A DNA stretch of 34,533 nucleotides from a virus: the IMG/VR virus record IMGVR_UViG_3300025127_000121, positions 1-34,533 of that record; one strand, written 5' to 3'. Position numbers and translations under genes: made by a program. Positions within the stretch are counted from its first letter, which is position 1, and each line of letters begins with the position of its first letter. The notes under the pieces were generated by a model, which saw only the letters and a list, made by a program, of their open reading frames with translations, searched no databases and was not told the origin of the DNA. Below, one piece after another: positions 1 through 34,533 of this stretch.

Positions 1-182
1 GCTGCGTCTGGTACATCTACTGCACACTTCTCCCAGTCATCAGACCATTGAGGTACTTGAACCCAGATGACAGGTTCTTTATCCATTGCGTATGCTGTAG
101 TGGTTATACCTATTAAGATTGCAAACGCGAGTGCCCAAGAAAATATTCGTGGCACCCATTTAAGGGGAATATAATATTTCAT
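1..182 (-). CDS. Small exported protein, partial (cut by window edge)
   Basis: An open frame starts at ATG 182 and runs off the window after about 60 residues. Residues 1-32 look like a signal peptide or N-terminal anchor: basic start, hydrophobic WALAFAILIGITTT, then AYA just before the mature part beginning MDKEP. The visible mature part is Trp-rich and acidic. The start overlaps the stop of the 31-aa gene upstream (ATGA), which supports it. I do not recognise the family. It is probably a periplasmic or membrane-attached protein expressed with the hli cluster. Confidence 0.6.
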   Translation of the reverse strand, partial: MKYYIPLKWVPRIFSWALAFAILIGITTTAYAMDKEPVIWVQVPQWSDDWEKCAVDVPDA

Positions 183-274
183 ATTAATCCTGCCATTCCT
201 GCTGCTGTTCCTACAACAACGAAAAACCCAAACTCGATTAATGCGTAGTAGGGTGAGTATGCTAATTTTTTCAT
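179..274 (-). CDS. 31-aa single-helix membrane peptide
   Basis: The translation begins MKKLAYSPYYALIEFGFFVV and ends GTAAGMAGLI. It has a Shine-Dalgarno AAGGAG about 5 nt before ATG 274 and an ATGA overlap with the next gene. Residues 10-30 form one small-residue-rich hydrophobic helix. The size and single helix recall the tiny photosystem or cytochrome subunits, but I could not match it to a named one. It is the penultimate gene of the hli operon inside this window. The function is unknown; that it is translated is well supported by the ribosome site and the coupling. Confidence 0.65.
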   Translation of the reverse strand: MKKLAYSPYYALIEFGFFVVVGTAAGMAGLI

Positions 275-305
275 GTTCTCCTTTTTAGATTGAGGGTTAA
301 AAGTG

Positions 306-320
306 ACTCGCTATGCGAGT
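306..320 (-). terminator. Small hairpin, possible weak terminator or attenuator
   Basis: A perfect 6-bp stem (ACTCGC/GCGAGT) with a 3-nt loop lies between the 24-aa and 31-aa genes. On the minus strand it is followed by CACTTTTAA. The U-run is short, so partial termination or mRNA end protection is more likely than a full stop. Confidence 0.3.
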
Positions 321-341
321 GGTGTAAAGACCTATGATTCT

Positions 342-416
342 TTATGCGTATGCTATGCTACCTACACCTGTGACGAGGTATAGAGTAACAAATGTTGTGA
401 ATAAAACGTGATACAT
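342..416 (-). CDS. 24-aa hydrophobic peptide
   Basis: The translation begins MYHVLFTTFVTLYLVTGVGS and ends IAYA. It has a good ribosome site, AGGAG, 8 nt before ATG 416, and starts 2 nt after the stop of the 57-aa gene. It could be a minimal single-pass membrane peptide, or a bare signal-like sequence (it ends AYA). It matches no family I know. At 24 codons its main support is the ribosome site and its place in a tightly packed operon. Confidence 0.5.
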   Translation of the reverse strand: MYHVLFTTFVTLYLVTGVGSIAYA

Positions 417-418
417 TG

Positions 419-592
419 TTATGCTCCTTGGTATACTGGTGTCATTACTCCACCACCTTCATCGTCATCATCATCGTCACCATTCATGGCACGAAGGAAT
501 AACTCAACGAATACTATGGCTCCTACTGGGTAGAAACACCATAGTATTGCTTGAAAGGGTGATATAGCGTTCTCTGCTACTAACTCGGTCAC
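419..592 (-). CDS. 57-aa membrane protein with acidic tail
   Basis: I place the start at GTG 592, whose first base is the last base of the TAG stop of the preceding hli gene (TAGTG); the longer frame upstream would overlap that gene out of frame. The start reads MTELVAENAISPFQ. A membrane helix lies at about residues 16-35 (AILWCFYPVGAIVFVELFL), followed by a run of six Asp plus Glu and a GGG linker ending in MTPVYQGA. It is not an hli protein (no NGR.AM motif), yet it is co-transcribed with hli genes. The function is unknown. The acidic soluble tail may face a partner protein or metal ions. Confidence 0.7.
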   Translation of the reverse strand: MTELVAENAISPFQAILWCFYPVGAIVFVELFLRAMNGDDDDDDEGGGVMTPVYQGA

Positions 593-705
593 TATACTAC
601 ACCTGGTATTAGTTGACCTGTGACTAGGTAAGTACCACACAATAGAACGAATCCCATCATTGCGGGTCTACCGATTGCTTGCTCGAAAATGTCTTTATTA
701 TTCAT
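592..705 (-). CDS. hli: High-light-inducible protein, 37 aa
   Basis: This is a minimal one-helix chlorophyll a/b-binding-like protein. It carries a degenerate core AIGRPAMMGFVLLCGTYLVTG and the usual phage tail G-Q-L-I-P-G. The Arg and the small residues that place chlorophyll in Hlip helices are kept, but the normal NGR triad is IGR here. ATG 705 overlaps the previous stop (TAATG). Phage Hlips are thought to bind pigment and protect photosystem II of the infected cell in the thylakoid membrane. It is shorter and more diverged than its neighbours. Confidence 0.85.
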   Translation of the reverse strand: MNNKDIFEQAIGRPAMMGFVLLCGTYLVTGQLIPGVV

Positions 706-842
706 TATACGAAGCCTGGAATTAGTTGACCTGTTGTTAAGTAAGCACCGATACCTGCGATGATACCTAGCATTGCTAGTCTGCCATTTAACTTTTCAGC
801 AACTAACTTTTCTCTTTCAATTGTTTTTGTTTCGGTTGTCAT
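705..842 (-). CDS. hli: High-light-inducible protein, 45 aa
   Basis: The start is ATG 842 (MTTETKTIER), preceded by AGGAG; an in-frame upstream extension would run into the neighbouring gene. The core AEKLNGRLAMLGIIAGIGAY is a canonical Hlip helix with the ExxNGRxAMxG motif, ending LTTGQLIPGFV. It belongs to a run of five Hlip genes and is the most typical copy. Expected role: a thylakoid single-helix protein that dissipates excess light energy and stabilises photosystem II during infection. Confidence 0.93.
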   Translation of the reverse strand: MTTETKTIEREKLVAEKLNGRLAMLGIIAGIGAYLTTGQLIPGFV

Positions 843-843
843 T

Positions 844-954
844 TTAAAATACTCCTGGTAGAATGTGTCCTGTAAATGTGTAAGATACGATACCTGCGAT
901 AACTCCAATCATCGCTAGTCTTCCATTTAGTTTTTCTGCTTTTTCGTCAAACAT
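844..954 (-). CDS. hli: High-light-inducible protein, 36 aa
   Basis: The start is ATG 954, coupled to the preceding stop (TAATG). Only five residues (MFDEK) precede the Hlip core AEKLNGRLAMIGVIAGIVSY, and the end is TGHILPGVF. It is almost identical in its first helix half to the neighbouring 45-aa copy (AEKLNGRLAM), consistent with tandem duplication. A 1-nt gap separates its stop from the next hli start. Confidence 0.92.
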   Translation of the reverse strand: MFDEKAEKLNGRLAMIGVIAGIVSYTFTGHILPGVF

Positions 955-1061
955 TAGAAGATACCTGGAATGATTTGACCTGTAGTTGCGTATGCTCCTA
1001 CTGCTGCTACGAATCCGATCATTGCTGACCAACCGTTAAATCTTTCTGCTTCTGGTGTCAT
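954..1061 (-). CDS. hli: High-light-inducible protein, 35 aa
   Basis: MTPEAERFNGWSAMIGFVAA followed by VGAYATTGQIIPGIF. The Hlip helix is recognisable, but the conserved NGR is NGW, replacing the Arg that normally pairs with the Glu for chlorophyll ligation. Only four residues (MTPE) precede the AERFNG helix. The stop TAA overlaps the next ATG. The Arg-to-Trp change may alter pigment binding. Confidence 0.9.
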   Translation of the reverse strand: MTPEAERFNGWSAMIGFVAAVGAYATTGQIIPGIF

Positions 1062-1087
1062 TGTTTTACTCCGTGTGATAATAGGGT

Positions 1088-1294
1088 TTAGAATATGCCA
1101 GGTATAATATTACCTGTTAGTGCGTATGCACCGATCATTGCAACGAATCCGATCATTGCTAACTGTCCATTAACTGTTTCTGCATTTGTTGCATAGTCAA
1201 TCTCAATTAATTCTGTCTTTGGTTCTACCGCATACATGTTCTGGCGACCACCAGACTCAGTTACAGTGAACGCAGACTTGTACTTTGGTGTCAT
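1088..1294 (-). CDS. hli: High-light-inducible protein with N-terminal extension, 68 aa
   Basis: This is the first gene of the hli operon. Residues 1-34 are a non-Hlip extension (MTPKYKSAFTVTESGGRQNM...), and residues 35-68 hold the core AETVNGQLAMIGFVAMIGAY ending TGNIIPGIF. NGR is NGQ here. A strong sigma-70 promoter lies 28 nt upstream of ATG 1294, so this copy should be the earliest and most abundant. The extension resembles the soluble N-terminus of longer cyanobacterial Hlips. Confidence 0.92.
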   Translation of the reverse strand: MTPKYKSAFTVTESGGRQNMYAVEPKTELIEIDYATNAETVNGQLAMIGFVAMIGAYALTGNIIPGIF

Positions 1295-1321
1295 TGTTAA
1301 CTAATGTAAAGTTATGTACAT

Positions 1322-1350
1322 ATTATATAGCAATTGTAAAGTTTTGTCAA
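1322..1350 (-). promoter_or_regulatory. Sigma-70 promoter of the hli operon
   Basis: On the minus strand, TTGACA (1350-1345), a 17-bp spacer and TATAAT (1327-1322) give a perfect consensus. The predicted start is near 1315, some 20 nt before ATG 1294. The -35 overlaps the last codons of the upstream oxygenase gene, so hli transcription is independent of it. Confidence 0.88.
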
Positions 1351-1886
1351 CAGGGTCGGATAACAATATTTCCTGATACGCTGACTCTCTGTCCGTCTGT
1401 TTTCTTTGGGTATACTGTGTGAATCATCTGTGATGGGAAGATTAAAACGTGTCCCTCACTGGATTTATTGATATCTACCTTCGTTCCTTTGTTATCTTGT
1501 ATGAAATAAAATGGTGCGTCACCATTAGCACAGCTTATATAACAGCTAAAAGAATAAAATGAGTTCTCATGCATATGAGGGTAGTGTTGGTCTCCTTTTT
1601 CCATAATATTACACCACATATTAGTTATGTGTAGGTTCTGTGCACCTTCTGTAGCAATACCATACTTCAGTTTATGGAGATCATAAGCATGATCTATGAG
1701 CAATGTGATCCAATGATGGAATGATTGTGGTACTTCCATCGCATATTCCTGTCGCAGTGACGCTTCCTCAGGATCTTTGTGTATTATCTTTTTCTCTATC
1801 GCAATATCAGATGCTTGTCGCATATCAGCAAAGACGCTTGATGGCATTTCAGCAACAAGTATATCAGTGTTTTCTAAAAATCTCAT
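1347..1886 (-). CDS. 2OG-Fe(II) oxygenase family protein, 179 aa
   Basis: This is a double-stranded beta-helix dioxygenase of the small phage type. The iron facial triad is H104-x-H106 (PHMHEN), with distal H156 in FPSQMIH, and R167 is the likely 2-oxoglutarate anchor (GQRVSVSGNI). HxH instead of HxD is usual in this cyanophage subgroup. The substrate is unknown; protein side-chain or nucleotide hydroxylation are candidates. A terminator sits directly before its start, so it needs its own promoter or read-through, and no strong promoter is visible. It ends inside the hli promoter. Confidence 0.82.
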   Translation of the reverse strand: MRFLENTDILVAEMPSSVFADMRQASDIAIEKKIIHKDPEEASLRQEYAMEVPQSFHHWITLLIDHAYDLHKLKYGIATEGAQNLHITNMWCNIMEKGDQHYPHMHENSFYSFSCYISCANGDAPFYFIQDNKGTKVDINKSSEGHVLIFPSQMIHTVYPKKTDGQRVSVSGNIVIRPC

Positions 1887-1889
1887 AAT

Positions 1890-1915
1890 AAAAAAAGGGC
1901 AGTGTCCCTGCCCTT
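1890..1915 (-). terminator. Rho-independent terminator
   Basis: On the minus strand an 8-bp perfect stem (AAGGGCAG/CTGCCCTT, 1915-1908 with 1902-1895) and a 5-nt loop are followed by a T-run. It ends transcription from 2225 or from the late promoter at 1995-2002 just before the oxygenase gene. Confidence 0.8.
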
Positions 1916-1994
1916 AGTAGTGGTCTTCGATAGGAGTATCATTACAACGCTTCCGAAAACCATCTAGATTAACGTCTATTGGCAAAGACGAATC

Positions 1995-2002
1995 TATTTA
2001 TA
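1995..2002 (-). promoter_or_regulatory. T4-type late promoter TATAAATA
   Basis: An exact TATAAATA on the minus strand lies over the end of the 75-aa gene. A transcript from it would start near 1990 and reach the terminator at 1890-1915 after about 100 nt without a credible gene, so it either makes a short RNA or reads through into the oxygenase gene. Confidence 0.6.
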
Positions 2003-2225
2003 TCTCAGATGTAAAGGATATCACATCTGAAAATCTATCATCAGGAACAAAGGTGACATCCTTATGATCTATTTTCTTTTTAATTGCTTTAAGAGATTGG
2101 TAAGTATCCCAGAGTCGATCTAATTCTTTCTCTGGAAACTGTTCATTCTCTATTGCCAATTTCAATACCTTTCTTACAGATGCAATTGCTGCATCTAATT
2201 CCACGTGTGGTAAACCGCAAGACAT
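1998..2225 (-). CDS. Conserved-looking hypothetical protein, 75 aa
   Basis: MSCGLPHVELDAAIASVRKV...; largely helical and soluble, with a basic AIKKKIDHK stretch in the middle and an acidic end. No signal peptide or membrane segment. ATG 2225 lies 9 nt after the stop of the 76-aa gene, and TTAAGAGGAAAT gives a good Shine-Dalgarno. I do not recognise a domain. A late promoter lies over its 3' end. Confidence 0.6.
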   Translation of the reverse strand: MSCGLPHVELDAAIASVRKVLKLAIENEQFPEKELDRLWDTYQSLKAIKKKIDHKDVTFVPDDRFSDVISFTSEI

Positions 2226-2234
2226 AATTTCCTC

Positions 2235-2465
2235 TTAAGTAGCGTTGTGTGCATAAGCAGCGACCTCTGGATCAGGGTCTAACCACTTAGTATATTCAAA
2301 GTCTTCTATAGCAGTATCTAACTGAATAGAATTATCTAGTAGGTACATATCTCTGTACCTTTGAGTCCATTCATGGAACTTCTGTATTCTATAATCGGGT
2401 TGACCATTTTCAAGGACACCCGAAGAGACGTATCGATAAGGATAACGTTCATAAATTACTTTCAT
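2235..2465 (-). CDS. Hypothetical protein, 76 aa
   Basis: I start at ATG 2465 (MKVIYERYPYRYVSSG) rather than the longer in-frame extension, because the latter would overlap the neighbouring gene by 77 nt; this start overlaps it by 17 nt. The protein is rich in Tyr, Trp, Asp and Glu and predicted soluble: a basic N-terminal strand, then FHEWTQRYRDMYLLD, then an acidic tail. No known motif. Probably one of the small early cyanophage proteins. Confidence 0.6.
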   Translation of the reverse strand: MKVIYERYPYRYVSSGVLENGQPDYRIQKFHEWTQRYRDMYLLDNSIQLDTAIEDFEYTKWLDPDPEVAAYAHNAT

Positions 2466-2685
2466 AATAAAGATCTGATTCAAGATTATCAAGGAGGATC
2501 TCATAATCCTCGTCAACATTACCATAGAAATCGATACCTCGATCTTCGTAATGTCTCATAATTCTATTATACAACTTAGGGTACTCAATGTCAAGTACTA
2601 AATTTCTATTAATCGCTTGCTCCAAAATAGTTCTTTCGCATGTATCTTCCAAGTATGTTGCTGTTATAGTATTTGGGTGTGCCAT
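2449..2685 (-). CDS. Hypothetical acidic protein, 78 aa
   Basis: ATG 2685 has a very good ribosome site (GGAGG, 8 nt upstream) inside the 3' end of the GIY-YIG gene, giving a 77-nt overlap. The sequence is acidic, notably in the second half (NVDEDYEILLDNLESDLY), with no membrane segment. The overlapping start, with a strong Shine-Dalgarno in the other gene's coding region, argues for genuine translation. The function is unknown; such acidic phage proteins can be DNA mimics, but nothing specific shows that here. Confidence 0.6.
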   Translation of the reverse strand: MAHPNTITATYLEDTCERTILEQAINRNLVLDIEYPKLYNRIMRHYEDRGIDFYGNVDEDYEILLDNLESDLYYESNL

Positions 2686-3097
2686 CTGAATCAGCCTCCG
2701 TGAGTACGTTGTTTAAGAATAGTTGACGAGTCTCCTCGTAGTTAACTTGTCCTAGTGTTTTATGTAGAGATATGATCTCTCTTTTAAACGTATCTTTTCC
2801 TACCTTTTTTATTTCTTCTTTCAGTTCATCTGAACTTCCATAATACTTCTTCCAATTGGATTCGCTAGTGACTTTTCGTTTACCTCCTTTTGGTTTTCGT
2901 TTTTGGTAAAAGTATTTTCGTCCGATATATTGTTTACCATTTTGTAGATTTGTAATCCTGTAGACGAAACCGAAGAAATCATCAATGTCGTCAGAAGTAA
3001 AAGCTGTACCTTGATATAGCCAGGGATTTTCATAATCAATCGCAGATTCCGTCCTCGTCGTTAATGTCACGATATGTTGTAGTCTTATCACTATCAC
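2609..3097 (-). CDS. GIY-YIG family endonuclease
   Basis: The N-terminal catalytic module is visible: FGFVYRITN (GIY equivalent, about 43-50), then KQYIGRKYF with YIG and catalytic R60, a Lys-rich region, and KKYYGSS near 83-89. The conserved Glu probably lies in the helix around VNYEETRQLF. The start is uncertain: the frame opens with GTG 3097 and has a second GTG at 3070, neither with a ribosome site, and both overlap the 54-aa gene upstream. It may start just at that gene's end from a non-standard codon. Small free-standing GIY-YIG nucleases in T4-like phages often act as Seg-type homing or DNA-processing enzymes. About 160 aa, no separate DNA-binding domain. Confidence 0.75.
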   Translation of the reverse strand: MIVIRLQHIVTLTTRTESAIDYENPWLYQGTAFTSDDIDDFFGFVYRITNLQNGKQYIGRKYFYQKRKPKGGKRKVTSESNWKKYYGSSDELKEEIKKVGKDTFKREIISLHKTLGQVNYEETRQLFLNNVLTEADSDGTPKYYNSNILGRYMRKNYFGASD

Positions 3098-3200
3098 TAC
3101 TTATACGATAAGCATTAGTGTCAGAATACACTTCAGATTTTAACTCTGCTATTGCTACCTCAAGGTCATTGATGAGTGTTTTAAGATTTCTTTTTTTCAT
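3036..3200 (-). CDS. Small hypothetical protein, 54 aa
   Basis: MKKRNLKTLINDLEVAIAEL is a basic then amphipathic helix; the second half is acidic and Tyr/Asp-rich, ending DINDEDGICD. ATG 3200 directly follows the talC stop, with GGAGGA just upstream, so it is co-expressed with talC. It overlaps the GIY-YIG frame by up to 62 nt. Proteins of this kind are common in cyanophages, but I know no function. Confidence 0.75.
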   Translation of the reverse strand: MKKRNLKTLINDLEVAIAELKSEVYSDTNAYRISSDSDKTTTYRDINDEDGICD

Positions 3201-3854
3201 TTATCCTCCTACAAGTTTAGTCCAATCTTCATCGAACTTTGCTATCCCTTGGTCTGTGAGAATATGCTTATACATTCCACTAAAAATTTTACTAGGAATG
3301 GTACAGATATCAGCACCCACTCTAAAGCAAGAGGCGACTTGGTAAACGTCCCTAATGGAAGCAGCAAGGACTTGTGTTTTTTGTTTATGCGTAGCGTAGA
3401 CATCTGAGATCTCCTCTATAAGTTTGATACCATCGAATGATTGATCGTTAACACGACCAACGAAAGGGGATACATATGTTGCACCTGCCTTGGCAGCAAG
3501 TATTGCTTGTGCTGTAGAGAAACAGAGAGTGACATTTACTGCCACATCATCTGTACTTAAATCTTTACAGACTTTCAATCCCTCTGGGGTAAGAGGTACC
3601 TTAATAGTAATGTTAGGTCCTATTTCAATGTAATCATCTGCCATCTCTAGCATCTCTTCTACTGAATCACCAACGACCTCAGCAGATACAGAAGCATGAA
3701 AAGGAAAGATATCTGATATCTCTTTCAATACCTCACGAGGATCTTTCCCTGCCTTTAACATTAAAGATGGGTTAGTAGTCACACCATCTATTAGACCTGT
3801 ACTATATGCGTCTCTAATAAATTCAGCATCTGAACAATCTAAAAATAGTTTCAT
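3201..3854 (-). CDS. talC: Transaldolase, short TalC/FSA type
   Basis: This 217-aa protein has the size of the TalC/fructose-6-phosphate-aldolase subfamily, not of the longer host TalB. MKLFLDCSDAEF opens the barrel; VTTNPSLM and the Schiff-base Lys K85 in NITIKVPLTPEG are clear, and NVTLCFS and YVSPFVGRVND follow as in the family. It moves a dihydroxyacetone unit between sugar phosphates in the pentose phosphate pathway. In cyanophages it is believed to drive host carbon toward NADPH and ribose for dNTP synthesis, which fits nrdAB nearby. It has its own sigma-70 promoter. Confidence 0.97.
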   Translation of the reverse strand: MKLFLDCSDAEFIRDAYSTGLIDGVTTNPSLMLKAGKDPREVLKEISDIFPFHASVSAEVVGDSVEEMLEMADDYIEIGPNITIKVPLTPEGLKVCKDLSTDDVAVNVTLCFSTAQAILAAKAGATYVSPFVGRVNDQSFDGIKLIEEISDVYATHKQKTQVLAASIRDVYQVASCFRVGADICTIPSKIFSGMYKHILTDQGIAKFDEDWTKLVGG

Positions 3855-3878
3855 GTTGCTCTATAATTTTATGTATTT

Positions 3879-3907
3879 ATTTTACCACCATATTTGATGA
3901 AGGTCAA
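3879..3907 (-). promoter_or_regulatory. Sigma-70 promoter of talC
   Basis: On the minus strand, TTGACC (3907-3902), a 17-bp spacer and TAAAAT (3884-3879), about 25 nt before the talC ATG. It lies just beyond the upstream terminator, so talC forms a separate unit with the 54-aa gene and the GIY-YIG gene. Confidence 0.75.
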
Positions 3908-3928
3908 CCTATGTGTATATAAAGACAT

Positions 3929-3956
3929 AAAAAAAGAGAGTCATTTAGACTCTCTT
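3929..3956 (-). terminator. Rho-independent terminator overlapping a stop codon
   Basis: On the minus strand a 9-bp stem AAGAGAGTC/GACTCTCTT (3956-3948 with 3942-3934) and a 5-nt loop are followed by a T-run. The upstroke and loop encode the last codons of the 58-aa gene, whose TGA lies in the hairpin. Confidence 0.85.
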
Positions 3957-4117
3957 GGGTTATGTAAGTTCCAGTTATTGTTTATAAAGATGTCTAAGTA
4001 CACCCATTTTGCGTAGTGAATCCCACGATAACACAGAAGAGCAAATACTTTTTCTGGGTTATGTTTATCTGGGTCATACTCTGGGATTTCGGGTGGTTCC
4101 CACCCAATTTTTAACAT
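3941..4117 (-). CDS. Hypothetical protein, 58 aa
   Basis: MLKIGWEPPEIPEYDPDKHN then a helical part (EKVFALLCYRGIHYAKWVYL). ATG 4117 has an excellent AGGAGG ribosome site, and a TATAAATA late promoter lies 24 nt further up, so this is probably a late gene. Its stop lies inside the terminator hairpin. Tyr/Trp-rich, soluble or membrane-peripheral, no family recognised. Confidence 0.65.
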   Translation of the reverse strand: MLKIGWEPPEIPEYDPDKHNPEKVFALLCYRGIHYAKWVYLDIFINNNWNLHNPRESK

Positions 4118-4139
4118 CTTTCTTTACCTCCTGTAATAA

Positions 4140-4229
4140 TTATTTATAATTGTACAAGAGTTGAGTTTCAGCGTAGATGATCCCTAGAAACACTACGCTT
4201 GCGAGTAAAATTTCAGAGACTACTAACAT
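4140..4229 (-). CDS. 29-aa membrane peptide
   Basis: MLVVSEILLASVVFLGIIYA followed by a short polar tail (ETQLLYNYK). One hydrophobic helix covers residues 2-20. The start is 2 nt after the stop of the 38-aa gene, with GGAGG upstream. Its last codons coincide with the late promoter of the next gene (the AAT-TAT-AAA-TAA stretch), so sequence there serves two purposes. Function unknown. Confidence 0.6.
   Translation of the reverse strand: MLVVSEILLASVVFLGIIYAETQLLYNYK
4141..4148 (-). promoter_or_regulatory. T4-type late promoter TATAAATA
   Basis: An exact TATAAATA on the minus strand overlaps the stop of the 29-aa gene and lies 24 nt before the ATG of the 58-aa gene, with AGGAGG between. Position and sequence fit a gp55/gp33-type late promoter. 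Confidence 0.65.
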
Positions 4230-4230
4230 C

Positions 4231-4347
4231 TTACTTACCTCCTACTGAGTAAGCATGTCCACGGTAAGTTAATGTTTTTGCCTGTGGATCTTTTTTATCC
4301 TTAGTGCCAGTTTGATACTTAACACCACGATATGTGACTTGTGCCAT
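4231..4347 (-). CDS. DUF4278-like small protein, 38 aa
   Basis: MAQVTYRGVKYQTG opens with the TYRGVKY signature that I recall from the cyanobacterial DUF4278 family, and a second TYRGHAY motif lies near the C-terminus, so the protein is an internal repeat of a short beta element. AGGAG lies 8 nt before ATG 4347. It follows the 3' half of split riboswitch-like element B and may be under its control. The biochemical role of the family is unknown to me. Confidence 0.75.
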   Translation of the reverse strand: MAQVTYRGVKYQTGTKDKKDPQAKTLTYRGHAYSVGGK

Positions 4348-4381
4348 TTGGTTTTCTCCTAAAGTAATTGGATGATTAATC

Positions 4382-4573
4382 CGTTCCTTCAGTCGGCTTT
4401 TGCGTCCTTACAATTTAATCCTTGAGTTTTGCCAAAGTCATAATATAAATCTATCACTTCTTGTCTATGTGCTTCAGTAATCTCTGGGTAATTCTCTGCA
4501 CGAGACACCATATCATTAATGTCTGCACATGTTATAGAAGTAGCAATTAAAATAGGAATCATAAGGATGAACG
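4382..4573 (-). promoter_or_regulatory. Split glutamine-riboswitch-like element B, enclosing a gene
   Basis: The 5' half is CGTTCATCCTTATG (4573-4560) and the 3' half is TAAGGACGCAAAAGCCGACT plus GAAGGAACG (4410-4382), both on the minus strand. CGTTC pairs with GAACG (P1, 5 bp), and TCCTTA with TAAGGA (P2, 6 bp). The order CGTTCA-P2-GACGcAA...GAAGGAACG matches what I remember of the glnA and Downstream-peptide RNAs (glutamine aptamers). Unusually, P2 is closed not by a short loop but by the whole 57-aa gene. Whether it binds ligand is inference. Confidence 0.45.
4389..4562 (-). CDS. 57-aa protein inside riboswitch-like element B
   Basis: MIPILIATSITCADINDMVS begins with a short hydrophobic stretch ending at a Cys, which could be a signal sequence or lipobox-like start (TSITC); the rest is helical and acidic and ends NCKDAKAD. 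The final codons form the 3' half of the riboswitch-like element, and its TGA sits in GACTGAAGG. The start ATG 4562 directly follows CGTTCATCCTT and lacks a Shine-Dalgarno. The C-terminal Cys may pair with the N-terminal one in the periplasm. Family unknown to me. Confidence 0.65.
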   Translation of the reverse strand: MIPILIATSITCADINDMVSRAENYPEITEAHRQEVIDLYYDFGKTQGLNCKDAKAD

Positions 4574-4576
4574 TTC

Positions 4577-4812
4577 CGTTCCGAGTCGGCTTACTTGCGT
4601 CCTATGAAATAGTATAGGGTTTGCAGTTTTTATCTTCCACCTTGGTAAGAAAGTAATCTATAAGATACTCCTTAGCATCGGGTATATGATTAGGATCACT
4701 TAAGATCTCTACCCGATTGTTGTTCCACTCTTGACATGTCATTGTCCAATGGGCAGGAACATGTTGTGTGAGTAATGAAGATAGCAGTGCAACTTCTAAC
4801 ATAGGATGAACG
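4577..4812 (-). promoter_or_regulatory. Split glutamine-riboswitch-like element A, enclosing a gene
   Basis: The 5' half is CGTTCATCCTATG (4812-4800), the 3' half is CATAGGACGCAAGTAAG followed by CCGACTCGGAACG (4605-4577), on the minus strand. CGTTC/GAACG forms P1 and TCCTATG/CATAGGA a 7-bp P2 that would bury the start codon. The internal GACGCAAGTAAG is very close to the GACGGAAGTAGG core I recall for glutamine riboswitches, and CCG-ACT-CGG could form a short third stem. The enclosed loop is the whole 66-aa gene. It abuts element B with a 3-nt gap. Confidence 0.5.
4602..4802 (-). CDS. 66-aa exported-looking protein inside element A
   Basis: MLEVALLSSLLTQHVPAHW is a short hydrophobic N-terminus that may be a signal peptide; the body has TMTCQEWNNNRVEI, an acidic helix and a second Cys close to the end (KNCKPYTIS). 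The two-Cys layout (one after the leader, one at the C-terminus) is like that of the 57-aa protein next door, so the two may be distant paralogues. ATG 4802 has no Shine-Dalgarno and lies in the predicted P2 helix. A CATAAATA late-promoter variant is 38 nt upstream. Confidence 0.6.
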   Translation of the reverse strand: MLEVALLSSLLTQHVPAHWTMTCQEWNNNRVEILSDPNHIPDAKEYLIDYFLTKVEDKNCKPYTIS

Positions 4813-4817
4813 AGTAA

Positions 4818-4833
4818 TGTAGCAACTGCTACA
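4818..4833 (-). repeat. Compact hairpin before element A
   Basis: TGTAGC-AGTT-GCTACA on the minus strand: a perfect 6-bp stem with a tetraloop, 5 nt before the CGTTC of element A. It would start the mRNA made from the candidate late promoter at 4840-4847 and may stabilise its 5' end. Confidence 0.5.
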
Positions 4834-4839
4834 CACTTA

Positions 4840-4847
4840 TATTTATG
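4840..4847 (-). promoter_or_regulatory. Candidate late promoter CATAAATA
   Basis: One mismatch to TATAAATA on the minus strand. Predicted transcription start near 4834, exactly at the small hairpin, then element A and the 66-aa gene. Confidence 0.4.
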
Positions 4848-4853
4848 TTATGA

Positions 4854-4871
4854 AACCCTTACAAAAGGGTT
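4854..4871 (-). repeat. Hairpin, 7-bp stem with 4-nt loop
   Basis: AACCCTT-TTGT-AAGGGTT on the minus strand. It may end the transcript of the structured RNA region, but no T-run follows it; the T-run lies before it, at 4901-4905. I list it as a hairpin of unknown role. Confidence 0.4.
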
Positions 4872-4900
4872 CGGATTGTTACACTTAATGTAATCTTAAG

Positions 4901-5088
4901 AAAAAGAGGGAGGTCGGATTCCTGTGTACCGACAAATAACGGGCATTACTACAGTAGTAAAAACGTTATTGCCTGAGACCCGATTGGTCGATCGGTTCTG
5001 CATCGCTGCAGCAGCACCACCTGTGTCTCATCACCTTAACTAGCGGTTGCCAGTAAGTTTATTCAGTCACTCCCATGTTGCGTCCAAC
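4901..5088 (-). ncRNA. Candidate structured phage RNA
   Basis: About 190 nt with little coding capacity follow a consensus sigma-70 promoter. Helices on the minus strand: TGAGAC/GTCTCA (5030-5025 with 4979-4974) closing a junction with hairpin CTGCA-GCGA-TGCAG (5011-4998, GNRA loop) and hairpin CCGAT/ATCGG (4995-4980); then a nested pair AATAACG/CGTTATT (4970-4964 with 4941-4935) enclosing TTACTA/TAGTAA (4960-4946); then GTCGG/CCGAC (4933-4913) and a short CTTTTTC run. The first 20 nt overlap the end of the 50-aa gene. Class unknown; manA or wcaG phage motifs or a regulatory RNA are possible. Exact ends are inferred. Confidence 0.45.
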
Positions 5089-5219
5089 TCTTTTATAATA
5101 GCAGGGTCTTCGCATTCTGTCAACCCCTTATGAAAATTAATATGTAATGCCTCGATGAAGACGAGAGACCCTACGATAATTAGATTACATACGGTCAGAG
5201 GATGGGTAAGATATTTCAC
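5067..5219 (-). CDS. 50-aa membrane protein
   Basis: GTG 5219 shares a base with the TAG of the gene before it (TAGTG). MKYLTHPLTVCNLIIVGSLV continues as FIEALHINFHKG, so residues 8-26 are a membrane helix, followed by a soluble, acidic tail ending KELDATWE. There is no separate ribosome site, so translation is probably coupled. A promoter for the downstream RNA is embedded in its second half (5095-5123). No family known to me. Confidence 0.65.
   Translation of the reverse strand: MKYLTHPLTVCNLIIVGSLVFIEALHINFHKGLTECEDPAIIKELDATWE
5095..5123 (-). promoter_or_regulatory. Strong sigma-70 promoter before the structured RNA
   Basis: On the minus strand, TTGACA (5123-5118), a 17-bp spacer and TATTAT (5100-5095). 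It sits in the coding region of the 50-aa gene. The next recognised start codon is almost 300 nt away (4802), so its first product is the structured stretch 5088-4901. Confidence 0.78.
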
Positions 5220-5401
5220 TACTGAGGGTATTCATCTATAAAATCTGGGCATAGTAATTGTTCCACTATTCCTTTTGCTGATTTATTATGGTCAGCAAGT
5301 TTGGTCATCCAGATCCTGTCATCTAAAGGAACCTCAACGTTTGCCTTTATACGATAGCATATATCATATAATCTTTGCCTATAGTCTTTACTGAGTGTCA
5401 A
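5219..5401 (-). CDS. Hypothetical protein, 60 aa
   Basis: I choose the TTG at 5401: it overlaps the previous stop as TTGA and has AGGAGG 7 nt upstream, while the longer ATG frame does not. Start MLTLSKDYRQRLYDICYRIK, then PLDDRIWMTKLADHNKSAKG and an acidic end. Helical, no membrane segment. It belongs to a chain of four small coupled genes behind nrdB, but no function can be read from the sequence. Confidence 0.65.
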   Translation of the reverse strand: MTLSKDYRQRLYDICYRIKANVEVPLDDRIWMTKLADHNKSAKGIVEQLLCPDFIDEYPQ

Positions 5402-5562
5402 AACGATGCCTCCTCTAAACATACGTCACCTATACATTCTGTATAAGTTAACTCTTCTTTAAAATATGAACGATATATTTTATCCCAAATGAGTTCAAAC
5501 TCCTCTTGATTGAGGTTCTTGAACAAACATTTGTCCTCTAGGTAGATATGATAGTTTTTCAT
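5398..5562 (-). CDS. Hypothetical protein, 54 aa
   Basis: ATG 5562 forms an ATGA overlap with the stop of the 49-aa gene, which decides the start. MKNYHIYLEDKCLFKNLNQE is followed by EFELIWDKIYRSYFKEELTY and an acidic end EEASF. Predicted alpha/beta, soluble. It is co-translated with the small genes on both sides. I know no domain for it. Confidence 0.65.
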   Translation of the reverse strand: MKNYHIYLEDKCLFKNLNQEEFELIWDKIYRSYFKEELTYTECIGDVCLEEASF

Positions 5563-5708
5563 TTGTCTTGTTTGGATTGTTTCCTCGCTGCTGTCCATAA
5601 CATGTCTGTTATATCTGGACTATAATCATTACCTTTTTCTACCATATCATTATAAGTTTTGTCCAACCATTCAGAGTTTGAATCCTGCGAAGGAGTCTCC
5701 TTTGACAT
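5559..5708 (-). CDS. Small protein following nrdB, 49 aa
   Basis: ATG 5708 lies inside the end of nrdB in another frame, with GGAGGA 10 nt upstream. MSKETPSQDSNSEWLDKTYN continues to a Lys-rich end, ARKQSKQDK. Hydrophilic, probably partly disordered at both ends. The 38-nt overlap with nrdB and the ATGA junction to the next gene argue that it is real. Function unknown; it could be a helper of the reductase, since it is co-translated with NrdB. Confidence 0.6.
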   Translation of the reverse strand: MSKETPSQDSNSEWLDKTYNDMVEKGNDYSPDITDMLWTAARKQSKQDK

Positions 5709-6834
5709 CTTGTTTGATTCCTCCAATGACATAACTTTCGATCTCCGTTTCTTGAGGTGCGTTTTGTTGTCCCTTAGAATTAAGCCAATGCTCCGTCCAA
5801 GGTAGGGGATTGTTCCTTAGGGGTTGGTCATAGATAGGATCTAAACCAATCGCTTTCATTCTACGATTAGCAATCCATTCGACATAGTTATTTAACAATC
5901 TTGCATTTAGACCTATCATAGATCCTTCTTTAAACAAGTAATCTGCCCATGCTTTCTCTTCATTGACAGTATTTCTAAACATATCTTTTACATAAGACTT
6001 TTCTTCTTCTGCTATCTCTTGCATTTCTGGATCGTCACCCTCTGCCCACTTCTTCAAGATCTGTTGTGTGATAACCAAGTGTTGACTTTCATCTCTAGAG
6101 ATAAGAGATAAGATCTTTGCTGAACCTTCCATAAGTTTGTTCTCGCCAAAAGCAAACGAACACGCAAAGGAAACATAGAAACGAATGCCTTCAAGGATGT
6201 TAACATTAGCGATTGCCCTATAGAGTTTACGTTTTAATTCTCTTCTATCAAGTGTACCTGCAGGATGTCCTTCTCTTGCAAACTTCCATGCATTACCAGA
6301 GTCATACTCATGTGCATCATTTACAAAATCATCATAAGATTTTGTGACAGATTCTGCACGTTGTAGTATATTTGTATCTTTAATAATAGTATCAAATACT
6401 TCTGAAGGATCTGAATATACATTCTTAATAATGTATGTGTATGATCTACTATGAATCATCTCCATAAACTGCCATACATTAATACAACCTTCTAACTCAG
6501 GTAGAGAACAGTATGGTGCAAATGCCATACCAGGTGCACGACCTTGTACAGAGTCAAGCATGATCTGATACTTCAAATTAGAAGTAAAGATGTGCTTCTG
6601 TTCTGGTGTTAGTTGTTGATAGTCACCACGATCTTTTTGTAGTGATACTTCTTCTGGTCTCCAGAAATATCCTAACTGTTGTTGTGTTAGTTTATCAAAT
6701 ACTGGATACTTATATGAATCATATCTTTGTACCCCTAGAGGTTTACCAAAGAACATGGGTTGTTTCTTAGTATCGACTTCTTCTGTATTGAAGACGGTCA
6801 TAGATTCTACAGGTTTAGATTGTGCAGGACTCAC
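5671..6834 (-). CDS. nrdB: Ribonucleotide reductase, small subunit (class Ia)
   Basis: The R2 subunit builds the di-iron tyrosyl radical used by NrdA to reduce NDPs to dNDPs. All ligands are visible: D94 (MLDSVQGR), E125 and H128 with radical Y132 in EMIHSRSYTY, E215 (NILEGIRF), and E249/H252 in SRDESQH. 387 aa, close to E. coli NrdB. The start is GTG 6834 with GGAGG 6 nt upstream, overlapping nrdA by 20 nt; a later ATG at 6801 lacks a ribosome site. With NrdA and TalC it supplies nucleotides for phage DNA synthesis. Confidence 0.97.
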   Translation of the reverse strand: MSPAQSKPVESMTVFNTEEVDTKKQPMFFGKPLGVQRYDSYKYPVFDKLTQQQLGYFWRPEEVSLQKDRGDYQQLTPEQKHIFTSNLKYQIMLDSVQGRAPGMAFAPYCSLPELEGCINVWQFMEMIHSRSYTYIIKNVYSDPSEVFDTIIKDTNILQRAESVTKSYDDFVNDAHEYDSGNAWKFAREGHPAGTLDRRELKRKLYRAIANVNILEGIRFYVSFACSFAFGENKLMEGSAKILSLISRDESQHLVITQQILKKWAEGDDPEMQEIAEEEKSYVKDMFRNTVNEEKAWADYLFKEGSMIGLNARLLNNYVEWIANRRMKAIGLDPIYDQPLRNNPLPWTEHWLNSKGQQNAPQETEIESYVIGGIKQDVKGDSFAGFKL

Positions 6835-9121
6835 AGTTTTCTTCCTCCAAGGTTAGTATGTCGTTTATTAAATTTTCTGTTGGTACAGGTGGTGCTAAAT
6901 CATCATCACCATCTTTTTTAGCATCATATGTGTTCTGATAGTATGAAGTTTTCCATCCATACTTGTATGTGTTCAACCAATCCATTGCCATTTGTTGCAT
7001 AGGAACTTCATTGTTAGCGTAGTTCTCTGGATTATAAGACCAGTTACCACTTATCGCTTGATCAAAAAACTTCTGCATTATAGCAGTGACTTTAATATAT
7101 CCATCATTATTATGCATATCCCACAATAAAGTATAGTTATTCTTTAGTGTAGAATACGATGGAACAATCTGCTTAAGAGGTCCTTTCTTTGATTTCTTAA
7201 TGGACAGGTAGTCTCTAGGTGGCTCGATTCCATTGGTTGCATTTGACACAATGGAACTGCTCTCCGAAGGCATCTGTGCGGACAACGTGCTGTGCCTGAG
7301 TCCGTACTCAAGAATTCGTCCTCGTAAAAACTCCCAATCACATGAAAGGTCATTCGGTATGATTTCATCTACATCGCTCTTATATGTATCAATCGGAAGA
7401 ATTCCATCAGCATATTTTGTCTTACCGAAATAACCGCATGGTCCTTTCTCCATAGCAAGTTGATTAGATGCAGATAACAATGCAAATTGAAATCTCTCTG
7501 TCAACTTATGAACTAGATCAAATGCTTTTTGAGAATCATACTTAGCACCATTCTTTGCAAGATAATGTGCTAAACCAATGTATCCTATACCAAGTGATCT
7601 TCTGTTCTTTGTAGACTGCTCTGCTGCTGTCACAGGATAAGATTGATAGTCAATCAATGCATCTAATCCTCTGACCGCTAATTCACATAAGTCATCTAGT
7701 TCATCTAACTTTGTTAACTTACCTACATTGATAGCAGATAGAATACACAAAGCAATCTCACCACTACCATCAATGTGTTGTAATGGTGTAGTGGGTAAAG
7801 TAATTTCCTGACATAGGTTAGACATGCTCACCTTATCTTTGAATGAACTGTGACTATTACAATGGTCAATGTTCATAATGTATAGACGACCTGTCTCTGC
7901 TCTCTCTTTTAATAGATCTAAGACAAGTTCTTGTGCTCTAACAACTTTCTTTGGAATAGAATCATCATTCTCATACTTGACATATAGTTCATCAAATGCA
8001 TCAGTACCAAAAGCATCATATAAATCTGGAACATTATGTGGTGAGAATAAAGTTATAGTACTATCCTCAATAAATCTCTGGTAAAAGAGACCACTGATCT
8101 GTACACTATAGTCTAGTTTTCTTACACGATTATCTTCTGTACCTTTGTTGTTCTTGAGAACAATTATGTCTTCGATTTCTTGGTGCCAGATCGGAAAGTG
8201 GACAGTCGCTGATCCCCCTCTAATGCCATTTTGAGTACAACATCTGACAGTTGCCTCAAACTTCTTGAGGAACGGTACAACACCTGTGTGCTGTACTTCG
8301 CCACCCCTGATTTTACTGTTGATGCCACGGATGCGACCTGCGTTGATGCCGATACCCGCCCTCTGTGCAACGTATTTACCAATAGCCATGTCAGAACTAA
8401 AGATGCTATCGAGGGTGTCATCAACATCAACAAGAACACAGCTTGCAAATTGTCTAAGTGGAGTTCTAACCCCTCCCATGATAGGTGTGGGAATGTTGAT
8501 TTTGTGTTTGCTGATTGCGTCGTAGTATTTTTTGACATATTTTAATCTGTAAAACTTATCATCGTCTTGGAAAAGGGTTGCAGCGATCATCATATACATG
8601 AACTGAGGAGTCTCGAATACTTCTCCTGTGCTACGATCCTGCACTAGGTATTTATCCACAACCTGTCTTATACCTGCATAGGTAAACAGGTAGTCTCTGT
8701 CGTGATCAATGTACTTACCTAGTTCGGTTATTTCATCATTAGTATATTTCTTAAGAATATCTCCATCATATAAGTTTCTATCTATACATGATTGTATATG
8801 CTCTACAAACTCTGTAGGATGATCTGGGTGACCTCCATACACTTGTTTCCTTAAACTAAAGAGAAGTAATCTAGCAGCAACATACTGATAGTTTGGTGCT
8901 TCTAAACTAATAAGATCATTAGCAGACCTTACTAATATCTCTTGTATATCTGAGGTTTTAATTCCATCAAAGAATTGTAGTCCACTACTAATCTCTACTT
9001 GAGATTCAGAGACACCTGCAAGACCTCTACAGGCATGTTCAACAATATGATGAACTCTATTTAAGTCAAGAGGTGCTTTAGAACCATCTCTCTTGATTAC
9101 GTTTATCTCCTTAGGAGTCAT
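6815..9121 (-). CDS. nrdA: Ribonucleotide reductase, large subunit (class Ia)
   Basis: 768 aa from ATG 9121 (MTPKEINVIKRDG), which overlaps the primase stop as ATGA; an in-frame TTG four codons earlier is less likely. An N-terminal ATP-cone (VIKRDGS...) is present, so allosteric control of overall activity may be kept. Active-site residues: C228 (FASCVLVD), N435/C437/E439 (SNLCQEI), C459 (IALCILSA), and a YY pair near the C-terminus for radical transfer. The terminal CESC cysteines take electrons from thioredoxin or glutaredoxin. It works in the cytoplasm with NrdB, encoded directly after it. Confidence 0.97.
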   Translation of the reverse strand: MTPKEINVIKRDGSKAPLDLNRVHHIVEHACRGLAGVSESQVEISSGLQFFDGIKTSDIQEILVRSANDLISLEAPNYQYVAARLLLFSLRKQVYGGHPDHPTEFVEHIQSCIDRNLYDGDILKKYTNDEITELGKYIDHDRDYLFTYAGIRQVVDKYLVQDRSTGEVFETPQFMYMMIAATLFQDDDKFYRLKYVKKYYDAISKHKINIPTPIMGGVRTPLRQFASCVLVDVDDTLDSIFSSDMAIGKYVAQRAGIGINAGRIRGINSKIRGGEVQHTGVVPFLKKFEATVRCCTQNGIRGGSATVHFPIWHQEIEDIIVLKNNKGTEDNRVRKLDYSVQISGLFYQRFIEDSTITLFSPHNVPDLYDAFGTDAFDELYVKYENDDSIPKKVVRAQELVLDLLKERAETGRLYIMNIDHCNSHSSFKDKVSMSNLCQEITLPTTPLQHIDGSGEIALCILSAINVGKLTKLDELDDLCELAVRGLDALIDYQSYPVTAAEQSTKNRRSLGIGYIGLAHYLAKNGAKYDSQKAFDLVHKLTERFQFALLSASNQLAMEKGPCGYFGKTKYADGILPIDTYKSDVDEIIPNDLSCDWEFLRGRILEYGLRHSTLSAQMPSESSSIVSNATNGIEPPRDYLSIKKSKKGPLKQIVPSYSTLKNNYTLLWDMHNNDGYIKVTAIMQKFFDQAISGNWSYNPENYANNEVPMQQMAMDWLNTYKYGWKTSYYQNTYDAKKDGDDDLAPPVPTENLINDILTLEEENCESCTI

Positions 9122-10116
9122 ACTTTTTTCCAACTATTGAGTTTAAGTTTTGCTTCTATACCCTGATAGACATTTGATTCTACCAGACTTTTTACATCCT
9201 GTCCAGCTAGTGACATATCATTTATGTCCTTTTGCTGAATATTACTTGGCCATATTACTACTTTATCTCCTCTATCAATGGCTTTGGAGATTCGGTTGAC
9301 GATTTCTCTATTACGAGGTTCGTTATCAAAAACCCAAATATAATCGCTCCAGCCAAACGACCCGCAATCAATATCACTGCCAGCCATCGCAACCGAATTA
9401 TCCAAGAAGAGCGAGTCGAAAGGTCCTTCGACAATGTAGACAGTGTTTTTTTCATTTAATCTATTGAGTCCATATATTTTAGGTTCGTTTTCATCCAACA
9501 TTACTGTGACATATCTGAGTCTGTCTCTTGGATCGAGACTTCTGCCTTGGAAACCAAACCATCTATCTTTTCCTTCAGTTCTCTTAATGAACGGTATGAT
9601 GATTCTGCATTGATCACCATAGACTTCTGTGCTCGATGGTTTCTGTTGCTTAACCCAATTATAGAATCCTTCTGTGAAGAAGAGTTCTTTGTGATATTTT
9701 TGAGGAATTCGTCTGGCATTTATATATTTTACTGCAGGGTGCTCTCTATTTAGATCAGCAATACTTTTGAGATCCCCATGTTTTTCAAACACAGGTTTCT
9801 TAAATTTTGGTTTAGGAACATAAGACCCTTTACCTGTAGTGCCACTCTTATATCTCTCCATGATATACTCATCATGAAGATCAGGAGCTTGATCCTTCAG
9901 AAAATTAGGCAGAGTTCTACCTACACCACAGTTGTGGCATTTGTATACCATGTCTTGCTTAAGCCTAAAAAAATACCCTCGTGCCTTGTTCTTATGTTTC
10001 TGTGAATCACCACAGTAAGGGCATCGAAAGTTGTATAGGTCTGCTTTCTTCCTTGTAAACTTGTCTAGTCTACCAGAAAGTAAAGTGACATAGTGTGCAT
10101 CAACGAACTCGTTCAA
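9118..10116 (-). CDS. 61: DNA primase, T4 gp61-like
   Basis: This primase makes RNA primers for the lagging strand with the gp41 helicase. Residues 33-66 hold a zinc ribbon with two CxxC pairs (CPYCGDS and CHNCGVG); a Toprim-like core follows, with VYIVEGPFDS (catalytic Glu), an AMAGSDI strand and VFDNEPRN. 332 aa, comparable with T4 gp61 (342). The first codon appears to be TTG 10116, overlapping the upstream gene by 17 nt, with no clear ribosome site, so coupling is probable. It is followed by nrdA with an ATGA overlap, tying primase and dNTP synthesis in one operon. Confidence 0.93.
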   Translation of the reverse strand: MNEFVDAHYVTLLSGRLDKFTRKKADLYNFRCPYCGDSQKHKNKARGYFFRLKQDMVYKCHNCGVGRTLPNFLKDQAPDLHDEYIMERYKSGTTGKGSYVPKPKFKKPVFEKHGDLKSIADLNREHPAVKYINARRIPQKYHKELFFTEGFYNWVKQQKPSSTEVYGDQCRIIIPFIKRTEGKDRWFGFQGRSLDPRDRLRYVTVMLDENEPKIYGLNRLNEKNTVYIVEGPFDSLFLDNSVAMAGSDIDCGSFGWSDYIWVFDNEPRNREIVNRISKAIDRGDKVVIWPSNIQQKDINDMSLAGQDVKSLVESNVYQGIEAKLKLNSWKKV

Positions 10117-10501
10117 TATCTTGGACTACTAACCCACTTATTGTACTAACTTCTTTGTCATTTGTCAAGTTTCTCATAATTTGTAGTCCTGGTACGGATA
10201 ATATGAATGATATTACTACCAATCCACCTGCTATAGACCACATCTTTTTCTCTATTGTTCTTAATCTCTCATCTACCTTTCTTATATCCCTCTCACACCC
10301 TTTCTTTATTGCTGCTGTCTCTCTATTAATATCTGCAGATAGTCTATCTATCTTCTCAAACAATATTTCATCTACCTTATCCTGTTTATCTAATTTCTCA
10401 TTGTGTACAGCAAGAAGTTGACCCATCTTAACAGAGTTTTCCTGTAGGGACTCTACGACTCGTTCGAGTCTTTCTATTATAGCTGAGTTTATGTCAGACA
10501 T
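10100..10501 (-). CDS. Coiled-coil membrane protein, 133 aa
   Basis: Residues 5-87 are a long charged heptad-like helix (RLERVVESLQENSVKMGQLL...), followed by one membrane segment at about 88-106 (MWSIAGGLVVISFILSVPGL) and a short polar tail. This is the layout of a tail-anchored coiled-coil protein. ATG 10501 overlaps the previous stop (TAATG), and it is just upstream of the primase. It might organise a membrane-associated structure or serve in lysis, but no family is evident. Confidence 0.75.
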   Translation of the reverse strand: MSDINSAIIERLERVVESLQENSVKMGQLLAVHNEKLDKQDKVDEILFEKIDRLSADINRETAAIKKGCERDIRKVDERLRTIEKKMWSIAGGLVVISFILSVPGLQIMRNLTNDKEVSTISGLVVQDIERVR

Positions 10502-11040
10502 TACCTTGTCTCGTCTTGTTCTGCTCCAGAGCGTACCTGTTTCTTAAGATTCTGTGTTTTTAATTGTAATTGTTTTTGTAATTGTTGTTTCTTTAGCATT
10601 ATTTTTTTCTTTTCGATAGCAATTTTTGACTGTGCCATCTGTTGTTTCATCTGATCTTCTGAACTTTCGTATTGTATATTCTTCATAGCTTTCATTCTTC
10701 TATCCATGAAATACTTTGCAGCATTTGCAGGTAGAATTCTTTCTATCTCGATACCAGACCTAAGATTTGGCATGATACTCATGCGTAGTTTCATCTTAAG
10801 TTCAGCAGGTGAGTTAGCAAACAATATTGTTTCTCCAACATTAGGTATCTTTACCTTGTATTGGAATAATCTACTCTTCATTTCCATGTTTTCCTTCAAT
10901 TTGTTACCAGGTGCCACTAATTTCTTAGCGTCTTTCTTCTTAACCTTACCACGAAAACGTTGTACAGGATCATAACCTGCTGTAGGACCTGTTGCAGCAT
11001 CTGCACCAGTATATCCAGTTGTTTGCATCTCTTCGTTCAT
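10501..11040 (-). CDS. Hypothetical protein with Lys/Gln-rich coiled coil, 179 aa
   Basis: The N-terminal 30 residues are Gly/Thr-rich and probably disordered. A middle region with VKIPNVGETILFANSPAELK looks like a small folded beta domain, and residues 125-170 form a strongly basic, Gln-rich helix (KKKIMLKKQQLQKQLQLK). ATG 11040 overlaps the previous stop (ATGA). It is likely a virion or assembly protein given the neighbouring genes, but the link is by context only. Confidence 0.75.
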   Translation of the reverse strand: MNEEMQTTGYTGADAATGPTAGYDPVQRFRGKVKKKDAKKLVAPGNKLKENMEMKSRLFQYKVKIPNVGETILFANSPAELKMKLRMSIMPNLRSGIEIERILPANAAKYFMDRRMKAMKNIQYESSEDQMKQQMAQSKIAIEKKKIMLKKQQLQKQLQLKTQNLKKQVRSGAEQDETR

Positions 11041-11399
11041 AGGTTATCTATCTCCTTTTGAATATCATTATCAATATCGAGGTCGGGAAGCATCCCTAAA
11101 GGATATTTATTCAAATAGATTAATATAGTTTTGAGTATAGACCAATACTCCCTTTCTAATCGGAAGAATAGAAGGGGAGTAGCTGCCTCGCCAAATACAT
11201 TATAAAGAATTATAAGATGATTTATAATAAGGTGAGTTCTTAATGCACCACCTCTGACATAACGTTTCAAAAGTCGTTTCAAGTATTTGAAACGTTTCAT
11301 GTCTTCATCAAAGTCCTCTCTTGTCACACAATGAGGATTCTCATAATGTTTAATGGCGAACAGAATGTAGGTCTCCTCATTCAGTTCGTCAAAAATCAT
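11037..11399 (-). CDS. T4-like conserved protein (DUF7207-like), 120 aa
   Basis: MIFDELNEETYILFAIKHYE, NPHCVTREDF and the hydrophobic THLIINHLIILYNVFGEAA block resemble a short, helical protein widespread in T4-like phages, which I recall as DUF7207. Ends LDIDNDIQKEIDNL. It is coupled by ATGA to the 179-aa gene and begins 3 nt after the stop of the probable virion gene. Role unknown; conservation across T4-like phages suggests a morphogenesis function. Confidence 0.7.
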   Translation of the reverse strand: MIFDELNEETYILFAIKHYENPHCVTREDFDEDMKRFKYLKRLLKRYVRGGALRTHLIINHLIILYNVFGEAATPLLFFRLEREYWSILKTILIYLNKYPLGMLPDLDIDNDIQKEIDNL

Positions 11400-11402
11400 T
11401 TA

Positions 11403-11975
11403 TTAAGTTGTTGTAATTGTCTTGGTTGAACCAGATCCACCTGCACCAATAGTATCGCCTAATACGAATACCTTATCAGATGCTGTTGAAGTACCTGCGT
11501 CAACAATAGTTCCAGAGATTGTCTGAGCACCAATAGTATGTACCTTACTTGCAGCAGCACATGTGAATGTAAATTCAACACGGTTTGTACCTGTCTGTGC
11601 AGCAGCAGTAGCAGTAATAGATGCACTATCTGTAGTATTAGTAACTACAAGAGTAGCACCGTTAGTCACATCAACTAATTCGTTGTATATAACGACAACA
11701 GTTCCAGTTGCAGCAGCTGCATATGTAGTCTCCTCAAAGAATACAGCAGTGATGTCTGCATTACCAAGAGTGTTTGTACCAGATCCACCTGCACCTACAA
11801 GTCCATCTATGGAACATAGTATCTCATCCCAATACTTTGTCTTTGTAGCATTTTTGTAGTGTCTCAATACCCATCCATCTGCAGTTGCAAAGATGTTTTG
11901 AGGATCTACGCCAGTACCACGCACAGCCCACTTAGGCTTTGATTCATCAGCATCGGTTTTACCCCAAAGTGCCAT
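11403..11975 (-). CDS. Probable virion structural protein, 190 aa
   Basis: The N-terminus (MALWGKTDADESKPKWAVRG) is of the type common in cyanophage structural proteins, and GWVLRHYKNATKTKYWDEIL follows. From residue 60 on the protein is Gly/Ala/Thr/Val-rich with repeated beta strands (GTNTLGNADITAVFF, TNTTDSASITATAA), and GAGGSG occurs twice. This suggests an Ig-like or beta-solenoid surface element on the capsid or tail. A TATAAATA late promoter 35 nt upstream and GGGAG before the ATG fit high late expression. Confidence 0.75.
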   Translation of the reverse strand: MALWGKTDADESKPKWAVRGTGVDPQNIFATADGWVLRHYKNATKTKYWDEILCSIDGLVGAGGSGTNTLGNADITAVFFEETTYAAAATGTVVVIYNELVDVTNGATLVVTNTTDSASITATAAAQTGTNRVEFTFTCAAASKVHTIGAQTISGTIVDAGTSTASDKVFVLGDTIGAGGSGSTKTITTT

Positions 11976-12009
11976 AGTTATACTCCCTGATTGTCGTTCT
12001 ATCTCAAAT

Positions 12010-12017
12010 TATTTATA
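12010..12017 (-). promoter_or_regulatory. T4-type late promoter TATAAATA
   Basis: An exact TATAAATA on the minus strand lies 35 nt before the start of the probable virion gene. A T-run directly upstream could end the preceding transcript, since a CTCGAT/ATCGAG hairpin sits around the previous stop codon (12040-12055), though the spacing is loose. Confidence 0.75.
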
Positions 12018-12045
12018 AAAAAACGTGCCTCTACGACCTCGATTT

Positions 12046-12240
12046 CTATCGAGTTTCTATAGCAGATTTTACAGTTTCTAAAAGTTTATCATCCATGTCA
12101 GTCTTAGTTAATTTGACTGCTTTTTCTAGGATAACAATACACAATTTAATTAGACTTTCACCCAACTCTGAGTCGTCTGGAATTTTATTTACAGCATCAG
12201 ATACAATTTTAGATGCGAATGGTAGAAGAAAAGATAACAT
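12046..12240 (-). CDS. Small helical protein, 64 aa
   Basis: MLSFLLPFASKIVSDAVNKI, followed by acidic SELGESL and a helix KLCIVILEKAVKLTKTDMDD. Amphipathic throughout, with no clear membrane span except a weak one at the start. It sits between the virion gene and the large basic protein, 35 nt after the latter's stop. Possibly a minor virion component or a membrane-active peptide; no family recognised. Confidence 0.65.
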   Translation of the reverse strand: MLSFLLPFASKIVSDAVNKIPDDSELGESLIKLCIVILEKAVKLTKTDMDDKLLETVKSAIETR

Positions 12241-12275
12241 GATCTAACGTATAATTCTACCCTATATAGGCTACT

Positions 12276-13544
12276 TTAGTCTGGTGTAAAAGAATTGTTC
12301 TTAACGTATCCCCACTTACCTTTTGATAGTGCTCTCACACCTCTGGGATCCTTACCTACTTTCTTCTTAGCAGCCTTACCTGCATCCATGATCTGTTTAT
12401 ATTTTTTCTGCTTTGCTTCTTTGTGTTTCTCTTGAGCTTTCGCTATGATTTCGTTTTTTAAACTTGTTGTTTCAATCATTTCTTTGTCCTTTGGCCACTC
12501 GTAAGAACAATTCCATGCCCGAAGAGACTTATTGATGCGACTGTCTGGATCTCTTGCAGTCTTTGCACTTGTAAGTTTCTTCTTCATACCTCTCATTCTG
12601 GCACAGAACGATTTCCTACGAGGATTACCTACTTTTTTACTGGGAGCTTTTAGGTCTGAACCAGGATTCTCACGTTCGTAAGACTTCCTGCCCTTTTCAT
12701 TCAGACCACCCTCTTTATTTTTACCTGCCTTACGTGTCCACGCAGCAGCTTCACTCCTTACAATCTTATTGTCAGGTTCATTCTTTGAAAGATTTTTTGC
12801 TTTTTGTTTCTTAGAGATCTTAGGTCCTCCTACTATATCTCCATACTCATCTCTCTTGACTTCTTCCTTTCTCACTCTTCCTAAAAGTTCATCAACAGCC
12901 TTCTGCCTATCTTTCTCATGATAATTTACTCGTGTTTTATCTTTCTTTCCTCTCATCTTTACACCTCTACCTTTTTCAGTATTATATCTTCTTGCCTCAG
13001 TATCATCATATTTTTGATTTGACTTCTTAGTACCTCTTCTATTACCAAATGTTCTTTGGTTTCTATCATTCATTTTTGCATAGTCATCTTTACCCTGATC
13101 TACCTTTGCTTCATCCATTTTCAGTGCATCTAACTGATCTAATGCTTTTTGTGACCACCATATTGTAGCTTCTTTCATTTTCTTTTTAGGTTTATCAGTT
13201 TTAACATAGGTTGGTTTAGCAGCACCAGACTTAGATTGTTGATTAGGATCTGCTTTTTTCTTACGTCTTTGTGCAGATAATCTTTCTGCCTTAGTCATAG
13301 ACGCTCTCTTTGCAGAAGATACACACTTAGGAGTTCCTTCACCAGGTTTGTCACTAGCACAAGTACCACCTGTGACTACATTGACCCACCCTTTCTTTCC
13401 ATCTTTTGATTTAGATTTAGAAAACCACTTGTGTAAGTTGCCTTCCTTTACTAGGTATCCATCATGCATGACTTTATAACCTTTTGGAATTGGTTTACAT
13501 TTTTGATCTGTATTACAATAGTATTTACCTTCACCACACTCCAC
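12276..13544 (-). CDS. Large basic Lys-rich protein, DUF6321-like end
   Basis: 422 aa. Residues 1-113 form a Cys/Lys module (YYCNTDQKCKPIPKGYK, then TGGTCASDKPGEGTPKCVSS); 115-270 is a charged low-complexity linker; residues 279-346 (GGLNEKGRKSYE, SFCARMRGM, DPDSRINKSLRAWNC) resemble a small domain that I recall as DUF6321 from phages and giant viruses. The start is GTG 13544 with GGAGG 9 nt upstream. Strong positive charge and late position suggest a DNA-contacting virion or head-internal protein. Function not demonstrated. Confidence 0.72.
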   Translation of the reverse strand: MECGEGKYYCNTDQKCKPIPKGYKVMHDGYLVKEGNLHKWFSKSKSKDGKKGWVNVVTGGTCASDKPGEGTPKCVSSAKRASMTKAERLSAQRRKKKADPNQQSKSGAAKPTYVKTDKPKKKMKEATIWWSQKALDQLDALKMDEAKVDQGKDDYAKMNDRNQRTFGNRRGTKKSNQKYDDTEARRYNTEKGRGVKMRGKKDKTRVNYHEKDRQKAVDELLGRVRKEEVKRDEYGDIVGGPKISKKQKAKNLSKNEPDNKIVRSEAAAWTRKAGKNKEGGLNEKGRKSYERENPGSDLKAPSKKVGNPRRKSFCARMRGMKKKLTSAKTARDPDSRINKSLRAWNCSYEWPKDKEMIETTSLKNEIIAKAQEKHKEAKQKKYKQIMDAGKAAKKKVGKDPRGVRALSKGKWGYVKNNSFTPD

Positions 13545-13746
13545 TGCTACCGCCTCCTAAAATTGCAAGGTTTAATCCTGCCATAGTATACATCGCATTA
13601 TGTATTGTAAGATCAGAGTCTTGTATCCATGGCTGTGCATCTTCATTATAAATCCAACATTGTAATGCACCATACTTTGCTTTTGGTATGGAGTTATCAA
13701 ACCACCAATCATAATGTGGTGTATCGTCGGTTGCGGGGTAAGTCAA
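13531..13746 (-). CDS. Hypothetical protein, 71 aa
   Basis: TTG 13746 overlaps the preceding stop as TTGA. MTYPATDDTPHYDWWFDNSI is Trp/Asp-rich; NAMYTMAGLNLAILGGGSSG near the end is a short hydrophobic stretch that may insert in a membrane or pack in a virion. Its last bases provide the ribosome site for the next gene. No family known. Confidence 0.6.
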   Translation of the reverse strand: MTYPATDDTPHYDWWFDNSIPKAKYGALQCWIYNEDAQPWIQDSDLTIHNAMYTMAGLNLAILGGGSSGVW

Positions 13747-14354
13747 CTACCTAACCCCTTACCTTTATCATAATTATCCTTTCCTCCATATCTTGCCATT
13801 GTCTCAATGTAGTCTCTAGTGTTTTTAAACCCACGTTTCTTAGCATCAGAAGCAGTTTGTTTCTTTTGATCTGCCATCTTTTTATACTTGCCAGTACCAC
13901 GAGTGTCTTTCTGACCCTTGACTTTCTTCTGCTGTCTACTACCACCTGACATGATAGCACCTTTACCATACTTAGCAATAATTTTTTTCTTTACTATATC
14001 AAGTGCAGTATCTCTTTCTTCATGAGTAAACTTCATGCCCTTGGTTGCTTTGTCCTTGAGTGCCTGACGTTTCTTAGGATCCATGTTCTTTTCATAGTCT
14101 GCTAACTTCTTAGCATAACTAGGGTTATCCATCTTCTTGATAAGTGCTCTGTCTTTCTTATCAGGTCCTGTATATGATGCCTCATTCTGTACATCAGGAC
14201 CGTCATTTACATCTTCACGTCTACGTTTTTGTTCACACTTCATACAGTCACAGTCTTCACCATGTTCTTTCTTAACCTCTTTGAGTTCATCTTTCTTAGG
14301 GTTAATAAGAATCTTAGATTTTTTTTCTGCTAGATATGATTTGAATGATAGCAC
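13743..14354 (-). CDS. Basic Lys-rich protein with a CxC/C motif, 203 aa
   Basis: MLSFKSYLAEKKSKILINPK, then EDCDCMKCEQKRRRED (residues 33-48), a compact Cys cluster that may bind a metal. The rest is helical, very rich in Lys, and ends in a Gly/Lys tail. The start is GTG 14354, sharing a base with the previous TAG. It belongs with the 432-aa and 422-aa genes to a group of basic late proteins sharing opening motifs such as FKSYL/FSAFL. Likely virion or assembly protein. Confidence 0.68.
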   Translation of the reverse strand: MLSFKSYLAEKKSKILINPKKDELKEVKKEHGEDCDCMKCEQKRRREDVNDGPDVQNEASYTGPDKKDRALIKKMDNPSYAKKLADYEKNMDPKKRQALKDKATKGMKFTHEERDTALDIVKKKIIAKYGKGAIMSGGSRQQKKVKGQKDTRGTGKYKKMADQKKQTASDAKKRGFKNTRDYIETMARYGGKDNYDKGKGLGS

Positions 14355-15652
14355 TACTTTGCCTCCATTCTACGTTTCTTAGCTTGTTTAGCATATAGTC
14401 TAGATGATTGCTTCATCTTTTCTATTGCTCTTTCTTTGTTTCCTGCTACTGCTGCCTTACCTCTCTCTACCTCTGCCTTCTTAGAAGCTTTGAGTGCTAG
14501 GTCTGCAGATATCTCATCTATTTGAACCTTATTGTCAGGATATATTTCAGCATATCCGTAGTCTTCTTTCTTCATTGCTGCTGCTTTTGCTTTTAAACGA
14601 GCAGTTTTCTTATGGGGATACATTGTGTCTATAGTATGACTCTTTTGTGGATATGCACTACCACTATGTCCTGCCTTAGTTCCCTTAGTTTTCTTTCCTC
14701 TGTCTGCCTTATGTCTTTCTTGTCTTTCTTTTTGTTCACGACCTAACTTACCATAACCCATACCACTTCTATTCATAGCAGAGGTAGTATCTCTTCTTGC
14801 TCTCTTACTTCCTGTTTCACCTTCTATAAATGAATCGTCATACTTATTTTTTTCATCAACTTGTTCAACTTCTTCATTCTTAGGACGACAATCGTTGACG
14901 AGTTTACCACCCTTCATTTTCATACCCACTTTCTTGTGAGTCTTCCAACATTCTTGGAACTCAATCTCTTCTACTATTTCATTAGTATCAGATAGTGTGA
15001 TATCAATGTCACCTTCAAAACCTAACTCCTCTAGTAGTGAACCAATTTCTTCCCAGATTGCTTCCTCACTCTTATTACCATAGTTTGCTGCACCTTTCTT
15101 ACGACATTGTACTAATCTACCTGATGCATATGCACTTGGCCATACCTTAGCACTTGCTTTTACTTTCTTGTAGCAAGCATCCTTTTCACCACTACCCTTA
15201 CCTTTCTTATCTGCTTCATTTAATTCATCTTCATGAGGAATAGTATTACCATCAGCATCTTTCTGATGATGCTCTGACATCTTCTTGTTTGAATGATGAC
15301 TTGGATCGCCAAATGCAGGATTATTTTTGTACTCTGGTTTTTGCTTCTTCTTTTCTGCCTCTAATTTTTTTGCTTTCTTATCAAGATAAGCTTTCATTGC
15401 ACCACCTGGTTTGCCAGTTCCTTTAGTCAGACCATATGCACTGCCTTCTTCTACTTCTACTGCTTCTTTCTTAATTGCTTTAGAAATTACTTTTCTTCTA
15501 TTGAGGAGATATGAATCGGACTTGTCTTTGTCACCATCATTGTCCACATCACCATCTTCTTTACCGACAGCATCTAATTTCTTTTTTGCTTTTTCTTGTA
15601 TCTCTGCATATGCATCAGACATATCAGGCAAATCTCTGAAGTTCATTGTCAT
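14354..15652 (-). CDS. Large basic protein with DUF5872-like module, 432 aa
   Basis: Residues 33-46 hold an acidic GDVDNDGDKDKSDS loop, like a calcium-binding dockerin or thrombospondin-type repeat (DxDxDGxxD). Residues 157-195 (DACYKKVKASAKVW, SAYASGRLVQCRKKGAANYG) match what I recall as DUF5872. A second Cys segment, ECWKTHKKVGMKMKGG to NDCRPKNEE, follows near 235-260. The C-terminus is Lys/Ala-rich helix. ATG 15652 is coupled by ATGA and has AAGGAG upstream behind a GATAAATA late-promoter variant. Probable virion protein. Confidence 0.72.
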   Translation of the reverse strand: MTMNFRDLPDMSDAYAEIQEKAKKKLDAVGKEDGDVDNDGDKDKSDSYLLNRRKVISKAIKKEAVEVEEGSAYGLTKGTGKPGGAMKAYLDKKAKKLEAEKKKQKPEYKNNPAFGDPSHHSNKKMSEHHQKDADGNTIPHEDELNEADKKGKGSGEKDACYKKVKASAKVWPSAYASGRLVQCRKKGAANYGNKSEEAIWEEIGSLLEELGFEGDIDITLSDTNEIVEEIEFQECWKTHKKVGMKMKGGKLVNDCRPKNEEVEQVDEKNKYDDSFIEGETGSKRARRDTTSAMNRSGMGYGKLGREQKERQERHKADRGKKTKGTKAGHSGSAYPQKSHTIDTMYPHKKTARLKAKAAAMKKEDYGYAEIYPDNKVQIDEISADLALKASKKAEVERGKAAVAGNKERAIEKMKQSSRLYAKQAKKRRMEAK

Positions 15653-16800
15653 TTTAGTACTTTCTCCTTTTTATTTATCTTCTTTACAAACTCACCAGGT
15701 GTCAATTTCTTAGCATAGTTTGCTAATTCATCAGTTCCTATTTCACCTGCAGGTGTAAAGTTAAAGTATTTTATTTTGTTGATTTCTTGTAGATCTTTTA
15801 ACCATGAACGATATATTCTATCGGACTCGTCTACAAAGATGACGTAGTTGCTACCACGACTCACAACTTTACCACAGATACCTGTGTTTACATTCTCTAC
15901 AAGGTCTCCTATCTTAAATATGTGACCTTCAAAGTAATGTTCTCTAAGTGCTTGAGGATCTAACTTAGGTGCTATCTCATATAGAGTATAAGATGCATCT
16001 TGAAAATCATCAAGATCTTCTTGAACATTCATCGCTTGTCTCAGCGTATTATATAGTTCTTCTTTTCCCTTTCTTCCTAGTTTCTCTGGCATACCTGACA
16101 CAAATGTGTCATAGTCGTCATCCATAGCTGCCTTACGTAGCTTAGATGCACTCATACCTTCTACACCTTCACCATCTGGATCTCTATCACCTGCAGATGA
16201 TACCTTTATATCATCAAAATTATATAACTTACCATTATATTTGGTTGCTAGTGAGTTAAATTCACTGACTCTATCTCCACCAACTACTATGTTTACTGAA
16301 CTATATCCTTCACCATCAAGTGTTGTCAACACATCAAAGATAGTTTTAGTCTCTTCACTATTCTGAATAGCATTTGCATGATCAGGATATGCCTGTTTCA
16401 TGAACTTGATCTTTGTACCAGGATCTAGTGGATTCTTTTGAGGATCTTGTGATCTACTTGGGTAAATCCTATACTCTCCACCTCCTGATGATGACTTCAC
16501 TTTGTTTAGAAGTGCTTCATGTCCAGTAGTAGGGGGATTAAATCTTCCAAAAGTAACAGATATGCTACCTTGATCGACCGAACCCTCGCCTCCTGCAGTT
16601 TCTTCTCCTCCATTGGTTGTTCCTCCTGCTAATTCTTGTGCGGTCAACTTTCTAAGTTTACCATCTTGACTCATATGAGTCACCTTACCAGTTTGATCGG
16701 CATATTTACCGTATCCAACGTGTTTAAGATTGAGTTTTTCTGCTTCTTGTGCTGCAAAGGATTTTTGAGCCTCTTTTAGGAAAGCACTAAACTTTTTCAT
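15649..16800 (-). CDS. Cytidylyltransferase-fold nucleotidylyltransferase, 383 aa
   Basis: Residues 79-215 carry the HIGH-type signature: SVTFGRFNPPTTGHEALL (T/HxGH nucleotide loop), VVGGDRVSEF, and near 215-223 the SxSxxR motif in GMSASKLRKAA. That is the fold of NMN adenylyltransferases and related enzymes. Residues 290-350 add an SH3/KOW-like beta unit (FKIGDLVENVNTGICGKVVS, SDRIYRSWLKDL). N-terminus FSAFLKEAQ. It is encoded after, and slightly overlapping, a KWDG-type ligase-fold protein, so both may share an adenylate or NAD substrate. Substrate not known. Confidence 0.8.
   Translation of the reverse strand: MKKFSAFLKEAQKSFAAQEAEKLNLKHVGYGKYADQTGKVTHMSQDGKLRKLTAQELAGGTTNGGEETAGGEGSVDQGSISVTFGRFNPPTTGHEALLNKVKSSSGGGEYRIYPSRSQDPQKNPLDPGTKIKFMKQAYPDHANAIQNSEETKTIFDVLTTLDGEGYSSVNIVVGGDRVSEFNSLATKYNGKLYNFDDIKVSSAGDRDPDGEGVEGMSASKLRKAAMDDDYDTFVSGMPEKLGRKGKEELYNTLRQAMNVQEDLDDFQDASYTLYEIAPKLDPQALREHYFEGHIFKIGDLVENVNTGICGKVVSRGSNYVIFVDESDRIYRSWLKDLQEINKIKYFNFTPAGEIGTDELANYAKKLTPGEFVKKINKKEKVLK
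15672..15679 (-). promoter_or_regulatory. Candidate late promoter GATAAATA
   Basis: One mismatch to TATAAATA on the minus strand, 20 nt before the 432-aa gene and directly followed by AAGGAGA. It lies within the end of the nucleotidylyltransferase gene. Confidence 0.4.
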
Positions 16801-17734
16801 TCTTCCAATTTTTACGTAAATTAAAGTTTGCTCTGCTAAAGGTTAGTCTATCTACAATTTTATATGGATTTTTAGAATTAATCACATAACCTTCGTGTTT
16901 AGAAGGTTCACCATCAATATAGCATTTCACGTCACCGCTTTCACGGATACCACATTGTAGACGCTGTTTCAGTTGATAGATATAGTGCCATGCCTTGAAG
17001 GTATATACACTGACCTCTCCCTTATATTTATCAGGTAACGAATCGTACATTTCTTGAGCGTCAGCAATACGTCCTTCACGAATAAAACTGTTGACATGTT
17101 GCTTGATCTTAGGAGCAACTTTTGGATGAGGAGTTTTAGATCTAAAGATAGGTATAAACGACTTCCATTGATCTGTAAAATTTAATTCTTTCTCTACAAA
17201 TGCCCATGCATCTGTTGCACTTACACAGTAACAAGTAGGTGAACTAGCAAGATTAATCCCGATGTGCCCAACACTATCCGCAGAAACTTGCTCATAAAGA
17301 GTATGTGGAGCAATGACAATATAGCCAGGGACTTCAGTGGGAAAACGATACTCCAAAGTATTAGGAGTGTAAGAATGTGACCCACCGACACCAATCCAGT
17401 CAGCTTGAATAATGCTATCGACACGAGGAGCAAAATGAAACAATAACCGAAGAATGTCTGCCACATCCCCTTTGTGATTGGTCTCAATGTCATTGAAGGA
17501 ATAATTGATCTTCGGGATTTTTTTGTTGAAGACACTTTTTGTACCTACGAAAAATTTACCATTAGCAGGATTAGTACCAAATACCACAGCAGGAGCACCA
17601 TCCCACTTGATACCAACAGTTTTACAAGTAATCATCTCAGTGATTGCTTTGAGTGCAACTCTACGACCATCAAAGATTGTATCTTCTGGGTGTTCGAGGT
17701 GTTTGTTTGGCATATCATCCTGTATTATATCCAT
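16787..17734 (-). CDS. Ligase/capping-type nucleotidyltransferase-like protein, 315 aa
   Basis: Motif I of covalent nucleotidyltransferases is clear: K43 in VGIKWDGAPAVVFGT, where Lys would be adenylated. A strand QADWIGVGG (about 110-118) resembles motif III, EGYVI (281-285) motif IV, and K292 in YKIVDRLTFSR motif V. These are the hallmarks of DNA/RNA ligases and capping enzymes, although the family seems distinct. ATG 17734 is within a TATAAT-like sequence; an alternative ATG eight codons on has AGGATG upstream. Function could be RNA or DNA end repair or a noncanonical nucleotidyl transfer. Its neighbour is a nucleotidylyltransferase. Confidence 0.75.
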   Translation of the reverse strand: MDIIQDDMPNKHLEHPEDTIFDGRRVALKAITEMITCKTVGIKWDGAPAVVFGTNPANGKFFVGTKSVFNKKIPKINYSFNDIETNHKGDVADILRLLFHFAPRVDSIIQADWIGVGGSHSYTPNTLEYRFPTEVPGYIVIAPHTLYEQVSADSVGHIGINLASSPTCYCVSATDAWAFVEKELNFTDQWKSFIPIFRSKTPHPKVAPKIKQHVNSFIREGRIADAQEMYDSLPDKYKGEVSVYTFKAWHYIYQLKQRLQCGIRESGDVKCYIDGEPSKHEGYVINSKNPYKIVDRLTFSRANFNLRKNWKNEKV

Positions 17735-17795
17735 ATTATAGCAGGTTTTTATGTCTGATGCGAGTCATAGTGTGCACTTTGCTAACTGTACACTA

Positions 17796-19211
17796 TTAAT
17801 ATGCCATGAGTGTTCTATTTAAAAGTGAATTGATATCAACTCTACCTGGTCTTTGAACAAGACATAATTCATCCATTTGTTTTTGAAACTCATCTGTTAT
17901 TGTAGCAAAAAATTGTGGCATTGATTTAAAATCACCCTTGTATCTTAACTGTAAATCTAATATAGGAACTCCGTCTCTAGACAATTGATAAAATACCTTA
18001 GCAGCATTTGCTGCCTCTTGTTTTTTCTTGTCGTGAACAATTTTATATGGTTTATTATTACCTGCTAAGTTAGAAAGACCACATAGTACAGTATGTAAAG
18101 GAATAAACTTTGCAGGTGACAAAGTTAATTTATCTTTAGTAGGATCTTTGCTGTTTGGTTTATAGTCTGCATAACCAGTGACTAAACCAAATTCAAAATT
18201 ATAATCTTTTATATTTTTTGCTTCTAGTTTAACATTTAGTCTAACCTTTAAAACCATATCAATTAATTTGTTAGCAAAAAATTCTGCATTGTCTTGAATA
18301 ATGTCATTAAAACCTGTGAATAATTTGTTATCAGATTTAGATAGGTCTTTGTTAATATAATCCTTTAATCCTAATCGTCCTTTTGGTTTTTCATACACTG
18401 TGCTTTCTCTTACTGTGCCGACAACATCTGATATCTCAATAGGTTTATCCTTATCATTAAAACCTTTCAAGTTAATCAAAGCAACCTTATCATTACTGTT
18501 AGGTTTTTCTAATTTGTAATTCCATATCTCCTCATTACTTAATTCATCTATACCTCTGATGTTTATTATCTCATCTTTATGTGCTTTTCTTACCATATTT
18601 GCAAAGTAATCTTGTCTTACTTTGTTTAAGTTATTAATTGCTCTAATATTTTTTGGATCAGTTCCCTCTAAAAAAGTACTAAATGCTTTGTTTATGATAG
18701 TAGGATCAGGTTTATTCTTATCTGGTTTTTTCTTTAGTGAGATACCAAAAAACTTTTTAGGTCCTGCTTGTACAACTAAGTCAGATGAATTATAATCAAA
18801 CCCTTTACCCTTATCTTTCATTCTAAACTTATCCACTTCTGATGGCCACGTAGCACCTGTCATATAAACAGCAGTTGCTGTCTTTACATTAGTTCCTGTC
18901 TTTGACATAAACTCTCGTACACCTTTAGCACCAGAAAATCCTGCCACAATATTTGCAACTAAGTCTGTTCGTTTTTTCTTATCTTTAAATTCTTCACCTG
19001 CACTCTTGATCATTGTTTTAAACTTAGAGTCAAGAGGTTTAATCTTACCAGATAATGCTAGACCATCTTTTGCAGACCAATCTAATAGTTTTTGACCTGT
19101 ATTATCTTTACATAAATCATCAATTTCTGCATCAGTTATAAACAATCCAAGAGCACAAAAAATCTCAGAGGGTTCTAGTGATGTCTTTTTCTCAGTGCTC
19201 TTTGATGCCAT
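17796..19211 (-). CDS. Large hypothetical protein, possible PD-(D/E)XK-like core, 471 aa
   Basis: I see no certain family. Residues 144-160 (SDLVVQAGPKKFFGISLK plus KK) resemble the D-x(n)-S-L-K core seen in some phage PD-(D/E)XK-fold proteins, preceded by a plausible Asp strand. The remainder is Lys-rich alpha/beta (DYINKDLSKSDN, FANKLIDMVLKVRLN, PGRVDINSLLNRTLM). ATG 19211 has no typical Shine-Dalgarno but lies 14 nt behind a GATAAATA late-promoter variant. It may be a nuclease or a structural assembly protein. Single gene, not overlapping its downstream neighbour (61-nt gap). Confidence 0.6.
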   Translation of the reverse strand: MASKSTEKKTSLEPSEIFCALGLFITDAEIDDLCKDNTGQKLLDWSAKDGLALSGKIKPLDSKFKTMIKSAGEEFKDKKKRTDLVANIVAGFSGAKGVREFMSKTGTNVKTATAVYMTGATWPSEVDKFRMKDKGKGFDYNSSDLVVQAGPKKFFGISLKKKPDKNKPDPTIINKAFSTFLEGTDPKNIRAINNLNKVRQDYFANMVRKAHKDEIINIRGIDELSNEEIWNYKLEKPNSNDKVALINLKGFNDKDKPIEISDVVGTVRESTVYEKPKGRLGLKDYINKDLSKSDNKLFTGFNDIIQDNAEFFANKLIDMVLKVRLNVKLEAKNIKDYNFEFGLVTGYADYKPNSKDPTKDKLTLSPAKFIPLHTVLCGLSNLAGNNKPYKIVHDKKKQEAANAAKVFYQLSRDGVPILDLQLRYKGDFKSMPQFFATITDEFQKQMDELCLVQRPGRVDINSLLNRTLMAY

Positions 19212-19223
19212 CGAACTTTAGAA

Positions 19224-19427
19224 TTATTTATCGTCACGTTCTCCCATTATATCTCTAAGATCAGAGACATACTTATGTGTATCTTTGATAGTGTCTATAG
19301 ACAATAGTATATCTGCAATGTGTTTGCTGATATATGTATCTTCAGTTCTTGCTGCCCAAGCAAGAGCATTTCTTAAATTTGCCTTTGCTTCATCTAATGA
19401 ATCTGATACTTGTTGTGAGAGTGCCAT
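19224..19427 (-). CDS. Hypothetical helical protein, 67 aa
   Basis: MALSQQVSDSLDEAKANLRN, WAARTEDTYISKHIADILL, then DTIKDTHKYVSDLRDIMGER. It is amphipathic helical, a possible bundle or coiled coil of two helices. ATG 19427 follows closely on the stop of the tiny membrane gene (TAA, then 1 nt). Its stop codons coincide with the late-promoter variant of the next gene. No named family. Confidence 0.7.
   Translation of the reverse strand: MALSQQVSDSLDEAKANLRNALAWAARTEDTYISKHIADILLSIDTIKDTHKYVSDLRDIMGERDDK
19225..19232 (-). promoter_or_regulatory. Candidate late promoter GATAAATA
   Basis: On the minus strand it overlaps the stop of the 67-aa gene, 14 nt before ATG 19211. One mismatch to TATAAATA. 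Confidence 0.4.
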
Positions 19428-19428
19428 T

Positions 19429-19509
19429 TTAGTGTGGGTTATAAATTTTTAAAATGTATAGTGTTATTACGATACTAATTATAAGAAGTATAGAAATAAG
19501 TTGAAACAT
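19429..19509 (-). CDS. 26-aa membrane peptide behind mazG
   Basis: MFQLISILLIISIVITLYIL followed by KIYNPH. One hydrophobic helix covers residues 2-20. ATG 19509 shares a base with the mazG stop (TAATG), and AGGAG lies about 8 nt upstream in the end of mazG. It is too short for homology, but the ribosome site and coupling support it. Confidence 0.55.
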   Translation of the reverse strand: MFQLISILLIISIVITLYILKIYNPH

Positions 19510-19910
19510 TACACATCTCCTACAAGTCGGTTTTCCGAATAGTGTACATCAAACTCACCGCCAGGATACCTTTTCTTGAGTTTATCTACATTCATTTCAA
19601 TAACTTCTTCTGGTGTAGTATCTAAAGCAATACATGCTTGAATAAAATACCACATGATATCACCTAGTTCACGTTTCATATGAAATAGATTCTCTTGACT
19701 AACTGGTTTACCTTGGAATAGTATTTTCTTTACTATCTCAGTAAACTCACCTGACTCAGCACATAGTCCGAGTGCAGCAGTTAATGCTCTATGTGATTTA
19801 AAATCCTTAGAGTATAAATCTCTCAAACGATCTTGAAATTTACCACCTGTTTTACTCTCGTCAGACGTGACAGCGTCTACGAATTGAGTATATTTTTCAA
19901 AGTCAATCAT
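19509..19910 (-). CDS. mazG: MazG-like nucleotide pyrophosphohydrolase
   Basis: 133 aa with the all-alpha NTP-PPase signature: E52-x-x-E55 (LCAESGEFTEIV) and E81-x-x-D84 (KRELGDIMWYF), the Mg-binding residues. Cyanophage MazG was thought to cleave (p)ppGpp; published work as I recall it points instead to dGTP and dCTP hydrolysis, so it may feed the nucleotide pool with NrdAB. A single-domain protein, unlike the two-domain host MazG. ATG 19910 lies 8 nt within the end of the gp41 helicase gene, placing it in the replication operon. Confidence 0.93.
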   Translation of the reverse strand: MIDFEKYTQFVDAVTSDESKTGGKFQDRLRDLYSKDFKSHRALTAALGLCAESGEFTEIVKKILFQGKPVSQENLFHMKRELGDIMWYFIQACIALDTTPEEVIEMNVDKLKKRYPGGEFDVHYSENRLVGDV

Positions 19911-21267
19911 ACTTTAATTCATTAAATGATTTTGCAGCAAACTTTTTAGTAAGTTCTTCATTTCCCTTATCAATTATATCTGTTTGTGCTGTTTCCTCTA
20001 CATCATACAGCCTCATCTTCGCTCTGTCAATACCTATGGAGAATCTTTTATTAATTGTAGGATCATTGTATCTGTTTTTCAACTGTTTGACCATGATCTG
20101 ATTCATCTCCTCAAGTTCCTCCGTCGATATAAGAGCAAACATAAGATCGGCAGTAGCAGGAAGACCGAAACTCTCGCTTGTATCAGTAAGATCGACATCA
20201 CTACTACCAAAGCCAGAGCGAGTCGTCTGAGTAGCGGAGACGATAGGTACATTAGCCTCAACTGCAAGACCACGGAGTTCTTCTGCAATCGCTTTAACAT
20301 AGGTATACGAGTTTACTATAGATCCTTTATACCTCTGAGAGGCACAAATATTTAGATAATCAATGAATATAATATCAGGTTTAATACTTTTCTTTAGTGC
20401 GAGGTCACTGATCAAAGATTTGAAATGTCCTACGTGTGCTGATGCTGTAGGATATTCTTTGATGATTAACTTCCCTTGTGTTTTCTTTGAAAGGTTCTTA
20501 ACCTTACTCGCAAACATTACCTTAGGTAAATCTGCAAGTTTTTGTATTGGAATATTTAATAAATTAGCATCTATTCTTTCTGCAATCTTTTCTTCTGCCA
20601 TTTCCATAGTGATGTATAGCACATTCCTACCTTGTAGTAGTGTTGCTGCTGCCATATGACACATGAATAATGACTTACCAACACCTGTACCTGCTAGTGC
20701 AACGTTGAGTGTTTTGTTAGGTAGTCCACCTTTTGTAATTTTATTAAAGTAGTCAAGATCAAAGGGGATCTTATCTTCTTTTCTATGATAGAAGTCGAAT
20801 CTTTCATCTGAGTTTGCAATATAATCATGTCCAACATTCTGATCAAAACTTACTCCAAGTGCTTGACTGAGGATTTCTGGAATAGCACCCTTATCCCTCT
20901 TTGAATCTTGTCCATCAGCAATCTTAACGGATTCCATAAGCGATAGATAAATCGCTCTCTCCTGACACCATTTCTCTGTAGTGTCAACCAACCAATCGTA
21001 CTCGCTTTTCTCATTGGATAACTCACTTAGAACCTCCTTTATAGTTTTAAATTGATCTTCAGTTAAGTCTGTACGTTCTTGACATTCTATACTCAAAGCA
21101 TTAAGAGATGGTAATGCATCATACTGACTAATGTATTCATGTATTTCTAAGAATACAATCTTATACTCACGAGTGGTGAAGTATTCCTTCATCAAAAAAG
21201 GCAACACCTTACGTGCATATTTTTCATGATAGCATAGATTACTAAGAATCGTGACTTCTAAATTCAT
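19903..21267 (-). CDS. 41: Replicative DNA helicase, T4 gp41-like
   Basis: 454 aa. N-terminal helical domain (1-150), then a RecA-type core: Walker A AGTGVGKS (192-199), YITMEMAEEKIAERID (DnaB motif 1a), IIFIDYLNICAS (Walker B) and VSATQTTRSG (H4-like region). This matches T4 gp41 and DnaB helicases, which unwind the fork 5'-3' as hexamers and bind the gp61 primase, present in this window. No gp59-like loader gene is visible here. The start is ATG 21267, overlapping the hydroxylase stop (ATGA). Confidence 0.95.
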   Translation of the reverse strand: MNLEVTILSNLCYHEKYARKVLPFLMKEYFTTREYKIVFLEIHEYISQYDALPSLNALSIECQERTDLTEDQFKTIKEVLSELSNEKSEYDWLVDTTEKWCQERAIYLSLMESVKIADGQDSKRDKGAIPEILSQALGVSFDQNVGHDYIANSDERFDFYHRKEDKIPFDLDYFNKITKGGLPNKTLNVALAGTGVGKSLFMCHMAAATLLQGRNVLYITMEMAEEKIAERIDANLLNIPIQKLADLPKVMFASKVKNLSKKTQGKLIIKEYPTASAHVGHFKSLISDLALKKSIKPDIIFIDYLNICASQRYKGSIVNSYTYVKAIAEELRGLAVEANVPIVSATQTTRSGFGSSDVDLTDTSESFGLPATADLMFALISTEELEEMNQIMVKQLKNRYNDPTINKRFSIGIDRAKMRLYDVEETAQTDIIDKGNEELTKKFAAKSFNELKYD

Positions 21268-21830
21268 GTGTAATGTAAATAAGTGCCAACAATATATTTG
21301 TTGTTAGATACAGGTGCTTTACCTGCGTGTCTGTATTGCCATGTTGGTGGGAATAAAAGTATTGTACCACACTTGGCAGAAATGTCAAAGTTAAGTTTAG
21401 GGAATGATGTCTCCCCTCCTTCTTCAACATCATTAAGATATAAAAAACCGACTAGGAATCTACGAGCAGACGCATAGTCTTGCACATCAACGTGATCCTT
21501 GAATTGGTCATAATTATTGTTCTCATACATCTTCATACGGAACTCTTCGTATGAATATTTGACAGGAAAGTCAGGACCTAAATCCAGTTCCTCCATATAT
21601 TTGTCCATGCACTCATCAAATATATCAATCAACAGGTTCTGTTCAGCAACCCACTTGGGATCTTTTGCATTATATCTCTGAGAAATATTTAGTTCTCTGA
21701 AACTTGGTCGCTGCTCTCTATCAGTGTATATGCTGTCGGACTCATCAAAGTTCTTGATGATCGTATCACATACTGATTTACTAAGAACATTAGGATACGT
21801 TCTAACATAGTCAGTTAACTTAGTTGCCAT
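21264..21830 (-). CDS. Prolyl-4-hydroxylase-like 2OG-Fe(II) oxygenase, 188 aa
   Basis: The P4H-type core is complete: H113-x-D115 (DHVDVQD), [14 protein letters not shown] strand and turn, GTILLFPP, H168 (RHAGKAPV) and K178 (NNKYIVGTY) as 2-oxoglutarate anchor. It is the most canonical of three Fe(II)/2OG enzymes in the window, since the other two have HxH and Arg. The target may be Pro in a phage or host protein. Encoded between uvsX and gp41 (11-nt overlap with uvsX), so it is expressed with replication. Confidence 0.9.
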
Positions 21831-22830
21831 AACGAAACTCTTTAGCAGCAGCTTCGTCTATCTTACTCATTATTTCTTTTGTGAAATATTTGTCTGGATC
21901 CTTAAGTATTGCAGAAGGATATACACTGCTATCACCAACAACGATCCTATTTCCTTTACGCTCAAAGACTCCATGTTTCTCACCCAACTCCAATAATCCG
22001 TAATACCTGTCCAATCCACGGTCATAATATAATCGTGTTTCAACATCTGAGTTCTCCTTTGTTAGTCTGGACTTTGCGGTTTTGCATTTGATAATATTTC
22101 CAACAACCTCCTTACCATCTTTTTCCTTCTTCTTTGATAGATATACAATTGTGCTTGCAGCGTATTTGAGTCCACTTCCACCTCCCATTTCTTTAGTTGG
22201 AATGTATGCACCAACTACATCGTATGTATGGTTGGTGACTATCAAAGGAACGTTTGCTTTACCTAATTTGAGGGTTAGCACACGAAAGATTGACTTAACA
22301 ACTTGAGCACGAGTCATATCTCGTGTCTCTTTACCTGCCTCAGAGTCCTCTACTTCCTTAGAAGTTGATAACATACCAAGAGAATCTAAAACAAACATTA
22401 AGGGTTTGCGTTCTTCAGCAGTTTGTTCGTTATATTTATCTAATATTTTGATTGCTTGTAGCCTAAATTCTTGAACTGTAGTAACAGGAACAAGTAGCAT
22501 ACGATTAGAATCTATACCTCTATCCTCAATCATTTGTTTAGAGATAGCAGATTCTGATTCAAAATATATTACACCTGCATCAGGATTAGATTCTAAGAAA
22601 TGTTGAACCATACCAAGACAAAAGAATGTCTTACCTGTAGATGTCTCACCTGCTATAGCAGTTATCTTATTATTAGGGATGCCTCCGTAGATTGATCCTG
22701 ATAGTAAGGCATTAAAAATATAAGAACCTGTATCAATAAATCCTGCAGTGTCACCTGCAGATACACCTTCAGAGACTAATGATGCGTAATCATTACCAAT
22801 CTCTTTAGCTATGTCCTTCAGAAAATTCAT
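21820..22830 (-). CDS. uvsX: UvsX, RecA-like recombinase
   Basis: 336 aa with Walker [12 protein letters not shown] (60-70), an [15 protein letters not shown] segment, [11 protein letters not shown] (Walker B), and [16 protein letters not shown] with [12 protein letters not shown], as in T4 UvsX. It polymerises on single-stranded DNA and performs strand exchange for recombination-dependent replication and repair. A 26-nt overlap with the 52-aa gene upstream and an 11-nt overlap with the hydroxylase downstream mark an operon of DNA-metabolism genes. Confidence 0.96.
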
Positions 22831-22963
22831 GAATCCATGTTATAAAATTAGAACGTTTCATGGCACGCTCAAACCATTTTGCTTCAGATATATCATTAAA
22901 TATCTGATGCTCTTTTTTAGGTGTGCCGAATGCTTTTTGGTATTCGACTTTGTACTTTTTCAT
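22805..22963 (-). CDS. Small protein between gp43 and uvsX, 52 aa
   Basis: ATG 22963 overlaps the polymerase stop (ATGA). [20 protein letters not shown], then [20 protein letters not shown] and a short end. Basic, with a beta strand followed by a helix; the layout of a small nucleic-acid-binding or accessory protein. It overlaps uvsX by 26 nt, so translation is linked. No named family, but the position is typical of small accessory genes of the replisome. Confidence 0.7.
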
Positions 22964-25440
22964 CCAAATAAAAATTCAAGTGATGCGATCTTTTCAGGCT
23001 TCCACCCAATAGTATCCATAATAACTTTTATTGGTTCTAAGAAACTCTTACTAAATTGTAGTTCATAGTCCACCTGTTTGTCAAGTCCAAATTCTCTAGG
23101 GAAAGTATTTGGAAACGAAATGACATTCTCTGATATCTTATTAGGTGTCTTTAGATAGATGAACTTGATCTTCTCCCCATCTTGAATGAGGGGATACTTG
23201 TGAGTCAATCGTTGTTTTGTATTATGGTAATTGTATAGTAATGCTCCACGCACATGAATGGGTGTACCCTTACTATAGATACTTGTTTGGTTCGCCCACT
23301 TATTTATCCCATTGCATCCTCTAGGAAATGCTATGTCTTCGATGGGCAACTCATTAAACTCCTCTCTAAATTGTGCAATAAACTCCTGTGCATCTTCTTC
23401 ATCACTATTCATGATGACCTTGAGACACTCTTTAATCTTGTCACGACAAGCACCTGGTGTAGATGACTTGACCGCTTCAATACCCATGACTTTTAGTTTA
23501 GGTTCAGCAAATCTTACACCCTCTATGTCCCATGCATTTAAGATGTATCTCTTCTTCGCTGTCCATATACCTTTGTTAGCAATGGTCTCACGTTTCATGA
23601 ACATCTTCTGGTCATATGCGTTTACGTATTTTGCCAACGCTTCATAAGAACTCTCAATATAAGGCTCAAGTTCCATCGAACAGACCTTATCAATGAACCC
23701 AACAATGACCTCATCAGTTTCTTTTCTCCCTTTGTATACACCCTCGACCAGAGGACCCAGATTGAGGTAGATACTATCAGTATCACTAGCAATGACATAA
23801 TCAACATCCTCCGTTTTTAGTATTTTGTTCATCTTCTGGTTCATCTTGTTCTCAATCCAACGGATAGATACCTGACCAGAGAGAGTAATTGCCTCAGCAT
23901 TAAGTAAATTATAGTATCTAAAATACTGATTGCCAACAGCACCATAGGCAGAGTTCAATTGAATCTTTCTTGCCATCTGGATGTTGTTGAATTTACTTAT
24001 ATCTTTTTCTAATTGTTTGGTGGGTTCTTTCTCATAATCTTTTTTTGCCTGTATCATTCTCTTCTTATAGATGACACGTTCAGTGTATATCTTTTCCATC
24101 ATCTCAGGCAAGAAACCTTTTATATCTTTACGATACTGTGCACCGTTAGCACATACAGCGAAGTCACCTGATAGATCTACTTCTTGATTCAATAACTTCT
24201 CAACATTTGCACTAGGATGTCTAGTCTCCCAGAGTGTCTCAGGAGATATATTGTACTGCATAATAAGATGAGGATATAGACTATTAAGGTCAAATGATAC
24301 AACCCAATCATATTTGCCAGGTACAGGTTCTTTTACATATGCACCTGCATACTTCTCGTCTTTCTTTGCACCTTTACGAGGGGGAGGTACAATGTTCTTA
24401 TCAGCAAGATAATTAAAGATCATTGTATCCCACATACGAACCTGTGAATATACATCTTCAAAGTTTACCTTAGCATCATAAGACATAGTGATTGCTAGTT
24501 CTAGCAACTTCATCTTGTCTTCTAATCTGTCAATCAACTCAACGTCTTGGATGTTATATTCTATAAACTTCTGCCAATCTCTTGTGTAAAAGTCTCTAAA
24601 ATTCTCGTACTCACTGTGGTCGAGCTTTCTCTGTCCCAACTCGACAAAAGCGATGTGATCAAGTCTGTAGGATTCTTGATTACTATAAGTGAACTTGCGA
24701 TAAAGATCGAGGTAGTCAAGAATATTAATCCCACTGACATCATAAGCATAATTCTTCCTTCCCTGAACATAAATTTCTCTCTCGTTTGCTCGGTTCCAAG
24801 GTGACAATGATCTCATCCATTTTTCACCTAGTATTCTATTTAACCTTCTGGCGATGTATGGTACATCATAAAGGTTTACGTTCCATCCTGTCAAGATATC
24901 TGGTGTGTTGTGTACCCACCACTCAAGAAAACCCTTGAGCATATCTCTCTCACTATCATATATGTAGTGTTCATGCTCAGTTTCAAATTCACGAACTGCC
25001 CAGATATAAAACTTTTTAGTCACCATATCTTTAATGGTAATAGAAAGCATTTCTTCTGCTGCTGCTTCTACATCAGGGAATCCATTCTCACATTGAACCT
25101 CGATGTCCAATGCATAGATTTTCATCTGGTCAATATGATAATCAACTTCATCAGAAAACTCTTTCCTGATATACTGATACACGAAACGTTCATACCCATG
25201 AACCTCAAACTTTTCTACACCATTATATGTTTTGATAAACTCTCTTGCTTCTCTAGCAGTTTGAAAATCTATAGGTCTAACATATTTCCCTGTGAGAGTT
25301 TTCATCTTTTCTTTACGATTAGATGTCACATATAAGGTAGGAGAAAAATGGGTACGAAACTGGACTGGTTCTCCATCTTCGTACCCTCGATATAGAATTG
25401 TATCACCTGCTAATTGAATGTTCGTATAGAACTTACTCAT
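22960..25440 (-). CDS. 43: DNA polymerase, family B, T4 gp43-like
   Basis: 826 aa, somewhat shorter than T4 gp43 (898). 3'-5' exonuclease: D112/E114 (ALDIEVQ), D192 (GWNVNLYDVPY), D299 (YNIQDVEL). Polymerase: motif A DLNSLYPHL with D384, motif B KIQLNSAYGAVGNQ, motif C ASDTDSIYLN (552-556). Full catalytic set is intact. It replicates the phage genome with gp44/62 and gp45 (the latter not in the window). The start overlaps the stop of the 91-aa gene (ATGA). Confidence 0.98.
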   Translation of the reverse strand: MSKFYTNIQLAGDTILYRGYEDGEPVQFRTHFSPTLYVTSNRKEKMKTLTGKYVRPIDFQTAREAREFIKTYNGVEKFEVHGYERFVYQYIRKEFSDEVDYHIDQMKIYALDIEVQCENGFPDVEAAAEEMLSITIKDMVTKKFYIWAVREFETEHEHYIYDSERDMLKGFLEWWVHNTPDILTGWNVNLYDVPYIARRLNRILGEKWMRSLSPWNRANEREIYVQGRKNYAYDVSGINILDYLDLYRKFTYSNQESYRLDHIAFVELGQRKLDHSEYENFRDFYTRDWQKFIEYNIQDVELIDRLEDKMKLLELAITMSYDAKVNFEDVYSQVRMWDTMIFNYLADKNIVPPPRKGAKKDEKYAGAYVKEPVPGKYDWVVSFDLNSLYPHLIMQYNISPETLWETRHPSANVEKLLNQEVDLSGDFAVCANGAQYRKDIKGFLPEMMEKIYTERVIYKKRMIQAKKDYEKEPTKQLEKDISKFNNIQMARKIQLNSAYGAVGNQYFRYYNLLNAEAITLSGQVSIRWIENKMNQKMNKILKTEDVDYVIASDTDSIYLNLGPLVEGVYKGRKETDEVIVGFIDKVCSMELEPYIESSYEALAKYVNAYDQKMFMKRETIANKGIWTAKKRYILNAWDIEGVRFAEPKLKVMGIEAVKSSTPGACRDKIKECLKVIMNSDEEDAQEFIAQFREEFNELPIEDIAFPRGCNGINKWANQTSIYSKGTPIHVRGALLYNYHNTKQRLTHKYPLIQDGEKIKFIYLKTPNKISENVISFPNTFPREFGLDKQVDYELQFSKSFLEPIKVIMDTIGWKPEKIASLEFLFG

Positions 25441-25712
25441 GCGTTATACTTGTCCAACAAAGTTTGACTAGGTTCTAGTATAGTCAAAACTACATCAGAT
25501 GTCAAGAAGATGTCACGTTGTGAACTATGCTTAGGAAATGGTATGAGTTCTCCCTCTTCAGATACTTCGTAGCATCTTTCAAGAAGATATACAGGTTCTT
25601 CATCTAACTCAGTTATCTTTGCTAGAAGGTATTCACTCCGTTGTCTCAACAAGATTAGTCGGACTACCGCCTGTTCCTGTTCCATTTCCAGAGTTGGTGT
25701 TTCCTCTTCCAT
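25437..25712 (-). CDS. Conserved-looking protein, 91 aa
   Basis: Core LRQRSEYLLAKITELDEEPV, YLLERCYEV, then PKHSSQRDIFLTSDVVLTIL and EPSQTLLDKYNA. It is helical and acidic, and may be a co-chaperone-like or adaptor protein of the polymerase operon, with which it shares an ATGA junction. The start is uncertain: 25712 gives an 80-nt overlap with the gene upstream; a Met at 25682 or TTG codons near 25649 would shorten it. Confidence 0.65.
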   Translation of the reverse strand: MEEETPTLEMEQEQAVVRLILLRQRSEYLLAKITELDEEPVYLLERCYEVSEEGELIPFPKHSSQRDIFLTSDVVLTILEPSQTLLDKYNA

Positions 25713-26034
25713 TTGCTGCCTCTACTAATTCATTGTATTTGTCGATGACCTCAGGATAAGTGTCGTATGCACTTACGATTTCATCTAGTCGAAGGATAAC
25801 CCTTCTATCCTTGCTCAAAGGTGCCCAAGGTATAAATTGTATTTCTGGTGAACGCATTTGATGCACACCTTCTGTTTCAATTAAAAGATCTTGGTCAGTT
25901 TCTACAACATGAACGTTGTAGGGATGATCCATTCTAAAAGCTACTGCTTTATCTGGTTCATCTTTTGATGCAATTTCAAAAACGTCTGCGATGACATCTT
26001 CACCGTTTCGCATTCTTACGACTCTTACGCTCAT
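25633..26034 (-). CDS. Conserved-looking small phage protein, 133 aa
   Basis: I start at ATG 26034 (MSVRVVRMRNGEDVIADVFE) since this opening is typical of an Sm-like beta fold seen in cyanophages, and the 11-residue extension is not. Residues 1-95 form strands (VIADVFEI, AFRMDHPYNVHVV, IQFIPWAPL), and the C-terminus is a Gly/Asn/Thr-rich, disordered tail. It overlaps the preceding gene by 35 nt. A host-like Sm/LSm RNA-binding role is only an idea. Confidence 0.65.
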   Translation of the reverse strand: MSVRVVRMRNGEDVIADVFEIASKDEPDKAVAFRMDHPYNVHVVETDQDLLIETEGVHQMRSPEIQFIPWAPLSKDRRVILRLDEIVSAYDTYPEVIDKYNELVEAANGRGNTNSGNGTGTGGSPTNLVETTE

Positions 26035-26239
26035 AACTTTTGTTTGATTCTGATATTTGATAAGCACAATCTTTGATAAGATCTTTTAAGATTCTTTCAG
26101 CGTTTGTGTTTTTTTGTTCTGCGATGGGTCTGCATAGATGCATTATACCATCAATTTGGTAAGTTGGCAACTCTAGTGTTAAGAGTTCTGTTTCACCTTC
26201 ATAGTTATTCGGTTTTAGGTTCAGATAATTGCTTCTCAT
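26000..26239 (-). CDS. Hypothetical protein, 79 aa
   Basis: ATG 26239 (MRSNYLNLKPNNYEGETELL) with GGAAT upstream; a longer frame would run back into the 222-aa gene. LTLELPTYQIDGIMHLCRPI then a helix and a basic C-terminus (YERKSRKNAKR). No known motif. It overlaps its neighbours by 35 nt on either side. It may bind nucleic acid through its basic tail, but there is no direct sign of that. Confidence 0.55.
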   Translation of the reverse strand: MRSNYLNLKPNNYEGETELLTLELPTYQIDGIMHLCRPIAEQKNTNAERILKDLIKDCAYQISESNKSYERKSRKNAKR

Positions 26240-26873
26240 CTTGTATTCCGTAGTGGTAATCGTTTGTATCACCATACCTCTCCATGTGACCACGTTCCAC
26301 ACTAAAGATCTCAGTAGATACTTTAAAGTCTGGCATCTTAGGGTTCTTAGGAGTCAAAGAGTTATCATATATTCTCATCCTATTGTTAGGATATAAGGCA
26401 AACTGACCATTGTTCAGTGCTATTAAATTATGACTCTTATGTTCTGATGGTGTTTCTGCTGTGCTATAGTCTGGAGTATCAGGTTCATCATGATAATTAT
26501 CTATTGTAATAACATACTTACCTAACTGTGATCCAAAGTCTCTAGTATATAGTTCATAATCCATAGACCCTATAAATTGTTTGCATATAGTTGTGACACC
26601 ATAGTCCATGCAGTTCCAGAACTGTAGATTAGGTAAATCCATATCTGGATCTGGTGTCTTAGGTTTACTTACAAATGCACTAATTGGTAGTTTATCATAT
26701 ATTGCTGCATACTCTGGTAAGTATGTCTCAAAATAAAATGCTCGACCAGGCATTGATTTACATGATACCCAGACACCTGGTGTAAATTCGCCATGACCAG
26801 ACTCAAAGTCAGTTAAATATTCTTTCCTTACCCACACTTCTTCTGCGGGCATATTACTAATTAGACTTGCCAT
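26205..26873 (-). CDS. Conserved-looking hypothetical protein, 222 aa
   Basis: Start at ATG 26873 (MASLISNMPAEEVWVRKEYL), because the 27-residue extension upstream coincides with the end of another gene in another frame. Segments VWVRKEYLTDFESGHGEFTP, CKSMPGRAFYFETYLPEY and MRIYDNSLTPKNPKMPDF suggest a compact beta-rich domain. Acidic and aromatic, no export signal. It overlaps the previous gene by 17 nt. A large, apparently folded protein of unknown function near Hsp20. Confidence 0.65.
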   Translation of the reverse strand: MASLISNMPAEEVWVRKEYLTDFESGHGEFTPGVWVSCKSMPGRAFYFETYLPEYAAIYDKLPISAFVSKPKTPDPDMDLPNLQFWNCMDYGVTTICKQFIGSMDYELYTRDFGSQLGKYVITIDNYHDEPDTPDYSTAETPSEHKSHNLIALNNGQFALYPNNRMRIYDNSLTPKNPKMPDFKVSTEIFSVERGHMERYGDTNDYHYGIQDEKQLSEPKTE

Positions 26874-27066
26874 TTGTTGTGTATGATGGTGGAATATGAT
26901 GATCGTTCCAATGACGAATGTTGCCACCAACAATAAAGCAGTTAGTGACAACAAGTTGAATCATAATAATAGTTCTGATAGCACAGATCCAGTTATCATA
27001 TTTCTTTGTGGTTTCGTCATTAAAAGATCCAAGAGCATACTTCCAGACCTTCCAGAATTCTTTCAT
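26857..27066 (-). CDS. Membrane protein, 69 aa
   Basis: MKEFWKVWKYALGSFNDETT, then a membrane segment AIRTIIMIQLVVTNCFIVGG near 29-48, and a polar C-terminus (HWNDHHIPPSYTTN). Two consecutive ATGs (27069, 27066) could start it. Between it and hsp20 lies a strong hairpin. Single-span inner-membrane topology; role unknown. Confidence 0.6.
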   Translation of the reverse strand: MKEFWKVWKYALGSFNDETTKKYDNWICAIRTIIMIQLVVTNCFIVGGNIRHWNDHHIPPSYTTNGKSN

Positions 27067-27073
27067 CATTTAA

Positions 27074-27110
27074 TGATATCATCTGAACATTCTAATGTCA
27101 AGTGATATCA
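27074..27110 (-). repeat. Long hairpin at the hsp20 end
   Basis: TGATATCA occurs at 27074-27081 and 27103-27110. It is self-complementary, so the two copies pair over a 21-nt centre in which TGACATT and AATGTTCA also pair with a bulge. The stop codon of hsp20 lies inside. No T-run follows, so it is more likely an mRNA-processing or stability element than a terminator. Confidence 0.5.
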
Positions 27111-27547
27111 TAGACTTTATGTTTCTGGTGTTCTGGAACAACCTTATTTAGTTCTATAGTTAATAGACCATCCTCATGTTTGATGTCTCCAATCTTTACA
27201 TCATCTGAAAGATTGAATCCTCTTGTAAAGGTTCTTGCTGCTACACCCTTGTGTGCATATTCCTCTGCATCAGGTTTTGATTCCTGTGCTTTTGATTTAA
27301 CGCACAAGACATTTTGTTGAGTTGATACTTCTATATCTTCCTTCTTCCATCCTGCTAATGCTAGTTCAATTCTCCATTTCTCATCTGATTCCCTTACGAT
27401 ATTATATGGTGGATATTGTCCTTGTACTGATCCTGTACCATATGCATGGAATCTATCGAATAGATCGTCGAATCCTACGCTGTATCTAGTTGCAGCGTCA
27501 AAAATTTTGTCGATGTCCTTTGTAGTCCATCTTGTTAGATAGTTCAT
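27098..27547 (-). CDS. hsp20: Small heat-shock protein Hsp20 (alpha-crystallin type)
   Basis: 149 aa from ATG 27547 (MNYLTRWTTKDIDKIF), with AGGAGA 5 nt upstream. N-terminal helix and FDDLFDRF; the alpha-crystallin domain follows: YNIVRESDEKWRIELALAGW, KKEDIEVSTQQNVLCVK and LNKVVPEHQKHK as the C-terminal extension. Hsp20 is common in T4-like cyanophages and is thought to hold unfolded proteins, possibly at virion assembly or at thylakoid photosystems. It is divergently placed from the plus-strand gene at 27687. Confidence 0.93.
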   Translation of the reverse strand: MNYLTRWTTKDIDKIFDAATRYSVGFDDLFDRFHAYGTGSVQGQYPPYNIVRESDEKWRIELALAGWKKEDIEVSTQQNVLCVKSKAQESKPDAEEYAHKGVAARTFTRGFNLSDDVKIGDIKHEDGLLTIELNKVVPEHQKHKVYDIT

Positions 27548-27686
27548 AGTTCTCCTTAAATAAGCGAGTATAGTTTGTGTCCCCGAAGGCGACAATACTA
27601 TTTAACCATATCGTTAGGACTAGGTAAATGGTACATTCCGAACATTTTAGTAAGGTTTTGCTCACCTATATAGTGAAGGATTCTCT

Positions 27687-28250
27687 ATGAAGAAAATGAA
27701 GAAATTCTTACCTATCGTTATGCTTTTGACTTTCGGTGCTGCTGCAAATGCAGGTGGTATGAGCACAAGACATCAATCCAGTTTGCAACTGACTGTTGAA
27801 CCTCAAAGAACAATCCAGACACGAGTTGGCAATAGCTATTCTATTTCTGGAACTAACGTGATCACAACACATACACCTTCCTCAGGTAGTGCTGTAGATG
27901 GTGGTATCGGTGTTAACACTTATAGTGCTACTACAGGTGTTGGAACAGTTGGAACAATTACTGGTGTTCAAAATGGATGCACAGGATCATCTTCTAATGA
28001 TGACCTAGCATGTGCAGGATCATTCTCCTTTGCCCAATCATGGCAACAAGGTGATAGTTCTGCTGCAAGTGCTGCTACTTGGGGTGATATAACTACCTAC
28101 AGTGGAGGAACAGCAGGTGCAGGAAAGCCAGGAACAATTACAAATGGTCATGCGATTACACTTGACAATGGTTCTGGTACTTCTGGAACGATTGCTGCAG
28201 GTAATTCATTGACAGGTCAGTTCGTTAGCGAAATTACTATTTTTGACTAA
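27687..28250 (+). CDS. Exported Gly/Ser/Thr-rich protein, 187 aa
   Basis: MKKMKKFLPIVMLLTFGAAA is a textbook signal peptide with cleavage after ANA (residue 22). The mature part is beta-rich, low in charge, Gly/Ser/Thr/Val-rich, with two Cys (GCTGSSSNDDLACAG) that could form a disulphide in the periplasm. AAGGA lies 7 nt upstream. It is the first gene of the plus-strand island. It may be a secreted adhesin-like or fibre-like protein. Function unknown. Confidence 0.75.
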   Translation: MKKMKKFLPIVMLLTFGAAANAGGMSTRHQSSLQLTVEPQRTIQTRVGNSYSISGTNVITTHTPSSGSAVDGGIGVNTYSATTGVGTVGTITGVQNGCTGSSSNDDLACAGSFSFAQSWQQGDSSAASAATWGDITTYSGGTAGAGKPGTITNGHAITLDNGSGTSGTIAAGNSLTGQFVSEITIFD

Positions 28251-28255
28251 TAATC

Positions 28256-28687
28256 ATGAGGAATACATGTAAGTTATTCCTTCTAATAGCTATGGGTGGT
28301 GCCATAAACCCAGTCATAGCAGTGCCTGTGGTGCCAAATTTCCAACAAGGCTCGATGACCACCCACACGGAAACGACTTCCACGGTGACAGAGACCATAA
28401 ATTCGATGGATTATAACACAGGCTATCAATGGTCGGTCAGTGGCCATGGGGTGACTACAACTGATGATTTATCACCTATTAATGCAACCCAAGTTAATAC
28501 TATTGAAGGAGTGAATTCGACATGGACGGGAATAAGCGACAAACCCAATTTCACAATACAGACACCAGGTGCAGCGTTTCAATATACGGAAACGTATCAA
28601 GGCCCAGGTCTCTCAAATCACACAGTAATACAAAGAGAAACCACCGTAACTTCGGTAACAGATACAACAAGTATCTTCTCGCAATAA
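28256..28687 (+). CDS. Exported Thr-rich protein, 143 aa
   Basis: Signal peptide MRNTCKLFLLIAMGGAINPV to VIA, cleavage near residue 22. The mature region alternates Thr/Ser/Val (TTHTETTSTVTETINSMDYN, GVTTTDDLSPI), as in beta-solenoid or fibre proteins. No Cys in the mature part. It follows the 187-aa gene by 5 nt and its stop TAA overlaps the proposed start of the next gene. Similar in style but not in sequence to the first gene. Function unknown. Confidence 0.72.
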   Translation: MRNTCKLFLLIAMGGAINPVIAVPVVPNFQQGSMTTHTETTSTVTETINSMDYNTGYQWSVSGHGVTTTDDLSPINATQVNTIEGVNSTWTGISDKPNFTIQTPGAAFQYTETYQGPGLSNHTVIQRETTVTSVTDTTSIFSQ

Positions 28688-29394
28688 AAGCATTATGTCT
28701 ATCTGCTCTAACTGTAAGTGTCAGTGTCCCTGTAAATGCAGAGACTGTAGGGGGTGTGAGTGCAACAGCATCTCCGATCGCCAATTCTTCAGGCTCAGTA
28801 ACCAATCAAGCTATACAAGTCTTACAAGGACCATATATAACTAACACTTATGGTAATGGTATACAGTGCCAAGGTGCTACCATGAATATTACTCCGTACG
28901 TCACAGGAACGGCTTCAGCACAAAAACCATATGAACCATACTATATGGATCCTGTTTATGATATGTCAGATTTAGATGAAGACGGTGTATTAGACAATCC
29001 AGGTAATATTTTATATCATGTTCCTACAAGAACAGCACAGAAAGATAATTATAATCTATCAGTAGGTGTATCTGCAACATGGTCTAGACCATTAGATAAG
29101 AAACTACAAGAGCAATGTAAACAGGCAGCAGACGCAAATATCGCATTAATGAATCAAACAGTTGCGAATAAAAGATTAGACTTTGAGATCGCAAGATTGA
29201 AAAATTGCGGCTCTCTAATAAAAGAGGGTATATCATTCCATCCAAAATCACCATACTATAGTATATGTGCTGATGTTGTTGTACAGAATGTAAATAACAT
29301 AGCTCCACATGCACATGACATACCTTTAAAGGAAGTGATTATTCCTTCTGGTGACGCATCTACTCTAAAAGAAATATCTATCGGTAATAAGTAA
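28684..29394 (+). CDS. Exported protein with apparent AUA start, about 236 aa
   Basis: The signal peptide begins at ATA 28684 (MKALCLSALTVSVSVPVNAE if read as Met), overlapping the preceding TAA as ATAA. The only other start is ATG 28522, giving a 54-residue basic stretch that is just the preceding gene in another frame. Mature region: Gly/Ser-rich start, GNGIQCQGATMNITPYV, an acidic loop SDLDEDGVLDNPGN (DxDxDG, possible calcium site), and Cys near the end (NCGSL, YSICADVV). Four-Cys pattern suggests disulphides. Family unknown. Confidence 0.65.
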   Translation: MKALCLSALTVSVSVPVNAETVGGVSATASPIANSSGSVTNQAIQVLQGPYITNTYGNGIQCQGATMNITPYVTGTASAQKPYEPYYMDPVYDMSDLDEDGVLDNPGNILYHVPTRTAQKDNYNLSVGVSATWSRPLDKKLQEQCKQAADANIALMNQTVANKRLDFEIARLKNCGSLIKEGISFHPKSPYYSICADVVVQNVNNIAPHAHDIPLKEVIIPSGDASTLKEISIGNK

Positions 29395-30194
29395 TGGAGA
29401 TACCGAGAATACATGTTCATGATGATGGTGTTCAAACCATAGGAGCAGATCAGGTATTCAATATAGGAACTAATCAAGTATTCTTAAGAGATATTCCTAG
29501 ATGGTTAGTTGATCATCCAAAGACTTCAATACCTCAAGCACCACCTGCTACAGTCATTATAGGTAATCCTATTATTGACATGCCTGGTTGCGTTGAGACA
29601 CATGAGTTTAGTGATAGGAATAATGACATAATTAAAGAAGATGAAGATAATACCTTGGTATTTTGTGATGCACAAATGCCATCATATAATCCAATGGATT
29701 ATACACCTGACCAATTACAGATGGTCATGGAAGCACCACCACCTCCTGTTGTTAATCCACCACCTGCACCAGAGGTAGATCCACCAGAGGTTCCACCGAT
29801 ACCTAAAGAGGATGAATGTCCTGCACCTAATCAACCTAGAGTTGGTGATTTAACTCAGAATGGAAAGGAGAGAGTTATAGGTCATGAAATTCAAAATGGG
29901 CAATGTGTGGTATTGTATGAGGATACTACAGCAGTCGAAAGATTTTTACCTTCTACAAATCAAGCCACAACTACAGCAGCGATAGCAGTGGTAGCTACAG
30001 CATCTGCTGCTGCAACACCATTACTATTGAGAGTTATAAAACCTGCAATAAAAAAACTCACTACGACTATACAGAAGAAGTTCGGTAAAGAACCACCTAA
30101 GTTAAGTCGTAATGAGTTACAATGTAATGAGTATCGTAAGAAAAAAGGTTTACCTCCTTTCAAACGTCCAAAGAAAAAAGGTAAGAAAAATTAG
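29394..30194 (+). CDS. Pro-rich protein with C-terminal membrane helix, 266 aa
   Basis: The start shares a base with the preceding stop (TAATG). No N-terminal signal. Residues 115-140 are a Pro-rich linker (EAPPPPVVNPPPAPEVDPPE), and residues 193-214 form a hydrophobic helix (TTAAIAVVATASAAATPLLL) followed by a strongly basic tail (FKRPKKKGKKN), the pattern of a TonB/spanin-like or tail-anchored protein reaching across the periplasm. It could anchor the exported proteins encoded upstream. Function by context only. Confidence 0.7.
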   Translation: MEIPRIHVHDDGVQTIGADQVFNIGTNQVFLRDIPRWLVDHPKTSIPQAPPATVIIGNPIIDMPGCVETHEFSDRNNDIIKEDEDNTLVFCDAQMPSYNPMDYTPDQLQMVMEAPPPPVVNPPPAPEVDPPEVPPIPKEDECPAPNQPRVGDLTQNGKERVIGHEIQNGQCVVLYEDTTAVERFLPSTNQATTTAAIAVVATASAAATPLLLRVIKPAIKKLTTTIQKKFGKEPPKLSRNELQCNEYRKKKGLPPFKRPKKKGKKN

Positions 30195-30418
30195 TGTGGT
30201 TTATGATCTTTCATACCATCATGGTTGCCATCACCAGGCATCTTACCATATGCCATATATTCTACCGCTTGTACAGAACCTTCTAATCTTGCTAGTGCTC
30301 TCTCGTTTTTTACATACTCATCGTATGCAGGTTTCAACTCAGCATTCCTTGAGGATAGTTGCATAGTTCTTTTAGAGAACCTTTGTAGCAACTGCTCCGC
30401 AGTCTCTGTTTTTTTCAT
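30191..30418 (-). CDS. Hypothetical helical protein, 75 aa
   Basis: MKKTETAEQLLQRFSKRTMQ, then a long charged helix and a His/Gly-rich tail (GNHDGMKDHKPH) that could bind metal. Its 3' end overlaps the end of the plus-strand island by 4 nt (convergent stops). The gene upstream ends 10 nt before. No membrane segment. Function unknown. Confidence 0.65.
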   Translation of the reverse strand: MKKTETAEQLLQRFSKRTMQLSSRNAELKPAYDEYVKNERALARLEGSVQAVEYMAYGKMPGDGNHDGMKDHKPH

Positions 30419-30427
30419 AATTTTAAT

Positions 30428-31021
30428 CTAACAATTTTTATTTAGGTCTTCTGCCATACTGCCACCTATGTTAGCACCTTGGTCACCACCAAACATAGCC
30501 ACCCAGCCAGCAGCAACCCAACCAACAAAGGGGATACTACTAAGAGTAGGAGCAGCACTAGCACCAATACTTGTCCCCACGAGTCTTCCTGTACCTTTTG
30601 CTGATCCAACTGCTTCGATACATGCTTCGCTTTTTCGGGCAGCAACTATCTCTTCTGTCTGTGATGCTGTCAAACCAGGTGGTTGATCAATCCAAGATCT
30701 CTTGTTAGATACAGCACCTCCCTGATTAGTCTTACCATCTAAGAAGTACTCTTCAGTGATCTGAGTTGTCTCTGTTGCTAGTCCTAAGAAACCACCTTTC
30801 TCTTTGATGTCCTTAGTAATTAATGCTGTCTTTGGATCGTTAGCACTATAACTTATCTTGTATCCGTCTTTATCAGCAGATACAACATAAGATGTATAGT
30901 CACCTACAGGTATATCCAAGTTAGGTAATGCACTTTTATTGCTAGTGGCGATATATCCTATCATTCCAATATGGGATATACCTAAGATTCCCCCTAGACT
31001 TATTCCAATCCACTTGTTCAT
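30428..31021 (-). CDS. Membrane-anchored protein with glycine-zipper end, 197 aa
   Basis: An N-terminal anchor (MNKWIGISLGGILGISHIGM) is followed by a soluble beta domain, with a hydrophobic C-terminal zone (PFVGWVAAGWVAMFGG, then GANIGGSMAEDL) showing GxxxG-type spacing, a hallmark of glycine-zipper membrane peptides. Start overlaps the previous stop (ATGA). It may form an oligomeric membrane structure. With its two neighbours it makes a three-gene membrane group. Function unknown. Confidence 0.65.
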   Translation of the reverse strand: MNKWIGISLGGILGISHIGMIGYIATSNKSALPNLDIPVGDYTSYVVSADKDGYKISYSANDPKTALITKDIKEKGGFLGLATETTQITEEYFLDGKTNQGGAVSNKRSWIDQPPGLTASQTEEIVAARKSEACIEAVGSAKGTGRLVGTSIGASAAPTLSSIPFVGWVAAGWVAMFGGDQGANIGGSMAEDLNKNC

Positions 31022-31233
31022 GGCATTGAAGGCAAGGGAACTGGTGCACCAGTGACATCTGGAAGGGCACTCTCAATGCCACCACCTACAGAAGGCATGA
31101 TTGCTTCCATTGCTTTTTCTTTCACACTATCAATGATAGCATCCTTTCTGATGAATACATATCCACCTAGTCCTACTACACCAAGTGCTACTGCACCTGA
31201 GAAGATAGCGATTCCGTTAATAATTTTTTGCAT
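31018..31233 (-). CDS. Small membrane protein, 71 aa
   Basis: MQKIINGIAIFSGAVALGVV to GGYVFI is a membrane helix (5-26); a basic stretch (RKDAIIDSVKEK) and a Gly/Pro-rich tail follow (TGAPVPLPSMP). Single-span, N-in or N-out not determined. Coupled by ATGA to the next gene and 5 nt after the stop of the previous one. No family recognised. Confidence 0.65.
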   Translation of the reverse strand: MQKIINGIAIFSGAVALGVVGLGGYVFIRKDAIIDSVKEKAMEAIMPSVGGGIESALPDVTGAPVPLPSMP

Positions 31234-31238
31234 GATGT

Positions 31239-31640
31239 TTACTTATCGTTTGGGACAATTTTTACAGGAGCAGATTCAATCCTGATGGTTTGAGCAGGTG
31301 CAGTTTCAGATGCCTTAGCAATAAGAAACTCCATATCTTTTTTAGATATGTTAGCACTACCAGGATCACTATCACCTTTCTTCTTCTTGCCTCCTGTTTG
31401 AACGCCAAAAGTAGCTAAAGTGCCTGTGAAGACCGAAGCTATAAAAGTTGGATCAATCTTTTCTCCTGCATCATAACCTGGTATTTTGACGTAGTTCAAA
31501 GTTAAAATTCCTGCGGACCAGATGAGAACGATCACTCTTATCAGTGTCGCTAGATACATCAGTTGCTCTTCTTTATCATCAACTGCTTCTTTAAGTTTAC
31601 CTAGAGGACCTTTGGGTTTCTCTTTTACTGCTTCTGCCAT
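31239..31640 (-). CDS. Two-helix membrane protein, holin-like layout, 133 aa
   Basis: An acidic/basic N-terminus (MAEAVKEKPKGPLGKLKEAV) precedes a helix at 29-51 (LATLIRVIVLIWSAGILTLN) and a second one around 66-83 (FIASVFTGTLATFGVQT), then a Lys-rich stretch (GGKKKKGDSD) and a polar tail. Two spans with a basic C-terminal region is the class II holin plan, but there is no endolysin gene next to it, so this is only a suggestion. Confidence 0.65.
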   Translation of the reverse strand: MAEAVKEKPKGPLGKLKEAVDDKEEQLMYLATLIRVIVLIWSAGILTLNYVKIPGYDAGEKIDPTFIASVFTGTLATFGVQTGGKKKKGDSDPGSANISKKDMEFLIAKASETAPAQTIRIESAPVKIVPNDK

Positions 31641-31649
31641 GATATTTTA

Positions 31650-32282
31650 TTATCTGTCTACTATATATAGATTTCCTGATATTGACACTCTGTAGTCATC
31701 TGTAGTATAAAATGGATTGACTCCGTGATACATTCTGGATGGAAATAGTGCCATCTTCCATTCCCATGATTTATCTAATGGGATATGTTGAGCATCCAGT
31801 CCTCCTAAAGGACTATTCCATTGAAACTGAAAAGATGCTGTCTCCTGATTATTACATTCTTTATATCTCTCCTTCTCTTTCTTCATATCATATGGGATTA
31901 CCACCCAAATAGCAAACGAAAAAATACCAGAATGAATATGTAAAGGATTAAAATCATGTTTCTTTTGATAGTTGACCCATAATTTTTTCAATTCAAAGTC
32001 TACCTTCTCAGGATCATGAAGTTCTTCCCCAAAACCCATACTAAGTGTAGTTCCAAACTCTTTAATGTAATTCCAACTTAAATCTTTTGTGAACTCTTTG
32101 GTATGTTCCCTTATAGGAAGATGCCAAGATTGTTCAAGATGCCCACCTAAAGTATTGCGAGCATCATCACCTCTTTCATTTATACAAGTTTCTAACTCAG
32201 AACGAACTGTATCGGGAACTTCAGCGAAGATCCAACCAGGTGACCTAATCCACTCTGGTCGCCAACGATAGTTATCATTCAT
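31650..32282 (-). CDS. 2OG-Fe(II) oxygenase family protein, 210 aa
   Basis: H115-x-H117 (NPLHIHSGIFSF), H186 (FPSRMYHGVNPF) and R198 (DYRVSISGNL) form the iron and 2-oxoglutarate sites in the same spacing as in the protein at 1347-1886, with the shared SGN ending; the two are paralogues. A Glu/Lys-rich insert (KKEKERYKECNNQE) is unique to this copy. The start overlaps RegA by 8 nt. Substrate unknown. Confidence 0.83.
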   Translation of the reverse strand: MNDNYRWRPEWIRSPGWIFAEVPDTVRSELETCINERGDDARNTLGGHLEQSWHLPIREHTKEFTKDLSWNYIKEFGTTLSMGFGEELHDPEKVDFELKKLWVNYQKKHDFNPLHIHSGIFSFAIWVVIPYDMKKEKERYKECNNQETASFQFQWNSPLGGLDAQHIPLDKSWEWKMALFPSRMYHGVNPFYTTDDYRVSISGNLYIVDR

Positions 32283-32694
32283 TAACTGGTTTCTTTTTAC
32301 CTATGTTATACTTAGACTCAAGTGTCCAGTCATGCTTTTCTTTATATGCTATCACCTTGATCTGACTCAAAGGTGCTGCATCTTTAACTTCATCTACTTT
32401 AACGATCTCTACAAGACCCCAATCAGATAAAAGTTTAATAATTCTATTACGTCTTTGTACATCATTCTCAGATAAATTTGCTCTCTTACCATCAAGTGCA
32501 AACAGTTCTTTAAAATGTACTATGTAATACTGCCCTTTCTTATGCAGTATGTGACATGATTGATATAACTTCTTTTCTTTTCTGGATGCTACCCCAATCC
32601 TAGTGAGAGTTTCTCTTACCTTTAAGAAATCGTCAGGTTCCTTTAAAGATATCTCCACCATATCATCCTTAGTCCACGGTACTTCAGTAATCAT
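32275..32694 (-). CDS. regA: RegA translational repressor
   Basis: 139 aa. VEISLKEPDDFLKVRETLTR, LYQSCHILHKKGQYYIVHFK and LLSDWGLVEIV are the conserved blocks of T4 RegA, a small dimeric RNA-binding protein that blocks translation of early mRNAs at their start sites. The N-terminus is about ten residues longer than in T4. It is encoded after gp62, as in T4, and overlaps its stop (ATGA). It probably controls several of the early genes in this window. Confidence 0.95.
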   Translation of the reverse strand: MITEVPWTKDDMVEISLKEPDDFLKVRETLTRIGVASRKEKKLYQSCHILHKKGQYYIVHFKELFALDGKRANLSENDVQRRNRIIKLLSDWGLVEIVKVDEVKDAAPLSQIKVIAYKEKHDWTLESKYNIGKKKPVNE

Positions 32695-33095
32695 TTCTTA
32701 CCCCCTTTGTTCAGTTTGTCTTTAATGTAATCAATTTGGTTTGGGGATAGGATCCTAAGTGCTTGTATTGCTTTATCTGTACTATATCCATAGTACCTTT
32801 TCACAAGGTCGAGATCATCTATCTTCTTTTTTTTACCCCAAGGAGAAAATCTCCTTTTAGGTCTAACAATATGTATATAAAAATCATATTGCATTTTTGA
32901 ATCTAGAAATGAATACTGATTCATCTCATTGGCATACATCACAGTATCCATATGATGTGACATACACTTGTTTATTATGTACGCAGGATACTTTGACTTC
33001 CATGCAGGATCACTATCTTCATCCATAAGATTATTCTTATTAAGATTGATAGAGTTTAGATAATCCTTTAGTGGATAGCGTTCATCGTATGCCAT
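32691..33095 (-). CDS. 62: Sliding-clamp loader small subunit, T4 gp62-like
   Basis: 134 aa, shorter than T4 gp62 (187). SKYPAYIINKCMSHHMDTVM with the following ANEMNQYSFLD is the recognised gp62 core, and KRRFSPWGKKKKIDD a basic segment. It partners gp44 to load gp45 on primer ends. In T4 it follows gp44 directly; here the methylase gene lies between them, overlapping this gene by 14 nt. Confidence 0.93.
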   Translation of the reverse strand: MAYDERYPLKDYLNSINLNKNNLMDEDSDPAWKSKYPAYIINKCMSHHMDTVMYANEMNQYSFLDSKMQYDFYIHIVRPKRRFSPWGKKKKIDDLDLVKRYYGYSTDKAIQALRILSPNQIDYIKDKLNKGGKK

Positions 33096-33909
33096 AATTA
33101 GTTAATACAAGTTCCTTACGTTGTTGTTGATCTGTCATATAATCACCTACTGATCTCATTGTGTATGTGTGGTCATACTCATATGCATTCCACCCATGAA
33201 ATCTATCTTTAATTAAGTTAGAAGAATTGTAAGATACCATCTGATCTCCTATACATGTATTACATACATGAGCAAACTCATCATGATCAAATCCTTTGTG
33301 CATACTACCTGACTTACCATACAACTTTGATTTGATTTCATATGGAGGATCTAAGTATGTAAATACCTCTTTACTGTTTGGCATCATATGAACATAACTG
33401 AGATGTGTGATAGACCATTTCTGAATCACTTGTTCATAGAACCTAAGTTTTTCTATACCTCTCATTGAGAAATTTGAATCTGATGCTTGAGGAGAAAATG
33501 ATGAAGACTCAGATAGACCACTGAAACTACATTTATTAATTATATAAAATGAAACAGCAATATGAAAATCTTCTTTTTTACCTTGAGCAAGATAGTCTTT
33601 TGCATCATTAAATAAACCTCTTGCTGATGCAGGATCTGGATGTCTTGACTTTAATTGTACAAGTTCATTATATAATTCTATTCCCTCTGTCTGTAAAACT
33701 TTCCAGAATGTTGCTAGAGGTGTATATAAATCATTTACCCATATATCTAAGTGAGGGTACATCTGTGACACATACAGAGCAACGCTACCACCACCTAAGA
33801 ATGGTTCACGAAACTCTTTGTAGTTATTAAAGTCAGGAAAGTATGGTGCCATCTTTTTAACAGCACGAGACTTACCGCCAGGATATCTTAGTGGAGTTTT
33901 AAGATACAT
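33082..33909 (-). CDS. dam: DNA adenine-N6 methyltransferase, Dam/D12 class
   Basis: 275 aa. RYPGGKSR (8-15) and EPFLGGGSV (35-43) bind S-adenosylmethionine, and DPPY (187-190) is the catalytic motif of D12-class adenine methylases. The two hallmark regions occur in the order of Dam/DpnIIA enzymes, so GATC is a likely but unproven site. It may protect phage DNA from host nucleases or mark replicated strands. Embedded between gp44 and gp62, with overlaps on both sides, so it is expressed with the clamp loader. Confidence 0.92.
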   Translation of the reverse strand: MYLKTPLRYPGGKSRAVKKMAPYFPDFNNYKEFREPFLGGGSVALYVSQMYPHLDIWVNDLYTPLATFWKVLQTEGIELYNELVQLKSRHPDPASARGLFNDAKDYLAQGKKEDFHIAVSFYIINKCSFSGLSESSSFSPQASDSNFSMRGIEKLRFYEQVIQKWSITHLSYVHMMPNSKEVFTYLDPPYEIKSKLYGKSGSMHKGFDHDEFAHVCNTCIGDQMVSYNSSNLIKDRFHGWNAYEYDHTYTMRSVGDYMTDQQQRKELVLTNYGIR

Positions 33910-34533
33910 CGAAATTACACTCCACCATGATTTGAGTTAAACATGCCAATAGGTTAATCTCTTGATCGACAACAAATGCTGCCTTGTATTGATAGTCTGC
34001 AATAATTAGAATTGCTGCAGGAATACTAGGAGGTGTCATGATAGAGGAAAGACTATCATATAATGTTCTCATGATAGATTGAGGATCACTATCTATATTT
34101 TGTGTGACCCACTTCTTGACATCATTAAACTTCTTTGCTTTTAATGCTGCAACTAGACTATCAATCTTAGCATCCCCCAAAGTAGCAAGGATACCAGTAT
34201 CAATACTTCCAGTAGACGCATACCTTTGTAATTCATTTAAGGTACGTCTAAAGTCTGGAAAATATTTGTTAACAACTTCAGCAAGAACTTTCTCTGAGAA
34301 AGTGACATCTTCAGCAGTAAGGATACCTTTACATCTTGCAAAGAATGATGCTGCAAGTTGTTGTTTAATTTTACCACGAACATTGAAATCTATTACAGTT
34401 GTTCTGCTGTGTAGAGGTTCAATGATCTTGTTCTTGAAGTTGCAAGTAAATATAAATCTACAATTTTTCTGGAACTCTTCTATCGATGCACGAAGTAAGA
34501 GTTGTACATCTGGTGTAGTGTTGTCTGCCTCAT
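33899..34533 (-). CDS. 44: Sliding-clamp loader large subunit, T4 gp44-like, partial
   Basis: The open frame enters from the window edge and shows the C-terminal two thirds of an AAA+ clamp loader: EADNTTPDVQLLLRASIEEF right after the DEAD-type Walker B (the D is cut off), FIFTCNFKNKIIEPLHSRTT (sensor 1 and arginine finger region), and the C-terminal collar helices. With gp62 it opens the gp45 clamp by ATP hydrolysis. Its stop overlaps the dam start by 11 nt. Confidence 0.93.
   Translation of the reverse strand, partial: EADNTTPDVQLLLRASIEEFQKNCRFIFTCNFKNKIIEPLHSRTTVIDFNVRGKIKQQLAASFFARCKGILTAEDVTFSEKVLAEVVNKYFPDFRRTLNELQRYASTGSIDTGILATLGDAKIDSLVAALKAKKFNDVKKWVTQNIDSDPQSIMRTLYDSLSSIMTPPSIPAAILIIADYQYKAAFVVDQEINLLACLTQIMVECNFDVS

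Follow-up and report, generated by a model that had tools for sequence, protein, structure and literature searches.

The locus treated here raises the question of why two adjacent short genes of a cyanophage should lie between the same riboswitch-like ends. The window, i.e., the whole stretch of 34,533 nucleotides that was analysed, represents part of a T4-like cyanophage genome; its near relative is Prochlorococcus phage P-SSM4, with 97% identity over the region. On its minus strand follow, in this order, a manA RNA, the two elements A and B, and a DUF4278-like gene; element A encloses an ORF of 66 codons (T4-GC 429 in P-SSM4) and element B one of 57 codons (T4-GC 430). An earlier note on this DNA had taken element B for a second copy of a split element that closes on its own two ends, and the pair for an array of gene cassettes sharing a regulatory bracket. 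The strings quoted there, CGTTCATCCTTATG, TAAGGACGCAAAAGCCGACT and GAAGGAACG, were confirmed at 4573-4382 of the minus strand, as was the 57-codon ORF at 4562-4389 (-), which ends in CKDAKAD and a UGA stop. That the C-terminus and the stop of this gene are encoded by aptamer sequence was confirmed as well, and the flanks are indeed riboswitch-like, being parts of a glutamine-I aptamer. The manA RNA (RF01745, 187.9 bits; window 4903-5089 (-)) precedes the nested glutamine riboswitch described below by about 90 nt, so that the window holds two different cis-regulatory RNAs in tandem order.

On comparative evidence, elements A and B are the halves of one nested RNA and not two copies. This RNA is probably (at a rough probability of 0.7, a joint figure that includes the proposed regulation by glutamine) a cyanophage variant of the glutamine-I (glnA, RF01739) riboswitch, in which the loops of both P2-type hairpins would act as slots in which small genes reside. 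Support is good for the structure and for the nested genes; the ligand and the regulation we infer, and glutamine would be the ligand of the cyanophage RNA. Relatives were gathered from IMG/VR by two patterns, the A-B junction and the core CGCAAGTAAGTCGC with the stems left free, which gave 178 parsed loci, 167 of them complete. The parts of the nested RNA in window coordinates are as follows.

4808-4812 (-): P1 5' strand C1, CGTTC; pairs with 4382-4386; CGTTT/AAACG covariation in L125 and L149.
4800-4806 (-): P2a 5' strand TCCTATG, holding the start codon of the first nested gene; pairs with 4600-4606; covaries in relatives.
4602-4802 (-): first nested gene, 66 aa, phrog_6471, T4-GC 429, in the P2a loop; annotated in P-SSM4, dN/dS, AF2.
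4600-4606 (-): P2a 3' strand CATAGGA, holding the UAG stop of the first nested gene.
4592-4599 (-): core strand CGCAAGUA, J2/3 with loop-E strand AGUA; matches C21-A28 of the 5DDP construct (PMC5393176); 23-60 covariation.
4597 (-): base equivalent to position 23 of the crystallised aptamer.
4584-4591 (-): P3 5' strand AGCCGACU; covaries with 4391-4398 in relatives.
4577-4581 (-): P4 5' strand G1, GAACG; CAACG/CGTTG covariation with 4569-4573, 11/11.
4569-4573 (-): P4 3' strand C2, CGTTC, the start of element B.
4557-4567 (-): P2b 5' strand TCCTTATGATT, holding the start codon of the second nested gene; pairs with 4405-4415.
4389-4562 (-): second nested gene, 57 aa, phrog_504, T4-GC 430, in the P2b loop; C-terminus KDAKAD and UGA from aptamer sequence.
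4405-4415 (-): P2b 3' strand AATTGTAAGGA.
4399-4404 (-): inner junction strand CGCAAA, counterpart of CGCAAGUA without GU.
4391-4398 (-): P3 3' strand AGCCGACU.
4387-4390 (-): J3/1 strand GAAG, second strand of loop E; shares bases with the UGA stop and with the candidate anti-SD CUGAAG (4387-4392).
4382-4386 (-): P1 3' strand G2, GAACG.
4381 (-): base G equivalent to position 60.
4356-4364 (-): CUUUAGGAG, candidate partner of CUGAAG, with the Shine-Dalgarno sequence AGGAG of the downstream gene; association of J3/1 base and pre-SD base.
4231-4347 (-): DUF4278-like gene downstream, 38 aa, on which the switch probably acts; PF14105 E 2.7e-5; phrog_5049.

The repeated segments of the locus occur in the order C1 (CGTTC), G1 (GAACG), C2 (CGTTC) and G2 (GAACG). 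In the nested RNA, judged from covariation, C1 and G2 form P1, C2 and G1 form the hairpin P4, and the tails of both halves form P3. Where G1 reads CAACG, C2 reads CGTTG (11/11 loci), with C1 unchanged there or CGTTT, and where C1 reads CGTTT, G2 reads AAACG (2/2 loci, L125 and L149, on which the covariation of P1 is based). Because the members of CAACG/CGTTG and of CGTTT/AAACG change together, C2 is paired with G1 and C1 with G2; there is no pairing between the CGTTC and the GAACG of element B, and the idea of a self-closing second copy had to be given up. In the set found with the free-stem core, CGTTG accompanies 13 of 13 CAACG copies and not a single GAACG copy, and the changes in P4 are seen with four different hairpin loops. 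The P3 strands covary across the halves (AGUCG/CGACU, AUUCG/CGAAU, AGUCA/UGACU and GGACGACG/CGCCGCCC), and P3 therefore joins the two halves; the P3 type of the window is AGCCGACU/AGCCGACU with two C-A mismatches. Folded singly by MFE, empty copies give ambiguous results, often with other helices, and comparative evidence was used in place of such folds. When tested on the relatives, the nested fold had 782 of 782 cells paired, the counted cells being sequences and not independent events, with a two-sided change at 12 of the 23 pairs, a result matched by none of 500 shuffles; in slid controls, pairing drops to ~30-50%. One locus (L155, minus strand) carries an insert of ~70 nt in the hairpin loop of P4, which is thus a third enlargeable loop.

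The obvious competitor is a pair of independent glutamine aptamers in tandem, each closing on itself by C1/G1 or C2/G2 and each with a gene in its P2 loop. It is suggested by the double occurrence of CGTTC and GAACG, through which either half can be drawn as an aptamer, by second halves that in some cases score alone in Rfam (36.7 bits in L005), and by the fact that tandem glutamine riboswitches are a known arrangement (PMC9481103). However, this fold breaks exactly at the discriminating pairs: C1/G1 and C2/G2 are broken at every CAACG/CGTTG locus, whereas C1/G2 and G1/C2 are paired throughout. The loop-E strands AGUA and GAAG are moreover divided, one per half, P3 covaries across the halves, and RNAalifold, given 34 gene-excised sequences, returned the nested fold unprompted and did not return the tandem one. 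Two separate aptamers are therefore most improbable; from the covariation, tandem pairing is refuted as the conserved fold and could survive only as a transient folding intermediate. Nor is the array of gene cassettes supported; in its place stands one nested riboswitch with two gene slots.

The assignment of this nested RNA to the glutamine-I class draws on several lines of comparison. Empty nested copies pass the cut-off of RF01739 (43.6 bits in L027, 40.3 in L084 and 41.1 in isolate ACG-2014f), the matches reading the second junction as an insert of P3. The window copy, with P2 loops of ~140 and ~190 nt, has no RF01739 score, and Rfam reported only the nearby manA RNA there; it is silent on the glutamine riboswitch because of the two gene inserts. 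The P1/P2/P3 three-way junction of glutamine-I was found both in the pair counts and in the unprompted RNAalifold structure, and the core CGNAAGUA together with GAAGGAACG (loop E) is present in the window and in the parsed relatives, some of which have AAAG for GAAG. Comparison shows the outer three-way junction (P1, P2a, P3) to carry the glutamine-I core, and P3 to extend into a second three-way junction (P3, P4, P2b), in which most of this core recurs in circularly permuted form. The inner junction repeats P1 (as P4), P2 and CGCA and shares P3; the loop-E bases GU and GAA are missing from it. In the glutamine-bound crystal form (5DDP), position 23 is, as we take it, paired with position 60. 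Among the 167 phage loci, these two positions are C-G in 160, G-C in six and C-A in one; selection therefore appears to act on the glutamine-I core, this bound-state tertiary pair included. The crystallised construct has the core CGGAAGUA, numbered 21-28, with the base after P1 as 60; critical long-range contacts of the bound state are ascribed to its G22 and G23 (PMC5393176). Most phage copies have C23/G60, as against G23/C60 in the crystallised RNA, which counts against the preferred assignment. Glutamine-II (RF01704) was considered and rejected as the identity of the RNA; its best match reaches 32.8 bits against a cut-off of 33, and the same copy scores higher for RF01739.

The earlier note had further held that P2 of element B (UCCUUA/UAAGGA) still pairs and is kept by compensatory change. 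Both points were borne out: the helix comprises 11 pairs in the window, two of them G-U, and all four junction-side pairs of P2b are present in 74 of 74 distinct gene-filled relatives, with both-sided changes at every pair, the strands pairing across 114-199 nt, far beyond chance. Counted over all distinct rows, the four positions are paired in 92/92. As the parser demanded pairing of P2a and not of P2b, the result for P2b is the unbiased one. Loop lengths are bimodal, i.e., 2-41 or 178-220 nt in P2a and 2-13 or 114-199 nt in P2b; each hairpin is either empty or filled by an ORF, 49-75 codons long (61-75 in P2a, mostly 49-69 in P2b), whose start lies within the P2 5' strand. An ATG is found at nt 3-5 of that strand in nearly every long loop, and the stops fall at a few fixed places. 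Occupancy of P2a/P2b over the 167 loci is empty/filled in 107, filled/filled in 36, empty/empty in 20 and filled/empty in four, proportions that depend on the search patterns by which the sample was set. Clean gain or loss of a gene is seen in near-isogenic pairs, L022/L066 (flanks 96% and 99% identical) differing in P2a occupancy and L016/L085 (flanks 92.5% and 94.5% identical) in P2b occupancy.

With the last six codons excluded, median dN/dS is 0.14 for P2a ORFs and 0.19 for P2b ORFs, and pN is below pS in more than 99% of nested-ORF pairs; by this measure, the nested ORFs are genes under purifying selection. The C-terminus of the P2b protein (DAND, DAKAD), and often the stop, is dictated by the aptamer, the UGA or UAA coinciding with the variable base of loop E. 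In three loci (L068, L137, L192), the nested P2b gene ends in another frame, reads through loop E and P1 (...STEGTG...) and stops past the aptamer. As to the proteins, phrog_504 occurs in P2b, phrog_6471 in P2a and phrog_13397 in both slots (P2a in L018, P2b in the others), in line with the earlier expectation that the same bracket hosts different small-protein families. These families are unassigned in function, and Pfam gave nothing useful for the nested proteins. Profile comparison links them with 98%, 95% and 91% probability for three alignment pairs and 65% for A1-A2. AlphaFold, run on alignments of the window and the scan loci only, predicts that each of the two window proteins has a hydrophobic N-terminus followed by a helical hairpin (pLDDT 82.5 and 84.2), with a cysteine where helix 1 begins and another behind helix 2; on these models, the nested proteins would be small disulphide-stapled hairpins, possibly exported. 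Because of the profile links and the similar predicted hairpins, the slots are taken to be filled mostly by one diversified kind of protein and not by random genes.

It may be asked whether the nested genes have any part in the switch. Aptamer P2 loops usually tolerate changes of length, close relatives gain or lose the gene with the remainder unchanged, and the pairing of the start codons is often short, all of which would suit a real riboswitch with passenger genes, whose P2 loops accept any insert and whose position means nothing for the regulation of the genes inside. Such a reading is unlikely, though not negligible: nearly all filled loops have the start codon at a fixed place at the P2 base, the stops fall at a few fixed places, and related two-cysteine proteins recur in both slots, quite unlike random passengers. 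Far less credible is a gene-cassette or recombination site, in which the shared ends would serve the exchange of small genes at the DNA level and the likeness to an RNA would be incidental. Clean exchange of genes within the slots and the occurrence of both empty and filled forms speak for it, but the full RNA fold, its compensatory changes and the swap at 23-60 are all retained in empty forms, the P2 strands differ between loci and thus offer no fixed exchange sequence, and no growth of an array is seen.

Under the preferred reading, a glutamine-I variant with two gene slots, the likely target of the switch is the DUF4278-like gene downstream, which scores 24.9 bits against DUF4278 (PF14105; cut-off 25.3, E 2.7e-5). 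Most relatives have a TTGAC...TATAAT-like promoter whose end immediately precedes P1, and the aptamer would therefore start the transcript; the window copy is without this promoter. In IMG/VR loci (e.g., L004, L005, L027), a -10-like box lies within a near-perfect dyad (GTGTTAGTATTAACAC, GGTATGCTAACATACC, GGTCTATAATAGACC) ~30 nt upstream of P1. Dyad arms of at least 6 are found in 100/165 loci, compared with ~9 expected from shuffles, and the window retains at this site just a dyad (GTAGCAGTTGCTAC) that has no -10 box; the dyad is a possible operator. The Shine-Dalgarno sequence AGGAG of the downstream gene follows P1 by ~20-25 nt, and the bases over it (CUUCAGG or CUUUAGG) could pair with J3/1 (CUGAAG or CUAAAG) by complementarity. 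In the 112 motif-bearing loci, the J3/1 base A goes with U in 45, G with C in 27, G with U in 40 and A with C in none; another 47 loci are without the simple CUU[CU](A)GG motif. The association of the J3/1 and pre-SD bases suggests that the downstream gene is switched ON at the level of translation, although it may come in part from shared ancestry. This proposed direction agrees with the reported ON function of glutamine-II (PMC6698751) and with the decrease of both glutamine classes upon nitrogen depletion (PMC2864571). Between riboswitch and downstream SD, 14 loci (L015, L025, L064, L071, L075, L090, L106, L141, L146, L147, L149, L183, L314 (Sf-FS3) and L321 (Bellamy)) have an extra conserved stem-loop, ACGGATC[variable stem, often GNRA loop]AGAAGGT, at a constant place that immediately follows P1; its stem varies in sequence yet pairs, and Rfam gave no match to it in L321.

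Regulation might then proceed as follows. Bound glutamine would lock P1, P2a and loop E (AGUA/GAAG); in the locked fold, the CUGAAG of J3/1 would be unable to pair with CUUUAGG, leaving the SD of the DUF4278-like gene open (ON). At the same time, the nested start codons would be held in P2a and P2b and the leader in P4 (OFF). At low glutamine, or as long as the 3' half is not yet transcribed, the nested genes would be translated, and their ribosomes would prevent the aptamer from folding, the last ribosome covering P3, loop E and P1. The fold would thus shut the nested genes, and nested translation would unfold the aptamer. At least one base of the start codon is paired in 143 of 149 P2b genes and 35 of 41 P2a genes; the codon is fully paired in 42/149 and 22/41, respectively, including both window genes, and beyond P2 position five, pairing does not clearly exceed that of shuffled partners. 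On these figures, the hiding of the start codons may be weak. We regard it as a tentative idea, with the odds somewhat against it, that fold and nested genes compete, such that inner ribosomes would unfold the sensor and open the downstream gene, glutamine would fold the sensor and shut the nested genes, inner and outer outputs would be opposite, and the mirrored junctions sharing P3 may bind two glutamines cooperatively.

The bracket proved to be widespread in cyanophages, which supports the earlier note. BLAST with an empty nested copy retrieved 436 phage records, essentially all of them cyanophages (named Synechococcus, Prochlorococcus, cyanophage or marine virus), and a sample spread over the ranking consists mostly of two pieces ~210-250 nt apart over a hypothetical gene, i.e., of filled copies. 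No real copy was found in 386 cyanobacterial genomes, whose two matches (a Crocosphaera site, L326) are both due to chance; a pattern scan of bacterial genome contigs gave mostly chance matches across unrelated bacteria (the three that were inspected, L203, L235 and L271, being without the core), and the pattern GACGCAAANNNGACTGAAGG gave only two matches, one of them by chance. Judged by these records, the nested-gene arrangement appears to be common in ocean cyanophages. One phage contig with an empty nested copy also encodes a PhotoRC-II RNA (L027:1021-1116). In the parts of the publications available to us, a glnA RNA is reported in cyanophage S-CREM1, where the match spans 99 nt (PMC9964418), about as long as an empty nested copy, and glutamine riboswitches are reported in marine phages (PMC9004378); both are presented there as ordinary, with no nested genes or second junction mentioned in those parts. 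A literature search of incomplete coverage gave no genes inside riboswitches and no description of the present arrangement.

If the preferred reading holds, gene-filled aptamers are the usual condition in a virus group that is large and of central ecological importance, and the nested switch would tie phage gene expression to the glutamine of the host, the nitrogen signal. We know of no other riboswitch aptamer with protein-coding genes in its loops. Rfam misses the filled copies and annotation shows only hypothetical genes, so that each sees half of the encoded content; phrog_504, phrog_6471 and phrog_13397 would gain a regulatory context and a testable mechanism. The occupied, empty and near-isogenic forms allow one to study how a structured RNA can take up a gene and keep its fold.

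A folded RNA with a protein gene in a peripheral loop is familiar from the ORF-containing group I introns. In contrast to these, the phage RNA does not splice, its genes do not encode a homing endonuclease, and the host RNA is a ligand-sensing aptamer. With glutamine-I (RF01739, 5DDP), it has in common P1 (CGUUC/GAACG), P2, the CG(G/C)AAGUA core and GAAG loop-E strands and the 23-60 pair; it differs in that P3 runs into a mirrored second junction and the P2 loops hold genes. The likeness to glutamine-II (Downstream-peptide, RF01704) consists in common short motifs and weak sub-threshold matches. That RNA precedes small ORFs in cyanobacteria (PMC2864571), but it is a pseudoknot fold with the peptide gene downstream, whereas the phage genes sit inside. 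Tandem glutamine riboswitches, of which 157 doublets and 4 triplets are listed (PMC9481103), resemble the phage RNA in having two aptamer-like units in a row; the phage units, however, interlock by sharing P3, and some of the listed doublets might be nested like the phage RNA.
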